Shown: positions 1 to 64,000 of the stretch, piece after piece
Layout of the letters: each line of letters opens with the position of its first letter
How positions within the stretch are numbered: position 1 is the stretch's first letter
NCBI GenBank assembly: GCA_022843485.1
Contig: JALHNM010000001.1
Coordinates: forward strand, 1 to 64,000
DNA: 64,000 nucleotides
Source: Fimbriimonadaceae bacterium
GTDB lineage: Bacteria > Armatimonadota > Fimbriimonadia > Fimbriimonadales > Fimbriimonadaceae
Reading direction: 5' to 3'
Translations under genes and position numbers: made by a program
The notes under the pieces: generated by a model
What the model was told of the DNA's origin: nothing
Databases searched by the model: none
The model's input: the letters and a program-made list of their open reading frames with translations, nothing else

Positions 1-1598
1 GCTTCGCCCTCGCCACCGCCGGTCGCACCGCCCGCCGGGTTCCGCGGGGGCCCGCCGACCGGCGGCAGGGTGTTGTCCACAGTGAAGCTGAACTCGGCCT
101 TGACTTCGTTGCCCAGCCAGTCCTTGGCCGTGACCGCGAACACCCGGCGACCATCACTGAGCCCCGTGTTCGGCCCGCTCGCCGAATAGCGCACCGTGAG
201 GAACCCGTCCCGGTTGAAGACCCCGGCAACCTCCTGGCCGTCCACGGCGATCTTGACGGTCTCGGGGTTGACGCCCGAGGCGACGTCCTCGACCTGGAAG
301 ATGAGTTCGAGCGGGGGCCTCCCGGAGATCTGTTCGCCCGGCGAGGGCCAAAGGAGCTTCACCTTCGGTGGCGTCAGGTCGACCCCGTTCGTCTTGTCGA
401 AGGCGACGAGGCTGCCGTCGCGGCCTAGGACGAGCATCGTGTCGCCCGCGACCGACGCGGGTCCTGCGGCGAGGACGAACCGGGGGGCCTGCGCCTCAGT
501 CCCGCCGCCACCAGCGCCGCCCCCTCCGACGCCACCGCGCCCGACTCCGCCGCGACCCCCGCCGCCGAGCCCGCCCTGGCCGCCCCCGCCACCAGTCTCA
601 CCCGCCGGTTTGGACCGCACGAGGGGCGGGAGGATGTAGTTGAACATGATGTCGCCCGTCTTCGGGTCGATCAACTGAACGCCGCCGTTTCCGGTCGGCA
701 CCGCCACCATCTTGCCCACGAACGCCGGGGAGGCCACCGCCCCGCTCCCGAGGTTGACCCCGGCGCGGAAGATGGGCCTGAGGTTGAGGTCGAAAACGTA
801 GAGCCGGCCTTCTTGAGACACCGCCGTCACCCCTTCGGCCGAGACTCCAGGCGCGAACGCGAGGGCTTGGTCCAGGGTCTGTTCGGCCCGCCGTCCCCCG
901 CTCGCAGCCCGCACTGCGGCGAGGACGTTCCCGGTGTTGACGTAGACGGTGTCGCCGAAGACCACGGGCGCCGCGCTCGCGCTAACCGACCGGAGCCCGA
1001 CCTCCCAAGCCGGCTTCATGGACAGGACGTTAAGCGCGACCATGCTGGGCTTTCGCGTGAGGAAGACCACGTTGTCCTGCCAGGAGGCGAGGTTCGGGTG
1101 GACTCCGTCGGGCACCGAGAACGGCTTGTCCGAAGCAGGGTCGCCCGTCGTTGCGTCGAGCACGACCACCGCGTTCGCCGTCGTGGCGTAGACGACCCGC
1201 GAGCCGACGACCACCGGGGCACCGACCACCGCGTCGCCGGTCGGACGCTGCCAGCGCAGGCGGCCCGTCTCGGCCTCCACCGCGTAGAGGGTCCGCGCGT
1301 CCGTCACCGCGACGAGAAGGCCGTTCCCGAGCGTCAACCCGCTCCGGAAGTTGCCCTCGAGCGGTTCGGCGAGCGGGAAACGCCACTTCTGGTTGCCGGT
1401 CACCCGGTCAAGGGCGTAGACCCGCCCGCCGGAGGCCACGTACACCGTGTCCCCCGCGACCTGGGGCGAGCCCGCTGGCGAAGCCGTGGTCGACTCGGCC
1501 CATCGCCAGGCCACCGGGGCCGGGCCGTCGAAATCGGCGAGGACGGCCGTCGCCGTCGCCGCGAGAAGGAGCGCCGCGATCACGTTCTTGGGTCTCAT
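1..1598 (-). CDS. Exported PQQ-type beta-propeller protein with Gly-rich linker and Ig-like tail (C-terminus off window)
   Basis: The start is ATG at 1598. A Sec-type signal peptide comes first (MRPKNVIAALLLAATATA, ending near VLA), so the protein should be exported. Repeated blade-like segments of the type VYVASGGRVYALDRVTG mark a PQQ/quinoprotein-like beta-propeller. At about 490-605 the frame encodes a linker that is almost pure glycine, followed by one more blade-like piece (LVLGRDGSLVAFDK). After that comes an Ig/Big-like domain around ASGVNPETVKIAVDG, and the frame is again glycine-rich where it runs off the left edge. The family is usually a structural or substrate-binding propeller; no catalytic residues are recognisable. 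A possible -10 (TATACT) lies about 65 bases upstream. The family call is solid; the function is unknown. Confidence 0.8.
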   Translation of the reverse strand, partial: MRPKNVIAALLLAATATAVLADFDGPAPVAWRWAESTTASPAGSPQVAGDTVYVASGGRVYALDRVTGNQKWRFPLAEPLEGNFRSGLTLGNGLLVAVTDARTLYAVEAETGRLRWQRPTGDAVVGAPVVVGSRVVYATTANAVVVLDATTGDPASDKPFSVPDGVHPNLASWQDNVVFLTRKPSMVALNVLSMKPAWEVGLRSVSASAAPVVFGDTVYVNTGNVLAAVRAASGGRRAEQTLDQALAFAPGVSAEGVTAVSQEGRLYVFDLNLRPIFRAGVNLGSGAVASPAFVGKMVAVPTGNGGVQLIDPKTGDIMFNYILPPLVRSKPAGETGGGGGQGGLGGGGRGGVGRGGVGGGGAGGGGTEAQAPRFVLAAGPASVAGDTMLVLGRDGSLVAFDKTNGVDLTPPKVKLLWPSPGEQISGRPPLELIFQVEDVASGVNPETVKIAVDGQEVAGVFNRDGFLTVRYSASGPNTGLSDGRRVFAVTAKDWLGNEVKAEFSFTVDNTLPPVGGPPRNPAGGATGGGEGE

Positions 1599-1789
1599 GG
1601 TCTCTTGAGTCGTCCTTGTCCTCGGGCGCGGCCGGTCCGCCGTCCCCGAGGCCAGTATAGCGACCCGACTCGGGCGATTGCCACGCACTCCAAGGAGAGA
1701 CGTCCAACCTGGCACGGACGGCACACCCGACCGCCAGACGCTCGGTCTCTCGTCCCGGTTCCCCCGGCCCGGTAGGGGGCACCCTGACC

Positions 1790-1818
1790 TTGACCCGGCT
1801 GGCAGCCGAAGGTAACAT
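1790..1818 (+). promoter_or_regulatory. Sigma70-like promoter of tRNA-Ile
   Basis: A -35 TTGACC (1790-1795) and a -10 TAACAT (1813-1818) are separated by exactly 17 bases, and the tRNA begins 13 bases after the -10. This is the best -35/-10 pair in the window and contrasts with the -35-poor promoters of many protein genes here. Confidence 0.7.
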
Positions 1819-1831
1819 GGCGCTTCGGCGC

Positions 1832-1908
<77 letters not shown>

Positions 1909-1916
1909 CCGCCCCC

Positions 1917-2747
1917 CTAGCGGAGCAGCAGCAGGCTCATCGCCATGACTCCCATGCCTGCGATGAGGCTGTAGATCACCTCGTGACCCTGGCCGTACTC
2001 CCGTGCCGTCGGGAGCAGTTCGTCCAAGGAGACGAAGACCATGATCCCCGCCACAGCCGCGAAGAGCGCCCCCTCGATCTGAGGCGTGAAATAGGGCTTC
2101 AGGATGAAGTACCCGAGCAACGCCCCGACCGGCTCGGCCAGGCCGGAGAGCACCGACCAGAGGAAGGCCGTCATTCGGTTTCCGGTCGCATAGTAGAGCG
2201 GGACCGAGACGCTCACCCCCTCCGGGATGTTGTGGAGGGCGATGGCGATGGCGATCGCGATGCCGACGGTGGGGTCGTCGAGGGTCGAGAAGAAGGTCGC
2301 CATCCCCTCCGGGAAGTTGTGGATCGCGATGGCCAAAGCAGCGAGCTTGCCCATCCGCGCGAGCTTGGCGGCACGGGCGGGGTCGGGCGGTCGACGTCCG
2401 GACCGGACCTCGGCCAGATCGACCGGGTCGCGGGTCTCGTGGGGGTTCTCCTCCTGCGGGACGAGGCGGTCGATCACTGCGATCACCGCCATCCCACCGA
2501 AGAAGGCGGCCGCTGTCCACCAGGCCGCAAGGTCGTCCCCCAGCGGCCCCGTGAGTGAGGCGTGGGCCTTCCCCAGGATCTCCGTGAACGAGACGTAGAG
2601 CATGACCCCGGCCGAGAAGGCAAGCGCGATCGCGAGGAGGCGGTGGTTCGTCCTCTTGGCGAAGAACGCGACGGCGCTCCCGATCGCGGTGGAAAGCCCA
2701 GCGAACAGGGTGACGACGATCGCGATCCCGAGGTTGGCCTCGTTCAT
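1917..2747 (-). CDS. ZIP family divalent metal transporter (ZupT/GufA-like)
   Basis: This 276-residue integral membrane protein has about eight hydrophobic segments. The two ZIP signature motifs sit in adjacent helices: HNFPEG near residue 143 and HNIPEG near residue 172, whose His/Asn/Glu residues form the metal site in the family. The loop between residues 96 and 132 is charged, as in ZupT-like members. It should import Zn2+ or other divalent metals across the inner membrane. A CATAAT -10-like element lies about 10 bases before the ATG, so the leader is very short. The metal specificity cannot be read from sequence. The stop lies 9 bases from the tRNA-Ile CCA end. Confidence 0.9.
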
Positions 2748-2874
2748 AGCCCGTGCTATTATGCCTGGCCCGCCTCAGGCCCGCGGGCCCTTCCCTCCGC
2801 AGCGCGCCGCTCGGCTGGGCCGGGTGGGGGCACCAAGGGTCCGGTAGGATGCCCGGGCAGGGCGGACCGACCAA

Positions 2875-4437
2875 GTGAGCGACCAAGGCACCCCGAACGT
2901 GGCGAAGGCCGGCTGGATCATGATGGCCAGCCTCGCCCTGAGCCGAGTGCTCGGTCTCGTCCGCGACGCCGTCATCGCCGGCATGTTCGGCCAAGGCCCC
3001 GAGCGCGAGGCCTACGTCCTGAGCTTTCAGATCCCCGACCTGCTCTTCTTCCTCGTCGCGGGCGGGGCGCTCAGCGCGGCCTTCATCCCCGTCTTCAGCG
3101 AGTACCTCCACACCGACCGGCCGAAGGACGCCTGGCACGTGTTCAGCGTCGTCGTGACCGTCATGTCGGTCTTGGTCGTCGGCTTCATCGCCCTCGCCTG
3201 GGCGTTCGCGCCCCAGCTCGCCGCCGTCGTCGCCCCCGGCAAACCCGAGCTCTGGCCCCTCGTCGCCGACCTCTCCCGGATCGTCCTGCCCGCCCAGTAC
3301 GCCTTCTTCATCGGGGGCATCATGTTCGGCACCCTCTACGCTCGGCAGGTGTTCGCCGTCCCCGGCCTCGGCCCGAACGTCTACAACCTAGGCATCATCA
3401 CCGGGGGTCTCGTCCTGTCCCAGTTCCTCCACCCCTCGGTGCTCGGCCTGAGCTGGGGCGCCACCCTCGGCGCTGTCGTCGGGAACCTCGTCATCCCGAT
3501 CTTCGTCATGCGGCGACTCGGGGCCGACTTCCGCCCGTCCTTCGACCTCAGTCACCCTGGCGTGCGGAAGGTGTTCCGGCTCATGGCCCCCGTCGTCCTC
3601 GGCCTGTCCCTCCCGGGGGTCTACGCCCTCATCCTCCAGTACTTCGGCACCTTCTACGCCCCGGGGGTGAACGCGGCCATCGACAACGCCAACCGCCTCA
3701 TGCAGGCCCCCTTGGGCGTCTTCGGCCAGTCACTCGCGATCGCCGCCTTCCCTGCCCTCGCCCAGTTCTTCGCCCAGGGGCGCATGGACGCCTACCGGGA
3801 CCAACTCGCCGGGACGCTCCGCACGGTGATCTACTTGACCGTCCCGGTGACGGCCCTCTTTCTGGCCATGCCTGGCGGGATCGTTCGGCTGCTCCTCGAG
3901 CACGGGGCGTTCGGGGCCGCCGACACCGCCCGTACCGTGCCCGTCCTGCAAGCCTTCGCAGTGGGCATCGCCGCGTGGTGCGCGCACCCGGTGCTCATGC
4001 GGGCCTTCTTCGCCGTCCAGCGCACGGTGACCCCGATCGTCCTCGGTACGGTCACGACTCTCGTGTTCCTCAGCGTCTGCCTGACCGTCCGGGTCCTCGG
4101 CTGGGGCCCCGAGGGGCTCGCACTGGGGGGCTCGGTCTCCGCGGTGCTCCTCGTCGTGATGCTGCTCGTCGCGATCCGGCGCGTCTCCGACGGCCTCGAC
4201 GTCGCCGGGATCGTCCGCACGCTGGCCCTCTCGAGCCTCGCCGCGCTCCCGATGGGCCTGCTCGCTTGGGCGATCCAGCGGTTCGGGGTGGACCCCAACC
4301 CAGGCAAGCTGCCCGCCCTCCTCGGGGTCGGCCTCGGCGGCCTCGCGGCGACCTGGGTCTACGTCTTCGCGACCCGCGCCCTCAAGATGCCCGAGACCGC
4401 CAGCATCGACCGCGCCCTCAAGCGCCGCTCCGGCTAG
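2875..4437 (+). CDS. murJ: Lipid II flippase MurJ (MviN family)
   Basis: The 520-residue polytopic protein has the typical MurJ N-terminus (ASLALSRVLGLVRDAVIAGM) and the following GALSAAFIPVFSEYL segment. It contains about 14 hydrophobic helices and ends in a basic tail. MurJ flips lipid II across the inner membrane for peptidoglycan synthesis. The start is GTG, in a short 5' region with only a weak TAGGAT -10-like element upstream. It is convergent with the GH127 gene, and the two stop codons share CTAG at 4434-4437, so transcription of the two must interfere or terminate within coding sequence. The length fits the family (about 500-550). Confidence 0.94.
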   Translation: MSDQGTPNVAKAGWIMMASLALSRVLGLVRDAVIAGMFGQGPEREAYVLSFQIPDLLFFLVAGGALSAAFIPVFSEYLHTDRPKDAWHVFSVVVTVMSVLVVGFIALAWAFAPQLAAVVAPGKPELWPLVADLSRIVLPAQYAFFIGGIMFGTLYARQVFAVPGLGPNVYNLGIITGGLVLSQFLHPSVLGLSWGATLGAVVGNLVIPIFVMRRLGADFRPSFDLSHPGVRKVFRLMAPVVLGLSLPGVYALILQYFGTFYAPGVNAAIDNANRLMQAPLGVFGQSLAIAAFPALAQFFAQGRMDAYRDQLAGTLRTVIYLTVPVTALFLAMPGGIVRLLLEHGAFGAADTARTVPVLQAFAVGIAAWCAHPVLMRAFFAVQRTVTPIVLGTVTTLVFLSVCLTVRVLGWGPEGLALGGSVSAVLLVVMLLVAIRRVSDGLDVAGIVRTLALSSLAALPMGLLAWAIQRFGVDPNPGKLPALLGVGLGGLAATWVYVFATRALKMPETASIDRALKRRSG

Positions 4438-6332
4438 CCCAAAGCCGACCGGACCCAGACCTCCATCCATCCCGGCTCGCGGTTGGCCCACGTCGCGTAG
4501 GGCACGAAGGGGACGCTCGTCGGGAGGAGCAAGCCGCCCGTGTGGGCCTCGTAGAGCGCCCGGCCACCCCACTCCGGGCTCTCCTGGTACCCGAACACGC
4601 GCAGGGTCCGGGCTTTTCGGGGGTCTTCGTGCCGCTCGACGACAACCTCGTGGCCCGGATCCACCGCGAACAGCGGGGTCGGGAAGCCCAGGTCGGCCTG
4701 CTCGAGGCAGTAGAGAACCGGGCCGCGCATCAGCGCCGTGCGGCCGACCGCGTCGAGGTTTCGAGGGTCGGACTTCAGCCAAACCGTCGGCATGTCCAGG
4801 TCGATCTCGAATCGGTCTCCCGTCCGCCACTCGCCCTCGGCCACCAAGTACCCGTCTTCGATCCGCAGGTCCGTGCCCTCGGGCCCTTCCGCCGACCACC
4901 GCACGGAGAACTCCGGCTTCCGCACCCGGATCGCCATCCGAACCGGGGCATCGGAGGTCACCGTCAGCGTGACCTTGCCGTCCCACGGGTACTCGGACTG
5001 GACCTCGATCCGCACCGGGACGCCGCCCACCTCGTGGTCGAGGGACATCGCGATAGGAAGGTCGATCGTGACCTCGTCCCCCTTCACCGAGACCGCATAG
5101 CGCTCCAGCGACAGCAGCAGCCGAGCCAGGTTCGGCGGGCAACAGGCGCAGTCGTACCAGGGCTGGCGCAGGTGCCCCCCCCGGCTCGCCAGGGGGTTGG
5201 TGTAAAAGTACTCGGTCGCGTCCATCGACACCCCGCTGAGCACCGCGTTGTAGAGCGTGCGCTCCATGACGTCGGCGTAGCGGCTCGACCCGGTGGCCCG
5301 GCTCATCCGGCTCGCCCACATGACGAGCCCGATCGCGGCGCACGTCTCAGCGTAGGCCCCTTCGTTCGGCAGGTCGAAGTCCTCGGTAAACCCCTCGTTC
5401 TTGGCCGAAGACCCGATACCGCCGGTCACATAGAGCCGGCTCGAGACAAGTCGGTCCCAAATCTGCTCGAGGGCGGCAGCGTAACCCGTCGTGCCGAAGC
5501 AGTCGAGGGCCCCGCAGTAGAGGTACATCGCGCGGACGGCGTGCCCAACTGGCTCCCGCTGGTGCAGCAACGGCGTGTCGTCCTGGAAGTAGCTCCCATC
5601 GTACGTCCCCTCGACCTCGACCCTGTCCGGAGTGTCCCCGACCTCGGCCCGGCGGGCGCCGCGCACTTCCTCCTCGAACGGGCTCGGCCGGGTCCCCCGT
5701 TGGGCGACCATCCATGCGCCCAACTCGCGGTACAGGGCCTCCCCCGTGGCGTCGCTGAGCCGGGCAAGGGCAAGCTCGATCTCTTCGTGCCCGCAGTAGC
5801 CCTTCCGGAGCCCCGGCCCGAAGACCGACTCCACGTGGTCGGCCGCCTTCCGGGCGACCCGAAGGAGCCGGTCGTCCCCGGTCGCCTCCCAGTACGCCAC
5901 ACCCGCCTCGATCAAATGGCCGAGACAGTACATCTCGTGCTTGTCCGAGAGGTTCCGCCAGCGCTGGTCGGGGCGGCCCAGCTGGACGAACGTGTTGATG
6001 TACCCGTCAGGCGCCTGAGCTCGCTCCAGAACCTCGATGAACTCCTCGACCTTGGGGCGGAGCGGGTGGCCGGGCTCGAGGCCGAAGGCATAGGCGCAGG
6101 CTTCGAGGAGCTTGTACACGTCGGAGTCGTCGTAGTACCGGCCCTCATGAGGCTCGTCACGCCCCTCCGCGACCCGCCGGAAGTTCTCCAGCCGGCCCGT
6201 CCGCTCGCACTGGGCCCACTGGTGGGCGAGCCCGCGATCGAGCACCGCACTCCGCCACGCTCCCCAGAAGGGATCAAGTAGCATGACGCGCATACCTGAA
6301 TCCCGGGGCTCGTCGAGGATCGCATTGACCAT
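4434..6332 (-). CDS. GH127 family glycoside hydrolase (beta-L-arabinofuranosidase-like)
   Basis: The N-terminus MLLDPFWGAW followed by CERTGRLENFRRVAEG is the standard opening of GH127 proteins. The zinc/cysteine catalytic apparatus is intact. AETCA (near residue 328) and CACCPPN (near residue 397) supply the Glu, the Cys and the Cys-Cys pair that hold zinc and the nucleophile in HypBA1. A Glu 16 residues before AETCA (NEGF) matches the acid/base position. No signal peptide is visible, so it probably acts in the cytoplasm. I chose ATG 6332 because GGAAAGGG lies 8 bases upstream; an in-frame GTG at 6362 would add 10 residues. No sugar transporter lies nearby, so the substrate is unknown. Confidence 0.88.
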   Translation of the reverse strand: MVNAILDEPRDSGMRVMLLDPFWGAWRSAVLDRGLAHQWAQCERTGRLENFRRVAEGRDEPHEGRYYDDSDVYKLLEACAYAFGLEPGHPLRPKVEEFIEVLERAQAPDGYINTFVQLGRPDQRWRNLSDKHEMYCLGHLIEAGVAYWEATGDDRLLRVARKAADHVESVFGPGLRKGYCGHEEIELALARLSDATGEALYRELGAWMVAQRGTRPSPFEEEVRGARRAEVGDTPDRVEVEGTYDGSYFQDDTPLLHQREPVGHAVRAMYLYCGALDCFGTTGYAAALEQIWDRLVSSRLYVTGGIGSSAKNEGFTEDFDLPNEGAYAETCAAIGLVMWASRMSRATGSSRYADVMERTLYNAVLSGVSMDATEYFYTNPLASRGGHLRQPWYDCACCPPNLARLLLSLERYAVSVKGDEVTIDLPIAMSLDHEVGGVPVRIEVQSEYPWDGKVTLTVTSDAPVRMAIRVRKPEFSVRWSAEGPEGTDLRIEDGYLVAEGEWRTGDRFEIDLDMPTVWLKSDPRNLDAVGRTALMRGPVLYCLEQADLGFPTPLFAVDPGHEVVVERHEDPRKARTLRVFGYQESPEWGGRALYEAHTGGLLLPTSVPFVPYATWANREPGWMEVWVRSALG

Positions 6333-6629
6333 GGCTTGCCCTTTCCACGGCAAACGGATCACCGGGAATCCGAGGTAGGGCCAGACTACGTCTTAACATA
6401 AATCTCATGTCCGCAATCGGGTCGCGGCACGATCCGGAATCCGGCCGTGGACTCTGGGCGCTGACGACGGCCGCTGGGCCAAGTCCTACCAAATTCCGGG
6501 TAACGAAACTCCGGCATTGCCCCCTTCGATGGGCCGGTAACGCCAATTCACATTGAGATACTCAGTTGCGATTGGCCACAAAACCGTGCTCTTTACTCGT
6601 CAGGAAACGGACTCACGGCAGGATTTTCG
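6333..6629. other. Intergenic region, relatively A+T-rich
   Basis: No gene is seen here. The stretch is richer in A+T than its surroundings and includes TATGTT near 6400 on the minus strand, a possible -10 for the GH127 gene. The 3' half precedes the tRNA-Ala 3' end. I found no terminator or riboswitch architecture. Confidence 0.4.
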
Positions 6630-6705
6630 TGGTGGAGGCTAGGGGACTCGAACCCCTGACCCTCTGCTTGCAAAGCAGATGCTCTCCCAACTGAGCTAAG
6701 CCCCC
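6630..6705 (-). tRNA. tRNA-Ala (anticodon TGC)
   Basis: Read on the minus strand, GGGGGCT pairs with AGCCTCC (one G-U). The D-arm is TAGCTCAGTTGGGAGAGCA, the anticodon loop is TTTGCAA, the T-arm core is GGTTCGAGTCC, the discriminator is A, and CCA is encoded. A -10-like TACAAT (6714-6719, minus strand) lies 8 bases before the mature 5' end, so the precursor should have almost no 5' leader. Confidence 0.96.
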
Positions 6706-6754
6706 AGGGCCCTATTGTACCGACGGAGAGGGGCGGGGCCGGTAAAACGGCACG

Positions 6755-7510
6755 GTGTCGCCACGCCTCGCCTTCGCCGTCGAGACCGCCGTCGCCGCGG
6801 GTCGGGCCACGCTCCCGTACTTCCAGACCGGGGCCGGGTTCGAGGTCAAGGCGGACGCCTCGCCCGTGACCGCCGCCGACCGAGCGGCCGAGCGGGTCGT
6901 CCGCGAGCGCCTAGAAGCCGCATACCCCGGCGAGGCGATCCTGGGAGAGGAGGAGGGGACAACCGGCGAGGGGCCGACCCGCTGGGTCGTGGACCCCATC
7001 GACGGGACCAAGTCGTTCGTGGCGGGCGTGCCCCTCTACGCGACCCTGCTCAGCTTCGAAGAGGAGGGCCGACCCCTCGTCGCCTGCGCCTACTTCCCCG
7101 CCCTCGGCGAGCTTCTCGCGGCGGAACGGGGTCTCGGGGCCACCTGGAACGGCCGCCTGTGCCGGGTCTCCGCCGAGAAGCCGCTCTCGCAGGCCGTCGT
7201 CTGCCACGCCGGCCTCAAGTCCCTCGAGGCCGAAGGGAGGCTCGCCGGCCTCACCGAACTCGCCCGGCAGGTCATGGCGACCCGCACCTGGTCCGACGCC
7301 TATGGCCACGCCCTCGTCGCCACGGGCCGGGTGGACGCCATGGTCGACCCCGTCCTCGCCCCGTGGGACATCAGCGCGATGAGCCTGATCGTCGAGGAGG
7401 CGGGTGGGCTGACCACGGACTTCGGCGGACAGCCCGGCGCCTTCTCGGAGGCTCTCTCCTGCGCCCCGTGGATCCAGCCCACCCTCCTCCAGGCCTTCGC
7501 CCGAGGGTGA
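6755..7510 (+). CDS. Inositol-monophosphatase family phosphatase (probable histidinol-phosphatase)
   Basis: This 251-residue protein has the Li+-sensitive Mg2+-phosphatase motifs: a GEE segment (ILGEEEG), WVVDPIDGTKSF carrying the two Asp metal ligands, and the C-terminal WDISAMSLIVEEAGG. The DPIDGTKSF form with Lys-Ser-Phe is common in HisN-type histidinol-phosphatases, whereas inositol monophosphatases usually read DPLDGTTNF. I therefore lean to HisN, which would complete histidine synthesis. It is the first gene of a long co-directional cluster and starts with GTG 28 bases before the ruvX gap. Inositol phosphatase activity remains possible. Confidence 0.82.
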   Translation: MSPRLAFAVETAVAAGRATLPYFQTGAGFEVKADASPVTAADRAAERVVRERLEAAYPGEAILGEEEGTTGEGPTRWVVDPIDGTKSFVAGVPLYATLLSFEEEGRPLVACAYFPALGELLAAERGLGATWNGRLCRVSAEKPLSQAVVCHAGLKSLEAEGRLAGLTELARQVMATRTWSDAYGHALVATGRVDAMVDPVLAPWDISAMSLIVEEAGGLTTDFGGQPGAFSEALSCAPWIQPTLLQAFARG

Positions 7511-7538
7511 GGCCCCGGCACTGGGGCACAATGGCGGG

Positions 7539-7949
7539 GTGCGGGCAGTCGGGGTGGACTTCGGCCAGAAACGGATCGGCCTCGCGGTGGGCGACCTCGC
7601 GACCGGACTGGCCTCGCCCCGCCCGACCCAACCCGCCACCGGCACCCTCGCCCGCGACGCCGAGGCCATCGCCGCCCTCGCCAAGCGCGAGGAGGCCACG
7701 GCGGTCGTGATTGGGCTGCCCCTCGACGCCGAGGGCCAGGAGACTCCGATGTGCCGAGTCTGCCGCCTGCTGGGTTCGCGGGTCGAAGAGCTCGGGCTCC
7801 AGGTCAGTTTCGTCGACGAAACCTTGACGAGCCAGGCCGCCCACGCCGACCTCGAGCGCCAGGGCCTGACCATCGCTCAGACCAAGCGGCGCCTCGACTC
7901 GGAAGCGGCGTGCCGGATCCTCGAGAGGTTCTTCGCCGATGCCCGATAA
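7539..7949 (+). CDS. ruvX: Holliday junction resolvase-like RuvX/YqgF
   Basis: The 136-residue protein opens with GVDFGQKRIGLAVGD, the RNase-H-fold first strand carrying the catalytic Asp. It continues with VVIGLPLDAEG and VSFVDETLTS (second acidic residue) and ends with LDSEAACRILERFF (third). The family processes 16S rRNA 5' ends and/or resolves Holliday junctions. The start is GTG with CACAAT six bases before it, a possible leaderless signal. The 3' end overlaps mltG by 11 bases. A ruvX-mltG neighbourhood is also seen in Firmicutes. Confidence 0.93.
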   Translation: MRAVGVDFGQKRIGLAVGDLATGLASPRPTQPATGTLARDAEAIAALAKREEATAVVIGLPLDAEGQETPMCRVCRLLGSRVEELGLQVSFVDETLTSQAAHADLERQGLTIAQTKRRLDSEAACRILERFFADAR

Positions 7950-8949
7950 GCGGCGGAGGCGGATCGGTCCGGGCTGCACCTGGATGGTGCTCTTGCTCCT
8001 CTTTACGGTCGGGTTCCTCGGTTACTCCCTCCTCAGACCGCAAGACCCCGGGCCGCCCCAGTACTTACGGTTCGAACAGCCGACAGCGCTCTCACCCGTC
8101 ATCGACCGGCTCCGGGACGGCGGGATCGTCCGGGACGATGTCGCGCTCCGGTTGTACGCCCAGTTCACCGGACGGGGCGGGGCAGTGGCAGCCGGCACCT
8201 ACCAACTCCGGCCCGGCATGACCGCGGACGAGGTCCTACGCGCACTGCGCTCACCGATCAGCCGGACGGTGCGCCTGCCGGAGGGTTGGTGGGTCGCCCG
8301 GACCGCGGAGCGGCTCCAGCGGGAGGGCGTGGCCCCCGCCGCCGACTACCGACGCCTCGCTGCGGACCCGGCCCGGTTCGCCGCGACCGTCTCGTTCGCC
8401 CTGCCGAAGGGCTCGCTCGAGGGCTACCTGTTCCCGGACAGCTACGACCTCCCGCCGCTCCTCGGGGCCGAGGCTACGGTTCGTAGGCAGCTCCGAGCCT
8501 TCGAGCGCAAGGTCGTGCCGCTCGTGCCGCCAGGCAAGGACCTGCACCGCACCGTCATCGTGGCGTCGATGGTCGAACTCGAGGCGGCGTTGGACTCCGA
8601 ACGGGCCCGGATCGCCGGGGTCATCGAAAACCGCCTCCGTCGCCGCATGCGGCTCGAGATCGACGCGACGGTGCTCTACGCCCTCCAAGAGTGGAAACAG
8701 CTCGGCCCCGGCGTCGTGCGGACGGTCGAATCGCCCTACAACACCTACCTGAACCCCGGCCTTCCCCCCGGCCCGATCTGTTCGCCGGGAGTCGCGAGCG
8801 TCAAGGCCGCCCTCACCCCCGAGCAGCACGGGTACCTTTTCTACGTGGCGAGACCCGACCGCAGCCACCTCTTCGCCGCGACCTACCGCGAGCACCTGGC
8901 CAACATCCGGCGCGCCCGGGCCGAGGCCAGAGCCACGGGGGCGCGGTGA
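7939..8949 (+). CDS. mltG: Endolytic murein transglycosylase MltG
   Basis: This is a 336-residue single-pass membrane protein. After a basic start, residues 14-33 form one hydrophobic helix (WMVLLLLFTVGFLGYSLL). A LysM-like module follows (GTYQLRPGMTADEVLRAL). The catalytic domain contains ASMVELEA with the essential Glu at residue 213, then EIDATVLYAL, SPYNTYLNPGLPPGPI and the C-terminal FAATYREHL. MltG cleaves nascent glycan strands near the membrane and sets their length. Its ATG lies inside ruvX, so translation is probably coupled. The length and motifs match the family. Confidence 0.95.
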   Translation: MPDKRRRRIGPGCTWMVLLLLFTVGFLGYSLLRPQDPGPPQYLRFEQPTALSPVIDRLRDGGIVRDDVALRLYAQFTGRGGAVAAGTYQLRPGMTADEVLRALRSPISRTVRLPEGWWVARTAERLQREGVAPAADYRRLAADPARFAATVSFALPKGSLEGYLFPDSYDLPPLLGAEATVRRQLRAFERKVVPLVPPGKDLHRTVIVASMVELEAALDSERARIAGVIENRLRRRMRLEIDATVLYALQEWKQLGPGVVRTVESPYNTYLNPGLPPGPICSPGVASVKAALTPEQHGYLFYVARPDRSHLFAATYREHLANIRRARAEARATGAR

Positions 8950-10043
8950 GGCACGTCCGGCCGGGCACCTTCGTCCGCAAGGACATGCCCGCCGGCTTGC
9001 GGCGGTTCAGCCCGACCGAGGCGATCGAACGGGTCGACCAGATCGACCTCGAGGCGCTCCAAGCGGCGGGCAAGACGCTGCTGCTCCTCGACGTCGACCA
9101 CACCCTCCTCCCGTGGCGGAGCGAGGAGATCCCCGGAGCGGTCCGGGAGTGGGTCGAGCGGGCCAAGGCGCTCGGGTTCCGCCTATGCATCCTCAGCAAC
9201 ACGAACAACGTCGCCCGGCTCGAGGGCCTTTGCCGCTCGTTGGGCGTCGAGTTCGTCCGTGCCAAGAACAAGCCGAGTCGTCAGATGTTCCGGCTCGCCC
9301 TGGCGAAGTTCGGCGTCCCACCGGAGGAGGCAGTGATGATCGGCGACCAACTCTTCACCGACGTCCTTGGCGCGAACCGATCCGGGATCGACGCGATCTG
9401 GGTGAGGCCAATGGCGGGGCGCGAGTTCTTCGCGACGACCCTCATCAGTCGGAACCTCGAGCGGGTGATGGCCGTGCTCCTCTACCGCTACTTCGAGCAC
9501 CCGGGCGAACGGGCGGTCGAGGCCGGGGAGCAAGGGCTGTACTCCCAGCGCACCGTCAACCAGTTCGGCAGGTTCGTGGCCGTCGGGGTGAGTTCATCCC
9601 TCATCGACGTCGGGCTGCTGTTCCTCCTGATGTTCGGCTATCAGGTGGACGGCCAGCCCCTCGCCGTGGCGTTAGGCTCTCACCTCGTCACGACCTACCC
9701 CGACCTGTTCGCCTTCGCTAAGGGCCGGGTGAGCGACGCCGCCATTCCGATCCTCAAGGTGCCCGTGACACTGGTCGCGATCCTCAACGGGTTCTACTGG
9801 AACCGCCGCTGGACCTTTGAAGTGAAGGACGCGGTCACCCGGTCGCGCCAGATGCGCCGTTACTTCGTGGTGGCCCTGACCGCCATGGTCGTCAACGCGG
9901 CGGTGACGACCATGTTCAACACCGTGATCCCGGGTCACCCCAAGCTCAGCCTCGGCATCGCCTCCGTGATCGCGATCGTGGTCGCGGGCGTGTACAACTT
10001 CCTTCTCCAACGCCACTGGACGTTCCGGCAGGAGTCGCAGTGA
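8946..10043 (+). CDS. YqeG-type HAD phosphatase fused to a GtrA-like membrane domain
   Basis: One 365-residue frame carries two domains. Residues 1-185 are a YqeG/HAD-IIIA phosphatase with DVDHT (D49/D51), LSNTNN, a conserved Lys in KNKPS and GDQLFTD. Residues from about 205 to the end are a GtrA-like domain with four hydrophobic helices and the typical aromatic/basic signatures NRRWTFE and QRHWTF. The HAD part should face the cytoplasm; GtrA domains are associated with polyprenyl-linked sugar handling. GTG 8946 overlaps the mltG stop as GTGA; ATG 8985 is a later alternative. The gene lies directly before aroE, as yqeG does near aroE in Bacillus. The fusion itself looks unusual. Confidence 0.87.
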   Translation: MRHVRPGTFVRKDMPAGLRRFSPTEAIERVDQIDLEALQAAGKTLLLLDVDHTLLPWRSEEIPGAVREWVERAKALGFRLCILSNTNNVARLEGLCRSLGVEFVRAKNKPSRQMFRLALAKFGVPPEEAVMIGDQLFTDVLGANRSGIDAIWVRPMAGREFFATTLISRNLERVMAVLLYRYFEHPGERAVEAGEQGLYSQRTVNQFGRFVAVGVSSSLIDVGLLFLLMFGYQVDGQPLAVALGSHLVTTYPDLFAFAKGRVSDAAIPILKVPVTLVAILNGFYWNRRWTFEVKDAVTRSRQMRRYFVVALTAMVVNAAVTTMFNTVIPGHPKLSLGIASVIAIVVAGVYNFLLQRHWTFRQESQ

Positions 10044-10849
10044 CCCCCGCCCCGGACTGGGAAGAGGCCCAACCCGGGGATTTCGCCGTTATCGGCGACC
10101 CAGTGGCCCACTCGCTCTCGCCGCGGATGCACTCGGCCGCCTTTGTCACGCTCGGGTTGGACTGGGTCTACCGGGCCGTGCGGGTGGCTGCCGAGGACCT
10201 CTTGCCCGCACTCGAACACCTGGCGGCCTTGGGCTACCGGGGCCTGAACGTGACCGTGCCGCTCAAGGAACTCGCCTTCTCGGCCTCGACCGGGGGGGAC
10301 GCTCGCATGGGCGCGGTGAACACGCTCCGCCTGGCGGGCCCCGCCCAAGCCCCCGAGTCCACGAACACCGACGCCCCGGGGTTCCTCGAGACGCTCCGTG
10401 ACGCCGGGGTCGGGCCGTGCCGGGTCCTGATGCTCGGGGCCGGGGGCTCGGCCCGCGCGCTCGTCGTGGCGATGGCCGACGAGGGCTACCGCGTCCACGT
10501 CTGGAACCGGACCCCGGAGCGGGCGGCCGCCCTCGTCTCGGCGGCGGGGGTCGCGGCAGAGGTCGTGGCCGAGCCGGACCCGAGCGACTGCGGACTCATC
10601 GTGAACGCCACCTCCGCCGGGCTGGACGGGGCCGCCCCTCCTTGCCAGTGGGACCGAGCGCCGAGCATGGCGCTGGCCTACGACCTGCTCTACGGCCCAA
10701 GCCCGACCCCCTTCCTTCGAGCCGCCGCCGACCACGGGCTCAGGGGGGTCGACGGCAAAGCGATGCTCGTCGCCCAGGGGGCCCTGTCCCTGAGGTTTTG
10801 GCTGGACGTAGAGGCCCCGCGAGAGGCTATGATGAGGGCGATCGCATGA
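10040..10849 (+). CDS. aroE: Shikimate dehydrogenase
   Basis: AroE reduces 3-dehydroshikimate with NADPH in aromatic amino acid synthesis. The 269-residue protein shows the substrate-binding SLSPRMH segment and the catalytic Lys76 in NVTVPLKE. Asp111 lies in TNTDAPGF, the dinucleotide-binding loop is GAGGSARA near residue 133, and NRTPERA is the NADP(H)-selective loop. NATSAGL and a C-terminal GKAMLVAQGA are also present. The start is GTG overlapping the upstream stop by 4 bases, and the 3' end overlaps tsaC by ATGA, so it sits in a tightly coupled operon. Confidence 0.95.
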   Translation: MTPAPDWEEAQPGDFAVIGDPVAHSLSPRMHSAAFVTLGLDWVYRAVRVAAEDLLPALEHLAALGYRGLNVTVPLKELAFSASTGGDARMGAVNTLRLAGPAQAPESTNTDAPGFLETLRDAGVGPCRVLMLGAGGSARALVVAMADEGYRVHVWNRTPERAAALVSAAGVAAEVVAEPDPSDCGLIVNATSAGLDGAAPPCQWDRAPSMALAYDLLYGPSPTPFLRAAADHGLRGVDGKAMLVAQGALSLRFWLDVEAPREAMMRAIA

Positions 10850-11772
10850 ACGTCGTCCCCCCGACCATCGAGAATGTCCGACGGGCCGCCGAAGCGATCC
10901 GGGCGGGTGGGGTCGTCGTCATGCCGACGGAGACTGTGTACGGTCTCGCCTGCGACGCCACCCAGGACGCGGCGGTGGCGCGGGTCTTCGAGATCAAGGG
11001 CCGGCCGGACGAGAACCCCCTCATCGTCCACATCGGCGGGCTCGACCAGCTCGAGCGGGTCGCGCTACGGTGGCCCCCGATCGTCGAGGAGCTCGCCCTT
11101 CGCTTCTGGCCCGGGCCGCTCACAATGGTCCTCCCCAAGCGCCCCGAAGTCCCCTACCGCACGACCGGCGGGCTGGACACGGTGGCCGTCCGAGTACCGG
11201 ACCACGACGTCGCCCTCGCCCTCATCGACGAGGCGGACCGACCCATCGCCGCCCCCAGCGCGAACCCGTTCGGCAACCTTTCGCCCACGAGCGCATGGGG
11301 CCTGGACGACGCGATCCGCACTCAGGTCGAACTCGTGCTCGACGGCGGCGACTGTGCGCTGGGGCTAGAGAGCACCGTCCTTGACCTCACCGGCGAGGAC
11401 CCCCAGATACTCCGCCTCGGGAGCGTCTCGAGGGGCGACATCCAGGCCGTGATCGGCCGCCCGCTCGGGATCGTGCCCCCGCCCGCTGTCCGCAAGTCCC
11501 CGGGCATGTACCGGCGCCACTACGCGCCGAAGGCCTCGCTGCGCCTCGTCGAGCGGCTCCGGCCGGGGCAGGCCGGGCTCACGTTCGAAGGCGCCGAGGG
11601 GCCGACCCAAGTCCTCATGCCCCGCGACCCCGTCGCCTACGCCGCGAACCTCTACTCGACGCTCAAGCGGCTGGACGACCAAGGAGTAGACGAAATCGCC
11701 GTGGTCGTCCCGCCCGAAGGGCTCGCTTGGGAAGCGATCCACGACCGCCTGAAGAAGGCGAGCGCACGATGA
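10846..11772 (+). CDS. Threonylcarbamoyl-AMP synthase, Sua5 type
   Basis: This enzyme makes threonylcarbamoyl-AMP from Thr, bicarbonate and ATP for tRNA t6A37. The 308-residue length and a C-terminal Sua5 domain following the YrdC domain put it in the Sua5 rather than the short TsaC class. Motifs are VVVMPTETVYGLAC, EIKGRPDENPLIVHI, WPGPLTMVL, IAAPSANPFGNLSPT and the STVLDL segment. The linker SPGMYRRHYAPKA bridges the two domains and is typical of Sua5. ATG 10846 overlaps aroE by 4 bases. Confidence 0.93.
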   Translation: MNVVPPTIENVRRAAEAIRAGGVVVMPTETVYGLACDATQDAAVARVFEIKGRPDENPLIVHIGGLDQLERVALRWPPIVEELALRFWPGPLTMVLPKRPEVPYRTTGGLDTVAVRVPDHDVALALIDEADRPIAAPSANPFGNLSPTSAWGLDDAIRTQVELVLDGGDCALGLESTVLDLTGEDPQILRLGSVSRGDIQAVIGRPLGIVPPPAVRKSPGMYRRHYAPKASLRLVERLRPGQAGLTFEGAEGPTQVLMPRDPVAYAANLYSTLKRLDDQGVDEIAVVVPPEGLAWEAIHDRLKKASAR

Positions 11773-12872
11773 AGCGGGCCATCGTGGTCGTCCTCGACGG
11801 CTGCGGGGCGGGCGCAGCTCCCGACCATGCCGACTACGGCGACGGACCCGGGGTCTCTACGGTCGCGAACGTCGTCGCCCGGTGCGGCCCGCTCGACGCC
11901 CCGAACCTGACCCGGACCGGCTTCCTGGCCGCCTGCGGGGTGGGCGAAGCCCCGGGCGCCCGCTACGGCCGTCTGCGGCCGTTGAGCCACGGTAAGGACT
12001 CGGTCACCGGGCACTGGGAGATGATGGGCGTCGTGCTCGACCGCCCCTTCCCGACCTACCCTGACGGCTTCCCGATCCCGCTCGTAAAGGCCTTCGAGCA
12101 GGCGATCGGTACCCAGACCCTGGGCAACTGCCCAGCGAGCGGGACCGAGATCATCGCCCGGCTCGGCGAGCTCCACATGGAGACCGGGTTCCCGATCCTC
12201 TACACGAGCGCGGACAGCGTGTTCCAACTCGCCTGCCACGAGTCGGTGGTGCCGATCGAGACGCTCTACGAGTGGTGCCGGATCGCGAGGGGCATGTGCG
12301 TGCCGCCGGACGACGTGCAGCGGGTCATCGCCCGTCCGTTCGTCGGCGAACCGGGGGCGTTCAAGCGCACGGAACGACGGAAGGACTTCCCGGTCGAGCC
12401 CCCGCCGAACCTGGTGGATCGGGTCGGGGACGTCTTCGGGGTCGGGGTCGTGCCGGAGCTGTTCGGCGGTCGGGGGTTCCGGCCGGTGCGCCGCACCCAG
12501 AGCAACGCCGCCCACGCCGAGATGCTCGACGAGGCCCTGGCCAGCGACGCCCGGTTCGTGTTCGCGAACTTCGAGGACTTCGACATGCTCTACGGCCACC
12601 GGAACGATCCCGCTGGGTTCGCCCGGTGCCTCGAGGAGTTCGACTCCTTGCTCGGGGGGCTGATCGCGCGCCTCGGGCCAGACGACCTCTTGGTGCTTAC
12701 CGCCGACCATGGGAACGACCCCACGGACGCCTCGACGGACCACTCGAGGGAGTACGTCCCTCTCGCTACGGTCGGGGGCGGAACCGTGACCGTCCCACTC
12801 GGCGACCTCGACGGCCTTTCGGTCGTGGGGCGGACCGTGGCCGAGCACCTCGGCCTAGCGTGGCCCGCCTAG
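11769..12872 (+). CDS. deoB: Phosphopentomutase DeoB
   Basis: DeoB interconverts ribose/deoxyribose 1- and 5-phosphates in nucleoside salvage. The 367-residue protein belongs to the alkaline phosphatase-like superfamily. VVLDGCGAGAAPD supplies the first metal ligand, DSVTGHWEMMG carries the phosphorylated Thr region, and FANFEDFDMLYGHR and TADHGNDPT provide the remaining metal ligands. ATG 11769 overlaps the Sua5 stop (ATGA). It is the last gene of the cluster; no obvious terminator hairpin follows before the convergent rpmF. Confidence 0.95.
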   Translation: MKRAIVVVLDGCGAGAAPDHADYGDGPGVSTVANVVARCGPLDAPNLTRTGFLAACGVGEAPGARYGRLRPLSHGKDSVTGHWEMMGVVLDRPFPTYPDGFPIPLVKAFEQAIGTQTLGNCPASGTEIIARLGELHMETGFPILYTSADSVFQLACHESVVPIETLYEWCRIARGMCVPPDDVQRVIARPFVGEPGAFKRTERRKDFPVEPPPNLVDRVGDVFGVGVVPELFGGRGFRPVRRTQSNAAHAEMLDEALASDARFVFANFEDFDMLYGHRNDPAGFARCLEEFDSLLGGLIARLGPDDLLVLTADHGNDPTDASTDHSREYVPLATVGGGTVTVPLGDLDGLSVVGRTVAEHLGLAWPA

Positions 12873-12944
12873 ACCGGGAGTCAACTGACGCGAAGCCACG
12901 CCGAAGCCACCGAGGATCTCACCTCCGTGCTCGGAGCGGGTCGA

Positions 12945-13127
12945 TCAGTCCTTGTAGCCAGGAAGCCGTCGGCCCTTGTAGTAGCCGTCGGGGCTGGCGC
13001 AGTGGAGCTTGGCGAACGGCTCGCCACGGACGTTCTTGGTCGCGGTGATCTCCGGAAGGTCGGTGGTGTAGTGCGTCCGTCGCTTCGCGGTGCGCTGGTG
13101 CGAGAACTTGCGTTTCGGGTTCGGCAT
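12945..13127 (-). CDS. rpmF: 50S ribosomal protein L32 (zinc-ligand-free form)
   Basis: The 60-residue basic protein starts [17 protein letters not shown], and the GYYKGRRL segment matches the bacterial L32 C-terminus. Canonical L32 binds zinc through four cysteines; here only one Cys remains (KLHCASPDGYYKG), so it is the C-minus form. It follows rpmG with stop and start overlapping in TAATG, so L33 and L32 are translationally coupled. Confidence 0.92.
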   Translation of the reverse strand: MPNPKRKFSHQRTAKRRTHYTTDLPEITATKNVRGEPFAKLHCASPDGYYKGRRLPGYKD

Positions 13128-13297
13128 TACTTCTTCTCCCGGTGCAGGGTGACCTTACGCAGGTTTGGGTTGTACTTGTTCAACTCCAGCTTCTCCTGCG
13201 TGTTCTGCTTGTTCTTGGTCGTGACCACGAAGTGCTTGCTGTCCTCCGTGCACACGAGGCGGATGATCTCCCGCTTTTCGCCCTTTTTCTTCGCCAT
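13127..13297 (-). CDS. rpmG: 50S ribosomal protein L33 (zinc-ligand-free form)
   Basis: The 56-residue protein [16 protein letters not shown]... contains [17 protein letters not shown], the core of L33. Of the four zinc cysteines of C-plus L33 only one is present, so this is a C-minus paralogue type. I chose ATG 13297; an upstream in-frame start would add 25 non-L33 residues. A TGCTATCCT extended -10-like element sits about 50 bases upstream on the minus strand. Confidence 0.94.
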
Positions 13298-13450
13298 GGC
13301 CACACCCCACCGGCCGGGTCTCGGCCAGGTTCTCGGGACGCTCAGGATAGCACGAAGGGCCCGCGACGTCAAGGACCCACCGGGATCGACCGCCCCTTAG
13401 ATCGTCGGTCGATGGGAGGCGGGGCTGGAGTGACCGGTCGGGGCCTTGGG

Positions 13451-13533
13451 TGCCCGGTGTGGGACTCGAACCCACACGACCTTGCGGCCAACGGATTTTA
13501 AGTCCGCTGCGTCTACCGTTCCGCCAACCGGGC
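13451..13533 (-). tRNA. tRNA-Leu (anticodon TAA)
   Basis: On the minus strand GCCCGGT pairs with ACCGGGC. A long variable arm (GGCCGCAAGGTC region) marks a class II tRNA. The anticodon loop CTTAAAA gives TAA, and the T-arm core is GGTTCGAGTCC. The bases after the discriminator A read CCC, so the terminal CCA is not encoded, unlike the two other tRNA genes in this window. A CATACT -10-like element lies about 15 bases upstream. Confidence 0.95.
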
Positions 13534-13567
13534 GGGCGTCCCCCGCGAGTATGGCAGAGGCCCGCCT

Positions 13568-14491
13568 TCAGGCAGTGGAACGCTCTTGGCCCTCAGAGCG
13601 ATCAGCGTGGGTGACGCGGTTGCGGCCGGTCTCCTTCGACCGGTAGAGCGCGGTGTCGGCGAGACGGTAGGCGTCTTCCGGGCTAATCTGGGTCCCAACC
13701 GAGGTGACGATACCGAAGCTCGCCGTGATCGGGATCGCGCAGAGTGTGGCGTCCTGGACCGCGAGGCGGAGTCGCTCTGCCGTTTGGATCGAGGCGTCGG
13801 CGTCGGTCCGGGGCAGGACCACCGCGAACTCCTCGCCCCCGAGGCGGGCCACCCGGTCGATCGATCGGACCGAGTCCCGCAGGAGTTTGCCAAGGCCGAC
13901 GAGGGCCCGGTCGCCCTCCTGGTGGCCGTAGGTGTCGTTCAAGCTCTTGAAGCGGTCGATGTCGATCATGACCAGCGAGAACGGGTCGCCGCTTTCGGCC
14001 GAGTCGTCCATTGCCGTCTGTAGGGCCGCCTCGAACGCCCGCCGGTTCATCGCCCCGGTGAGCACGTCCGTTAGGGCAAGGCGCTCTTGGTCGGCGAACT
14101 TCTGCTGGTACTCCATCACCTTGATGACCAGGTTGGGCTCGACCGCGGCGCCCTGATCGGAGGTCGGGGCCGCGTCGCCCGCCACCACGGTGCGGGGGAC
14201 CAGGGCCAGGATCACGAAGGGCTGGCCTTCCGACACCGCCCCGGCCGCCGTCACGGCCGAGTAGTCGGGCGCGACTTCCTTGGGCAGCGGGCTGGTCAGG
14301 GGCTCGGAGGGCTCCGACGTCATGGCCGTCCATTCCTCGTGCCCGAAGACCGACGACGGGCTCGTCAGGAGGCCCATGAGCGGGCCCCCCGCGGCGGCCT
14401 TCGCCGCGAGGTTCAGGAAGATCAGGTCCCCGTCAGCGCTGTAGACGCCGAGGGGAACCGGGCAGGCTTCGAAGACGTCCTTCCACTCCAT
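13568..14491 (-). CDS. GGDEF diguanylate cyclase with N-terminal PAS-like sensor
   Basis: The protein makes cyclic di-GMP. Residues 1-100 look PAS-like (FEACPVPLGVYSADGDLIFLN). The GGDEF domain begins at LALTDVLTGAMNRRAFE, with DIDRFKSLNDTYGHQEGD and the active-site loop RLGGEEFAVVL near residue 216. A product-inhibition I-site RxxD (RSID) precedes GGEEF by five residues, so activity is probably feedback-limited. No transmembrane helix is seen, so it should be cytosolic. I chose ATG 14491 (307 residues); a TTG at 14599 would extend it by 36 residues of non-domain sequence. A TATATT -10-like element lies near 14620. Confidence 0.9.
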   Translation of the reverse strand: MEWKDVFEACPVPLGVYSADGDLIFLNLAAKAAAGGPLMGLLTSPSSVFGHEEWTAMTSEPSEPLTSPLPKEVAPDYSAVTAAGAVSEGQPFVILALVPRTVVAGDAAPTSDQGAAVEPNLVIKVMEYQQKFADQERLALTDVLTGAMNRRAFEAALQTAMDDSAESGDPFSLVMIDIDRFKSLNDTYGHQEGDRALVGLGKLLRDSVRSIDRVARLGGEEFAVVLPRTDADASIQTAERLRLAVQDATLCAIPITASFGIVTSVGTQISPEDAYRLADTALYRSKETGRNRVTHADRSEGQERSTA

Positions 14492-14614
14492 AAGTTCGTG
14501 AACTCTGATCCTGTGTCGGCCTCGTTTGGGCCCCTCTCCGTGCCTGGTTTCCGGCAGATATAGGGATTCTCGGCCGAAACGTCCGGATTGGTTAGCCAAT
14601 CCTAGGACATCCCA

Positions 14615-15463
14615 TCAATATAGGTGAATCTTCGTGAGGATTGACCGGACGGCATGGACAGACGCTGAGACGTCAACCATGGGGTCTCCAGGCCCTTCGA
14701 ACTCAACGTTCACCCAAACGTCCGTCGATTTTCCAGCCAGTTCTTGCAGAGCAGAGGCAATGTCTACAACTCCTTCGGTTATCGGACACCCCTCGAACCT
14801 GTGGCTCGCATCACTGACGAATCGGCCCCCTGGGTCGGAGCAAAAGTCCTTGACGTGGGCCATAGTCGCGAGGGGGGCGAGGGCGGTCACGGCGTCCGTA
14901 GGATCCTCGTCCACGAGCAGGAAGTTCCCCGTGTCCGGGTTCGCACCGAGAGCGTCGTGCCCGCAACGGTCGCGAACTTCGGCGATGATCGCGGCGACCT
15001 GAGCGCTCCTCCCAGCGAGCCGCCCATGGTTCTCGAGGCCGAGCCGCACCCCCCTCTCATGGGCGTAGTCCGAGGCCCGGGCGAGCCCGTCGACGATCCA
15101 GGCTCGGCACTCGTCATAGCCGAGGCCTGGCCCGACGTCCCCCGCGAAGACCCGGACCACCCCCGCCCCGTAGAGCAGGGCTTGGTCGACCCCGAAGCGC
15201 ACGCGTTGGAGCTGGGCCTCCCGCTCGGCCGGGTCGGGCTTGGCGAAGTTGTTCGATACGCTATAGACCCCGCACGCCAGCCCGGTCTCGGCCAGTGCCT
15301 CACGGATCAGGTCTAGTTCGCTGGCGGGGTCCTTCGAGAAGAAGTCGAGCAGCTCGACCCCCTCCGCCCCGATGGCGGCGGCCTCCCGGACGAAGCCCAC
15401 GTGGTCGAGCCTGCCCTCATGGACGGCCCGCACGTAGGAGTACATGCTGACGCCGAGCTTCAT
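14615..15463 (-). CDS. TIM-barrel sugar phosphate isomerase/epimerase-like protein
   Basis: The 282-residue protein has the AP-endonuclease-2 / xylose-isomerase-like barrel: KLGVSMYSY at strand 1, AEGVELLDFF, GVVRVFAGD, LGLENHGR (metal-binding Glu), NPDTGNFLL, MAHVKDF (His) and NVEFEG (late Glu). These are the usual metal and catalytic positions, so it probably isomerises or epimerises a sugar or inositol derivative. The specific substrate is not deducible. Its ATG overlaps the nuoN stop (ATGA), so it is translated with nuoN, an odd partner for a sugar enzyme. Confidence 0.83.
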   Translation of the reverse strand: MKLGVSMYSYVRAVHEGRLDHVGFVREAAAIGAEGVELLDFFSKDPASELDLIREALAETGLACGVYSVSNNFAKPDPAEREAQLQRVRFGVDQALLYGAGVVRVFAGDVGPGLGYDECRAWIVDGLARASDYAHERGVRLGLENHGRLAGRSAQVAAIIAEVRDRCGHDALGANPDTGNFLLVDEDPTDAVTALAPLATMAHVKDFCSDPGGRFVSDASHRFEGCPITEGVVDIASALQELAGKSTDVWVNVEFEGPGDPMVDVSASVHAVRSILTKIHLY

Positions 15464-16962
15464 CGTTGGGCGACGGTGCGTTCGGCCACCGGCTGCCGTC
15501 CGTCCTCGGCGGGGGCCATGAACTTGAGCACGTTCTCGGCGCCGAGGCTGATCCCGAAGATCGCGAGGGCACAGAGGAGGACGGCCAGGTTCAGCCCCGC
15601 CTGGGGTCGACCGGACTCGTTCTTCACCGCCCCTTCCTCCTGGACGAACACCGCCTGGATGATCCCCAGATAGTAGTAGGCGCTCACGACGGAGGTGACG
15701 GCGAGGACGAGGGCAAGTGGAAGGAGCCCCGCTGCGAGGGCGTCGTTGAAGATGAACATCTTCCCGAAGAACCCGACCGTGGGCGGCACCCCGATGAGGC
15801 TGGCGACGAACAGAATGAGACAGCCGGCCGCGAACGGGGCCCGGTGCCAGAGGCCGTGGAGGTCTTGGAACCGGGTGCCCTCCTTGCCGTCCCGAGCCGC
15901 GAGCGACACGACGGCGAAGGCCCCCATCGTCATAACCCCGTACCCCGTGATGAAGAAGAGCGTGCTCGCCAGGCTCACCTTCTCGGGGGCCTGGACGTGG
16001 GCGAGCACCGCGACGAGCATGTAGCCCCCGTTGGCCACGCTCGAGTACCCGAGGGTGCGCTTGACGTCCTTCTGGACGAGGGCCGCGAAGTTACCGACGA
16101 CCATCGAGAGGATCGCCACCCAGAACATGATCGGGAACCAGTACGAGACGAGCGGGGCGCCCGCGGCGAGGACCCGGATCAGCGCCCCTATGGCCGCGAT
16201 CTTGGAGGTCGAGGCCATGAAGGCCGTCACGTTCGTCGGCGCGCCCTGGTAGACGTCGGGGGTCCATTGGTGGAACGGGACGAGCGCCGACTTGAAGCAC
16301 AGCCCGACGAGCAGCAGCCCGAACCCGAACAGGGCCATGAGCACGAAGTGGGGCTGGTCGCTGGCGACCGCGATCGAGACGGCGTCGATCCGGAGCGAGC
16401 CCGTCGGCCCGTAGAGGTAGGCGATTCCCATCAGCACGAAGGCGGTCCCGAACGCTCCAAGGAGGAAGTACTTCATCGCGCTCTCCTCCGAGCGCAGTTC
16501 CTGCCGGCACATCCCGGTGAGGCAGTAGAGGGCGATCCCAAGGACCTCGAGCCCGAGGAAGAACATGAGCAGGTTCTCTGTCGTGACCATGATCATGCCC
16601 CCCGCCGAGGCCCAGAGCGCGAGTTGGTAGAACTCGGCGAAGGCGATCCGCTTCTCGCGAAGGTAGGGCTCGCTGAACAGGAAGGCAACGAAGCAGACTG
16701 TGATGAGGAGCAATTGGAGGACGAGCCCGAGGTAGTCCCGCACGACCATCCCGCCGAAACTCGACCCGAACGGCATCGAGAACTGGGGCACCACGCTGAG
16801 CCCAGCGAGGAACAGGCCGACCAGGCTGACCGCGACGATCGTGTTGTTGTTCCGGTTGGGCCGGAACATCTCGATGAGCAGGGCCACGATGCCGGTGACC
16901 ATGACGATACTGACCGGGGCGATCGCCCACCAGTCGATTGTCGGGATCGGTTGGTAGCTCAT
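15460..16962 (-). CDS. nuoN: NADH-quinone oxidoreductase subunit N
   Basis: This is a 500-residue antiporter-like subunit of complex I with about 14 membrane helices. Diagnostic stretches are the family's conserved Glu helix region (FFLGLEVLGIALYCL), the broken-helix Lys region (CFKSALVPFHQWTPDVYQGAP) and KDVKRTLGYSSVANGGYML. It should couple quinone reduction to proton pumping. I chose ATG 16962 with GGGAAG upstream. No other nuo gene is within the window: the upstream minus-strand neighbour is a glucoamylase, so this nuoN is detached from any nuo operon in view. Confidence 0.94.
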   Translation of the reverse strand: MSYQPIPTIDWWAIAPVSIVMVTGIVALLIEMFRPNRNNNTIVAVSLVGLFLAGLSVVPQFSMPFGSSFGGMVVRDYLGLVLQLLLITVCFVAFLFSEPYLREKRIAFAEFYQLALWASAGGMIMVTTENLLMFFLGLEVLGIALYCLTGMCRQELRSEESAMKYFLLGAFGTAFVLMGIAYLYGPTGSLRIDAVSIAVASDQPHFVLMALFGFGLLLVGLCFKSALVPFHQWTPDVYQGAPTNVTAFMASTSKIAAIGALIRVLAAGAPLVSYWFPIMFWVAILSMVVGNFAALVQKDVKRTLGYSSVANGGYMLVAVLAHVQAPEKVSLASTLFFITGYGVMTMGAFAVVSLAARDGKEGTRFQDLHGLWHRAPFAAGCLILFVASLIGVPPTVGFFGKMFIFNDALAAGLLPLALVLAVTSVVSAYYYLGIIQAVFVQEEGAVKNESGRPQAGLNLAVLLCALAIFGISLGAENVLKFMAPAEDGRQPVAERTVAQR

Positions 16963-17046
16963 CGTGCGCTTCCCATCATGGCACGAACCTGGCCCCAGTC
17001 CCCGAACCCCGAGACCCGACACCCGATACCCGCCGCCCGACCCCCG

Positions 17047-18978
17047 CTACTTGCGCGACGCCTCGAGGACGTCGAGCACGGTGTGCACGAACTCGGCGTG
17101 CGACCAGGTCAAGGGACTGACGCTCAGGTGCTCTCCGGTCTCTGGGTGGAGCTGTTCGGGCAGCACCCCGGTCGGTTCGGCGCAGTGCACGGCCCACTCG
17201 AGGGCGCGCAGGGCCTCGGCGACCCCTGCGACCGGGTCGAGCCGCAACCGGGCCTGGGCGAACCAGAGCGTGCAGATCACCCACGGGTTGCCCGCCGCCC
17301 GCTCGGAACGCCGGAAGTAGTAGTCCCCCGCATACCGGGCGTAGCCCCCGACCGTCGTCTTGACCTCGAGGTCTTTGGCCAGGGCGGCGACGGTCGAGGC
17401 GAACCGCGGCGAAGACGGGTCGTAGTCCGCAACCAAGAGCCCGGCCAGGATCGCGCTGTCCGGAGTTCGGTCCGGGACCGGGACGCCGGTGTCGGTGAGC
17501 ACCATGCGCACGAACCGTCCGAGCCCCTCGTCCCAAAGGTCGCGGTCGAAGGCTTCCATGACCTCCTGGCCCGCCGCCAGGTATCGACTCGCCCGGTCGC
17601 CCTCGCCGCGGTCCTCGGCGATCGCGGCGACCGCCCGGAGCGCGGCCCCCACGCAGCACACGGTGAACGCGTGCACACCCCGCCGTTCCTCCCACAGGTC
17701 CCAACTCGGGAGGGGCAAGCCGGTCCCGTCTCGGTGCTCGGCCATGAAGTCGGCCGCGGGGCGGACGGTCGAGTCCCAGTACTGCTCCCAGAGCTCACGG
17801 TCGCCCCGCCGGGCGATCGCGAGCAGCACAAGGGCGGTCTCGTCCTGCTGGAACGGCACTTCAGGGCGTCCGTGGATCACCCAGGGGTGCCACGACGCGC
17901 CCATCGACCCGTCCGAGCGGTACTTCTGCAGCCAGAACGGCTGGCCGTGGTGGAGCACCCGGTCGCAGAAGGCGAAGAACCGTTCGCCCACGTCGTGGTA
18001 GTTGATCCGGTCCAGGGTCATCGCGGTGAGGGCCCCGTCGCGCGGCCAACAGTAGCTGTAGGTGGCTCGGTTGGTGGCAAGGATATCGCTGTCGTTAGCG
18101 GCGAGGATGGCCCCGCCGGAGTCCACCTGAGTCCGGACGAGCAGCAGGCTCTGCCAGAACTGGCGTTGGATCGGCTCGGGCAGGCGCTCCAGCCCGGCCG
18201 CCCCGTCGCGCTTGAGCCAAGCATCCGAATCGGCCACCGCCCGATCGACCACCGCCTGCTCACCCTCCGCTCGCACCACGTCCAAGAGCTCGAGGGTCTC
18301 GTCGAGGCGGTGCCCCATAACCAGCGTGAACCAGGCCTCGGCCTCGCCCCCCGGGGGAAGGTCGAGGCTGACGCCGAACGTCGAGTCCACCGACCCTTGG
18401 GCGATGGGGTTGCCGCTCAACAGACCGTCCTCCGCGTCGCGCCAGGTCCCCTCCATCCCGCCGAAGTCCTTGATCCCGGTGGCGTACTGCTCGATCCCTC
18501 CGGCGGCGGTCCGGGCAGTAAGGGCGGCGAAGTGGTGCCCCCGGTAGTGGACCACAGCGTCGGCGAACCCGTTGTAGAACGCGGTGTTCCCAACGTCGCT
18601 CTGGCCGAGCATCAGGTGCTGGGTGAAGAAGAGGCGGGCCGTCCGCGCCATGCTCCGGAGCTCGCGCAGCTTCACCCGTCGGACGTAGACCGCCCGTTCG
18701 GGGTCGACGGCGTCAGTCGCCTCGAGTTCGACGCCCGCCCGCCAACTCAGCATCCGAGTGTCGCCGACGAGCGCCCGCGGGCGGTAGCGCATGTCCCGCG
18801 CCCACTCCTCGTCGTCGCACCACCCCAGGTGCCCGTCGACGAACACCCCCATGCGCATGGCATGGCCGAGCAGGTGGTTCGGGTGGCCGACGTGGGGGAA
18901 GAAGAGGTCCCGCACCGCGTAACGCCGGTCGAAGGCGATCAGCAGGCGGCCGTTGCCGAAGACCAGCGGGCGGGGCAT
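17047..18978 (-). CDS. GH15 family glycoside hydrolase (glucoamylase/trehalase-like)
   Basis: The 643-residue protein has the N-terminal beta-sandwich typical of bacterial GH15 enzymes (RPLVFGNGRLLIAFD, DLFFPHVG). An (alpha/alpha)6 barrel follows. Signature stretches are YSYCWPRDGA, DGSMGASWHPWV, QQDETALVL (candidate catalytic Glu) and LPSWDLWEERRGVHAFT, and a C-terminal WSHAEFV supplies the second catalytic acidic region. No signal peptide is visible, so it likely acts on intracellular alpha-glucans or oligosaccharides. It follows two small exported-protein genes by 30 bases and probably shares their transcript. Glucan versus trehalose specificity is undecided. Confidence 0.86.
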   Translation of the reverse strand: MPRPLVFGNGRLLIAFDRRYAVRDLFFPHVGHPNHLLGHAMRMGVFVDGHLGWCDDEEWARDMRYRPRALVGDTRMLSWRAGVELEATDAVDPERAVYVRRVKLRELRSMARTARLFFTQHLMLGQSDVGNTAFYNGFADAVVHYRGHHFAALTARTAAGGIEQYATGIKDFGGMEGTWRDAEDGLLSGNPIAQGSVDSTFGVSLDLPPGGEAEAWFTLVMGHRLDETLELLDVVRAEGEQAVVDRAVADSDAWLKRDGAAGLERLPEPIQRQFWQSLLLVRTQVDSGGAILAANDSDILATNRATYSYCWPRDGALTAMTLDRINYHDVGERFFAFCDRVLHHGQPFWLQKYRSDGSMGASWHPWVIHGRPEVPFQQDETALVLLAIARRGDRELWEQYWDSTVRPAADFMAEHRDGTGLPLPSWDLWEERRGVHAFTVCCVGAALRAVAAIAEDRGEGDRASRYLAAGQEVMEAFDRDLWDEGLGRFVRMVLTDTGVPVPDRTPDSAILAGLLVADYDPSSPRFASTVAALAKDLEVKTTVGGYARYAGDYYFRRSERAAGNPWVICTLWFAQARLRLDPVAGVAEALRALEWAVHCAEPTGVLPEQLHPETGEHLSVSPLTWSHAEFVHTVLDVLEASRK

Positions 18979-19008
18979 GACGGCCTCGGTTGTACCCGGG
19001 CCCCGCCG

Positions 19009-19446
19009 TCACCTCGGCAGCGACGGGAACATTTGGCGGTTGACGGCTTGGACATCGACCTTCCAGCGGCCATCGACTTTGACGAGGTCGAGGCTGTAAC
19101 GTTCGTCGTAGGCGTTCGGGGCAAGGGCGTCCCGGATGAAGTCGAACTGCACGTTGGCCCGGTCGGGGGCGGGCGTCGTGGACGAGCGCATCCTCCAGGC
19201 GAACCGGTAGTAGCGCGAGTACCCCATCGTCCTTTCCCAGTCCGCCTGCACCCGGGCCGCCTCGCGCGGGGGGTTGAAGTAGGACAGCTCAGTGAGGGTC
19301 TTCACGTCGCCGGTGGCAAGGGCGGTCAGGAACCGGTTCCCGACTGTCTCCGGGCTCTCGCCGCCGAGCACCACGAGACCGACGATCCCCAGGCCCACCG
19401 CGGACAGGGCGAGGACGATCCAGTTGGCACGGCCCGATCGGTGCAT
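19009..19446 (-). CDS. Small membrane-anchored protein, NTF2/DUF4878-like fold
   Basis: The 145-residue protein has one N-terminal hydrophobic helix (WIVLALSAVGLGIVGLVVL). It then has a compact domain starting at SPETVGNRFLTALATGDVKTLTELS and ending DLVKVDGRWKVDVQAV. That layout (helix, helix, curved sheet ending in a W.V strand) resembles NTF2-like/DUF4878 lipoprotein-type domains, but no catalytic residue is evident. The ATG lies 2 bases after the preceding stop, so it is coupled to its upstream paralogue-like neighbour. The function is unknown. Confidence 0.65.
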   Translation of the reverse strand: MHRSGRANWIVLALSAVGLGIVGLVVLGGESPETVGNRFLTALATGDVKTLTELSYFNPPREAARVQADWERTMGYSRYYRFAWRMRSSTTPAPDRANVQFDFIRDALAPNAYDERYSLDLVKVDGRWKVDVQAVNRQMFPSLPR

Positions 19447-19448
19447 CG

Positions 19449-19883
19449 CTAGCGATTTAACCCGGACAGCGGCTCCCCGGGCCCGCCCTGCATCAGGGCC
19501 ATGGTGGTTTGCGGGTCGATCAGCCATTGCGCCCCGGGCTTCACGAGCCCGTATTGGAGCACGTACACCCCCGATCCGAGTTCGTAGACCACCGTCACCC
19601 GGGCCTGTCGGCCGTCCTGCCCGGCGAGCGTCGTCCGCACTGAACGGGCCTCCTGCCGTAGGGCCTGGACCCCACGGACGAGGCCGGTCGACATCGGGCT
19701 CGACACGGGCAAGGTAAGCAGCCGCTGGACGTCCTGGGGGTCACGGGCGCCGACAGCCTCATGGAACCGGGTGACGACGCTGACCGGCCCCCGGTTCTGG
19801 GCCGTGGCGAAGACCGACAGCGTCAGGACGGCCAACAGGGCCGCAGACGCATAGGCCGAGGCACGCTGGCCGACTCCCTTCAT
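19449..19883 (-). CDS. Exported NTF2-like small protein
   Basis: This 144-residue protein has a signal peptide (ALLAVLTLSVFATAQ). Its domain, VVTRFHEAVGARDPQDVQRLL ... VYELGSGVYVLQYGLVKPGAQWLID, has the same helix-then-sheet architecture as the next gene, so the two look like diverged siblings. It is first in a three-gene transcript leading to the GH15 enzyme. TAAACT (19892-19897) lies 8 bases before the ATG, which predicts a nearly leaderless mRNA. The function is unknown. Confidence 0.65.
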   Translation of the reverse strand: MKGVGQRASAYASAALLAVLTLSVFATAQNRGPVSVVTRFHEAVGARDPQDVQRLLTLPVSSPMSTGLVRGVQALRQEARSVRTTLAGQDGRQARVTVVYELGSGVYVLQYGLVKPGAQWLIDPQTTMALMQGGPGEPLSGLNR

Positions 19884-19891
19884 TGTCTGGG

Positions 19892-19897
19892 AGTTTA
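19892..19897 (-). promoter_or_regulatory. TANNNT -10 element of near-leaderless transcript
   Basis: TAAACT lies 8 bases before the ATG at 19883, too close for a Shine-Dalgarno leader. Transcription should begin at or just before the start codon. Confidence 0.5.
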
Positions 19898-19962
19898 CTC
19901 GGGAGTGAACCGGGACAACGGCGGAACGTCAGTAAGAGAGAAGACGTACCGAAGGACAGGCC

Positions 19963-21195
19963 ATGAGTGAGATCACCCGAAGAGAGCTCTTCCGTCAAGG
20001 GACCCTGATCGCCGTGGGGCTCAGCGCCCCAAGCTGGCTCTCGGCGATCGCCCGGGCCGACCTCGTGCGGTCCGCGGGCGGGAACCGGATCGACCCGAAC
20101 ACCGTGCTCGTCGTCTGTCAGTTGACGGGCGGCAACGACGGGCTCAACACCCTGGTGCCCTATACAGACCCGGCCTACGCCAAGCTCCGCCCGACCATCG
20201 CCCTCAAGGAGGACGGGCTCCACAAGATCGAGGAGTCGCTCGGGTTCCACCCATCCATGGGGGCGCTCGCCGAGCTCTACCGCAAGGGCAAGGTCGCCGT
20301 CGTCCAGGGGGTCGGGTACCCGAACTCGAACCGGTCGCACTTCAAGAGCATGGACATCTGGCACTCGGCCTCGCCGGAAGGGCGCCTAAAGCACGGGTGG
20401 ATCGGCCGGCACTTCGACCTCGCCTTGCAAGGCGGTGTGCTCAGTCCGGTCGCCGGGCTCGGGCTCTCTGTCGAGAAGCCGATGGCCCTTTCGGCCGCCC
20501 AGGCCAGCGTCCCGTGCTTTGCGAGCCTAGCCGACATCCAGGCCATGGTCGGCGACGCGGACTCCGAGCGCCTGCTGCGGGAGATCCAGGGCCGCGACGC
20601 CGAGGCCGGGTCGGCGACCCGGGCCGTCCAGATGGCGAACCGCTCGGCCCTCGACGCAATGGCCGAGCTCAAGACCAGGCTCGCGACGTTCGAGACCAGC
20701 CAGAGGTACGGCGAGGATTCGTTCGGCCGCGGGTTCCAACAGGTGGCCCGCATCGTCGCCTCCTCGCCTGCGACCCGCGTCGTCTACTTCAGCACGGGCG
20801 GCTTCGACACGCACGCACGCCAAGCCGACCAGCACGCCACGCTCCTCAAGAACTTCAGCGAGGCGGTCTCCGCCTTCCAGACCGAGATGGAGGCCTGTGG
20901 CCGGGCCGACAAGGTCGTCGTCATGGTTTTCAGCGAGTTCGGCCGCCGGGCGTACGAGAACGGGAGCGTCGGCACGGACCACGGCAAGGCCAGCGTCATG
21001 TTCCTGATCGGGACGAAGGTCAAGGGCGGGCTCCACGGGCCGAAGCCGGACCTGACGAACCTCGACGACGGCGACGTGGCCCACGCCATCGACTTCCGCC
21101 AGGTCTACGCCACCGCGCTCGACCAGTGGATGGGTTCCGACTCGGCCGGCGTCCTCGGCCAACAGTTCCCCACCCTGCCCCTGCTCAAGGGCTGA
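19963..21195 (+). CDS. DUF1501 family protein with Tat signal
   Basis: The 410-residue protein begins with a twin-arginine signal (TRRELFRQG) followed by a hydrophobic stretch, so it is exported folded. The body carries the DUF1501 landmarks: VVCQLTGGNDGLNTLVPY near the start, GVGYPNSNRSHFKSMDIWH, a TGGFDTHARQ segment and MVFSEFGRRAYENGS...TDHGKASVMFLIG. The fold belongs to the alkaline-phosphatase/sulfatase-like superfamily. Genes of this family are often paired with DUF1800 genes, but none is here. GAAGGA lies about 10 bases before ATG. A strong shared terminator follows. Confidence 0.88.
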   Translation: MSEITRRELFRQGTLIAVGLSAPSWLSAIARADLVRSAGGNRIDPNTVLVVCQLTGGNDGLNTLVPYTDPAYAKLRPTIALKEDGLHKIEESLGFHPSMGALAELYRKGKVAVVQGVGYPNSNRSHFKSMDIWHSASPEGRLKHGWIGRHFDLALQGGVLSPVAGLGLSVEKPMALSAAQASVPCFASLADIQAMVGDADSERLLREIQGRDAEAGSATRAVQMANRSALDAMAELKTRLATFETSQRYGEDSFGRGFQQVARIVASSPATRVVYFSTGGFDTHARQADQHATLLKNFSEAVSAFQTEMEACGRADKVVVMVFSEFGRRAYENGSVGTDHGKASVMFLIGTKVKGGLHGPKPDLTNLDDGDVAHAIDFRQVYATALDQWMGSDSAGVLGQQFPTLPLLKG

Positions 21196-21210
21196 ACCCG
21201 CGAAGCGTCA

Positions 21211-21246
21211 GGGCCCCCTCCTTGGCTCAGGGAGGGGGCCCGTTTT
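21211..21246. terminator. Bidirectional intrinsic terminator between convergent genes
   Basis: An 11-bp perfect stem (GGGCCCCCTCC / GGAGGGGGCCC) with a 9-base loop is followed by GTTTTT on the plus strand. The minus-strand side is much less T-rich, so termination is likely stronger for the DUF1501 gene. It separates stops at 21195 (+) and 21249 (-). Confidence 0.85.
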
Positions 21247-21248
21247 TG

Positions 21249-23201
21249 TCACCGCCCGAGGAGCCCAGTGAGGAACTCGCGCCGGTCCGGGCTCGGGCGG
21301 CCGCCCACGGGGCCGCCGTCCTTGCGGCGGATCGCGACGACCGTCGGCCGGGGCAGCCCCTTCCCGTCCGGCCAGCGCGTGCTCGGCTTCTCGACGCTGC
21401 TCCCCTCGCCGGGGTGCTGGATCGCGACGAAGAACGTGGTCTCGTCCGGCGTGAACTCCGGCCCGGCGCACTCGCCGCCGACAATCCCGGCGAGGAACGG
21501 TCGGAGCTTGCCCCGCTCGGGCCCTTCGACGGGGGCGACGTAGACCCCGTCGACCCGTTTCATCGACCGCTCCTGGCCGTCCGTGGCGATCCAGATGTTG
21601 CCGGCCCGGTCGAAGCAGACGTTGTCCGGGCACGAGACCGGGCTCACCTGGGTCTTGTCGTAGCCCGCGAAGTAGGTCGACTCGTCCGCCGGGTCGCCGC
21701 ACACCAAGAACATCTCCCACGAGAAGGTCGTGGCGGTGTGGTCGTCACCGGCCTCGGTGACCTCGATGATGTGGCCGTGGCGGTTCTCGGGCCGCGGGTT
21801 CATCGTGTCGGTCCCCGGGTTGTCGGCCTTGGCGCGGCTCGTGTTGTTCGTGCACACCACGTAGACCTTCTCGTTGGCCGGGTTGACCTCGATGTCCTCC
21901 GGCCGGTCCATCTTCGTGGCCCCCAGCAGGTCGGCGGCGCTGCGGGCGTCGATCACGACGTCGCCCTGCGTGGCGAACCCGTTCTCCGCGGTCAGCGGCC
22001 CTGTCCCCTGGACGAGCGGTAACCATTCCCCGGTACCGTCCTCGTTGTACCGAGCGACGTAGAGCGTGCCCTCGTCCATCAGGTCGCGGTTCGCGATCCG
22101 GTCGGTCGGGTCGAACGCCTTCGCGCTCACGAACTTGTACACGTACTCGAACTGGCTGTCGCAGCCGGAGTACATGACGACGCGCCCGTCCTTCGCGACG
22201 TAGGTCGTCGCCGCCTCGTGGCGGAACCGGCCCAGCGCCGTCCGCTTCTTGGGCGTCCACTCTGGGTCGTAGGGGTCGACCTCGACCACCCAACCGAAGT
22301 GGAAGCACTCGTTCGGTTCCTTGGCGACGTCGAAGCGGTCGTGGTGCTGCTCGAGCCCGTACTGGCTCTTGGCGGTCGAGATCCCGTACCGGCCGTGGCT
22401 CTTCGCCTTGGCCGGGTCGGTCTCGGACGCCGCGTTGGCGAACATGTCCTGGAAGTTCTCCTCCGCGCTCAGGACGGTTCCCCATGGGGTCTTCCCCGCG
22501 CTACAGTTGGAGCAGGTCCCGATGGACGTCGTGCCGTCCTCGCTCGTCGAGGTCTTCATCCAGTCGTGCCCGCGGGCAGGGCCGGTGAGCTCGAACGGGG
22601 TCGTCAACGAGTAGCGGGCGTTCTTGGAACCCTTGACGATCGACCACTGACTGTCCGCCAGCTTCACCTCCGCCACGGAGACGCCGACCGCCTCGAGCAG
22701 GGTGTCGATCTGGGCCCGAGTGAAGTCGCCAGGCTTGCCCGAGGCGAACATGATCTCCGGGTTGACGTACTCGTGGTTCACGACCAGGAGGCCGTGGTCG
22801 GACCGGTCGGTGCCGTACTCGATCGGGAAGTAGCCGACGAAGTCGCAGTTGTAGCCCACCTGGACGGCCTGCGCCTCGGCGCTCAGCCCGTCGGGGTCGA
22901 ACTCGGGGGCCTCGGCGAAGAGGGGGTCGCCCCAACGGTGGAATGGTTGAACCGTGTACCCCTCCGGCACGACGACCTCGGTCCCGGGCGCGTCGCCGAT
23001 CGGGGTGAACCCAAGCCCGGTGTCCACGACCGGCGGGTTCGAACGGAGAAGGCCCGGCACGGCCGCCGCGACGGTCGCGGTGACCCCCGCCTTCATGAGA
23101 CCGCGCCGACTGAGGCGGCGCTCCATGACCTGCCAGAAGCTCGACCCTTGGCCCTCGCCGGAGCGGACGACCTCGTCCGGCTCGTAATGCATGCGTTCCA
23201 T
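21249..23201 (-). CDS. PhoX family (DUF839) phosphatase, Tat-exported
   Basis: This 650-residue protein has a twin-arginine motif SRRGLMKAG near residue 32 and then a hydrophobic segment. PhoX features include LLVVNHEYVNPEIMF, the Cys-containing SNCSAGKTPWGTVLSAEENF, GWVVEVDPYDPEWTPKKRTALG, YSGCDSQFEYVYKFV and RPEDIEVNP. In characterised PhoX these positions build a Ca/Fe cluster that hydrolyses phosphate esters outside the cytoplasm. Phosphate starvation control is typical but no Pho box was identified here. TAGAAT sits 10 bases before ATG. It ends 3 bases from the shared terminator. Confidence 0.9.
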   Translation of the reverse strand: MERMHYEPDEVVRSGEGQGSSFWQVMERRLSRRGLMKAGVTATVAAAVPGLLRSNPPVVDTGLGFTPIGDAPGTEVVVPEGYTVQPFHRWGDPLFAEAPEFDPDGLSAEAQAVQVGYNCDFVGYFPIEYGTDRSDHGLLVVNHEYVNPEIMFASGKPGDFTRAQIDTLLEAVGVSVAEVKLADSQWSIVKGSKNARYSLTTPFELTGPARGHDWMKTSTSEDGTTSIGTCSNCSAGKTPWGTVLSAEENFQDMFANAASETDPAKAKSHGRYGISTAKSQYGLEQHHDRFDVAKEPNECFHFGWVVEVDPYDPEWTPKKRTALGRFRHEAATTYVAKDGRVVMYSGCDSQFEYVYKFVSAKAFDPTDRIANRDLMDEGTLYVARYNEDGTGEWLPLVQGTGPLTAENGFATQGDVVIDARSAADLLGATKMDRPEDIEVNPANEKVYVVCTNNTSRAKADNPGTDTMNPRPENRHGHIIEVTEAGDDHTATTFSWEMFLVCGDPADESTYFAGYDKTQVSPVSCPDNVCFDRAGNIWIATDGQERSMKRVDGVYVAPVEGPERGKLRPFLAGIVGGECAGPEFTPDETTFFVAIQHPGEGSSVEKPSTRWPDGKGLPRPTVVAIRRKDGGPVGGRPSPDRREFLTGLLGR

Positions 23202-23211
23202 ACCTGCCCTG

Positions 23212-23217
23212 ATTCTA
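23212..23217 (-). promoter_or_regulatory. TANNNT -10 element of phoX-like gene
   Basis: TAGAAT lies 10 bases upstream of the ATG at 23201, implying a leader of only a few bases. Confidence 0.45.
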
Positions 23218-23307
23218 ACCGGCCGTGGCAGGGGAGAGGGCTAGGTTTAACCGAACCTTAACGCCCGGTAGGACCGACCGCTCCGGGCACGCACGGGGCG
23301 GGGCGGG

Positions 23308-23313
23308 TAGGGT
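23308..23313 (+). promoter_or_regulatory. TANNNT -10 element of leaderless arginase-family gene
   Basis: TAGGGT is separated from ATG 23320 by exactly 6 bases, the spacing expected when the transcript starts at the A of ATG. No Shine-Dalgarno sequence is present. Confidence 0.5.
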
Positions 23314-23319
23314 TCCGCT

Positions 23320-24234
23320 ATGGTGAACGACCCTGCATGGCCGCGCGCCCGCGCCTGGCTCGAGGGCGAAGGCCTGGACAGCCCAGTCGGTTCGGTGAGC
23401 GTGCTCGGCGTTCCCTTGAACGCCTCGATCTCTCCAGGGAGGTGCGACCTGGCCCCCGAGGCCGTCCGCGAGGCGATGCGCCGCCTCTCGACCTACGACG
23501 TGGAGCACGGCACCGACGTCCGGAGGCTGCGTGCGGTCGATCTGGGCGACCTCGACGTCGATCGGGCTCGCCCGGAGGACGCGCTCGAGCCCGTGGTCCG
23601 TGCGATGGGGGGGGCTGTGCCCGGGTTCGAGGCGACCGTGCTACTCGGGGGGGACAACGGGGTCACGCGGCCGGGCCTGCGCGGGATGGCCGAGGCGCTC
23701 GGGCTCGAACTGGCCCAGACCGGGCTCCTCACGCTGGACGCCCACCTCGACGTCCGGCACACCGAGGACGGGCTGCATAACGGAAACCCGGTGCGCGCGC
23801 TGCTCGAAGACGGCCTGCCCGGGGCCAACGTCGTCCAGATCGGAATCGCGTCGTGGGCGAACTCGGCGGAGTATGCGACTTACGCCCGGGGCCGAGGAGT
23901 GCGGGTCGTGACCCGCCGTCAGGCCGCATCGTTCGCGGAGACCGTCCGTCGGGAGCTCGAGGCTCTGGCGGGCCGGGTCCAGGCCGTGTACGTCGATGTG
24001 GACGTCGACGTGCTCGACCGGGCCTTCGCCCCGGCCTGCCCGGGTGCCCGGCCGGGCGGGGTCATGCCCTGGGAGCTAGCGGACGCGGTCTGGGAGTGCG
24101 GGCGACACTCGTCGGTGCGGGTCATCGATATCGTCGAGGTGGATCCGAGCCGGGACGCGAACGACGTCACCACCCTCGTGGCTGGCCAGTGCCTCCTCGC
24201 CTTTTGCAGCGGCCTGACGGAGCGTCTCGCGTGA
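23320..24234 (+). CDS. Arginase/ureohydrolase family protein (probable formimidoylglutamase)
   Basis: This 304-residue ureohydrolase-fold protein has LLGGDNGVT (109-116), TLDAHLDVR (138-146) and VDVDVDVLD (225-233), which align with the three manganese-ligand motifs of arginase, agmatinase and HutG. The usual His of GGDH is Asn113 here; the remaining Asp and His ligands are intact. It overlaps the imidazolonepropionase gene by GTGA, so a role as N-formimidoyl-L-glutamate hydrolase in histidine breakdown is the best guess. hutH and hutU are not in the window. A TANNNT element 6 bases before ATG points to leaderless expression. Confidence 0.8.
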   Translation: MVNDPAWPRARAWLEGEGLDSPVGSVSVLGVPLNASISPGRCDLAPEAVREAMRRLSTYDVEHGTDVRRLRAVDLGDLDVDRARPEDALEPVVRAMGGAVPGFEATVLLGGDNGVTRPGLRGMAEALGLELAQTGLLTLDAHLDVRHTEDGLHNGNPVRALLEDGLPGANVVQIGIASWANSAEYATYARGRGVRVVTRRQAASFAETVRRELEALAGRVQAVYVDVDVDVLDRAFAPACPGARPGGVMPWELADAVWECGRHSSVRVIDIVEVDPSRDANDVTTLVAGQCLLAFCSGLTERLA

Positions 24235-25481
24235 GCGCGACGCTGTTCGTCGGGATCGGGGAGCTCGCCACCCCCGTCCAGTCCGGGTCGTGGGAGGTGC
24301 GGACGGTTCGGGACGCCGGGCTGATGGTGGAGGACGGGACTGTGCGGTGGGTGGGCCCCCGGGCCGACGCCCCGGCTACGGCGGACACGGTGGACCTCGG
24401 CGGTGGGGTGGTGTTGCCGGGGTTCGTCGACGCCCACACCCACCTGGCGTTCGCCGGCCACCGGGCGGACGAACTGGCGATGCGGGCGGCCGGGATGGAC
24501 TTCGCCGCGATCGCCGCCGGCGGCGGCGGGATCCGAAAGACCGTCCGCCATACAAGGGCCGCGTCTGAGCGCGAACTGCTGGAAGCTGTGAGCGGTCGGG
24601 CGCGCCGCATGCTCGCGAACGGGACGACCACCGCCGAGGTCAAGACGGGGTACGGCCTCGACCAAGAGACCGAGCAACGCCTCCTCGCCGTGTACGCCAG
24701 CCTTGCCGCCGCCTCCCCGCTCACGGTCGTCCCCACCTACCTGGCCGCACACGCTGTCCCGCCCGAGTATGACGGCAAGAGGGGGGCTTACCTCGAGGAG
24801 GTCGTCCTCCCCGGCGTCGCCCCCGCCGCCGCCCTCGGGGCCCGAGCCGTCGATATGTTCGTCGAGCAGGGCTACTTCCAGGCCGACGACGCCCGTCGCC
24901 TGGCCGAGGCCGCCCGGGCTCACGGCCTCGGGCTCCGGCTCCACGTCGACCAACTCGGGGACCATGGCGGGGCCGCCCTCGCCGCCGAGCTCGGAGCCGC
25001 GAGCGCCGACCACCTCGAGCACACCGGCCCAGAAGGGATCGCCGCCCTCGCCTCGTCCCGGACGGTCCCCGTCCTCCTTCCCGCGAGCGTCCTCGGCCTC
25101 GGGCTCCAGCGCTACCCAGACGCCCGGGCCATGATCGACCGGGGCCTCCCGGTCGTGCTCGCCACCGACTTCAACCCGGGCAGCTCCCCGACCCTCAGCG
25201 TCCCCTTCGTCATGGCCCTCGCGACCCGGACGATGCGCATGACCCCCGACGAGGCCCTCGTGGCCACCACCGTCAACGCGGCGCAGAGCCTTGGGCTCGC
25301 CGACCGGGGAACCCTTGCGCCCGGCCAGCGGGCGGACTTCACCGTCTGGGACTGCACCGACTACCGCGAAGTCGCCTGCTGGTTCGGGTTCGAGCTCTGT
25401 TCGCGCACCGTGATCGAGAGCCGGACGGTCCACCTCGCCCGGCGCGACCCCCAAGACCCCCGGCCCGGAGAGACGGCCTAG
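24231..25481 (+). CDS. hutI: Imidazolonepropionase
   Basis: HutI hydrolyses imidazolone-5-propionate to N-formimino-glutamate. The 416-residue amidohydrolase has GFVDAHTHLAFAGHRADE (metal His69 and His71), GGGIRKTVRHTR, LRLHVDQLGDHGG with a further His, and ATDFNPGSSPT with the catalytic Asp. These are HutI-specific forms of the metal-dependent hydrolase motifs. GTG 24231 overlaps the upstream gene by 4 bases. It converges on the cytochrome-domain gene with a 4-base overlap at the 3' ends. Confidence 0.95.
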   Translation: MSATLFVGIGELATPVQSGSWEVRTVRDAGLMVEDGTVRWVGPRADAPATADTVDLGGGVVLPGFVDAHTHLAFAGHRADELAMRAAGMDFAAIAAGGGGIRKTVRHTRAASERELLEAVSGRARRMLANGTTTAEVKTGYGLDQETEQRLLAVYASLAAASPLTVVPTYLAAHAVPPEYDGKRGAYLEEVVLPGVAPAAALGARAVDMFVEQGYFQADDARRLAEAARAHGLGLRLHVDQLGDHGGAALAAELGAASADHLEHTGPEGIAALASSRTVPVLLPASVLGLGLQRYPDARAMIDRGLPVVLATDFNPGSSPTLSVPFVMALATRTMRMTPDEALVATTVNAAQSLGLADRGTLAPGQRADFTVWDCTDYREVACWFGFELCSRTVIESRTVHLARRDPQDPRPGETA

Positions 25482-26734
25482 CGAGCCGAACGTCCTGCGG
25501 GAGGCTCCCAACCCTGGACGGTCAGGAGGTGGACGCGGGCGACCTCGTCGCGCTCGCGGATCCCGCTCCGGATCGGTCGTGGGCGGGTCCCCTCGTTGCG
25601 GCCCATGTGGATGTCGTTGTCGAACTGGAACTTCGCCCGAAGTTCCGCGCCCTCCGGAAAGGCCACGGGCTCAGCGAACCGGAACGCCCCCGTCCAGTAG
25701 GGCTCCCAGCGCAGCGAACCGAACAGTCGACGGCCCTCCACCTCGACACCGATGTAGGTGCAGTAGAACCGGCCTTCCGGGATGACCCCTAAGACGTGCG
25801 TCCTCGGCGGCAGTGCGCCCCTGGGCTCGATCGTGAGGGCCCCCGGGGCGGGGACCGCGAACGACTCGTCCCCTAGAGTCACCCATGTCGCCTCCTTCGC
25901 CGACCGCCCGCGCTCGAAGTAGAGCGCGAGCTCGAACCCTCCGTCCTCCTGCTTCCCTCGCGGCTGGTACAGCACGTGCACGACGAGCGCCCGCCCGTCG
26001 AGCGTCATCGCCACCCCTTCCGGCAGCGCCCACGGCAGGTACCCCGGGGCCCACGTCCCGATAAGCGTCCTCGCGTCTACCCCCAGGCTCCCACCGGTTC
26101 GATAGCCCGCCACTCCCCGCTGGGCGTTCACCAGGCCCTCCCGGGCGATCCCAAGGGTGGCGTTCCGGGCCACCAGCGGCTGGGTCACTCGGACGTCGAA
26201 CCCCCGAAGCCGCTTCCCCTCGTGCTCCCCGAGCGGGAGGACGAACGCCTTCCAGTACGGTCGCCCCTCGACGTCGACCACGACGGACGCCCGGGGCCTC
26301 AAGACCGCGTCCGGCTCACCCAGCCGCCACTCCGGGCGCGCGACCGGCGAGACCGGCTCGCCCTCCCCACGGGGGCCGCCCGCCTGGAGCCACCTCTGGA
26401 GCAAGACCCCTTCCTCGTCGGTGGTGTGACCCCCGAGTTCGTTGAACGTCCCGAAGTCGCTGGTGCCTGTGATCGGCGGCATGGAACGGGTGAGCACCAT
26501 ACGTTGGATGAGGTCGCCGCGCTTGCGCACCTGCTCGTACGTCTCGAGCGGGAACGGGGCGCTTCCGCCCCGGGTGTGGCAGGTCACGCACTTCTGCCGG
26601 ATGATCGGCTGGATGTCCCTCATGAACGTGGGGGTCTCTGTCTTCGTCGCTGGGCCCCGGTCGGATGGAGCCACCGGCCGGACGATCCCCAGGACGAGCG
26701 GGAGAAGGGCGGGGAGGGCGAGGAGGGTTCTCAC
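25478..26734 (-). CDS. Exported c-type heme protein with copper monooxygenase-like domain
   Basis: The 418-residue protein begins with GTG and a signal peptide (LLALPALLPLVLGIV). A class I heme site CVTCH follows near residue 50 inside FMRDIQPIIRQKCVTCHTRG, with a candidate distal Met in TRSMPPI. The remaining 300 residues are beta-rich (WAPGYLPWALPEGVAM, LVVHVLYQPRGK, FQFDNDIHMGRNEG). That resembles the ascorbate-dependent type II copper monooxygenase-like C-terminal domains often joined to such hemes, with His in VVHV and DIHMG as possible copper ligands. A redoxin gene is divergently placed 67 bases away. The enzymatic activity is unproven. Confidence 0.7.
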   Translation of the reverse strand: MRTLLALPALLPLVLGIVRPVAPSDRGPATKTETPTFMRDIQPIIRQKCVTCHTRGGSAPFPLETYEQVRKRGDLIQRMVLTRSMPPITGTSDFGTFNELGGHTTDEEGVLLQRWLQAGGPRGEGEPVSPVARPEWRLGEPDAVLRPRASVVVDVEGRPYWKAFVLPLGEHEGKRLRGFDVRVTQPLVARNATLGIAREGLVNAQRGVAGYRTGGSLGVDARTLIGTWAPGYLPWALPEGVAMTLDGRALVVHVLYQPRGKQEDGGFELALYFERGRSAKEATWVTLGDESFAVPAPGALTIEPRGALPPRTHVLGVIPEGRFYCTYIGVEVEGRRLFGSLRWEPYWTGAFRFAEPVAFPEGAELRAKFQFDNDIHMGRNEGTRPRPIRSGIRERDEVARVHLLTVQGWEPPAGRSAR

Positions 26735-26801
26735 GGCCTTTGTCCTAAGGTACCCCTCGAACGGGCACTCGCGATCCCGTTTCGTGCGTCATATAGGGGA
26801 C

Positions 26802-27362
26802 ATGCTGCCGACCCTCGCTCTCGTCTCGGCCCTCGCCCTCGGGCAACAGGCGACTGTCACCCTCCCGAAGACGACCGTGTTCGACCTCTCGGGCCAAGCC
26901 ATGGTGCTGCCCGTCGCCGAAGCGAAGGCGACGGTGCTCATGTTCGTGGCCGTCGATTGCCCCATCTCCAACCGGTACGCCCCCGAGTACGTGCGGATCA
27001 TCGACGCCTACTCGCCGAAGGGCGTGGCGTTCGTCCGGGTCTACTTGGACGACTCGATCCCGAAGGAGGACATCGTCAAGCACGGCAAGGACTTCAAGCT
27101 CTCGACCCCAGCGTTCCTCGACCCCAAGCTTTCGGTCGTGAAGCTCCTCGGGATCACGGTTACACCGGAGATGGCCGTCCTCGGGCCCAACGGGCGGATG
27201 CTCTACCGCGGCCGGCTCAACGACCTCTTCGCCGACCACGGCCGGCTCCGCGAGGGCAACGTGCGGCAGGATCTGCGGGTCGCGCTCGACGAAATCCTGG
27301 CCGGGAAGCCGGTGTCGATGCCGTTCACAACGGCCATCGGGTGCGGCATCCCCGAAGGCTAG
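26802..27362 (+). CDS. Exported redoxin (thioredoxin-fold) protein
   Basis: The 186-residue protein has a short signal peptide (MLPTLALVSALALG) and a peroxiredoxin/TlpA-like fold. VLMFVAVDCPISNRYAPEY holds the single active-site Cys53 (C-P-I-S), with VTPEMAVLGPNGRMLYRG as the cis-Pro region. The partner Cys is missing at the CxxC position, so it is not a classical thioredoxin. The divergent pairing with a heme/monooxygenase-like gene suggests joint periplasmic redox work; proteins with the same two parts fused exist in other phyla. CATATA lies 6 bases before ATG. Confidence 0.8.
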   Translation: MLPTLALVSALALGQQATVTLPKTTVFDLSGQAMVLPVAEAKATVLMFVAVDCPISNRYAPEYVRIIDAYSPKGVAFVRVYLDDSIPKEDIVKHGKDFKLSTPAFLDPKLSVVKLLGITVTPEMAVLGPNGRMLYRGRLNDLFADHGRLREGNVRQDLRVALDEILAGKPVSMPFTTAIGCGIPEG

Positions 27363-28093
27363 GTCGGTGCCCGGTCGAGTGGGGCGTCGACGAGGTCTTC
27401 CCCCGGCGGCTCCCACCCGTCCGGCTCCACCCGTCCGTAGACTGCGTGGGGGGCGTCGGTGCGATAGGCCCAGCCCTGGTCGCCGTACGACCAGTGCCAC
27501 CACTCACTCGCGTAGAGGGTGAGCCCGCCCTCCTGCAGGGCCTCGAAGAGGACGCGCCGGGTCTCCTGTGCCTCGGCGGAGAGGCCGGGCGCGTGCGGGC
27601 TGTAGGCCCTCGGGTCGAACTGCTCGTAAGGGCTGGAGTGGTCGAGCTCGGTGCCGTCCGCCCTCGCCAGGAGCACGTCCAAGGCTCCGCCGGTCGAGTG
27701 GGGCGGGGGCACTTTGTCGTGGATCGGGGCAGTGAACCGGTTGACGACCCGGCGCAGCTGGACGTCGCTCCACTCCGGGTGCCGGTCGCGGAAACGGTTC
27801 CAGGTCGTGCGGTACATCCGCCGCTGGATGTGATGGGGGCGCCACCCCTCGACCACGGCGAGCGCGAGTCCGGGGGGGAGGGCCTCGCCTGCCCGCCAGA
27901 GCCGCTCGGCGACCCCCTTGCGCAGGAGCGCGGCCCGGGTATAGACCAACCTCGGCCTGGCCTCGACGACACGCTCCGTCACGCCCAGATAGGGCACGAG
28001 CGGCTCGCCGTTCTCGACGATCGGGACTCGTCGCACCTCCGTGACCGGCTCGGCCGGGGAATAGCGCCAGCGCCGTCCAGGCTCAGCCTGCAA
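27359..28093 (-). CDS. VanX-like D-alanyl-D-alanine dipeptidase (M15D)
   Basis: This zinc dipeptidase is expected to split D-Ala-D-Ala. The conserved motifs are VEGWRPHHIQ (Arg85 of the catalytic site), PPPHSTGGALDV (zinc ligands His132 and Asp139) and SEWWHWSYG (catalytic Glu197 and ligand His200). I chose TTG 28093 because GAGGGGG lies 7 bases before it and it overlaps the upstream gene by only 11 bases; a GTG at 28141 would add 16 residues. No signal peptide is seen. It is coupled to an osmoprotectant ABC transporter, and no vanHA genes are present, so a role in peptide or wall recycling is more likely than vancomycin resistance. Confidence 0.86.
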   Translation of the reverse strand: MQAEPGRRWRYSPAEPVTEVRRVPIVENGEPLVPYLGVTERVVEARPRLVYTRAALLRKGVAERLWRAGEALPPGLALAVVEGWRPHHIQRRMYRTTWNRFRDRHPEWSDVQLRRVVNRFTAPIHDKVPPPHSTGGALDVLLARADGTELDHSSPYEQFDPRAYSPHAPGLSAEAQETRRVLFEALQEGGLTLYASEWWHWSYGDQGWAYRTDAPHAVYGRVEPDGWEPPGEDLVDAPLDRAPT

Positions 28094-29573
28094 CCCGCAG
28101 CCCCCTCGGCACGACCGCCCGCTCGACCGCCTCGAACGCACCTTGGATCAGCAGGGCGAGCACCGCGGCGGGCACGGCCCCCTGCATCATCACCCCGATG
28201 TTGTTGAGGGCGAGGCCGCTCACGATCGGCTGCCCCAGGCCCCCGGCCCCGATGAACGCGGCCAGAGTCGCGTTACCGACGCTGATGACGGCACTGGTCT
28301 TGATGCCAGCAACGATCGTCCGGGCCGCGAGCGGCAGCTCGACCTTGGCCAACCTCTGCCCCGCCGTCAACCCGAGCGCCGCCGCCGACTCGCGCAGGGG
28401 GGTCGGCACGCCCTGGAGCCCGGCCACCGTGTTCCGCACGATCGGCAGCAGCGAGTACAAAAAGAGGGCGGCGACCGCCGCGTTCGCCCCGAGCCCGAAC
28501 GGCGGGATCAGGAACAGGAGCAGCGCGATCGCCGGGATCGTCTGAAGGACCCCGGTCACGCCGAGGATCAACTGGCCGAGGGGGCCCGGACGGGCGCAGA
28601 GCACCCCGAGCGGCACCCCCACCAGGCACCCGAGGGCGAGCGCCGCGCCCACCAAGGCCAGGTGTTGACCCGTGAGGGCGAGGGTCTGAGCGACGATGTC
28701 CGGTGCCGCGGGTGCCCCTTCGGCCGGGGCCGGCTCGGAGGTCTGGGCCCGGCGTTCGGCGAGGTACCGGCGGGCAGCGGCGGCGTAGTCCGTGGTGCGG
28801 GTCGCTTCCGCGTTGAGGGCGGTCATCCGGGCCTCGTCTAGTGTGCCCGCCACCGTCTCGAGAGCCGCGACCGCCCGCGGGTCGAGGTCCAGGCGGTAGA
28901 GGAACACCGCCCGGTAGGACGGGAAGAACCCCCGGTCGTCCTCGAGCAGCACAAGGTCGAGGTCGGCGATCTGGGCGTCGGTCGAATAGGCGTCCTTGAC
29001 GTCCGCCTGCCCCGTGGTCAGGGCCTGGTAGCCGAGGGAGTGGTCGACGGCCCGGACGTTCGTCTGCGGGAGCCCGTACGCGCCGCTCACCGCGGGCCAC
29101 CCATCGCGCCGCTCGCGGAACTCGGGCGTCAGGGCGACGCGCAGACCTGGGTGGGCCTTGAGGTCGCTGATCGTCTTGACCCCCAGTTCGGTCGCCCGCG
29201 CTCGGGTCATCACGAAGGCGTACGTGTTGTTGAAGCCGAGTTCACCGGTCATGCCAACCCCGAACTCACGGAGCCGGGCTCGGGTCTCGTCCGGCCCGAG
29301 GACCTCTTTCGACTTGAGGATCTCCTCGGTCACCGTCCCCGTGTACTCGGGGTACGCCTGGATCGCGCCGGTGCGGAGGGCCTCCCAAACGATGGCCGTC
29401 CCCCCCATGCCCTGCTTGTGGTCGGCGGTGAGCCCGGCCTCGGTGATGAGGGCCTTCGCGATCTCGCCGAGGACGTAGCTCTCGACGAAGCGCTTGGAGC
29501 CGACCGGCACGGTCTGGCCCGATGCGGCGAGCGCGAGCACGAGCAATCCCAGCAGGGTCAGCAGCCGGGTCAT
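28083..29573 (-). CDS. Osmoprotectant ABC transporter, substrate-binding domain fused to permease
   Basis: The 496-residue protein has a signal/anchor segment, then an OpuAC/ProX-type binding domain at about residues 22-285 (VPVGSKRFVESYVLGEIAKAL, AYPEYTGTVTEEIL, VKDAYSTDAQIADLDLVLL). A linker rich in Pro/Ala/Glu leads to a permease domain from about 300 with the EAA-like loop PTPLRESAAALGLTAGQRLAKVELPLA. The binding domain precedes the permease, so the receptor is tethered outside the membrane. The likely substrate is glycine betaine, choline or a related osmolyte. It overlaps the ATPase gene by 4 bases. Confidence 0.9.
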   Translation of the reverse strand: MTRLLTLLGLLVLALAASGQTVPVGSKRFVESYVLGEIAKALITEAGLTADHKQGMGGTAIVWEALRTGAIQAYPEYTGTVTEEILKSKEVLGPDETRARLREFGVGMTGELGFNNTYAFVMTRARATELGVKTISDLKAHPGLRVALTPEFRERRDGWPAVSGAYGLPQTNVRAVDHSLGYQALTTGQADVKDAYSTDAQIADLDLVLLEDDRGFFPSYRAVFLYRLDLDPRAVAALETVAGTLDEARMTALNAEATRTTDYAAAARRYLAERRAQTSEPAPAEGAPAAPDIVAQTLALTGQHLALVGAALALGCLVGVPLGVLCARPGPLGQLILGVTGVLQTIPAIALLLFLIPPFGLGANAAVAALFLYSLLPIVRNTVAGLQGVPTPLRESAAALGLTAGQRLAKVELPLAARTIVAGIKTSAVISVGNATLAAFIGAGGLGQPIVSGLALNNIGVMMQGAVPAAVLALLIQGAFEAVERAVVPRGLRVAG

Positions 29574-30316
29574 AGCGCCACCAGGCTCCGTTGGGCGGTC
29601 AGGAACGCCTCGACGAACGGCTCGGCCGGGCGTTCGCGCAGGTCGTTCAGGGTGCCCGTCTGCACGATCCGGCCCTCGCGTAGGAGGACGATGGTCTCGG
29701 CCAGGTAGGCGGCCTCGGCCATGTCGTGGGTGACAAGGAGGACGGTCTTGCCCAGTCGCGCGAAGACGTCGCGGAGGTCGGTTTGGAGCCCGGCGCGCAC
29801 CATCGGGTCGAGCGCGGACAGGGGCTCGTCGAGCAGCAGGACGTCCGGGTCGAGGGCCAGCGCACGCATGAGCGCCACCCGCTGCCGCTGACCGCCGCTC
29901 AGCTCCAGGGGGTAGCGTTCGAGCAAGGCCGGCTCGAGCCGGACGAGCTCGGCCAACTCCTCAACCCGGCGGGCAGTGGCCGCCCCGTCCCGGCCCAAGA
30001 CGTCGGCCATCAGGGTCACGTTCTGCCGGGCCGTCAGGTGTGGGAAGAGGCCGCCTTCCTGGATCACGTAGCCGGTCTTGAGCCGGAGACCGGGGACGGT
30101 GTCGGACGTCACGGCCGTGCCCCCGACCTCGACCCGCCCCGCGCTCGGCCAGACGAGGCCGACGACCGCGCGCAGGAGGGTCGACTTCCCGCAGCCGCTC
30201 GGCCCGATCAGGGCGGTCGTGCGGCCCGCCTGGACGGCGAGGTCGACCCCAGCAACGGCCGTCACCGAGCCGAACCGCACCTCGACGCCCCGGAACGCCA
30301 CCATCCGTCCGACCAT
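29570..30316 (-). CDS. ABC transporter ATP-binding protein (osmoprotectant/OpuCA-like)
   Basis: This 248-residue ATPase has Walker A GPSGCGKST, Q-loop VIQEGGLFPHLT, signature LSGGQRQRVALMRAL, Walker B DVLLLDEPLSALDP and the switch His in LVTHDMAEA. It lacks the C-terminal CBS domains found in many OpuCA proteins, so osmotic gating through CBS is unlikely. Together with the fused receptor-permease it makes a complete two-gene importer, probably working as homodimers of each. ATG 30316 or the in-frame ATG at 30304 could be the start. Confidence 0.92.
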   Translation of the reverse strand: MVGRMVAFRGVEVRFGSVTAVAGVDLAVQAGRTTALIGPSGCGKSTLLRAVVGLVWPSAGRVEVGGTAVTSDTVPGLRLKTGYVIQEGGLFPHLTARQNVTLMADVLGRDGAATARRVEELAELVRLEPALLERYPLELSGGQRQRVALMRALALDPDVLLLDEPLSALDPMVRAGLQTDLRDVFARLGKTVLLVTHDMAEAAYLAETIVLLREGRIVQTGTLNDLRERPAEPFVEAFLTAQRSLVAL

Positions 30317-30372
30317 ACCCTCCCCCTCGCACCCCGCGGCCCCAGCGTGGAGGCCGCCCCTCGCCCCCGCGG

Positions 30373-30378
30373 TACCCT
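30373..30378 (+). promoter_or_regulatory. TANNNT -10 element of leaderless exported-protein gene
   Basis: TACCCT is followed by 6 bases and then ATG 30385. No ribosome binding site fits in between. Confidence 0.5.
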
Positions 30379-30384
30379 TGTCGC

Positions 30385-31218
30385 ATGACCGTCCTCCTCG
30401 CCGCCCTCGTCCTTGCCCCTTGGTCGGAACCGGCGAAGGCGTTCACGATCGACGACCCCCGGATCGACGAACTCTCGGGGCTGGCGGCGAGCCCGCGGCG
30501 GGAGGGCGTCTTCTACGGCCACAACGATAGCGGCGACTCCCCGCGGTTCTTCCGGTTCGACGAACAGGGGGCGGTGACGGGCGTGTTCGAGCTCAAGGGC
30601 GCCGCGGCGGTCGATTGGGAGGACATGGCCTCGGCCCAGGTCGGGGGCCGCAGCTACCTCTACCTAGGGGACGTCGGGGACAACGCCCGCAAGCGGCCGA
30701 GCGTCACCGTGTACCGCGTACCCGAGCCGACCGGCGCCGGGCGTGCGCTGAGCGGGTTCGAGACCTACACCCTGACCTACCCCGACCACCCGCGCGACTG
30801 CGAGGCCCTCTTCGTCCACGCCCAGTCCGGCGACCTCTACCTCGTCAGCAAGGCCCGCGAGGGGAAGACCTTCGTGTACCGCCTCCCCTCCCCGCGCGCG
30901 AGCGGCGCCTACCGGCTCGAACTCCTGGGCGAGATCGAGATCGACACGAAGGGCATGGGCGGCAAGCTCGTGACCGCCGCGGACGTCTCGCCGGACGGCA
31001 ACCGTGTCCTCCTCCGAACCTACTCGGGGGCCGTCGAGTACACCGTCAAGGGGGCGTTCAAGGACTGGTGGGCCCGGCCGGGCCAAGCTGTCCCGATGCC
31101 GCCGATGGTCCAGGCCGAGGCCGTCTGCTACGACGGGGACGGCGACCAGGTCTACACCGCCAGCGAGGGCAGCCCGACCCCCGTCTGGGCCACGAAACGA
31201 ACCGCGACAGGGGGTTGA
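30385..31218 (+). CDS. Exported beta-propeller-like protein of unknown function
   Basis: The 277-residue protein has a short hydrophobic N-terminus (VLLAALVLAPW), probably a signal peptide. Repeated strand motifs resemble propeller blades: IDELSGLAASPRREGVFYGHNDSGD, LYLGDVGDNARKR, GDLYLVSKAREGK, TAADVSPDGNRVLLRTYSGA and GDQVYTASEGSP. No catalytic residues are recognisable. It is preceded by a leaderless-type TACCCT element. It is divergent from the ABC operon and 200 bases upstream of the 3D-domain gene. Its function cannot be named. Confidence 0.65.
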   Translation: MTVLLAALVLAPWSEPAKAFTIDDPRIDELSGLAASPRREGVFYGHNDSGDSPRFFRFDEQGAVTGVFELKGAAAVDWEDMASAQVGGRSYLYLGDVGDNARKRPSVTVYRVPEPTGAGRALSGFETYTLTYPDHPRDCEALFVHAQSGDLYLVSKAREGKTFVYRLPSPRASGAYRLELLGEIEIDTKGMGGKLVTAADVSPDGNRVLLRTYSGAVEYTVKGAFKDWWARPGQAVPMPPMVQAEAVCYDGDGDQVYTASEGSPTPVWATKRTATGG

Positions 31219-31417
31219 CTTCTCGCGGACACCGGGTTTGAACCTAACGCCCGGCCTCGTGCCGGTGCCAATACCGGTGGAAAAGTGCGTAAATGGGGGC
31301 CTTGTGCCCGGGTCGCCCGCCGTGTTTTGAGGGCGTACCGCAACTTCCTTGCCGACTGTGCCCTGGTAAAGTCCCCTCCGCGACAACGTTCGCCACAGAG
31401 ACGCGAGAAGTTCTCAC
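31219..31417 (+). other. Intergenic leader before the G5-3D gene
   Basis: This 199-base stretch holds no gene. It contains several short inverted repeats, such as CCGGT/ACCGG around 31262-31277, and a run of purines ending in GAGAAG before the start codon. Genes for 3D-domain wall proteins sometimes carry c-di-AMP riboswitches, but I could not find that conserved core here. Confidence 0.35.
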
Positions 31418-32077
31418 ATGCGCACACTCGTGACGACGGTGACGTCCCTGGCCCTGGTGCTGACCGCAGCGCCGGTATTCGCGGGCCCAGTGACGAGCCT
31501 AGGCAACCTAAAGTTTTCCACGCGCGACGAGGTCAAGACGACCCCGGTCGCCGTGCGGTACGTGTTCAACCGCGACCTGCGCCCCGGCCAGACCAAGAAG
31601 GTCACCGACGGGGCGCCCGGCCGCACCGTCCTTCGCCACACCGCCCTCCGGCAAGGCGAGACCGTCCTGCACCGCGGGACGACGACCGTCTCCGAGACCC
31701 CCATGCGCCCCGCTGTCTTCCAGATGGGCCGCGCTGGCTTCCCGACGAGCCGCGGGTCCTACACCCGTGCCCGCGTGGTCACCATGGAGTCCACCGCCTA
31801 CCTGCCGAACCCGGGCAACCCGCGCGGCCGACCCGGCCGCACGGCCAGCGGCCGCATCGCCGGCTTCGGCATCGTCGCCGTCGATCCCCGTGTGATCCCG
31901 CTCGGCACCAAGCTCTTCGTCGAAGGCTACGGGTTCGCCCTTGCCGCGGACACGGGCGGGGTGATCAAGGGCAACATAATCGACGTGTGCCTCCCGACGA
32001 TGACACAGGTGCGGAACTGGGGGCGGCGGCACGTCCGGGTCCACATCTTCAACGAGCGGATCAACCCACGGCCGTAG
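31418..32077 (+). CDS. Exported G5-3D domain cell-wall protein
   Basis: This is a 219-residue protein with a signal peptide (TSLALVLTAAPVFAG). It has a G5-like domain (residues 40-95, VFNRDLRPGQTKKVTDGAPG...VLHRGTTTV) and a C-terminal 3D domain (MESTAYLP, GRTASG, GIVAVDPRVIPLGTKLFVEGYG, ADTGGVIKGNIIDV). The three Asp residues of the 3D double-psi barrel are present, as in MltA- or RpfB-like lytic proteins, so it probably cleaves or binds peptidoglycan. The gene next to it is rsmA, the same order as yabE-rnmV-ksgA in Bacillus. Confidence 0.88.
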   Translation: MRTLVTTVTSLALVLTAAPVFAGPVTSLGNLKFSTRDEVKTTPVAVRYVFNRDLRPGQTKKVTDGAPGRTVLRHTALRQGETVLHRGTTTVSETPMRPAVFQMGRAGFPTSRGSYTRARVVTMESTAYLPNPGNPRGRPGRTASGRIAGFGIVAVDPRVIPLGTKLFVEGYGFALAADTGGVIKGNIIDVCLPTMTQVRNWGRRHVRVHIFNERINPRP

Positions 32078-32094
32078 AGTCCCTCTCGGCCCGG

Positions 32095-32880
32095 TTGGCC
32101 CGCCACGGGCTCCGGCCCGATAAACGGCTGGGCCAGCACTTCCTCGTCTCCCCCTCGGCGGTGGGGAAGATCGTTGGCCGGGTCGCTGGGTGCGCCGGGG
32201 TGCTCGAGATCGGGCCTGGCCCCGGCGTGCTCACCGGCCCGCTGAGCGAGCACGCCAGGGTGACGGCGGTCGAAGTGGACCGGACTGTGTTGCCGGTCCT
32301 GGCCGAGGTCGCACCCCAGGCCAGGATCGTCCTTGGCGACGCGCTCACTACCGACCTCGGCGCGTTGCTGGACGAGCTCCCCGAGCCGAGGGCGGTCGTT
32401 TCGAATATGCCCTACAACATCACCGGGCCCCTCCTCGAGGCGGTGGCCGCGCAAGCGGGGCGCTTCGAACTCGCCGTCCTCATGATGCAGCGGGAGGTGG
32501 GAGAAAAGCTCCTCGCCGTGCCCGGGGACTCGGGGCGGGGAGCCGTCTCCGTCCTCCTCCAGGCTCAGTTCGCGATCCAGCGGGTGGTACTCGTGCCGCC
32601 CGGGGCGTTCCTGCCGCCGCCTAAAGTCGAGAGCCTCGTGCTCGAGCTACGCCCGGCCACGCGCCTGGCGCCTGGGGAGCTACGCCGGCTCCGGACGGTC
32701 GTGAGGGCCGGGTTCGCCCAACCCCGCAAGACGCTCGGCAACACGCTCGGGGCCGTCTTCGGGCGCGACTCCGCCCACAGTGCCCTGGCCGCGGCCCGGC
32801 TCGAGCCGAACGCCCGCGCCCACCAACTCACCGAGGCCCACTGGCGAACCCTCGCCGAACGGCTCACCGAGGGGGCGTGA
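32095..32880 (+). CDS. rsmA: 16S rRNA (adenine1518-N6/adenine1519-N6)-dimethyltransferase
   Basis: RsmA/KsgA dimethylates two adenines in 16S rRNA helix 45. The frame has RLGQHFLVSP, the SAM site VLEIGPGPGVLTGPL, VEVDRTVLP, GDAL and the catalytic NMPYNITGPLL, followed by MMQREVGEKLLA and the C-terminal PRKTLGNTL. The first usable start after the previous stop is TTG 32095, giving 261 residues with a short N-terminus. No ATG or GTG in frame lies between the upstream stop and the conserved core. It is 4 bases from queG. Confidence 0.93.
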   Translation: MARHGLRPDKRLGQHFLVSPSAVGKIVGRVAGCAGVLEIGPGPGVLTGPLSEHARVTAVEVDRTVLPVLAEVAPQARIVLGDALTTDLGALLDELPEPRAVVSNMPYNITGPLLEAVAAQAGRFELAVLMMQREVGEKLLAVPGDSGRGAVSVLLQAQFAIQRVVLVPPGAFLPPPKVESLVLELRPATRLAPGELRRLRTVVRAGFAQPRKTLGNTLGAVFGRDSAHSALAAARLEPNARAHQLTEAHWRTLAERLTEGA

Positions 32881-32884
32881 ACCG

Positions 32885-33820
32885 GTGACCGGGCTCAAGG
32901 CAGACCTCCTCGCCCGTGCCCGCGCGGAGGGCTTCGACCCGGTCGGAGTCTGCGACGCCCGGCCCCCTGAGTCGTTCGATGCCTACCGAGAGTGGGTCGC
33001 CAAGGGCCACCACGGCACGATGGCCTACCTCGCCGACTCGGTCCCGCTGCGTGCCGACCCGGCCTCGCTCCTGCCCGGCGTGCGGTCCATCCTCGCGGTC
33101 GGGCTCAACTACCACCAGCCGAACCCCGCAGAGACCGGCCAGCCTCGCGTAGCCCAGTACGCGCTCGGCCGCGACTACCACAAAGTCGTGCGGGGCAAGC
33201 TGCGGCGCTTGGGGAGGTGGCTGGACGAGGCGGCCCCGGGCGAACGCTGGCGGGCGTGCGTCGATTCGGCGCCCGTGCTCGAACGCGAGTACGCCCAACG
33301 CGCCGGCCTCGGGTGGTTCGGCAAGAACACGATGCTCATCGACAGCCACCGGGGGAGCTGGTTCGTGATCGGGCTCCTGCTGACCACCGTCGCCCTCGAA
33401 CCCGACCCTCCCGCTGTCGGGGGCTGCGGTCGGTGCCGCCTGTGTGTGGACGCCTGCCCCACCGGCTGCATCGTCTTCGAGGACGGTCGCTGGCAGATCG
33501 ACGCCCGCCGGTGCGTGAGCTACCTCACCATCGAGCACGAAGGGCCGTTCGAGCCCGGGTCGGAGGCCGGGCTCGGTGGCTGGACGTTCGGGTGCGACGT
33601 CTGCCAGGAGGTGTGCCCGTTCAACCAGCCGCGCCCCCACCAGCCCCTGCGTGCGGCCGTCACCACGGAGCCAGGGTTCCTCGAGCGGCGGGAGTGGCCG
33701 ACCCTCGAACGGCTGCGGGTGGTCGGCCACGAGGAGTGGGACGCGCTCACCCGCGGCTCCCCCGTCCGCCGCGCCGGCCTCGACGGCCTCCGCCGCAACG
33801 CCCAGGCCAACCTCCCCTAG
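32885..33820 (+). CDS. queG: Epoxyqueuosine reductase QueG
   Basis: QueG reduces epoxyqueuosine to queuosine in tRNA using cobalamin and two [4Fe-4S] clusters. The 311-residue protein has SILAVGLNYH, the proton-donor Asp region VDSAPVLEREYAQRAGLGW and GKNTMLI. The ferredoxin-like set is CGRCRLCVDACPTGC plus CVSYLTIEHEGPF and CDVCQEVCPFN. The C-terminal HEAT-like part is shorter than in E. coli QueG. GTG 32885 starts 4 bases after rsmA. The final residues match the usual GLRRNAQANL ending. Confidence 0.94.
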   Translation: MTGLKADLLARARAEGFDPVGVCDARPPESFDAYREWVAKGHHGTMAYLADSVPLRADPASLLPGVRSILAVGLNYHQPNPAETGQPRVAQYALGRDYHKVVRGKLRRLGRWLDEAAPGERWRACVDSAPVLEREYAQRAGLGWFGKNTMLIDSHRGSWFVIGLLLTTVALEPDPPAVGGCGRCRLCVDACPTGCIVFEDGRWQIDARRCVSYLTIEHEGPFEPGSEAGLGGWTFGCDVCQEVCPFNQPRPHQPLRAAVTTEPGFLERREWPTLERLRVVGHEEWDALTRGSPVRRAGLDGLRRNAQANLP

Positions 33821-33872
33821 CCCCCATCCGGCCCGCGCACTAAGCCCCGCCCCCCAACCCCACGAACTCCGG

Positions 33873-33878
33873 TAACCT
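33873..33878 (+). promoter_or_regulatory. TANNNT -10 element of leaderless DHH gene
   Basis: TAACCT is followed by 6 bases and GTG 33885. It suggests a new transcript beginning at the start codon inside an otherwise co-directional cluster. Confidence 0.5.
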
Positions 33879-33884
33879 GACTGG

Positions 33885-34901
33885 GTGGAGGACGGCACTC
33901 TCGCTCCCGAACGAGTCCACGAGGCCCTGCCGAGTCTGAGGGCGGTGCTCGCTGGGGCACGGGGTGTCCGGTTAGGAACGCACCTCAACCCCGACGGCGA
34001 CGCGATCGGGAGCGCGCTCGGACTCTCCCTCTGGCTCGACCGGCTCGGCGTCCCCCACGAGGTGCTCTGTCACAACGAGCCACCCGGCTACCTGCGGTTC
34101 CTCCCCGGCTCCGACCGCGTCCTCGCCGAGCCCACCCGACCGGCCGACGTCGGGATCGTGCTGGACCTCGAGGCCCTCGAACGGCTCGGTTCGTGCCGCC
34201 CGTACTTCGAAGGCCTGACCCGCCTAGTCGTCATCGACCACCACATCCCCCACGAAGCCCCCGGCGACCTGCGCATCGTGAGCACGGCCGCCCCGGCCAC
34301 CTGCTCGATCCTCGTCGACCTCCTGGACGGCTCCGACCCCGGCATCGACGCCGACGTCGCCACGTGCCTCCTCACCGGCATCGTCACCGACACGGGGAGC
34401 TTCCGGTTCAGCAACACGACCGCCCGGTGCCTCCACCAGGCCGCCCGGCTCGTCGAACTCGGTGCGAGCGCGGCGCAGGTCGCCAGCGAGTGCTACCTCA
34501 ACCGCGACGAGGCGGCCGTGCGGCTGCTCGGAGAGGCCCTCCACCGCGTCCGCACGGACATGGACGGCCGTCTCGCCTGGGTCGCCCTGCCCGCCGAGCT
34601 GTTCGACCGCCTCGGGGCGAAGGAGGAGCACACCGAGGGCATCGTCAACGAGGTCCTGAGCGTGCGCACCGTCCAGATCGCCGCCGTGCTCCGGCCGGGC
34701 AAGAACGGCAAGGTCAAAGGGAGCCTGCGGAGCAAGGGCGACCTCGACGTCGCCGCCGTAGCCCGGGAAATCGGCGGGGGTGGCCACAAAAACGCCGCCG
34801 GGGTGACCTACACCGGCACTCTCGAAGAGGCCGAAACGGTCATCATGGAGGGACTCAGGCGATGCTTGGCGTCCTCCTCGTCGATAAACCCGCCGGCGTG
34901 A
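33885..34901 (+). CDS. DHH-DHHA1 phosphoesterase (NrnA-like nanoRNase/pAp phosphatase)
   Basis: This 338-residue protein has the DHH metal motifs THLNPDGDAIGS (His33, Asp37, Asp39), VLDLE (Asp94) and VIDHHIPH (118-120), with a later Asp in IVTDTGSFRFSNT. The DHHA1 RNA-binding glycine motif is GGGGHKNAAG. NrnA-type enzymes degrade 2-5 nt RNAs and dephosphorylate pAp. The neighbour truB follows with a 40-base overlap, the common nrnA-truB order. The start is GTG with a leaderless-type TAACCT element. Confidence 0.9.
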   Translation: MEDGTLAPERVHEALPSLRAVLAGARGVRLGTHLNPDGDAIGSALGLSLWLDRLGVPHEVLCHNEPPGYLRFLPGSDRVLAEPTRPADVGIVLDLEALERLGSCRPYFEGLTRLVVIDHHIPHEAPGDLRIVSTAAPATCSILVDLLDGSDPGIDADVATCLLTGIVTDTGSFRFSNTTARCLHQAARLVELGASAAQVASECYLNRDEAAVRLLGEALHRVRTDMDGRLAWVALPAELFDRLGAKEEHTEGIVNEVLSVRTVQIAAVLRPGKNGKVKGSLRSKGDLDVAAVAREIGGGGHKNAAGVTYTGTLEEAETVIMEGLRRCLASSSSINPPA

Positions 34902-35734
34902 CGTCGCACGACGTAGTCCAGTCGGTGCGGCGACGGCTGGGCACACGACGGGTCGGCCACGCGGGCACGCTCGACCCCGTCGCCACTGGCCTGCTCGTGG
35001 TCGCCGTCGGGCCCGCCACCCGCTTCCTCCAGTACCTCCCCCTCGAGCCCAAGGTGTACGAGTGCACCTTCCGCTTCGGCGAGACCACCAAGACCTACGA
35101 CTCGGAGGGCGACGTCGACGAGCGCAGGCCGGTCCCGCCCGACCTCGTCGCCAAGATCGCCGAGGCCCTGCCCCGCTTCACCGGCCCCATCGAGCAGCTC
35201 CCGCCCCTCTTCAGCGCCGTCAAGAAGGAGGGCAAGCCGCTCTACGCCTACGCCCGCCAAGGCGAGGAGGTCGAGCGCGAACCCCGCCGTGTGTTCGTCG
35301 AGCGGTTCGAGACCCTTGTCGTCGATACCCCCGAGGCCGAGTTCCGGGTCGTCTGCAGCGGCGGCACTTACGTACGCTCCCTCGCCCACGACCTCGGCGA
35401 GGCCGTCGGGTGCGGGGCCCACGTGGTCGAGCTCGAACGCACCCACGTCGGCCGGTTCGCCCTTGAGGACGCCGTGCGGCCGGACGACGTCACCGCCGAC
35501 CGGCTCATCCCTTTGCGCGAGGCGCTCCCCCCGATGCCCCTCATCCGCCTCAACCCGGGGCAGATGGACCGCGTCCGCACGGGCCAGTTCGTGAAGGTGC
35601 CCGTCGCCCCCCCGGAGGACTACGTCGCCCTCACCGACCCGGACGGGGCCGTCGTCTCCGTCGCCCGGGTCGACGGCCAGCTCCTCCACCCCGAGTGCGT
35701 GCTCCCGGCCGAGGCGCTCCATGGCGTTGTTTGA
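34862..35734 (+). CDS. truB: tRNA pseudouridine(55) synthase TruB
   Basis: TruB converts U55 of tRNA to pseudouridine. The 290-residue protein opens with LLVDKPAGVTSHDVV, has the catalytic Asp38 in GHAGTLDPVATGLL and continues with YECTFRFGETTKTYDSEGD, PPLFSAVKKEGKPLYAYAR and CSGGTYVRSLAHDLG. A C-terminal PUA-like domain is present. ATG 34862 lies 40 bases inside the DHH gene, in another frame, so the two are probably translationally coupled. The 3' end overlaps the DUF2752 gene by 14 bases. Confidence 0.95.
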   Translation: MLGVLLVDKPAGVTSHDVVQSVRRRLGTRRVGHAGTLDPVATGLLVVAVGPATRFLQYLPLEPKVYECTFRFGETTKTYDSEGDVDERRPVPPDLVAKIAEALPRFTGPIEQLPPLFSAVKKEGKPLYAYARQGEEVEREPRRVFVERFETLVVDTPEAEFRVVCSGGTYVRSLAHDLGEAVGCGAHVVELERTHVGRFALEDAVRPDDVTADRLIPLREALPPMPLIRLNPGQMDRVRTGQFVKVPVAPPEDYVALTDPDGAVVSVARVDGQLLHPECVLPAEALHGVV

Positions 35735-36200
35735 GACCCCCGAGACCCCCCGTCAAGCCCGAGGCCAGTGGGTCTGGGTCATCGCTTGGCTAGCGGTCAC
35801 CGTGATCGGGGCCTTCGTGCTGCGGCCCGACCCCGCGGGCCACGGCACCCACCAGCAGCTCGGCCTCCCGCCCTGCCCGTCGATCTTGCTGTTCCAGCGC
35901 CCCTGCCCCGGGTGCGGGCTCACCACGAGTTGGACGGCCCTGCTGGACGGCGACCTGCCCACCGCCTTCCGCGCCCACCCCCTCGGCCCCCCGCTCTACG
36001 CCCTGTTCACCCTGGCCGCCCTCGCCTGCTTCGTCGGAGCGGTGCGCGGGCTGCGGTTCCGGGCCGAGAGCCGCCCCGTCAACACCGTGCTCGTCGCGAC
36101 CGTCGTCCTCCTCGCCGGCTTCGGCGCCGTCCGCTTCGCGACGGTCACCGTGCCCCTCGAAGACTCCCTCCCCCGCTGGCTCACCGGTCGCCAGCCGTGA
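35721..36200 (+). CDS. DUF2752 membrane protein
   Basis: The 159-residue protein has three hydrophobic helices. The family signature CPSILLFQRPCPGCGLT lies between the first and second, with the Cys-Pro-Gly-Cys-Gly-Leu-Thr core, followed by TAFRAHPLGP. DUF2752 proteins are small inner membrane proteins with no assigned function. It is coupled to truB by a 14-base overlap and is the last gene before the kdp control region. Confidence 0.85.
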   Translation: MALFETPETPRQARGQWVWVIAWLAVTVIGAFVLRPDPAGHGTHQQLGLPPCPSILLFQRPCPGCGLTTSWTALLDGDLPTAFRAHPLGPPLYALFTLAALACFVGAVRGLRFRAESRPVNTVLVATVVLLAGFGAVRFATVTVPLEDSLPRWLTGRQP

Positions 36201-36230
36201 CCGAGCCTAGGCTCGCGCCCACGCTCGCGT

Positions 36231-36280
36231 CTTGATGCGACCTTGAGGCCCCCCGGTCCGGCCTTGAGGCCGAGTTGACC
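36231..36280 (+). promoter_or_regulatory. Candidate KdpE operator: two pairs of 7-bp direct repeats
   Basis: CTTGATG (36231) and CTTGAGG (36242) are separated by 4 bases, and CTTGAGG (36263) and GTTGACC (36274) again by 4 bases. Each pair therefore has an 11-bp period and the two pairs are 32 bp apart. OmpR/PhoB-type regulators bind such head-to-tail 7-bp repeats. KdpE, encoded at the end of this operon, belongs to that class. The site ends 53 bases before kdpF. Confidence 0.5.
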
Positions 36281-36301
36281 TGCCCCTGACGGAGACTCCC
36301 T

Positions 36302-36320
36302 GGCATGGTCTGTCCATGCC
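36302..36320 (+). promoter_or_regulatory. Inverted repeat next to the kdpF ribosome binding site
   Basis: GGCATGG and CCATGCC form a perfect 7-bp inverted repeat with a 5-base spacer. It ends 2 bases before the GGGAGG ribosome binding site (36323-36328). It could be a second operator or, if transcribed, a hairpin abutting the binding site. Confidence 0.35.
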
Positions 36321-36333
36321 GCGGGAGGCGTCC

Positions 36334-36429
36334 GTGAACGTGCTCCACGTGATCGCCGGGGTCGTCGCCCTGGGGCTGTTCGTCTACCTCCTCGTCGCCC
36401 TGCTCGCCCCTGAGAGGTTCTCGGCGTGA
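36334..36429 (+). CDS. kdpF: KdpF small subunit of potassium-transporting ATPase
   Basis: This 31-residue single-helix protein ([24 protein letters not shown]) has the length and the C-terminal P-E-RF ending of KdpF, which stabilises the KdpABC complex. GTG 36334 is preceded by GGGAGG with 5 bases spacing. An upstream in-frame ATG (36316) lies within the inverted repeat and lacks such a site. The stop overlaps kdpA as GTGA. Confidence 0.85.
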
Positions 36430-38159
36430 CGTCGGGCTGGGCGTTCATCGCGCTCTACGTCGCCGTCCTGATCGGCGCGGCGATCCCTCTCGGGAGGTTC
36501 ATCGCCCGGGTCCTGGAAGGCGAGCGCACCGTCTTGCACCCTGTCCTCGGGTGGCTCGAGCGCGCCCTGTACCGGGTTTCAGGGGTCGACCCCGAAGCGC
36601 CGATGGGGTGGGCGGCTTACGCCAAGACCCTCCTGGCCCTGGGCGTGGTGAGCGTCGCCATCGTGTTCGCCGTGCTCCTGCTCCAGGGTTCGCTCCCTCT
36701 GAACCCGGACCAACTGCCTGGCGTCGAGTGGACGAGCGCGCTCAACACAGCCGTCAGCTTCGTCACGAACACGAACTGGCAGGGCTACGCCGGCGAGACC
36801 ACGATGAGCCACTTCTCGCAGATGGTGGCCCTCGGGGTCCAGAACTTCGTGAGCGCGGCCGTGGGCATCGCGGTGATGGCGGCGCTCGCCCGCGGCCTCC
36901 GTCAGCGGCAGGCCGACGACCTGGGGAACGCCTGGGCCGACATCGTGCGCGGCACGGTCTACGTGCTGCTGCCCCTGTCCCTCGTGCTCGCCGTCGCCCT
37001 CGTGGCGAACGGCGTGCCCCAAACGTTCTCCCCCACCGTCGAAGCCCGCCTGCTGCAGCCGACCCAAGACGCGGACGGGGCGGAGGTCACGGCCCAGCGC
37101 ATCCCCCTCGGGCCGGTCGCGTCCCAGGTGGCGATCAAACAGCTCGGCACGAACGGCGGCGGCTTCTACAACACGAACTCGGCCCACCCCCTCGAGAACC
37201 CGAACGGGGTCTCGAACGCCCTCCAGTGCCTGGCCATTCTCCTGATCCCGGCCGCCCTTTGCGTCACGTTCGGCGAGCTCGTCCGCGACCGCAGGCAGGG
37301 TGGGGCCCTCCTCACCGCGATGGCGCTCCTGTTCGTGCTGTTCCTGGTGCCGACCGTGGTCTCGGAACAGGCCGGGAGCCCCGCCCTCGCCGCGGCCGGG
37401 TTGACCGGACAGGGCAACTGGGAGGGCAAAGAGGCGCGGTTCGGGATCGAGGCCTCCGCCCTCTGGGCCACGGCCACCACCGCGGCCAGCAACGGCTCCG
37501 TGAACGCCATGCACGACTCGCTCACCCCGCTCGGTGGGTTCTTCCCCCTCGTGCTCATGCAGCTCGGGGAGGTGGTCTTCGGGGGCGTGGGGTCGGGGCT
37601 GTACGGGATGATCGTCTTCGCCGTGGTCGCGGTGTTCGTGGCCGGGCTCATGGTCGGCCGCACCCCGGAGTACCTCGGCAAGAAGGTCGAGGCGTTCGAC
37701 ATGAAGATGGCGTCGATCGCCGTGCTCGTTCCGAGCGCCCTCGCCCTCGTCGGCCTTGCCGTCGCGATCTTCGCGGGCCAGGCCCGGCCGAGCATGAGCA
37801 ACCCCGGCGCCCACGGGTTCAGCCAGCTCCTCTACAACTACTCGAGCATGGCTGCGAACAACGGTTCGGCCTTCGCCGGCTTCTCCGCGAACGTGCCGTT
37901 CCACAACCTGTCCGGCGCTGTGATCATGGGGATCGCCCGGTACGGGGTGATCGTCGCGATCCTCGCCTTGGCCGGTTCGCTCGCATGCAAGAAGGTGACG
38001 CCGCCGGGCGCGGGCACATTGCCGACCCACACCCCGCTGTTCGTCGGCCTCCTGTGCGCCGTGGTCCTCACGATCGGCGCCCTCACCTTCGTCCCTGCCC
38101 TCGCGCTCGGGCCGCTGGCCGAGCACTTCCAGCCCGTCGCCGCGGAGGTGGCCCGGTGA
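36426..38159 (+). CDS. kdpA: Potassium-transporting ATPase subunit A
   Basis: KdpA is the K+-selective, channel-like subunit of the KdpFABC pump. The 577-residue protein has about ten helices and the four selectivity-filter-like P-loops: [43 protein letters not shown], and the fourth around [14 protein letters not shown]. The conserved NPxG-type opening (NPDQLPG) is also present. The start GTG overlaps kdpF by 4 bases. Expression is expected under K+ limitation through KdpDE. Confidence 0.97.
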
Positions 38160-40273
38160 GCGGTCGCACCCCGGGCGGGGCCACGTTCGACGGCGCCCTG
38201 GTCGGCCGGGCCGTCGTCGACTCCCTCAAGAAGCTCGACCCCCGCTGCCAGATCCTGAACCCGGTCATGTTCGTCGTCTGGGTCTGCGCCGTCTTCGCGA
38301 CCGTCCTCGCTGGCCTCGGGTTCGCCGGACAAGGCGAAGGCCAACCCGTCTTCGCGGCGTGGGTCGCCCTCTGGCTCTGGTTCACGCTGGTCTTCGCGAA
38401 CTTCGCCGAGGCCATGGCGGAGGGACGGGGCCGCGCCCAAGCCGACTCCCTCCGCAAGTCCAAGCAGGACGTCCCCGCGGCCAAGGTCGCTTGGGACGAG
38501 TCGACCGGCCTCCCGGACGGGGTCCGCCAAGCCCTTCGGGCCGGGGCGGAAACGTTCGACCATAGCCCGGTCCGATCGTCCGGGCTGCGCCGGGGCGACG
38601 TGGTCGTCGTCCGGGCGGGTCACGTCATCCCCGGGGACGGCGAGATCGTCGAGGGCGTGGCGACGGTGGACGAGTCCGCCGTCACCGGCGAGTCGGCGCC
38701 CGTCGTCCGTGAGGCGGGGGGCGACCGGAGCGCCGTCACCGGCGGCACCCGGGTCCTGAGCGACTGGATCGTCGTCAAGGTCAGCGCCGAGCCGGGCGAG
38801 AGCTTCCTCGACCGGATGATCGCGATGGTCGAGGGCTCGAAGCGCCAGAAGACGCCGAACGAGATCGCCCTGAACATCCTGCTCGCCGCCCTGACGCTCG
38901 TGTTCTTGCTCGCCTGCGCCACCCTCCTCCCGATCAGCCTCGACGCGGTCCAAGCGGCCGGGCGGGGCGAGCCGGTCACCGTGACCGTGCTCATCGCCCT
39001 CCTCGTCTGCCTGATCCCGACGACCATCGGGGGCCTCCTCAGCGCGATCGGGATCGCGGGCATGGACCGCCTGCACCAGAAGAACGTGATCGCGACCTCC
39101 GGGCGGGCCGTCGAGGCGGCGGGGGACGTGGACGTCCTGCTCCTAGATAAGACGGGGACCATCACGCTGGGCAACCGTCAGGCCGTGGCGTTCCTGCCCG
39201 CCCCGGGGGTCTCTGAAGCCGAGCTGGCCGACGCTGCCCAGCTGAGTTCCCTGGCGGACGAGACCCCCGAGGGCCGGAGCATCGTGGTGCTCGCCAAGGA
39301 CCGCCACGCCCTGCGCGAGCGGGACGTCCACGCCCTCGGCGGCCACTTCGTGCCGTTCACCGCCCAGACGCGGATGAGCGGAGTCGACCTCGACGGCCGC
39401 CAGGTTCGGAAGGGCGCCCAGGACGCGGTCCGGGCCTTCGTGGAGTCCAACGGGGGCCAGGTCCCCGAAGCCGTCGCCGCTCAGGTCGCCGACGTCGCGA
39501 AAGGCGGGGGCACCCCGCTCCTGGTCGCTGAAGGCAGCCGGACGCTCGGCGTCGTCCACCTCAAGGACGTCGTCAAGGGCGGGATCAAGGAACGGTTCGC
39601 AGACCTGCGTACCATGGGCATCCGCACCGTGATGATCACGGGCGACAACCCCCTCACCGCCGCCGCCATCGCCGCCGAGGCCGGGGTCGACGACTTCCTG
39701 GCCGAGGCCACCCCGGAGGCCAAGCTCAAGCTCATCCGGTCGTACCAAGAGGGCGGTCGGCTCGTCGCCATGACCGGCGACGGCACGAACGACGCCCCCG
39801 CCCTGGCCCAAGCCGACGTCGCGGTGGCCATGAACACCGGCACCCAGGCGGCCAAGGAGGCGGGCAACATGGTCGACCTCGACAGCAACCCGACCAAGCT
39901 CATCGAGATCGTGGAGACCGGGAAGCAGATGCTCATGACCCGCGGGGCCCTCACGACCTTCAGCATCGCGAACGACGTGGCCAAGTACTTCGCGATCCTG
40001 CCCGCGGCGTTCGCGCCCGTCTACCCGCAGCTCGCCGCCCTGAACGTGATGGGGCTCAAGAGCCCCGAGACCGCGATCCTCAGTGCGGTCGTGTTCAACG
40101 CCCTCGTCATCGTCGCCCTCGTGCCCCTCGCTTTGCGGGGGGTGCCGTACCGGCCGGTCGGCGCCGACGCCCTCCTGACCCGCAACCTGCTGCTCTACGG
40201 GCTCGGCGGCCTCGTCGTCCCGTTCGTCGGCATCAAGCTCATCGACCTCGTCATCGGCCTCTTCTGGAAATGA
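38156..40273 (+). CDS. kdpB: Potassium-transporting ATPase subunit B (P-type ATPase)
   Basis: KdpB hydrolyses ATP to drive K+ uptake. The 705-residue P1A-type ATPase has the actuator motif [13 protein letters not shown], which contains the regulatory Ser of TGES. The phosphorylation site [10 protein letters not shown] has Asp331, and the hinge motifs [10 protein letters not shown] and [13 protein letters not shown] follow. [17 protein letters not shown] lies late in the membrane domain. GTG 38156 overlaps kdpA as GTGA, and the stop overlaps kdpC by ATGA. Confidence 0.97.
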
Positions 40274-40848
40274 ACACCCTCCTCCAATCACTCCGCGCAA
40301 CGCTCGCCCTCACCGTGGTCTGCGGCGTCCTCTACCCGCTCACCGTCATGGGTGTGGCCCAAGTCGCCTTCCCCCGCCAAGCGGCCGGGAGCCTGATCGT
40401 CACCGACGGGCAGGCCATGGGGTCCGAGCTGGTCGGGCAACCGTTCTCCGACCCGCGCTACCTTTGGGGCCGTCCCTCGGGCACGTCGCCCTCGCCCTAT
40501 AACGCCGCAGCGTCTTCGGGGCGGAACCTCGGCCCGACGAACCCTGCGCTCACCGAGGCCCTCGCCGCCCAGGCCACCGCACTGCGCGAAGCGGCCGCCG
40601 ACCCCGCCCTCCCGATCCCGGCCCTCCTCGTGACCGCGTCCGGGAGCGGGCTGGACCCCCACGTCAGCCCCGAAGCCGCCGCCGTACAGGTCCCCCGCAT
40701 CGCGGCGGCCCGTGGGCTCGACGAAGGGCAGGTCCGCGAGGCGGTCGCACGGGCCACGACCCCGCCCGCCCTCGGCCTCCTCGGCGAACCGGTCGTGAAC
40801 GTCCTGCAGGTCAACCTCGCCCTCGACGCCACGGGAGCGGGTCGGTGA
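40270..40848 (+). CDS. kdpC: Potassium-transporting ATPase subunit C
   Basis: The 192-residue protein has one N-terminal helix ([22 protein letters not shown]). The periplasmic KdpC domain contains [38 protein letters not shown] and [10 protein letters not shown]. KdpC raises the K+ affinity and aids nucleotide use by KdpB. It overlaps both neighbours by 4 bases. Confidence 0.96.
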
Positions 40849-41960
40849 CCGGCCTCGAAGCCCTCGCAATGGCGGGCGCCGTCGTGGCGGCCGCCCTCGG
40901 ACAAGGCCAGGATAAGGGCTCGGCGTGGACCCTGACCCAGGCCGTGTCGGTGGACACCTACCTCACCCAAGCCTCTGACCGGCCTCCCGTGGGCGGGTCG
41001 GTGCCGGTGCGGCAGTTCGATACCCGTGACCGGTCCCCGCGGCTCGCCGCCCTCCGGCTCGACGTCTCGGCGACGAGCCCGTGCGGTCGGTTCGGCGTCT
41101 CACTGAGCCCCTGGGTGGGCGACAACGCCGACCTCCTCGCCGACCTCGACCCCGACCGCCCTGCCCTCCTCCGCTCCCTGGCCGAGGGCACCCTCGCCTT
41201 CCGCGACCCCAAGGCCGGGTTCAGCCTCGAGGTCGGGAAGTTCGCCTCCTGGATCGGCTCCGAGTCCCTCGACAACTCCGGCAACGACCTGCTCACCCGG
41301 GGCCTGCTCTATACGGTGGCCCAGCCCGTCTGGCACACGGGAGCCGGGGCCTCGGTAGCGCTGTCCCCCCGCCTCGGCGCTACCGCCTTCGCCGTCACGG
41401 GGTGGAACCAGACCTCCACGACCGGCGACCGGCTCGGCTTCGGGGCCCAGGTGCGGTACGACCTCGGGCAGGGCCGGACGCTCGCCGTTGGGTCGATCCA
41501 TAGCGAGGAGGGGGGCGACGCCGCCAACCGCCTCGGCAGCTTCGGCGGGGCCGGGTTCGCGAACGCGGGCCGGGCGCAGATCGACCTCGTCGACCTCATC
41601 TACGTCCAGCCGCTCGGCCCGGCCACCCGGCTCACGGTCAACGGCGACTACGGGAGCGGCCACGGCACCGCCGGGTCGGGGACGTGGGGCGGGCTCTCGC
41701 TCACCGCCCGCCACGAGCTCACGCCCCGCCTTGCCCTCGCGGTCCGGGCGGAGCGGGTGTTCGACCACGGCGGGCTGCGGCTGGGGCAATCGGCCGACGT
41801 CTCGTCAGTCACGCTCGGGGCCTCGTACCGGCTGGACCCGCGGGTCGCCCTGCGCCTGGACCTGCGCCGTGACTGGGCCGACCGCGACCTCTTCACGCTT
41901 CGCGAGCGGACGGCGAGCACGGTCTCCACCGCGACCCTCGGGCTCACCGCCCGCTTCTAG
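40845..41960 (+). CDS. Outer-membrane beta-barrel porin of the kdp operon (bbp2/OmpL-like)
   Basis: The 371-residue protein has an N-terminal signal (MAGAVVAAALGQG). After it come alternating hydrophobic strands ending in a C-terminal Phe (TATLGLTARF), the mark of outer-membrane barrels. Segments such as GFSLEVGKFASWIGSESLDNSGNDLLTRGLLY match the OmpL-like porin family (bbp2) found in kdp operons of other diderm bacteria. It is coupled to kdpC by GTGA and precedes kdpD. The inferred job is to admit K+ through the outer membrane when the pump is induced. Confidence 0.8.
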   Translation: MTGLEALAMAGAVVAAALGQGQDKGSAWTLTQAVSVDTYLTQASDRPPVGGSVPVRQFDTRDRSPRLAALRLDVSATSPCGRFGVSLSPWVGDNADLLADLDPDRPALLRSLAEGTLAFRDPKAGFSLEVGKFASWIGSESLDNSGNDLLTRGLLYTVAQPVWHTGAGASVALSPRLGATAFAVTGWNQTSTTGDRLGFGAQVRYDLGQGRTLAVGSIHSEEGGDAANRLGSFGGAGFANAGRAQIDLVDLIYVQPLGPATRLTVNGDYGSGHGTAGSGTWGGLSLTARHELTPRLALAVRAERVFDHGGLRLGQSADVSSVTLGASYRLDPRVALRLDLRRDWADRDLFTLRERTASTVSTATLGLTARF

Positions 41961-41971
41961 ACCCGAGAGGC

Positions 41972-41977
41972 TAAGAT
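41972..41977 (+). promoter_or_regulatory. TANNNT element before kdpD
   Basis: TAAGAT lies 9 bases before ATG 41987, so kdpDE may also be transcribed from their own start in addition to read-through from kdpFABC. An AGG immediately before ATG could also serve ribosome binding. Confidence 0.4.
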
Positions 41978-41986
41978 CGAGGCAGG

Positions 41987-44662
41987 ATGGACGGCCGACC
42001 GGACCCCGACGCCTTGCTGGCCGCGATGCCCAGGGCCGAGCGCGGCCCCGGCCGGGGGCGGCTCAAGGTCTACCTCGGCATGGCGGCAGGGGTAGGCAAG
42101 ACCTACGCGATGCTCAGCGACGCCCAGGACGCACGCGCACGCGGCCAGGACGTCGTGGTCGGCTACCTCGAGCCCCACGGCCGGGCGGAGACGAGCGACA
42201 AGGCCATCGGCCTCGAAGCCCTCCCCACCCGCCAGGTCGACCACAAGGGCGCCGGGCTGCTCGAGTTCGACCTCGACGCCGCCCTCGCCCGCCGCCCCGG
42301 GGTGCTTCTTGTGGACGAGCTCGCCCACACGAACGCCCCCGGCTCGCGCCACGCCAAGCGGTGGCAGGACGTCCTCGAGCTCCTCGACGCCGGGATCGAC
42401 GTCGCGACCACCGTCAACGTCCAGCACCTCGAGAGCCTCAACGACGTCGTCGCCCAGATCACGGGCGTGGTCGTCACCGAGACCGTGCCCGACCACCTGC
42501 TTAGCGACGCCGAGGAGATCGAGCTGATCGACCTCCCCCCCGAGGAGCTGCACCAGCGCCTTCGGGACGGCAAGGTCTACGCCGCCGAGAAGGTCGACCA
42601 AGCCCTCCAGAGCTTCTTCCGCCAGCGCAACCTCGTCGCCTTGCGCGAACTGGCCCTCCGCCAAGCCGCGGACCGGGTGGACCAGGACGTCCGGCGCGAA
42701 CGCGCAGCGGAGGGAGCGACCGAACCCTGGGCGAGCGGCGACCGGGTGCTGGCCTGCCTGGCCCCGAACCGCCTCGGGGCCAGGGTCGTTCGGGCCGCCA
42801 AACGTCTCGGCGACGCCCTCCACGCCCCCGTCGTTGCCTGCACGGTGGCGAGCCCCCGCCAGTCCGGCGTCCGGCCCCTCGACCGGGCATCGGTCGACGA
42901 AGCCCTCCGCCTTGCGGAGTCCCTCGGCATGGAGACGGCCACGCTGGCCGGGGACGACATCGTGGGTGAGATCCTGAGCCTGGCCCGGTCGCGCAACGTG
43001 ACCACGATCGTGGTCGGCAAACCGATCCGGCCCCGCTGGCGCGAGCTGCTCGTCGGCAGCGTCGTCGATACCCTCGTGCGCCGGAGCGGGGACATCGACG
43101 TCCACGTGATCACCTCCCCCGAGCGGGCCGCCGCCCCGGTCCAACCTGCCCCCGAGTCGGGGCGGTTGGGCTGGGCCGGGGTGGTCGAAGCCGGGATCGC
43201 CGTGGGCCTCGCGACCGGTCTGTGCGTCCTCCTCGACGGTGCGGTGAGCCCGGTGAACCTGGTGATGGTCTACCTGCTCGCGACGACGGTGGTCGCCGTC
43301 CGGAACGGCCGCCCCGCCGCGTTCTTGGCGTGCCTGCTCTCGGTGGGGACGTTCAACTGGGCGTTCGTCCCCCCTCGCGGGAGCTTCGCCGTGGCGGACG
43401 TGCAGTACGTCCTCACCTTCGGCGTCATGCTCGCGGTCGGCCTCATCCTGAGCACCCTCGCCTCCCGGGTCCGTCAGCAGTCGCTGGACGCCACGGAGCG
43501 GGAACGGACGACGGCCGCGCTCTACGACCTCGGGCGCCGTCTGGCCAGCTCGCGGAGCCGGGTCGAGGTCTGCCAGGCGGGGGCGGCCAAAGTGCGCGAG
43601 GTGCTCGGGGCCGACGCAGCCGTCTGGTTCACGAGCCGCACGACGGGCGCCCTCTACCTCGCCGCCCCGTCGGCGATCGGACTCGAGGACGACCCCCAGG
43701 AGCTCGCGGTGGCGCAATGGGCGCACGTCCACGCCAAGACGGCGGGCCATGGCACCGACACCCTGCCCGGCGCGACGGGGCGCTACCAGCCGCTCCAAAG
43801 CCCGTCTGGGGTCGTGGGCGTGCTCGGCGTCGCCGCCACGGACGGCGAGCGCTGGACCCCCCGCCGGGTCCACGTCCTCGAGACCGTGGCGAACGTCGTC
43901 GCCCTCGCCGTCGAACGCACGAACCTCGCCAAGTCCAGCCACGAGGCGAGCCTGGAACTCGAGCGGGAACGGCTGCGCGGGACCCTGTTGAGCTCGGTGA
44001 GCCATGACCTTCGCACCCCTCTGAGCGTGATCGCGGGGGCGGCCGCGACCCTCAGCGAGAGCGCCCGGCTGACGGACCCCCGCGACCGGGCCCTCGCCAC
44101 ATCGATCGCCGAGGAGGCCGACCGCCTCGGCCGACAGGTGCGCGACCTCCTGGACATGACCCGAGTCCAGAGCGGCAGCGTCGAGCTCGACCGGCGGTGG
44201 CAGTCGGTCCACGAACTCGTCGCCACCGCCCTCTCCCGCACCGAGTCCCTTCTCGGTCGTCACCACGTCTCGCTCGACCTCCCCCCCGATCTGCCGCTGC
44301 TGCGCCTCGACGCCCCCCTCGTCGAGCAGGTCCTCGTGAACGTCCTCGAGAACGCCGCCCGCCACACGCCGCCCGGCACCCACGTCTGGGTGAGCGCCGA
44401 ACTCGAGTCGCCCCGGCTCCACCTGCGACTCGCCAACGACGGCCCCGACCTCGACCCCGGAGAGACCGAACGCGTGTTCGAGCCCTTCTACCGGAAAGGG
44501 GGGGAGGGGGGCCGGGGGTTCGGGCTTGGCCTGGCGATCGTCCGGGCCGTCGTCGAGGCCCATGGCGGGACGGTGCGGGCGGGTGGCCGGCCGGGAGGGG
44601 GGGTCGTGTTCGAGCTCTCCTGGCCGCTCGAGAAGGATCAACCGGAGGTCCCCGTTGGCTGA
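41987..44662 (+). CDS. kdpD: Sensor histidine kinase KdpD
   Basis: The 891-residue kinase has all KdpD modules. The N-terminal KdpD domain carries Walker A GMAAGVGKT (Lys38) and LLVDELAHTNAPGSRH. A USP-like domain (VLACLAPNRLG) follows, then four close helices around residues 400-500, a GAF-like region, and HisKA with SSVSHDLRTPLS (His673). The HATPase part has NVLENAARHTP and GFGLGLAIVRAVVEAHGG. It senses low K+ or ionic conditions and phosphorylates KdpE. The stop overlaps kdpE by 8 bases. Confidence 0.97.
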   Translation: MDGRPDPDALLAAMPRAERGPGRGRLKVYLGMAAGVGKTYAMLSDAQDARARGQDVVVGYLEPHGRAETSDKAIGLEALPTRQVDHKGAGLLEFDLDAALARRPGVLLVDELAHTNAPGSRHAKRWQDVLELLDAGIDVATTVNVQHLESLNDVVAQITGVVVTETVPDHLLSDAEEIELIDLPPEELHQRLRDGKVYAAEKVDQALQSFFRQRNLVALRELALRQAADRVDQDVRRERAAEGATEPWASGDRVLACLAPNRLGARVVRAAKRLGDALHAPVVACTVASPRQSGVRPLDRASVDEALRLAESLGMETATLAGDDIVGEILSLARSRNVTTIVVGKPIRPRWRELLVGSVVDTLVRRSGDIDVHVITSPERAAAPVQPAPESGRLGWAGVVEAGIAVGLATGLCVLLDGAVSPVNLVMVYLLATTVVAVRNGRPAAFLACLLSVGTFNWAFVPPRGSFAVADVQYVLTFGVMLAVGLILSTLASRVRQQSLDATERERTTAALYDLGRRLASSRSRVEVCQAGAAKVREVLGADAAVWFTSRTTGALYLAAPSAIGLEDDPQELAVAQWAHVHAKTAGHGTDTLPGATGRYQPLQSPSGVVGVLGVAATDGERWTPRRVHVLETVANVVALAVERTNLAKSSHEASLELERERLRGTLLSSVSHDLRTPLSVIAGAAATLSESARLTDPRDRALATSIAEEADRLGRQVRDLLDMTRVQSGSVELDRRWQSVHELVATALSRTESLLGRHHVSLDLPPDLPLLRLDAPLVEQVLVNVLENAARHTPPGTHVWVSAELESPRLHLRLANDGPDLDPGETERVFEPFYRKGGEGGRGFGLGLAIVRAVVEAHGGTVRAGGRPGGGVVFELSWPLEKDQPEVPVG

Positions 44663-45350
44663 CCCCGTCCGCCTCCTCGTGATCGACGACGAGCGCCCCA
44701 TCCGTCGCCTCCTGCACAACGGGCTCGAACCGGCGGACTTCGAGGTGCTGGAGGCGGAGGACGGGGGCCAAGGCCTGCGTATGGCGGCGGCCGACAACCC
44801 GGACATCGTCCTCCTCGACCTCGGCTTGCCGGACATGGACGGGCTCGAGGTGACCAGGCGGCTCCGGGAGTGGTCCGACGTCCCCGTCATCGTGCTCAGC
44901 GCCCGCGGGCAGGAACGGGACAAGATCGCCGCCCTCGACGCCGGGGCCGACGACTATATGACCAAGCCGTTCGGGTTGGGCGAGCTCAAGGCCCGGGTGC
45001 GGGTCATGCTGCGCCACCGGGCCCAGGTGCGGGGCGCCGAGCCGCTCCCGGTCTACCGGGGGGGCGGTCTCGAGGTCGACTTCCCCGCCCGCCACGTCTT
45101 CGCCCACGGCCGCGAGGTGCACCTCACCCCCACCGAGTTCAAGTTCGTGGCCGTGCTGGTGCGGCACGCCGGGCTCGTGGTCACCCACCGCCAACTGCTC
45201 ACCGAGGTCTGGGGCCCGGCTTACGCCGACGAGGTGCACTACCTCCGGGTCTACGCCCAGCAGATCCGGGCGAAGGTCGAGCTCGACCCGGCCCGGCCCA
45301 CCTTGCTCATCACGGAGACCGGGGTGGGCTACCGCCTCGTCGGCGACTGA
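44655..45350 (+). CDS. kdpE: Response regulator KdpE
   Basis: This 231-residue OmpR/PhoB-type regulator has a receiver with DDE at residue 11-13, phospho-acceptor Asp55 in LLDLGLPDMDG and Lys104 in MTKPFG. Its winged-helix domain contains VHLTPTEFKFVAVL and VHYLRVYAQQIRAKVE. I chose TTG 44655 because GGAGG (44644-44648) lies 6 bases upstream; no ATG or GTG occurs before the receiver. It should bind the paired direct repeats upstream of kdpF. Confidence 0.96.
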   Translation: MADPVRLLVIDDERPIRRLLHNGLEPADFEVLEAEDGGQGLRMAAADNPDIVLLDLGLPDMDGLEVTRRLREWSDVPVIVLSARGQERDKIAALDAGADDYMTKPFGLGELKARVRVMLRHRAQVRGAEPLPVYRGGGLEVDFPARHVFAHGREVHLTPTEFKFVAVLVRHAGLVVTHRQLLTEVWGPAYADEVHYLRVYAQQIRAKVELDPARPTLLITETGVGYRLVGD

Positions 45351-45363
45351 GGGCCGAGGGCGG

Positions 45364-46029
45364 CTAGCCCGTGACGAGCACGAGGGAAAGGGGGACGAGG
45401 GGGAGGGTCTGGCCGGTGGCGGAATCGACCAACCGCAGCGCCGTCGCGACCACGCCGGGCGTCGCGGCCACGGTCACCGAGCGGTCCGGGACGTCGAAGC
45501 CCGAGAACGCCCGGCTGCGATAGCGCTCTGCATAGGGGGTGCGGTGGATCGAGGCGAGGCGCTGGGTGAGGAGCTCGGCCACGACCCCGGGGCTCGTCGG
45601 GGCGTCCGCCGTGAAGCGCACGCCACCCTGGACCGGCCCGGCCGTGACCCGCACCCGGTCGCCAGTGAACGGCACCGTCGGCGGGGCGAGGGGCAACTCC
45701 CGGCCCGGGTCGATCTGCAGGAGCTTGAGGCCCAGGCGCGTGAAGAGCGCCTGCCCCGTCGCCACCGGGCCGATGAGGAGCCCCCCGCTCGCCTCCTGCA
45801 AGGCCCGGGCGGCCACCGACCACGCCTGGGCCTGGTCGACCGTGAGGCCCGTCCAAGCCCGGCTCACCCGTGCCAGGGCCACCCGGCGGGCCAATTGGGC
45901 CGGTGAGGCGGGGTCTCGGGGGGTCGGTCGGTTGCGCACGTCGACCCCTCGGACGGTGCGGACGAAGGTAACGTTGCCCGCCGACCCGTGCAGGCTCGGC
46001 GTGATCAGACTCGGAACGGCCCTGGCCAT
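45364..46029 (-). CDS. Hypothetical protein with phage-like 'NPxTPAQ' type N-terminus
   Basis: The 221-residue protein starts at ATG 46029. It contains SAGNVTFVRTVRGVDVRNRP, then PASPAQLARRVALARVSRAW and LTVDQAQAWSVAARA. This pattern (a basic RxRP segment, a P-x-PAQ-x-xRR segment and a W-x-x-LT-x-x-Q-x-x-W segment) is one I associate with small phage- or element-borne structural proteins. The rest is beta-rich (VRVTAGPVQGGVRFTADAP) and ends in a hydrophobic strand. No domain is firmly recognised. Four 11-bp tandem repeats lie 77-120 bases upstream. Confidence 0.6.
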   Translation of the reverse strand: MARAVPSLITPSLHGSAGNVTFVRTVRGVDVRNRPTPRDPASPAQLARRVALARVSRAWTGLTVDQAQAWSVAARALQEASGGLLIGPVATGQALFTRLGLKLLQIDPGRELPLAPPTVPFTGDRVRVTAGPVQGGVRFTADAPTSPGVVAELLTQRLASIHRTPYAERYRSRAFSGFDVPDRSVTVAATPGVVATALRLVDSATGQTLPLVPLSLVLVTG

Positions 46030-46105
46030 AGAGGGATTCTCGGGCCGCACACGGCCGATCCCCAGTCTCAGCCCAGGGCCTCCCGCCGGTCTCCTTGGGC
46101 CCGAC

Positions 46106-46149
46106 CGCACGGACACCGCACGGACAGCGCAAGGACACCGCACGGATAC
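46106..46149. repeat. Four tandem copies of an 11-bp repeat
   Basis: CGCACGGACAC, CGCACGGACAG, CGCAAGGACAC and CGCACGGATAC follow each other without gaps. They lie between the 3' end of the PfkB gene and the 5' region of the hypothetical gene. The 11-bp period places each copy on nearly the same face of the helix. Confidence 0.85.
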
Positions 46150-46183
46150 GCCTCGAGTGCCCGTCGTGGGGCCGGGGAAAGGG

Positions 46184-47179
46184 TTACGGCCGTTCGCCGC
46201 GGCGGGCCCGGTCGACGGCCTCGAGGTCGATGGACGGCAGCCGGGGGCCGAGGGTGGCGACGCAGCGGCCGGCGATGTAGGTCGCGATACGGCCGGTGGC
46301 GTCGAGGGGGAGGCCCCGGGTGAGGCCGTAGAGCAGGCCGGACGAATAGACGTCGCCCGCCCCGGTGGTGTCGACCCGGGTCTCCGGGTAGACGGGGACG
46401 TCGTGGACCTCGTCGCCACGGCGCAGGACGGAGCCTTGGGCCTCCTTGGTCACGACCGCGACCTCGGCCCAGCTCGCGAGGGCGTGGCAGGCGTCTTCGG
46501 GGGTGTGGGTGTCCGTGAGGGCCTGCGCCTCGGTCCAGTTGCCGACGATCAGGTCGACGTGGTTGCGGACGAGGCGGAGCAGGTCGTCCTTGTGGCGGGC
46601 GACGCAGAAGGGGTCGCTGAGGCTGAGGGCGACCTTGACCCCGAGGCGGTTGGCCTCTTCGAAGGCGAACTGGACGGCGTCCTTTTGGGTGTCGGTGTCC
46701 CAGAGGTAGGCGGTGGCGTAGAGCATCGAGCAGGCGGAGAGGTCGTCCACGCGGACGTCGGCGCGCTCGAGGCTGCGGCTCTCGCCGAGGAAGGTGCACA
46801 TGGTGCGCTGCTTGTCCGGGGTGATGAGGACGAGGCAGATGCCGGTGTCGCCGTCGGCGTTGCCGAGGTTGGCGCGGACGCCTTTGGCCTCGAGGCCGTG
46901 GCGGTAGAGGTCCGCGTGCTCGTCGCGGCCGACCTTGCCGGTGTACACGCCGGTGCCGCCGAGTTGGGCGAGCCCGATCATCGTGTTGGCGCCGGACCCG
47001 CCCGCCTCCGAGTTGACGATGTGGGTGTGGACGCGGGGGAGCATCGCCCGCTGCTGGTCGAGGTCGACGAGGTGCATCCCGCCCTTTTGGAGCCCGAACT
47101 CTTCGAGCAGCTCGTCCCCGACTTCGGCCTGGATGTCGTAGAGGGGGTTGCACACGCCGAACACGTCGTATCGCGCCAT
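46184..47179 (-). CDS. PfkB family carbohydrate/adenosine kinase
   Basis: The 331-residue kinase opens with YDVFGVCNPLYDIQAEV. It has the N-terminal GGSGANTMIGLAQLGG motif and ends with the anion-hole/catalytic motif VDTTGAGDVYSSGLLYG (base Asp276). GVKVALSLSDPFCV and the NWTEAQAL segment, in which the Asn-x-x-Glu coordinates Mg-ATP, fit the adenosine-kinase-like branch of the family. It probably phosphorylates a nucleoside or sugar; ribokinase-like alternatives cannot be excluded. A TATAAC -10-like element sits about 30 bases upstream. Confidence 0.85.
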   Translation of the reverse strand: MARYDVFGVCNPLYDIQAEVGDELLEEFGLQKGGMHLVDLDQQRAMLPRVHTHIVNSEAGGSGANTMIGLAQLGGTGVYTGKVGRDEHADLYRHGLEAKGVRANLGNADGDTGICLVLITPDKQRTMCTFLGESRSLERADVRVDDLSACSMLYATAYLWDTDTQKDAVQFAFEEANRLGVKVALSLSDPFCVARHKDDLLRLVRNHVDLIVGNWTEAQALTDTHTPEDACHALASWAEVAVVTKEAQGSVLRRGDEVHDVPVYPETRVDTTGAGDVYSSGLLYGLTRGLPLDATGRIATYIAGRCVATLGPRLPSIDLEAVDRARRGERP

Positions 47180-47254
47180 GATCGTCCTAGGGGAGGCCCG
47201 GTTATACGCGGTCCGGCCCCGGTCGGGCCGGGGCCAGGGGGACAGGCGGGGGGG

Positions 47255-47944
47255 TTAGCCGCCGTTGGACTTGAGCCGGGCGGCGTACTTCTGGCGGAAC
47301 TTGCGCACCTTGGGCTCGACGACGACCTGGCAGTAGCCCGCGTTCATCCCGGCGCGCTCGACGGCGGTGCCGGTCTCGAACTTGCGGAAGTAGTCTTGGT
47401 GGTAGTCCTCAGCCTTGGTGTAGTTGGCGAGCGGCTCGAGGGTGGTGACGAGAGGGTCCGGCCAGAGCTTCTCCTTGGTGACCTCGTCGATGACCTCTTG
47501 GGCCAGGGCTTTCTGGGCGTCGTCGGCGTAGAAGACGGCGGAGCGGTACTGGGGGCCGACGTCGTTGCCTTGGCGATTGAGGGTGGTGGGGTCGTGGACG
47601 GTGAAGAAGATGCGCAGGACATCGCGGGCGGGGAGCACCTTGGGGTCGAAGGTGACCTTGACGACCTCGGCCGCGCCGCTCGCCCCACTGCTGACTTCGC
47701 GGTAGGTGAGGCCGGGCTTGGAGCCGCCCGCATAGCCGCTCTCGACCGAATGGACCCCGCGGAGGTCTTCGTAGATCGCCTCGACGCACCAGAAACAGCC
47801 GCCCGCGAGGACGAGGGTCTCGGCGCCTTCGGGCGCGGGGGTCTCGGGGCGGGCCTGAGGCGCGGGCCCATCACCCGGGCGGGCGAAGACGGCGACGAGA
47901 CCGGCGGCAAGGGCAAGGAGGGCAGCGAGGCTCATGGCTTTCAT
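47255..47944 (-). CDS. msrA: Peptide methionine-S-sulfoxide reductase MsrA, exported
   Basis: MsrA repairs the S-epimer of methionine sulfoxide. The 229-residue protein has an N-terminal hydrophobic segment (MSLAALLALAAGLVAVFA) and a Pro-rich linker before the catalytic domain. The active site GGCFWCVEAIYED has Cys50 with the second Cys53, then GYAGG, HDPTTLNRQGNDVGPQYRS and a resolving Cys in AGYCQVV. The leader implies periplasmic repair of exported proteins rather than cytosolic action. No thioredoxin-like electron donor is adjacent. Confidence 0.92.
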   Translation of the reverse strand: MKAMSLAALLALAAGLVAVFARPGDGPAPQARPETPAPEGAETLVLAGGCFWCVEAIYEDLRGVHSVESGYAGGSKPGLTYREVSSGASGAAEVVKVTFDPKVLPARDVLRIFFTVHDPTTLNRQGNDVGPQYRSAVFYADDAQKALAQEVIDEVTKEKLWPDPLVTTLEPLANYTKAEDYHQDYFRKFETGTAVERAGMNAGYCQVVVEPKVRKFRQKYAARLKSNGG

Positions 47945-48027
47945 CGGGCTCCGTGAGCTTCCTAACGTTGGGGAGGGCCCGACCCTCCCCGGGGACTAGG
48001 CCCTACGCGCGGCGGGAGGGGCGCCGA

Positions 48028-48861
48028 TCAGGGGGCCCACTTCCAGCCGTAGGCTTCGGGGATGCGGGCTGCGTCCTTGCAGGCGACCTTGCGGTTCGTG
48101 CCGAGGTCGATCTCGACCTCGGGGGTGAGGCAGTAGCCGAGCCGGTCCTCGTACTTTTGGGGCATCGAGAACCAGTCCGCCTTGTTGTTGGTACGGTTGA
48201 CGGTCACGATGTTCCACTGCACGATCTTGCCGTGGCCGTCGAGGAAGGCGACGTTGTACTTACCGCCGTGGCGGAGGCTGGACTTCTTGAACGGCCCCTC
48301 GTAGGTGTCCAGGTTGAACTGGTCGTAGACGCCCATGGTGTAGCGAGGGGTGTCGTAGGTGTCGCCGAAGGCGAACATGGCGGCGGGGTCTTCGGCCTCG
48401 GTGGTGGTGACGCCGACCTGGACGAGGGTGCGGTCGGCCGTGGCGAACTCCTTTTGGAGCAGGCCTCCGCCGCCGAAGATCTGGATGCCCCAGTTGTAGC
48501 CGTAGCCGAAGCAGCGCCGGCTGACCAGGAGGGGGTCGATGTCGCTCATCGTGCAGAGCTGCTCTTCGCGGGCCGGGCTATAGAAGAGGTCCCGGCTCTT
48601 GATGTAGGGCAGCAGGAGGAACCAGTAGTCCGTGCGCCGGGGGGCTCTGGGGGCGTTCTTCCAGACGGTGGGGGTCCGGTCGTCCGAGTCCCCGACGTAG
48701 AGCATCATTCCGGTCCCGACCTGCTTGACGTTGCTCAGGCTTCGGGTGCGCTGGGCGGCCTCTTTCGCCTGGGCGAACACCGGGAAGAGGATGGCGGCGA
48801 GGATGGCGATGATGGCGATGACGACGAGCAGCTCGATTAAGGTGAAAGCACGACGGGGCAT
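48028..48861 (-). CDS. DUF1559-type prepilin/pseudopilin
   Basis: The 277-residue protein has a class III signal cut before Phe6 (PRRA^FTLIE) with Glu at +5 and a hydrophobic helix to about residue 31 (LFPVFAQA follows). The C-terminal half has the H-X9-DG signature, [14 protein letters not shown]. Such proteins are processed by prepilin peptidase and probably join type II secretion or pilus-like assemblies; many paralogues usually occur per genome in Planctomycetes and Armatimonadota. A strong GGAGGG lies 3 bases before ATG, so this gene has a leader, unlike several neighbours. Confidence 0.9.
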
Positions 48862-48934
48862 AGTCCCTCCGGCGGGCGTTATGACAGTGATACGTTAAGG
48901 CGTGGTTATGGCCGGTCCATCGGCGCCAAGGGGA

Positions 48935-48992
48935 GGGCGGAAGCGGGTCGTCGGGAATCCCGAGCGGGGAGTGGCGTAGAATCTATCGGGTG
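48935..48992 (+). repeat. Copy 1 of sdhA-upstream sequence
   Basis: The sequence around GGGAATCCCGAGCGGGG and GTGGCGTAGAATC matches 53241-53295, immediately upstream of sdhA, over roughly 55 bases with a few substitutions and small gaps. No sdhA-like frame follows it here, so it looks like a displaced promoter fragment. Confidence 0.65.
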
Positions 48993-49075
48993 GCCCGTCC
49001 TCATCGCGGAGCGAGAGGCCGGGGACGGAGGCGTCTCAATTCCCGGCCTGCCCTCCGGGTCAGGCCGGGCCACCC

Positions 49076-49165
49076 GCCCGTCATCCCGTCGAACTCCACC
49101 CCGCGGAAGAGTACGTCCATGTCGTTGTTCGCCCCCTGAAAACTAGTCCCGTCGAAGTCCAGAGC
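49076..49165 (+). repeat. 90-base duplicate of an internal piece of the tailspike-like gene
   Basis: It aligns with 51431-51521 with two substitutions and one deletion. The source segment codes (minus strand) for the residues around FDGTSSQGANNDMDV. The single-base deletion breaks the frame, so this copy is a non-coding remnant about 2.3 kb from its match. Confidence 0.88.
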
Positions 49166-49250
49166 CCCGGAGGGTGCCAGTCACTCGACACCCCGGAAAC
49201 GGCTTGCCGGGTTTCTCGGGGCGGGGTGTCCGGATCGGGGGAGAGTGCTG

Positions 49251-49256
49251 TACACT
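49251..49256 (+). promoter_or_regulatory. TANNNT -10 element of leaderless PEP-CTERM gene
   Basis: TACACT is separated from ATG 49264 by 7 bases. No Shine-Dalgarno motif is present. Confidence 0.5.
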
Positions 49257-49263
49257 GTGACCG

Positions 49264-49968
49264 ATGAGCCGTGCCGCCCTCCTCGCCGGTTGCCTTCTCG
49301 CGCCTTCCGCCCATGCGTTCCTGATGCTCGAGGACTTCACGACCGGGGAGTACTCGACTGTCGTGACCGGCAACGGGAACGCCAGCTACGTCCGTGCCGG
49401 TCTCGACCGGGCCCACAGCGCCTGGGGCACGCGGCAGGCCACACTATCAGTGTTCGGGAACCCCGGGGGCGTGCCCGTCTCGTGGGACGTGGGCGGGGGA
49501 CGGGACCAGGTCAGCGGCTCAGGGCGGTACGGTACCTTCGAGGTCACTGAATTGGGCTGGGAGCGGAACACTGAGGTAGACCTTTCGTTCTTCACGGACA
49601 TATTCGTAGATCTTTATTCGAATCCGAAGAACAGGATTGCGAACACTTGGAGCATAGGGTTCCTCGACGCGAACGGGAAGGGCGTGAACAACTCCTTGCC
49701 CGGCGGGCGGCTTTTGGGGGAGGATCTCATCGGCATCCGGTTCCGACGGTTCGAATTCACCGGAGACGCCGGGTTCGACTGGACGCGAGTCGTGTACATG
49801 AGTTGGATCCAGGACTGGGACGCCGACCGCGGTTCACCGACCCACGGGACGAGCGCGATCTACGCGGTGCCAGAGCCTACGACCCTGCTCGGGGTGGCTG
49901 TGGCCAGTCTCCTCTTTGCCAAGCGCAGACTGGCCACAGCCAAAGGCGCTACACGACGCGACCCTTGA
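49264..49968 (+). CDS. PEP-CTERM sorting-signal protein
   Basis: The 234-residue exported protein has a signal peptide (AALLAGCLLAPSAHA). It has a beta-sandwich-like body (FSVT-type strands, VDLSFFTDIFVDLYSNPKN). The C-terminal sorting tag is VPEPTTLLGVAVASLLF followed by AKRR, i.e. the VPEP motif, a helix and a basic tail. Such proteins are handled by exosortase in diderms and anchored or released at the surface; no exosortase gene is in the window. The codon use and A+T content of its second half differ from the housekeeping genes. Its last 20 bases overlap the convergent tailspike-like gene. Confidence 0.83.
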   Translation: MSRAALLAGCLLAPSAHAFLMLEDFTTGEYSTVVTGNGNASYVRAGLDRAHSAWGTRQATLSVFGNPGGVPVSWDVGGGRDQVSGSGRYGTFEVTELGWERNTEVDLSFFTDIFVDLYSNPKNRIANTWSIGFLDANGKGVNNSLPGGRLLGEDLIGIRFRRFEFTGDAGFDWTRVVYMSWIQDWDADRGSPTHGTSAIYAVPEPTTLLGVAVASLLFAKRRLATAKGATRRDP

Positions 49969-52900
49969 CGTCGAGCTGGGTCGCTCGCCAAAGCGTCCCG
50001 TCGAACAGGAACTCGCCCATGTTGCCCGGCTGGATCGTGTTGATCGTCGAGCCGTTCAACCGGACCTCGCCGCTAGTCGAACCGTTGAAGACGCGGGCGA
50101 CCGTGCCCTTGGCGACAGCCCCGTTCGAGCCGGTGTTCAGGGTGAACGTCTTCGTCCCGTCCGCCGACATTACGATGTTCTTCTCCCTCCCTCGGTTCCA
50201 GGTGAACGTCGTCTGGCTGCTCTCAGTGAACCAACGTTCGGGCTGGACGACGCACACCCACTCCCCCTCCATTCGGGCAACGAGCGCGTTCTGCTGGTCG
50301 TCGTAGTAGACCTCCCCGTCGTTCAGGTCCTCGCCCTCGACTTCGTTCGCCCGCCAGCCGAAGGCCTCAGACTTGAACGGCAGTTGGAACCGGGAGAAGG
50401 CCTTGATTCCGATGGCGGTCACGGACCAAGGGTAGGCGTTTTCAGTGGTCTCCCCTTCGTCCGGCGTGATCGTGAAGCCGTAGTTGGGCAGGCCCTGGGC
50501 CACGGTCGAGCCCGTGCGGCCGCCTCCCGACCAGGCCTGCTGCCAGTAGACCTGCCAGGTCGCGACGGCGCCGCCCTCGGAGGCGGTGTTCTCGACCCGC
50601 AGCTGCGGGGAGCCTGTCCCCGTCCCTGAGACTTGCATCCGCAGGGTCACGAGCGTCGGGTCGGTCGGGGCCGACCCGCCGGAGTCGAGCACCACCTCGT
50701 CGTAGACCACGGTGGCGTCGGAACTGTTGACCAGCCGGAAGGCGAGACTGCCCGTGACCTTGCACAGGCACTGGTAGGTCAAGACCTTCGCGTTCGCGTC
50801 GAACGCGAGGTCGACGTACGAGACCGTGTTCCTGAGCCGTCGGTTCGCCGGGAGCACGAGGCCGAACGACTCCGGCCCGGGGTTGAGGTCGCCGACGTTT
50901 GAGACACCGGCCGTCCCCCAGCGACCGAACGTGACGGTCGGCGGCAACCCCGTACCAGTGATCCGCTCGAGCGTCCACGACGGCGCCGACCAGACCTGCC
51001 CCGTGCCGGTCGTCTGAAGGTTGAGCGTGCTGTTCCTCAGCACGTTCACCCGCGGCCCGGTCTGCACCCAGGGCGTGTCCTGCCAAGCGTTGCGAAGAGA
51101 CTGCGTCCGTTGGTCGGGGGAGCCCGAGACCTGGTCGAAGCGGCGCAAGGGGAGGCCTGTCCCGCCCGGAGCATTGAAGTCTGCCCGGTGGCAGGCCACG
51201 AAGTCCACCCGCGCGCCCTCCACCGGCAACGCCCGCACCCCTTGGAACCGGCACCGCTCGAACGCAACCCGGGGGTTGGAGGCCGGCGGGGCGACGACCG
51301 CGAGGTCCACCTTCGCCGCCGTCAGCCCGTCCTGGGTGCGGAACCGGCAGTCCTCTGCCGTGAGCCCGTACTGAGTCCCTTGCGATGCCCCAGGGGTCTC
51401 CCGGCCCCAGACGAACGGTTGGTCCGACTGGCCCGTCATCCCGTCGAACTCCACCCCGCGGAAGAGCACGTCCATGTCGTTGTTCGCCCCCTGAGAACTA
51501 GTCCCGTCGAAGTCCAAGAGCGTGGCGGCGTGCTCCAGTCGACCGCCGGTCCACTGGATGATGCCGTTGCCCCGCCGCACCCGGATCGCCGTCCCCCGCC
51601 CGTCGAGGTTGTTCCCACCTCCGAACGTCGCGTGGCAGTTGGTGAAGTTCACGCCGTAGCCGGGGGCTTGTGCCTCTGCGAACTCGGCGTAGACGCCCTC
51701 GTTGTCCAGCTTGAGGAACCACCCGTCGAACTCCTGGAGGTAGGCCTGGGGGGCGTTCGTATAGAACCCGTTTCGCATCTCCACACCCCAGAGCCGGCTG
51801 AAGCGCACCATCTCCCCGTTATTCCCTGTCCCCTTAAGGATCGCGTAGCACGTATCGACGTGGGACAGGAAGATGTTGTCGATGCGGTGCCCGATGAATT
51901 CGGAGCTGACGTGGCAGATGCCGAAGGTCGCGTTCCGGGCACCGTTCGGCTCAGCCGAGTTCCCCCGGATCGTCAGGTTCTCGACCTGGTAGAACACCGC
52001 TGCCCCCCGGCGAAACGAGACGATCGCGCAGTCTGAGTACATGGAGGCGAGGAAGCCGTCTGCACCCGTCGCATCGACGGTGATCTCGCCGATGAACGCA
52101 GGGCTGGAATCGGGCCGGAGTATCCGAAAGAAGGACGTGCGATCGTTCACGGTCACCGTATCGTCGGAATCTTCATTGATGACATTCCAGCCAGTGCCGT
52201 AGTTCGCTGTCAGGAACGACCCAAGACTGGTTGCCAGGTCTGCGCGACTCGTGGAGGTGGCGAAGAATGAAGTGCTCACAAGGCCGCCCGTTATGCGGAA
52301 GGTGAGACTGAAGGTCGTGACTCCGTGGAGCACCAGGGCGAACCGATTCGCAAACGACGCCCCGGATACGATGCGCAGGTTAGCGGAGCGCAGGTCTGCT
52401 TGCTGGCGAGAGAGCCCGATCTGGCCCGAAACCCGGAGTCCAGTCCCCGCCTCGACCTGGAACCCGCCGAAGATGGGGTCGACCCTATCATCAGCGAGCC
52501 AGAGCGGGCGGCTGAGCATGTAGACCCCGGTGGGGATCTCCAGGTGGACTCCGTTCTTGGCGCACCACTCGGTCGCGGCCTGCAACGAAGTCCAGTCCAC
52601 CGTCTCGCTCAGCTTGAGCGAGTTGAAGACCTGCCCAGCCGTTCCGGGGTAGGTCGCGTACACATGCTGCGCGCTGGCGAAGCGGCCTGATGTGATCGCG
52701 CCCTGGAGAGTCTCAATGGTGGACGGGGGGTTCTCCGGCGCCCGGACACCGAACTGTCTGGCCGTTACGACGCCGTCGTGGACAAGGAGCCACCGACCTA
52801 GCTCTGGGTAGCTGCTGCCTTGCCAGACACCGATCACCGAGCCGTCGTTTGGCCCCAACGCTGACGCCGCTGACCACCGGTACCAACCCCCTCCCCCGTC

Positions 52901-53002
52901 GTTCGGCGAATAGTAGCCGGAGACGAAAACCTGCTCCCCGTCCGCAACTGGCGTGGCCGCCTTCATGGCGGCGATGTCGTCGAAGTATCGTGGTGTTGCC
53001 AT
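49949..53002 (-). CDS. Phage-tailspike-like right-handed beta-helix protein
   Basis: The 1017-residue protein lacks a signal peptide. Its first 60 residues (RYFDDIAAMKAATPVADGE, FVSGYYSPNDGGGGWYRW) are of the kind seen at the head-binding end of phage tailspikes and tail fibres. Residues 140-640 look like a pectate-lyase-type beta-helix with many short parallel strands (ENLTIRGNSAE, VNFTNCHATFGGG, LTAEDCRFRTQDG, VAFERCRFQG). Residues 670-850 resemble a carbohydrate-binding sandwich. The C-terminal part (TTFTWNRGREKNIVMSADG) is beta-rich and could be a trimerisation region. No other phage genes adjoin it. G+C seems lower in its 5' half. Pectate-lyase-like surface protein is the alternative. 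Confidence 0.72.
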   Translation of the reverse strand: MATPRYFDDIAAMKAATPVADGEQVFVSGYYSPNDGGGGWYRWSAASALGPNDGSVIGVWQGSSYPELGRWLLVHDGVVTARQFGVRAPENPPSTIETLQGAITSGRFASAQHVYATYPGTAGQVFNSLKLSETVDWTSLQAATEWCAKNGVHLEIPTGVYMLSRPLWLADDRVDPIFGGFQVEAGTGLRVSGQIGLSRQQADLRSANLRIVSGASFANRFALVLHGVTTFSLTFRITGGLVSTSFFATSTSRADLATSLGSFLTANYGTGWNVINEDSDDTVTVNDRTSFFRILRPDSSPAFIGEITVDATGADGFLASMYSDCAIVSFRRGAAVFYQVENLTIRGNSAEPNGARNATFGICHVSSEFIGHRIDNIFLSHVDTCYAILKGTGNNGEMVRFSRLWGVEMRNGFYTNAPQAYLQEFDGWFLKLDNEGVYAEFAEAQAPGYGVNFTNCHATFGGGNNLDGRGTAIRVRRGNGIIQWTGGRLEHAATLLDFDGTSSQGANNDMDVLFRGVEFDGMTGQSDQPFVWGRETPGASQGTQYGLTAEDCRFRTQDGLTAAKVDLAVVAPPASNPRVAFERCRFQGVRALPVEGARVDFVACHRADFNAPGGTGLPLRRFDQVSGSPDQRTQSLRNAWQDTPWVQTGPRVNVLRNSTLNLQTTGTGQVWSAPSWTLERITGTGLPPTVTFGRWGTAGVSNVGDLNPGPESFGLVLPANRRLRNTVSYVDLAFDANAKVLTYQCLCKVTGSLAFRLVNSSDATVVYDEVVLDSGGSAPTDPTLVTLRMQVSGTGTGSPQLRVENTASEGGAVATWQVYWQQAWSGGGRTGSTVAQGLPNYGFTITPDEGETTENAYPWSVTAIGIKAFSRFQLPFKSEAFGWRANEVEGEDLNDGEVYYDDQQNALVARMEGEWVCVVQPERWFTESSQTTFTWNRGREKNIVMSADGTKTFTLNTGSNGAVAKGTVARVFNGSTSGEVRLNGSTINTIQPGNMGEFLFDGTLWRATQLDVKGRVV
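51431..51521 (-). repeat. Internal source of the 90-base duplicate
   Basis: This in-frame segment of the tailspike-like gene matches 49076-49165 almost exactly. It encodes part of the beta-helix near FRGVEFDGMTG. Confidence 0.85.
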
Positions 53003-53297
53003 AACAATTGTTGGACGACTGAGTTGCTGGGAAAGTTTTCAAGAGCTTTCCCCCTTCAATCTACTCAAGTCTTCGCAGCGCCCCGTCCGGTCGGGTGGCC
53101 GGGGTGACCGGATGGTTCGCGCCCAGATCCGCTGGCTCACGTTCTCTGCGGGACAATGGGCGAGGCCCCGACCCCGGACTGCCCGTTGCGCCAGGCCGGG
53201 CCACCCGCCGTGATCGCCGGGGCGGAGAGGGGCCCTTCGGGCGGGAGCGAGGGGTCGCCGGGAATCCCAGGCGGGCGGTGGCGTAGAATCGGGTGCG
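53003..53297. other. Intergenic region between tailspike-like gene and sdhA
   Basis: No gene is seen. Next to the tailspike-like start lie a 10-base palindrome AACAATTGTT (53003-53012) and an inverted repeat GGGAAAG/CTTTCCC (53029-53052). Either could be an operator for that gene. The right part holds the sdhA promoter-proximal repeat. Confidence 0.5.
53241..53295 (+). repeat. Copy 2 of the sdhA-upstream sequence, containing its -10 element
   Basis: It matches 48935-48992. TAGAAT (53284-53289) lies 8 bases before the sdhA ATG and probably drives a near-leaderless mRNA. Confidence 0.65.
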
Positions 53298-55214
53298 ATG
53301 CGTCAACGCAAGGTCGTCGTCGTCGGGGGAGGCCTGGCGGGCCTCATGACCACCATGAAGCTGGCCGAGGCCGGGCACAAGGTGCTGCTCTTCAGCATCG
53401 TGCCCGTCAAGCGGAGCCACAGCGTGTGCGCCCAGGGTGGGATCAACGGGGCGGTGAACCTGCGGGGCGAGGGGGACTCGCCGTACCTGCACTTCGAGGA
53501 CACCATTACGGGGGGCGACTTCCTCAACCACCAGCCCCCGGTCATGCGGATGGCGGAGCGGGCGCCGGCGATCATTTACCTCCTCGACCGGATGGGCGTG
53601 CCCTTCAACCGCACCGACGAGGGGATGCTGAGCTTCCGGCGGTTCGGCGGCACGCTCAAGCACCGCACGGCCTATGCGGGGGCGACGACGGGGCAGCAGC
53701 TGCTCTACGCCCTCGACGAGCAGGTGCGGCGCTACGAGGCGAGCGGGCTGGTCGAGAAGTACGAGGGCTGGGAGTTCGTCGGGCTGATCAAGGACGGCGA
53801 GGGCCGGAGCCGGGGCATCGTGGGCCAGGACATGCGCACGATGGCGATCGAGGCCTTCCCCAGCGACGCGGTCGTGATCTGTAGCGGGGGCAACGGGGTC
53901 GTGTTCGGCCGCAGCACGAACTCGATCATCAACACCGGCAACCCGGTGAGCATCTGTTACGAGCAGGGCGCGGTCTACGGCAACCCCGAGATGGTGCAGA
54001 TCCATCCGACCGCCATCCCGGGCGAGGACAAGTGCCGGTTGATCAGCGAGTCGGTGCGGGGCGAGGGCGGACGGCTCTGGACGCCGCGCGACCCACACGA
54101 CGGGCGCCGCCCGATCGACATCCCCGAGGCCGACCGGTGGTACTTCTGTGAGGAGCTGGACCCGGTCTACGGGAACCTGCTGAGCCGCGACCTCGTGAGC
54201 TTCACGATCTACTGCGTGTGCCGGATCGGCCGCGGGGTGGCCGGGCAGCAACAGGTCTACCTCGACATCGGGCACCTCCACCGCGAGCGGGGGATGAGCC
54301 GCGAGCAGATCGACGACAAGCTCGGCGGGGTGCTCGAGATCTACGAGAAGTTCATGCGCGAGGACGCGGTGGACAACCCGATGCGGATCTACCCGGCGGT
54401 GCACTACACGATGGGCGGGCTGTGGGTGGACTACGAGAAGGGCTCGGACGGGGCGACGCTCGACCTGGACAGCCCGCGGAACCAGATGACGAACGTGCCC
54501 GGGCTCTTCGCGGCCGGGGAGTGCGAGTACCAGTACCACGGCGCGAACCGGTTGGGGGCGAACGCTTTGCTCACCTGTCTCACCGGCGGCGAGTTGGCGG
54601 CGCAGGGGGTCGAGGCGTACCTGCGGACGATGGAGGTCTCGACGGACGACCTGCCGTCGTCGGTGGTGGACGACGCCCGTACGTTCCGGCAGGCCGAGTA
54701 CGACGGGCTGCGGACGAGCCACGGGGCGGAGAACCCCTACCAGCTTTGCGCCGAGCTCCAGGAGCTCATGTGGAACACGTGCGGCATCTGGCGGCTGCAG
54801 CGCGACCTCCTGGCGGCGCGGGACACCCTGACCGAGCTCGGCGAGCGGGCCCGCCGGTGCAACCTGCTCGACGGCGGGGGCTGGCAGAACCAGGCGGTGC
54901 CGTTCACGCGGACCCTGCAGCACATGGTCGAGATGAGCAAGGCCATCGTGGGCGGGGCGATCGTGCGGGACGAGAGCCGCGGGGCCCACTTCAAGCTCGA
55001 CACCCCGGATCGGGACGACTCAAAGTGGTTGGTCACGACGAAGGCGATCTGGCGACCCGAGGGGCCCGAGTTCGACATGAACGAGACGGTGGAGTGCAAC
55101 ACCATCGCCCCCCGGCCACGGAAGTACCGGATAAACCAGAACAAGGTCGTACGGGAGATCTTGGGCCAGGACTTCTTCGAGAAGGCCGGTCTCGCCCAGA
55201 CCACGACGGTGTGA
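53298..55214 (+). CDS. sdhA: Succinate dehydrogenase/fumarate reductase flavoprotein subunit
   Basis: SdhA oxidises succinate to fumarate with covalently bound FAD. The 638-residue protein has the dinucleotide fold VVVVGGGLAGL and the FAD-linking His41 in RSHSVCAQGGIN. The active-site region is HPTAIPGEDKCRLISESVRGEGG, followed by VHYTMGGLWVDY and GLFAAGECEYQYHGANRLGANALLTCLTGG. The length and the QQ-rich insertions fit the non-classical (type B-like, Bacteroidetes/Chloroflexi) group. No sdhB or sdhC lies next to it: the upstream neighbour is the tailspike-like island and downstream are palindromes. Confidence 0.94.
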   Translation: MRQRKVVVVGGGLAGLMTTMKLAEAGHKVLLFSIVPVKRSHSVCAQGGINGAVNLRGEGDSPYLHFEDTITGGDFLNHQPPVMRMAERAPAIIYLLDRMGVPFNRTDEGMLSFRRFGGTLKHRTAYAGATTGQQLLYALDEQVRRYEASGLVEKYEGWEFVGLIKDGEGRSRGIVGQDMRTMAIEAFPSDAVVICSGGNGVVFGRSTNSIINTGNPVSICYEQGAVYGNPEMVQIHPTAIPGEDKCRLISESVRGEGGRLWTPRDPHDGRRPIDIPEADRWYFCEELDPVYGNLLSRDLVSFTIYCVCRIGRGVAGQQQVYLDIGHLHRERGMSREQIDDKLGGVLEIYEKFMREDAVDNPMRIYPAVHYTMGGLWVDYEKGSDGATLDLDSPRNQMTNVPGLFAAGECEYQYHGANRLGANALLTCLTGGELAAQGVEAYLRTMEVSTDDLPSSVVDDARTFRQAEYDGLRTSHGAENPYQLCAELQELMWNTCGIWRLQRDLLAARDTLTELGERARRCNLLDGGGWQNQAVPFTRTLQHMVEMSKAIVGGAIVRDESRGAHFKLDTPDRDDSKWLVTTKAIWRPEGPEFDMNETVECNTIAPRPRKYRINQNKVVREILGQDFFEKAGLAQTTTV

Positions 55215-55262
55215 CGTCCGCCGGTGGACAGTAGCCGGCGGCTGCGGCGGTAGGCGCGGGCT

Positions 55263-55333
55263 GTGGCGAAGCCACCCCGCGACGGGCCCAGGGCCGCAGG
55301 CCCTCCGCAGGGTCGCTTCGCGACAACCTGCGG
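55263..55333. repeat. Cluster of three palindromes with 3-base loops
   Basis: They are GTGGC-GAA-GCCAC (55263-55275), AGGGCC-GCA-GGCCCT (55290-55304) and the nested CCGCAGG/GTCGC-TTC-GCGAC/CCTGCGG (55305-55333). A similar set occurs at 59870-59935. Confidence 0.8.
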
Positions 55334-55464
55334 CTACGGGGACGGCTGGCCCGGGTGGAGGTGGGCCGTAGTAGAGACACCACGCGGCAAGGCCATGGTC
55401 GGGATCTCTAGGCAGTATCACGTTACGGCAGTCTGCGGCTAAGGAAGGGACCAGGCAGGACAAG

Positions 55465-55487
55465 GCCCCCGTCCTACGGACGGGGGC
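55465..55487. terminator. Strong hairpin between convergent genes (possible terminator)
   Basis: A perfect 10-bp stem GCCCCCGTCC/GGACGGGGGC closes a 3-base loop. The flanks are not T-rich on either side, so if it terminates transcription it is not a classic intrinsic terminator. Confidence 0.5.
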
Positions 55488-55521
55488 GAGCTGCTTTCAG
55501 ATTGGCCCGCAAGGAGAGGAC

Positions 55522-56139
55522 TTACTTGCGGCGGCGTCGAGCGGCGATGGCGGCGAGGCCCGCACCGAGCGCCAGCATGGTGGCCGGCTCCGGCACCGGG
55601 GCGAAGGTGTCGACCTGGGCGACCGAACCGTCGATGACGTTCGAGATCGCGTTCGTGTACTGGGTCGCGTTCGAGAGGGCCCAGAACACCGTGCTGTTGC
55701 GACCTGCGGTCAGCTGGTTCGCACCGACCTTGCCGAAGTCGAAGCCGATGACGTCCACGTCGCGGTCCGCGGTGAGGGCGGTGGCGCCGAACTCCGGCAG
55801 GCCCGCGCTGCGAGCGTCGTGCTGGGCGACGGCGCTCGTCCAGCCCGTCCAGCCGAGGGTCGTGAACCGGCCGATGCGGCTCGTGCTCGTGGCGTCGTTC
55901 GTCAGGATCCAGGCGAAGATCAGGTTGTTCCCCGTGCCGGCCGAGGTCGCGACCACCGAGGTGAGCGTCCCGCTGAACATCGGCTCGCTGAAGCTGCGAG
56001 TCTTGATGTCGACGATGTTGAGCGTCGGGATCCCGATCGTCGGGACGGCGACCTGGTCGTTGACGTTGAGGACGGTCTGAGCGGAAGCCACACCGGTGGC
56101 CACGATGCCCAGGGCGAGAAGGGTCGTGCGGATGTTCAT
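55522..56139 (-). CDS. PEP-CTERM sorting-signal protein
   Basis: The 205-residue protein has a signal peptide (TTLLALGIVATGVASAQ) and a body of alternating polar strands. The C-terminal tag is VPEPATMLALGAGLAAIAA followed by the basic RRRRK. I chose ATG 56139; a frame extension upstream would add 20 residues ahead of the signal peptide. A TAGGAT -10-like element lies about 14 bases before ATG. As with the other PEP-CTERM gene, an exosortase must act from elsewhere in the genome. Confidence 0.86.
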   Translation of the reverse strand: MNIRTTLLALGIVATGVASAQTVLNVNDQVAVPTIGIPTLNIVDIKTRSFSEPMFSGTLTSVVATSAGTGNNLIFAWILTNDATSTSRIGRFTTLGWTGWTSAVAQHDARSAGLPEFGATALTADRDVDVIGFDFGKVGANQLTAGRNSTVFWALSNATQYTNAISNVIDGSVAQVDTFAPVPEPATMLALGAGLAAIAARRRRK

Positions 56140-56335
56140 GATGTCTGTGTCCAATCCTAACAGCAATGCCGCCCAGCGGCGACCTGTGAACTGTATCACG
56201 GAAATCTGACGGTCGTCTAGCTTGAAAGGTTACACACCGAGATATTGGGCTCTACTGCCCACGCATAAATGCGTGATCGACCGCCCCGGTGAACCTAGCC
56301 CCAGCCCGTCCGGGGCCAGGGCCTGCGGCCACGTC

Positions 56336-56341
56336 TATGAT
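56336..56341 (+). promoter_or_regulatory. TANNNT -10 element of CPBP-like gene
   Basis: TATGAT lies 8 bases before ATG 56350, with no room for a ribosome binding site in a leader. Confidence 0.5.
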
Positions 56342-56349
56342 CGGGGCCG

Positions 56350-56958
56350 ATGACTGTGCTCGAAGCGCTCGGGGTGCTCGTCGCGGCGGCGCTCACTGTG
56401 AACTTCGGGCTCTACCTGCGGTCGGGGCAGCTCCGGCGCCACCTCTCGTGCCTGCGGGTGCTTCGCGGGTGGCGATGGATACCGGCGCTCCTCGGGAGTT
56501 GGTTCGTCGTCGCGGTCGTCGTTGTGACGGGGGCTGTCCTCATTGCAGCGTGGCCAGGAGTGATGGGGTGGTCGTGGCTCGTGCTCTTGGCGACGCCCGC
56601 CGAGGCCCCCACGGCCGGCACCAACCTCGTGGCGAGCGGCCTTCGGGTGCCGGGGTTCGCCTGGGTGTTCTGGATCCTGTTCGTGCTGAACGCCCCTCGG
56701 CTCGCGATGAACGAGGAGCGGGCGTTCCGGCAATGGCACAAGACCCCGGCCGCGATCGCGGTGCAGTCGGTCAAGTTCGGGCTCGTCCACTGTCTGGTCG
56801 GGGTGCCGATCGCCTTCGGGCTGGCGCTCTCGTTGGCCGGGGGGTGGTTCGCGGTGCAGTACCTCAAGGGCGGGGTACGCCGGGCCACGGCCTACCACAC
56901 GCTGCACAACTGGACGCTGCTGGCCTTGGCCGCCCTGTGGATGGCCGGGCTGCTCTAG
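56350..56958 (+). CDS. CPBP-like (CAAX protease/bacteriocin-processing) membrane protein
   Basis: The 202-residue protein has about five helices. All three CPBP-family motifs appear in order: EExxxR (Glu122, Glu123, Arg127 in NEERAFR), FxxxH (Phe143, His147 in FGLVH) and HxxxN (His183, Asn187 in HTLHN). In characterised members these residues form the intramembrane proteolytic site. The overall sequence is short and divergent, so the call rests on the motifs. It is 20 bases upstream of polA and has its own TANNNT element. Substrates are unknown. Confidence 0.72.
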   Translation: MTVLEALGVLVAAALTVNFGLYLRSGQLRRHLSCLRVLRGWRWIPALLGSWFVVAVVVVTGAVLIAAWPGVMGWSWLVLLATPAEAPTAGTNLVASGLRVPGFAWVFWILFVLNAPRLAMNEERAFRQWHKTPAAIAVQSVKFGLVHCLVGVPIAFGLALSLAGGWFAVQYLKGGVRRATAYHTLHNWTLLALAALWMAGLL

Positions 56959-56966
56959 CCCGGGGG

Positions 56967-56972
56967 TATCGT
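56967..56972 (+). promoter_or_regulatory. TANNNT -10 element of leaderless polA
   Basis: TATCGT lies 6 bases before ATG 56979, in the 20-base gap after the CPBP-like gene. It implies separate, leaderless transcription of polA. Confidence 0.5.
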
Positions 56973-56978
56973 CGCCTC

Positions 56979-59564
56979 ATGGCCCGGAAGCGGCTTGTGC
57001 TCATCGACGGCTACAGCCTGCTCTTCCGGGCGTACTACGGCACGCGGGCGCTGAGCACGACGGACGGACGGCCGACGAACGCACTGTTCGGGTTCGTGAA
57101 CACGCTCCTCCAGGTGTTCAAAGACCTCAAGCCCGACGCGGTGGTGGTCGCGCTGGACGCCCCGGGCAAGACGTTCCGCCACGGCGACTACCCGGAGTAC
57201 AAGGGCACTCGGCAGGAGACCCCGACCGAGCTGGAGTCTCAGCTCGACTTCAGTCGGCACATGATCTCCGCCCTCAACATCCCGACCTTGGAGCTGGTGG
57301 GGTACGAGGCGGACGACGTCATCGGGACGCTGAGCCACCGCGCGGAGGCCAACGGCTACGACACCGTGATCCTGACGGGCGACAAGGACAACTTCCAGCT
57401 CATCGACGAGCGGGTGACCGTCCTCATGCCGCAGCCGGGGGCGGCGGCGGTGCTCTACGACGTGGCGAAGTTCCGGGAGCGGTACGCCCTCGAGCCCGCG
57501 CAGATGATCGACTACAAGGCCCTTGCCGGCGACTCGAGCGACAACATCCCGGGCGTGCCGAAGGTGGGCGACAAGACGGCGACGCTGCTGCTCCAGCGGT
57601 TCGGCAGCGCCGAGGCGATCGAAGCGCGGATCGAGGAGCTCGAGCCGAAGTACCGGAAGCTCATCGAGCCCAACCTCGAGCTCATGCGGCTCTCGAAGCG
57701 GTTGGCGACCATCGTGCGGGACGCACCGGTCGAGTACGACTTCGCCCCGTACCGGCTCGGGGCGGCCCAACTCGCCGAGGCGATGGCGATGATGGAGTCG
57801 CTCGAGTTCCGGTCGCAGGCCAAGCGGCTGGACGCGGCCCTCGCCCGCTACCTCGACGGCGAGGCGACCGCCCTCGCCGCCACGATGGGCCCGGCCGAGC
57901 TCCCGGCCGAGCTGCTCGACGGCACGGCCGACGCCGACGCGCTGCGGGCCTGGGTGGCGGGGCGACCTTGGGGGCTCGCTTTGGGAGAGGCCCCTGCCCA
58001 GGCTTCGATGTTCGAGGAGGCGACGGCGCACGAGGCCTACGTGGCGGTCGGTAGCCAGGTGCGGCGGACGAGCTACGAGGCGGCGAGGCGGCTGTTCCTG
58101 GACGACCCCTCACTCGCGGCCGGGCACGACGTGAAGGCGCTTTACCGCGGAGTGCCCGGGGCGTACGCGCCGCCGAGGTTCGACTCGATGGTGGCCGGGT
58201 ACGTGCTCCAATCGAACCGAGCGGCGTACGCCCTCGACGACCTTGCCCACGGCTACCTGGGGGCGGGGCTGAAGGGGCCGGCACAGCGCGCGGTGGCGGT
58301 CGGCGAACTCGAGGGGGTGATGCGGGCCAAGCTCGGGGCCGACGGGCAGGCCGCCGTGCTCGACGAGGTCGAGCTCCCGCTCATCCCGATCCTCGCCGAG
58401 ATGGAGACGCTCGGCATTGCCCTCGATCCGGCAACCTTGTTGGATCTGTCGAAGTCGTTGGACGTCAGCATCGACCAGACCCGCCGCCTCGTGTACGAGT
58501 TGGCCGGGTGCGAGTTCAACATCGGTTCGCCGAAGCAGATCGGGGAGGTCCTCTTCGAACGGCTCGGCATCCCCGGCGGCAAGAAGACGAAGACGGGCTG
58601 GGCCACCGGAGCGGAGATCCTGGCCGAAATGGACCACCCGGTCGCCCGCGAGATCATCAACTATCGGGAGTTGACGAAGCTCAAGGGGACGTACACGGAC
58701 GCCTTGCCCAAGCTCATCGCGGGGGACGGGCGCGTCCACACCTCCTTCAACCAGACCGTCGCCGCCACCGGGCGGCTGAGCTCGAACGAGCCGAACCTCC
58801 AGAACATCCCTGTCCGAACCGAGCTCGGCCGTCAGATCCGCCGGGCGTTCGTGGCCGCTCCCGGTTTTCGGTTAGGCTCGTTCGATTACAGCCAGATCGA
58901 GCTGCGCATCCTTGCCCACATGTCGCACGACCCGAACCTGGTGGACGCGTTCCAGCAGCGGATCGACGTCCACACGGTCACGGCTTCGCTCATGTTCAAG
59001 GAACCGGTCGGGAGTGTGACGAAGGACCAGCGGCGGCTGGCCAAGCTCCTGAACTACGCAGTGCTCTACGGGGTGACGGACTTCGGGTTGGCCAACCAAC
59101 TCGGGGAGGGGTTCTCGAGGTCGGAGGCAGCCGAACTGATCAAGCAGTACAACGAGCGCTTCCCGGCGGTGAAGGCGTTCATGGAGGGCGTCAAGGACGA
59201 GGCCCGGACGCAGGGCTTCACCCGCACGATGCTCGGCCGACGCCGCTACTTCGCCGACATCCACGCCGCGAACCGAGGGGTGCGCCAGTACGCCGAGCGC
59301 CAGGCCATGAACGCCCCGCTCCAAGGCACGGCGGCGGACATGATCAAGGTCGCGATGATTCGTGTGAGGCAGTTGCTCGGCGACCACCCGACACGGATGC
59401 TGCTCCAGGTCCACGACGAGCTCGTGTTCGAAGTGGCGGACGGCGAGGACGCTCTCCTCGGTCCGATCCGCACGACGATGGAGGGGGCGCTCCCACTGGA
59501 CGTGCCGGTGGAGGTCGACGGCAAGCTCGGGCCGAACTGGCTCGATATGGCGCCCGTCGACTAG
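56979..59564 (+). CDS. polA: DNA polymerase I
   Basis: The 861-residue protein has the 5'-3' exonuclease domain (LIDGYSLLFRAYYG, VGYEADDVIGTLS, LTGDKDNFQLI, GDSSDNIPGVPKVGDKTA). A middle domain lacks the acidic residues of a proofreading exonuclease. The polymerase domain has motif A in DYSQIELRILAHMS, motif B in RRLAKLLNYAVLYG and motif C in LLQVHDELVFE. It should act in Okazaki-fragment maturation and repair. In motif B, Tyr693-Ala694 replace the usual Phe-Gly. ATG 56979 has a TANNNT element 6 bases upstream. Its stop shares CTAG with the convergent DUF1232 gene. Confidence 0.96.
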   Translation: MARKRLVLIDGYSLLFRAYYGTRALSTTDGRPTNALFGFVNTLLQVFKDLKPDAVVVALDAPGKTFRHGDYPEYKGTRQETPTELESQLDFSRHMISALNIPTLELVGYEADDVIGTLSHRAEANGYDTVILTGDKDNFQLIDERVTVLMPQPGAAAVLYDVAKFRERYALEPAQMIDYKALAGDSSDNIPGVPKVGDKTATLLLQRFGSAEAIEARIEELEPKYRKLIEPNLELMRLSKRLATIVRDAPVEYDFAPYRLGAAQLAEAMAMMESLEFRSQAKRLDAALARYLDGEATALAATMGPAELPAELLDGTADADALRAWVAGRPWGLALGEAPAQASMFEEATAHEAYVAVGSQVRRTSYEAARRLFLDDPSLAAGHDVKALYRGVPGAYAPPRFDSMVAGYVLQSNRAAYALDDLAHGYLGAGLKGPAQRAVAVGELEGVMRAKLGADGQAAVLDEVELPLIPILAEMETLGIALDPATLLDLSKSLDVSIDQTRRLVYELAGCEFNIGSPKQIGEVLFERLGIPGGKKTKTGWATGAEILAEMDHPVAREIINYRELTKLKGTYTDALPKLIAGDGRVHTSFNQTVAATGRLSSNEPNLQNIPVRTELGRQIRRAFVAAPGFRLGSFDYSQIELRILAHMSHDPNLVDAFQQRIDVHTVTASLMFKEPVGSVTKDQRRLAKLLNYAVLYGVTDFGLANQLGEGFSRSEAAELIKQYNERFPAVKAFMEGVKDEARTQGFTRTMLGRRRYFADIHAANRGVRQYAERQAMNAPLQGTAADMIKVAMIRVRQLLGDHPTRMLLQVHDELVFEVADGEDALLGPIRTTMEGALPLDVPVEVDGKLGPNWLDMAPVD

Positions 59565-59827
59565 CGGACGCGAACGGGCACGGGGCTCGGTACGCGCTGC
59601 GGCCTACCTGCGTCCGCGGGCACGACCCGTCCCCGGCGAGGGCCGCGACCTCGGAACCAATGCCAAGCCGCGAGCGCGACGAGCAGCCCGAGCACGACGC
59701 CGTCGTCCATCCAGCCGAGCAACGGGATCAGATCCGGGAGCAGGTCGATGGGCGAGGCCCCGTAGAGCACGGCGACGAGGAGCGAGAAGAGGGCGGGCGC
59801 GGGGTCGCGGGGGACGGCGCGGTTCAC
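59561..59827 (-). CDS. DUF1232 (YkvA-like) small membrane protein
   Basis: This protein of about 88 residues has the family core VLYGASPIDLLPDLIPLLGWMDD inside two hydrophobic helices, split as ..LLVAVLYGASPIDLLPD and DDGVVLGLLVALAAW. It then ends in a basic tail. Function is unknown for the family. The start is uncertain: I chose GTG 59827, but the frame stays open to 59893. It is convergent with polA, sharing CTAG. Confidence 0.78.
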   Translation of the reverse strand: MNRAVPRDPAPALFSLLVAVLYGASPIDLLPDLIPLLGWMDDGVVLGLLVALAAWHWFRGRGPRRGRVVPADAGRPQRVPSPVPVRVR

Positions 59828-59869
59828 GGGACGTACGACGGGGTGGGAGCCCGTCCCGTTCGCCCCCCT

Positions 59870-59935
59870 GGGCCGAAGGCCCATCCGTAGCATCGGCTTC
59901 CAGCCGATGGTGTCCCAGGCTTCCAGCCTGGGACA
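59870..59935. repeat. Cluster of three palindromes with 3-base loops
   Basis: GGGCC-GAA-GGCCC (59870-59882), CATCGGCT-TCC-AGCCGATG (59891-59909) and TGTCCCAGGCT-TCC-AGCCTGGGACA (59911-59935). The last two share the core GGCTTCCAGCC. The cluster lies between the tyrS stop and the DUF1232 start. Confidence 0.85.
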
Positions 59936-59944
59936 GGTCCGCCG

Positions 59945-61147
59945 CTAGCCTCGGGGTGCCACCAACTCGCGGAACTGGTGCTTCCCCACTCGGAGCACCT
60001 TGCCCTCCAGCTCGCTCGCGGGCAGTTTGGCGAACGGGTCGTCGAGACGTTCGCCGTCCAGGCTGACCCCTCCCTGCTTTATCAGGTCTCGCGCCGCCCC
60101 GTTGCTCTTGGCGAGACCGAGCCGGGCGATGAGGCTAGCCACGGGTACGAGCCCGCCCACCGCCAGGTCCCCAGGGACCTCGGCGGGCGGCGCCTCGACC
60201 GGCTGCAGGCGCTGGCTGAACGTCTCCTTGAAGAACCGGTCTGCCTCCGCCGCGGCTTCGGGCGAGTGGTAGAGCGCGACGATCTCTCGCGCGAGCCGCT
60301 TCTTCGCCTCGTACGGGTTCGAGGCGACTGCGGCCCGAGCCTCGTCCATCGGCACGTCGGTGCAGAGCTCGAACCAGTTCTCGAGCAAACCGTCGGGGAT
60401 CGACATCGTCTTCCCGTACATGTCCGTCGGCGTGTCCACGACGCTCACATAGTTGCCGAGCGACTGCGACATCTTTTCCTTGCCGTCTGTGCCGACGAGC
60501 AAGGGGCTCAGGACGATGACCTGGGGGGACTGGCCGTACTGCTCCATCAGCGTCCGGCCCATGAGATTGTTGAACTTCTGGTCGTTGCCGCCGAGCTCGA
60601 CGTCTGCCTGGAGCTCGACCGAGTCGTAGGCTTGGCACAGTGGGTAGAGGAGTTCGTGGAGGGCGATGGGCCGGTGCTCGTCCCACCGCTTCGTGAAGTC
60701 GTCCCGCTCCATGATCCGGGCCACGGTCGTACGGGCCGCGAGCCGGATCACGTCCTCGAACCCCATGGCCCCGAGCCAGTCCCGGTTGTAGCGGATCTCG
60801 GTGCGCTCGGGGTCGAGGACGGTGAAGAACTGCTTGCTCACGGCCTCGACGTTCGCCTGGACCTCCTCGCGGGAGAGCTGCTTGCGGGTCTTGCCCTTCC
60901 CGCTCGGGTCTCCGATCTGGGCGGTGAAGTCGCCGATCACGAGGCAGGCGGTGTGGCCGAGCCGCTGGAAGTCGCGCAGCTTCCGCAGGACGACGGCCCA
61001 GCCTAGGGTCACGTGGGCGGCCGTCGGATCGACGCCGAGCTTGACCCGGAGGGGCCGGCCCAGCTTGAGCTTGGCGACGAGGTCCTCTTCGCTGATGATC
61101 TCGGTCGTGCCCCGACGCAAGAGTTCGAGCTGCTGGGCGACGTCCAT
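59945..61147 (-). CDS. tyrS: Tyrosyl-tRNA synthetase
   Basis: TyrS charges tRNA-Tyr. The 400-residue class I synthetase has the HIGH-like motif HVTLGWAVVL (His45), the Tyr/tRNA pocket segments QAYDSVELQADVELGGNDQ and the KMSKS-like loop KEKMSQS (225-229). A C-terminal S4 RNA-binding domain starts near VASLIARLGLAKSNGAARDLIKQGG. TAGACT lies 9 bases before ATG, so the transcript has almost no leader and cannot carry a T-box. Confidence 0.96.
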   Translation of the reverse strand: MDVAQQLELLRRGTTEIISEEDLVAKLKLGRPLRVKLGVDPTAAHVTLGWAVVLRKLRDFQRLGHTACLVIGDFTAQIGDPSGKGKTRKQLSREEVQANVEAVSKQFFTVLDPERTEIRYNRDWLGAMGFEDVIRLAARTTVARIMERDDFTKRWDEHRPIALHELLYPLCQAYDSVELQADVELGGNDQKFNNLMGRTLMEQYGQSPQVIVLSPLLVGTDGKEKMSQSLGNYVSVVDTPTDMYGKTMSIPDGLLENWFELCTDVPMDEARAAVASNPYEAKKRLAREIVALYHSPEAAAEADRFFKETFSQRLQPVEAPPAEVPGDLAVGGLVPVASLIARLGLAKSNGAARDLIKQGGVSLDGERLDDPFAKLPASELEGKVLRVGKHQFRELVAPRG

Positions 61148-61156
61148 CGGGGGCGG

Positions 61157-61162
61157 AGTCTA
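61157..61162 (-). promoter_or_regulatory. TANNNT -10 element of tyrS
   Basis: TAGACT lies 9 bases upstream of the tyrS ATG (61147). Confidence 0.5.
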
Positions 61163-61248
61163 CCGACTGGCCCCGAACCCGGCGATTCCTCGGGTCCGGG
61201 GTCCCGGCCTGGGCTCGGTGAGGGGCCCAGCGAGCGTAGCAAATAGCA

Positions 61249-61980
61249 ATGAAGCCTTGCGCCTCGCTCGCGGTGCTCGTCCTCGCCGGGTCGACGGTGG
61301 CCGCCCAGGCCCAGTTCGTCCGTCCGAAGCCTGAGTACCACAACCCCGAGCCGGGCCTCTACCAGGAGGACCCGTTCATCGTCGAGTACCGGGCCAAGTT
61401 CTTCGCCGTCTTCCGCGGCGACTTTCCCACCTTCGAGAAGGCCTACGCCGAGATCAAGGCGATGGTCGAGGAGGACCCGAAGGACGCAAGGGCGCTCGTG
61501 TGGCTCGGGAACGGCCACACGGTCAAGGCCGGGCTCCTTTACACGGTGGAACGCAAGGAGGACGAGGCGCTCTCCCTTCTCGAGCGATCGCGGCAGGCGC
61601 TGGACGCGGCCGTCGCCCTTCGTCCGGACGACCCCAACATCTACATGATGCGGGCCGCCACGCTCTACGTACAGGGCCAGTACTTCCCGGCCGACCGGCT
61701 CCCGAGGTCCGTCTGGGAGACCTTGCGGGACGACTGCCTCCGGTTCATCGCGTTCCTCGGCGAGCGGATGCCTCGTGTCTCCACCCACGTGCGCGGGGAG
61801 ACCTACGGCGAGCTTGGGGTGGCGTACTTGAACCTGGGAGAGCCCGAGAAGGCCCGAAAGGCGTTCGCCAAGGTGATCGAGCTCTGCCCAGGGACCGCCT
61901 ACGAGCAACGTGCCCGGAAGGAACTCGAGCGTCTCGGGCCTAGCCCGACGGCGGGACGGGAGCCTCTCGCTTCGCGGTGA
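61249..61980 (+). CDS. Exported TPR-repeat protein
   Basis: This 243-residue protein has a signal peptide (MKPCASLAVLVLAGSTVAAQA). Tetratricopeptide-like helical pairs follow: KMEEDPKDARALVWLGNG-type segments, then SLLERSRQALDAAVALRPDDPNIYMMRAAT and YGELGVAYLNLGEPEKARKAFAKVIELCPG. TPR proteins mediate protein contacts, here probably in the periplasm or at the outer membrane. No partner is obvious: upstream is divergent tyrS, downstream a convergent small membrane protein. Confidence 0.8.
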   Translation: MKPCASLAVLVLAGSTVAAQAQFVRPKPEYHNPEPGLYQEDPFIVEYRAKFFAVFRGDFPTFEKAYAEIKAMVEEDPKDARALVWLGNGHTVKAGLLYTVERKEDEALSLLERSRQALDAAVALRPDDPNIYMMRAATLYVQGQYFPADRLPRSVWETLRDDCLRFIAFLGERMPRVSTHVRGETYGELGVAYLNLGEPEKARKAFAKVIELCPGTAYEQRARKELERLGPSPTAGREPLASR

Positions 61981-62023
61981 AGACCTCGACACCGCTCACG
62001 GCGGCGATCCCCTCGCATGCGAG

Positions 62024-62209
62024 TCACGTGAACGCGGGTTTCGCTGCCCCGGCCCGGTCGAGCTCTCGGTGACGGGCCACCCGGAGCCCGATCAGGCCGG
62101 CGGCGACCACCCCGAGCGCGGGCCACGACCAACTCGCCCCGGGAAGGAGGAGGCCGACCCCGACGAGCCCGAAGAACGCCACCCGAAGCCCGATCACGAG
62201 CCAGCGCAT
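62024..62209 (-). CDS. Small two-helix membrane protein
   Basis: The 61-residue protein has a basic start (MRWLVIGLRV) and two hydrophobic helices separated by PGASWSWP, ending in a basic tail. I support it as a gene because TACAGT lies exactly 6 bases before ATG, the same promoter geometry as other genes here, and because the hydrophobic pattern is protein-like. No family is recognised. Confidence 0.55.
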   Translation of the reverse strand: MRWLVIGLRVAFFGLVGVGLLLPGASWSWPALGVVAAGLIGLRVARHRELDRAGAAKPAFT

Positions 62210-62215
62210 GCCTTC

Positions 62216-62221
62216 ACTGTA
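62216..62221 (-). promoter_or_regulatory. TANNNT -10 element of leaderless small membrane protein gene
   Basis: TACAGT is followed by 6 bases and ATG 62209 on the minus strand. Confidence 0.45.
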
Positions 62222-62323
62222 CCCTTGGGACCCTGAGGTTTCAGCTCAGCGGACGTTGGACCCGGCAAACCTGGACGACCGGCCCGTATCGGCCAGGATA
62301 ACAGTCGGAAGGTCGCACTCGCT

Positions 62324-63817
62324 ATGACAGCGCTCCTTGCGCTCCTCGCGCTCTACCCCCCCGCGGGGCCGCTCCCCCTCGCCGATCAAGACCGGGTCGT
62401 CCAAGGGACGAAACCCCTCGCCGGAGACGAGGTCAAGGTCGGCCAGACCGTGACCCTCGGTGACCCGAAGCGGGACGCGGTCAATGTGACGGTCCGCAGC
62501 GTGGGGTACAGCATCGACGCCTTCCGCCACGGCGCCCGGGTCTACGCCACCCGCGGCGACTCGAAGTGGGTGGTCGTGCGGTACACGCTCCAGAACCCAC
62601 TCCCGAAGGACCTCCAAGTCAACTGGAGCACCCTCGCCTGGACGCTCGTCGACGCCGAGGACACCAACTTCGAGACTCCCAACGAAGCGTTCGTCGAGTC
62701 GTCCGGGGCCCCGTTGACCCAGGATCTGAAGCCCGGTCAGAAGATCGACGTCGTCCGCTACTTCCTAGTCGGGGCGAAATCGCAGATCGCGAAGCTGATC
62801 GTTCGGCCCGCTTCCGGCAAGGTCGCCCGCGTGCCGTTGAGCACCGCGATCACTGCCCTTCCCGAGGCCTTTGCTGAACCGGGCCAGGGGCACGTCGCCC
62901 TCGAAACGGTGCCCGCCGAGTTCGGTCGGGCCTACCCGGCCGGCAGCTACACCGTGACCGTCGACTCGGTCGCCTACTCCGGGCCGAAGTACGGGAGGGA
63001 TCGAACTGCCAACCCGGGCGAATCGGTCTTGACGGTACAGATGAAGGTCGCCACGAACGCCGATCCCGACCGCACCTCGCAGCCGGTGTCGGGCGTCCGG
63101 CTCGAGGTCATCGACGAGGACGGCCAGAGGGTTCGTGACACGGGGACGCCGTGGGGAGGCAGGGACGACCGGCCGTTCTCCGGATCGCTCCCGAGCGACC
63201 GAACCCCGGTGGGGCTCCGGTACCAGATCGTCGTGCCGAACTCGACTCGACCGGGTGCCCTCGCCGTCTGGGACGACCTCGTCTCCCCGCCGAGGCGGTA
63301 CCTGTTCTCGCTCGCCGGCGTGACCCCTCCGGGCTCGACGACCCCCGACACCGAGTTCCTGTCGATGACGGTGAGCCCCCAGCCGACAGCGATGCGGCCG
63401 GGACAGAGCCAAGTCTTCAAGGCGACCCTCACCCCGCTCGGGGGATACGCGGGCACGGTCGAAGTCTCGGCGGTGCGGATCTTCGTGGGTCGGATCCTCG
63501 GGGAAGAGAGGCAGCCGGTCGAGTTGGACGAGGTCCTCGTCACGCAGATCGGAGGGCTCTTCGGCCGGAAGTTCGGGTCTCGTCCCACGCTGCTCGCGGG
63601 CCGTCACCGTGTGGCCATCACGGACCCGGCCACGGGCTCCGCGACCGAGGGAACCGTCCGTTTGAACTTGACCGGGCCGGTCGAACTCACTTTCGTGGTC
63701 GACCTGACTCAGCTGTCCGGCGGACAGCTCTTGGGGGCTTCACAGAGCTTCGGCCTCATGGCGATCGACCCTTCGACCGGCCAGCGGCGGGTCGCCCTGG
63801 TCCGCTTGGTCCCCTGA
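62324..63817 (+). CDS. Large exported protein with Ig-like domains, unknown function
   Basis: The 497-residue protein starts with a short hydrophobic stretch (TALLALLALYPPAG), possibly a signal peptide. Residues 40-185 look like a telokin/DUF4352-like sandwich (VNVTVRSVGYSIDAF, WVVVRYTLQNPLPKDLQVNW). A second similar module spans about 200-345 (YTVTVDSVAYSGPKYG, VLTVQMKVATNADPD), so the two are likely repeats. A third beta-rich domain follows (FLSMTVSPQPTAMRPGQSQVFKA). No catalytic motif is seen. A role in the cell envelope is inferred only from export and fold. Confidence 0.65.
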   Translation: MTALLALLALYPPAGPLPLADQDRVVQGTKPLAGDEVKVGQTVTLGDPKRDAVNVTVRSVGYSIDAFRHGARVYATRGDSKWVVVRYTLQNPLPKDLQVNWSTLAWTLVDAEDTNFETPNEAFVESSGAPLTQDLKPGQKIDVVRYFLVGAKSQIAKLIVRPASGKVARVPLSTAITALPEAFAEPGQGHVALETVPAEFGRAYPAGSYTVTVDSVAYSGPKYGRDRTANPGESVLTVQMKVATNADPDRTSQPVSGVRLEVIDEDGQRVRDTGTPWGGRDDRPFSGSLPSDRTPVGLRYQIVVPNSTRPGALAVWDDLVSPPRRYLFSLAGVTPPGSTTPDTEFLSMTVSPQPTAMRPGQSQVFKATLTPLGGYAGTVEVSAVRIFVGRILGEERQPVELDEVLVTQIGGLFGRKFGSRPTLLAGRHRVAITDPATGSATEGTVRLNLTGPVELTFVVDLTQLSGGQLLGASQSFGLMAIDPSTGQRRVALVRLVP

Positions 63818-63864
63818 ACCCCGGCGGGATGATCCGGCGGCGGGGGGTCGGCCCTCGCCGCCGC

Positions 63865-64000
63865 CTAGGGCGAACTGAGGGCGAACTCGCGTACGGCGAG
63901 CGGGACGGCCGGGTCGAAGCCGACGACGTCGAGCATGCCCGGGTCGCCGGGGTCGGCGATCTGGAACGGTTCGCCCGCGAGCCCGACGACGACCAGGCGC
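63865..64000 (-). CDS. C-terminal end of a gene entering from the right edge
   Basis: Only the last 44 codons are visible, ending in TAG at 63865-63867. The residues begin RLVVVGLAGEPFQIADPGD and end in VREFALSSP. The sequence reads as coding and has no internal stop, but the fragment is too short to name a family. It converges on the exported Ig-like protein gene. Confidence 0.55.
   Translation of the reverse strand, partial: RLVVVGLAGEPFQIADPGDPGMLDVVGFDPAVPLAVREFALSSP

Follow-up and report, generated by a model that had tools for sequence, protein, structure and literature searches.

The 64,000-nucleotide window analysed here, the first stretch of a contig from a Fimbriimonadaceae bacterium, carries a kdp operon, which encodes an emergency potassium pump and is preceded by four TTGA-centred repeats. 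The question is whether these repeats form the operator through which KdpE, the product of the operon's last gene, switches it on and, if so, whether such an operator is peculiar to this lineage.

Four repeats ahead of kdpF

An earlier note on this DNA had described four TTGA-centred 7-mers before kdpF, arranged as two pairs with an 11-bp period. All four are present on the + strand, as CTTGATG-cgac-CTTGAGG at 36231-36248 (box 1) and CTTGAGG-ccga-GTTGACC at 36263-36280 (box 2), and the window letters also give the distance of 32 bp that had been reported between the pairs. The doublet sits in the gap between a DUF2752 gene (stop at 36200) and kdpF, in front of an operon with the order kdpF-kdpA-kdpB-kdpC-porin (BBP2)-kdpD-kdpE. 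The features are:

36229 to 36249, + strand, predicted KdpE box 1 (distal), with half-sites CTTGATG at 36231-36237 and CTTGAGG at 36242-36248
36261 to 36281, + strand, predicted KdpE box 2 (proximal), with half-sites CTTGAGG at 36263-36269 and GTTGACC at 36274-36280, over the expected -35 position
36305 to 36337, + strand, 10-codon ORF, apparently what is left of an ORF for a small membrane protein found before kdpF in relatives
36334 to 36429, + strand, kdpF (PF09604, 39.4 bits), with a probable GTG start (ATG at 36316 in the ORF list)
36426 to 38159, + strand, kdpA (PF03814, E 1e-232)
38159 to 40273, + strand, kdpB, by its position between kdpA and kdpC, its frame lying inside ORF 36551-40273
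40270 to 40848, + strand, kdpC (PF02669)
40845 to 41960, + strand, outer-membrane porin of BBP2 type, within the kdp operon (PF07642, E 2.9e-39)
41987 to 44662, + strand, kdpD, sensor kinase with KdpD, Usp, DUF4118, GAF, HisKA and HATPase domains
44655 to 45350, + strand, kdpE, OmpR/PhoB-type response regulator and presumed ligand of the boxes, with an inferred TTG start

With its GTG start, kdpF overlaps the preceding ORF by 4 bases, as it does in relatives. The 10-codon ORF has kept the start and stop positions of the ~30-aa ORF of the relatives and has lost its middle. In those relatives (L116-L131) a conserved single-TM ORF of ~30 residues, e.g. MDLAALGIILGLALGTFGLIRMCEKLEAVE, lies between box 2 and kdpF, and the two examples tried had no match in Pfam or NCBIfam. 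A porin-like gene stands directly before kdpF in some relatives, and in the window it stands between kdpC and kdpD. As to the regulator, its assignment to the OmpR/PhoB type agrees with the PDB, where it matched E. coli KdpE best (4kny, 246 bits) and, among regulators of other names, PrrA next (157); the NCBIfam KdpE model was likewise the best for this protein, yet with 265 bits did not reach its cut-off of 325. Residues R193, R200 and T215, which are needed for DNA binding by E. coli KdpE according to the accessible part of PMC3264566, are all present.

Within the 64 kb window TTGA-N7-TTGA occurs twice, both times in the doublet, against 0.26 expected, and two occurrences were reached in 4 of 100 shuffles. 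Across the organism's own genome the single pair is at chance level (20 occurrences vs 19 for the pattern read backwards) and was rejected as evidence, so that the evidence must rest on the doublet and on the relatives. The doublet itself occurs once in that genome and 0 times when read backwards. Scanned with a doublet model built from 16 relatives, with the window left out, the site scored 34.7 bits, and no other position in the 64 kb exceeded 8.7 on either strand; taken separately, box 1 scored 17.8 bits and box 2 16.8 bits with the distal-box and proximal-box models of 16 relatives. A stricter single-box pattern, TTGAYNNNNTCTTGA, exceeded its backward control in most family genomes whether kdp was present or not, and a single box therefore cannot define a regulon.

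Conservation of the repeats ahead of kdp in relatives, on which the earlier note had staked its reading, was found throughout the closer part of the family. KdpA was detected in 32 of 85 family genomes, and the doublet precedes kdp in 17/17 of those, the window among them, whose KdpA has 60% identity or more. The four TTGA were perfect in 8 of these doublets, with one mismatch in 8 and two in 1, and the box spacing was 32 in 6 and 31 in 11. Among the 15 more distant family kdp loci for which upstream sequence was available (KdpA ~44-51% identical), 7 had one or more exact pairs before kdp or before the porin gene in front of it, and in 8 exact TTGA-N7-TTGA was absent within 4 kb upstream. When the exact doublet was searched in 113 genomes of the order, allowing 14-24 bases between the pairs, there were 20 occurrences in 18 genomes and 0 for the backward control. 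Ten lay ahead of kdpF/A, one between kdpA and kdpB, one elsewhere in a kdp locus, three ahead of a KimA gene and one ahead of a tiny Cys/Lys peptide ORF; the last four were in or near unrelated genes and look like chance matches. At L167 (G081:C1:1584332) a TTGA doublet precedes the tiny ORF MKIFICKPICKPICKP; this genome lacks KdpA.

The box across phyla and the predicted layout of the promoter

In 80 named loci of other groups, the top 80 retained from a KdpA scan, we searched the 450 bp that precede kdpA. The family-trained distal box reached at least 15 bits on the kdp strand in 26 of them and on the opposite strand in 0/80, and 0.08% of 5938 control windows passed the same threshold. With the third base of each half-site left open to G or T (the G/T-neutral model), 52/80 reached at least 16 bits, with 0 on the opposite strand and 0.14% of 5900 controls, a count that is partly circular because 31 training sites were drawn from those same 80 loci; the clean cross-phylum test is that of the family-only distal-box model. 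At a threshold of 8 bits, the G/T-neutral model found no box in 14 of the 80. Proteobacteria, Planctomycetes, Nitrospira, Clostridia and Bacteroidetes have the box ahead of kdp, the third base being G or T. In general form it reads cTTKAYRC with an 11-bp repeat period, and the window has its TTGA form. Box 1 scored 20.5 bits as a cross-phylum box, with a second half that has GG and departs from the YR positions of the general form; box 2 fitted the cross-phylum model of the distal box poorly (-0.4 bits). The earlier suggestion of a lineage-specific box has thus to be given up, as boxes stand ahead of kdp across phyla and the E. coli site is the T variant, and what stands of that reading is a probable operator for KdpE in which two direct-repeat boxes of the OmpR/PhoB type lie on the same helical face.

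The third base is tracked by residue 198 in the recognition helix of KdpE. Among 60 boxes, G boxes went with a residue other than H in 31/31 cases, and T boxes with H in 23 and non-H in 6 (Fisher p 2e-11, the best of 96 DNA-binding-domain columns). Mixed-type boxes, named loci scoring under 10 bits and loci in which KdpE could not be read are excluded from this count, and the GG label of its family rows was taken from the search for exact pairs. The residue-198 rule did not hold up as a test of independent origins, with 3 independent pairs of which 2 typically agreed and 0 opposed (sign test, median p 0.5), and with so few independent pairs the rule is unproven.

Of the named loci, 54 scored at least 14 bits under the G/T-neutral model. 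A second box (at least 5 bits) lay exactly +32 from the distal box in 26 of these, and every other offset was seen in 0 to 2 loci, with the exception of 6 at -11, the repeat period. A -10-like A...T pair was present at +17 in 35 of the 54 (median 2 over the offsets tried). In the family promoters (17 kdp and 8 kimA), an A at +18 and a T at +22 from the last TTGA were invariant. Such an A and T are the two key bases of the -10 hexamer, and they place the following features in the window:

36292 to 36297, + strand, predicted -10 element GAGACT, with A at 36293 and T at 36297, at a fixed distance in 25/25 family promoters
about 36304, + strand, predicted transcription start, placed 7 bases downstream of the T that is invariant in the -10

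Taking the T of the -10 as -7, the distal box of the family would extend from ~-72 to -53 and the proximal one from ~-40 to -23, so that the latter would occupy the place of the -35. A consensus scan for a standard sigma-70 promoter at the site gave none, nor was a terminator found there. No riboswitch leader (c-di-AMP or other) was matched in Rfam near the site, the three sub-threshold matches in 34000-46500 being chance ones. The leader RNA folded somewhat better than shuffles (z -2.66), with a GGCATGG/CCATGCC hairpin, and the inverted repeat GGCATGG-TCTGT-CCATGCC (36302-36322) lies directly past the promoter. Since the ATG of the 10-codon ORF falls on the predicted transcription start, the kdp mRNA may be leaderless.

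We believe that the segment is very probably the KdpE operator-promoter of kdpFABC. Binding by KdpE, dimer stoichiometry, activation and signal are what we infer from this layout: at low K+, phosphorylated KdpE would bind as two head-to-tail dimers, one for each pair of half-sites and with the pairs three helical turns apart, and KdpE at the proximal box would replace the missing -35 and recruit RNA polymerase to the -10 GAGACT. A less likely arrangement, which nevertheless deserves consideration, is that the distal box alone is the KdpE site and the proximal TTGA pair a look-alike conserved promoter element of the -35 region. This would agree with the one 23-bp element (-72 to -50) described in E. 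coli in the accessible part of PMC3264566, and with the lower conservation of box 2, where one of the two TTGA is imperfect in 9/17 family kdp promoters vs 1/17 for box 1. However, box 2 has the direct repeat with its 11-bp period too and is found at +32 across phyla, and its last TTGA starts 17 bases upstream of the -10 hexamer, which gives a spacer of 11 bases, too short for a -35.

The doublet at a second potassium importer

Another family gene preceded by the doublet encodes a KimA-type K+ importer, identified by its match to 6s3k (E 3.5e-108). The doublet was present at 8/8 copies of KimA clade A (72-100% identical to the query), with 25.2-43.9 bits, and at none of the other scanned family copies, whose maximum was 13.2, or 9.2 for the 14 loci that were scanned whole for want of a located start; one full-length copy (G078) and several partial ones stand outside these counts. 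A KdpE homologue adjoins clade-A KimA in 8/8 genomes, and in five of them (L311-L315; G039, G057, G056, G072 and G044) the gene order is kimA, a kinase of 339-351 residues, kdpE. This kinase, scanned in L315, has DUF4118, HisKA and HATPase domains only and lacks the KdpD sensor and Usp domains. Four of the eight clade-A genomes (G039, G056, G057 and G072) have neither KdpA nor a KdpD sensor domain. As the doublet stands beside KdpE homologues at KimA, also where KdpA is missing, the box goes with the regulator and not with the pump. We found no kimA-kinase-kdpE operon in the accessible portion of the literature on KimA with KdpE, kinase, regulator or importer.

Two further observations concern other KimA genes. 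In another clade (G008, G009, G010, G016, G018 and G020-G023), KimA lies ~1 kb or less from a KdpD-sensor protein of 365-385 residues that lacks a kinase part and resembles the NCBIfam 'KdpD-like non-kinase potassium sensor', and there is no TTGA doublet there. The copies L200/L222 (G058) and L213 (G007) have CTTACGAAATCTTTACGG-type repeats ahead of them, possibly a further box variant.

The association with KimA bears on whether the boxes might belong to another regulator of the OmpR/PhoB type, e.g. PhoB, that also acts on kdp. The direct-repeat geometry is common to the whole class, with PhoP as an example (PMC4832192), and E. coli PhoR is able to phosphorylate KdpE (PMC5458449), according to the accessible parts of both papers. 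However, all eight doublet-bearing KimA genes adjoin the KdpE-like regulator of their genome whereas the other KimA copies have no doublet, and the doublet occurs only once in the organism's own genome, so that we regard control by a different regulator as very improbable. That the repeats arose by chance or by tandem duplication and have no part in regulation, as the chance-level frequency of the single TTGA-N7-TTGA genome-wide might suggest, is contradicted by the held-out model score, the family conservation, the strand bias and the fixed offsets, and can practically be dismissed.

Comparison with known KdpE, PhoB and PhoP sites

The boxes of the window resemble the pho boxes of PhoB and the sites of M. 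tuberculosis PhoP in being 7-bp direct repeats with a 4-bp spacer, and pho boxes stand in for the -35. The core is CTGTCAT in the pho box and TCACAGC in the PhoP site, and neither core nor regulator is that of the window boxes. Identity with a PhoB pho box was rejected, as the half-sites are CTTGATG, CTTGAGG, CTTGAGG and GTTGACC vs a CTGTCAT-type core. For PhoP, the 7-bp repeats and the 4-bp spacer are given in the accessible part of PMC4832192.

On a broader scale, we lean, with some reserve, towards the view that most bacterial kdp promoters, that of E. coli included, are two-dimer promoters, with a strong box at ~-61 and an often degenerate box 32 bp downstream that would replace the -35; that the choice of TTGA or TTTA half-sites would be set largely by KdpE residue 198; and that, in this family, the operator would have moved with KdpE and a KdpD shorn of its N-terminal sensor domains to KimA, which would replace Kdp in some genomes. 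The TTGA variant, the two-dimer architecture and the link to KimA appear to be new. Neither the 32-bp doublet nor a KdpE box of general form was described in the accessible text of the papers searched (including PMC3264566, PMC5401905, PMC5458449 and PMC3938482), an absence that is unproven as subscription papers were mostly outside the search. The box together with its spacing would provide a search model for KdpE regulons, residue 198 may choose between TTGA and TTTA, and the KimA operon predicts KdpE-type control of a different potassium importer.

The 22-bp KdpE site of M. smegmatis has, according to its authors, no noticeable similarity with other KdpE sites (PMC5401905, accessible part). 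Its reverse complement, TTGATGG-TTTC-TTTACGG, fits the box with 18.9 bits, and the site as printed scores -13.8. In E. coli, the accessible part of PMC3264566 describes one KdpE element, a footprinted stretch of 23 bp from -72 to -50 with half-sites TTTATA and TTTACA separated by a 5-bp gap, the first two half-site bases TT being invariant across genera. Under the G/T-neutral model the E. coli K-12 site (NC_000913) was top-placed, with 22.1 bits. Both promoters have two direct half-sites at an 11-bp period with TT first, and a KdpE ortholog with the same key residues, and the distal box of the window would lie at a similar distance (~-72 to -50) from the predicted start. They differ in the third half-site base, G in the window and T in E. 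coli, the core TTTA being absent from the window boxes, and in the second box 32 bp downstream, which is well formed in the window whereas E. coli-type promoters have a weak form of it. In Citrobacter (L102) this weak box scored 8.5 bits, and its 21 letters are those of K-12, where the predicted proximal box of kdpFABC is ATTTTTGCGAAATCTTTGCAG. In the textbook E. coli promoter the model predicts that KdpE makes a second contact, over the -35, and a single box with a single spacing would bring together the sites of E. coli, of Mycobacterium and of several other phyla.
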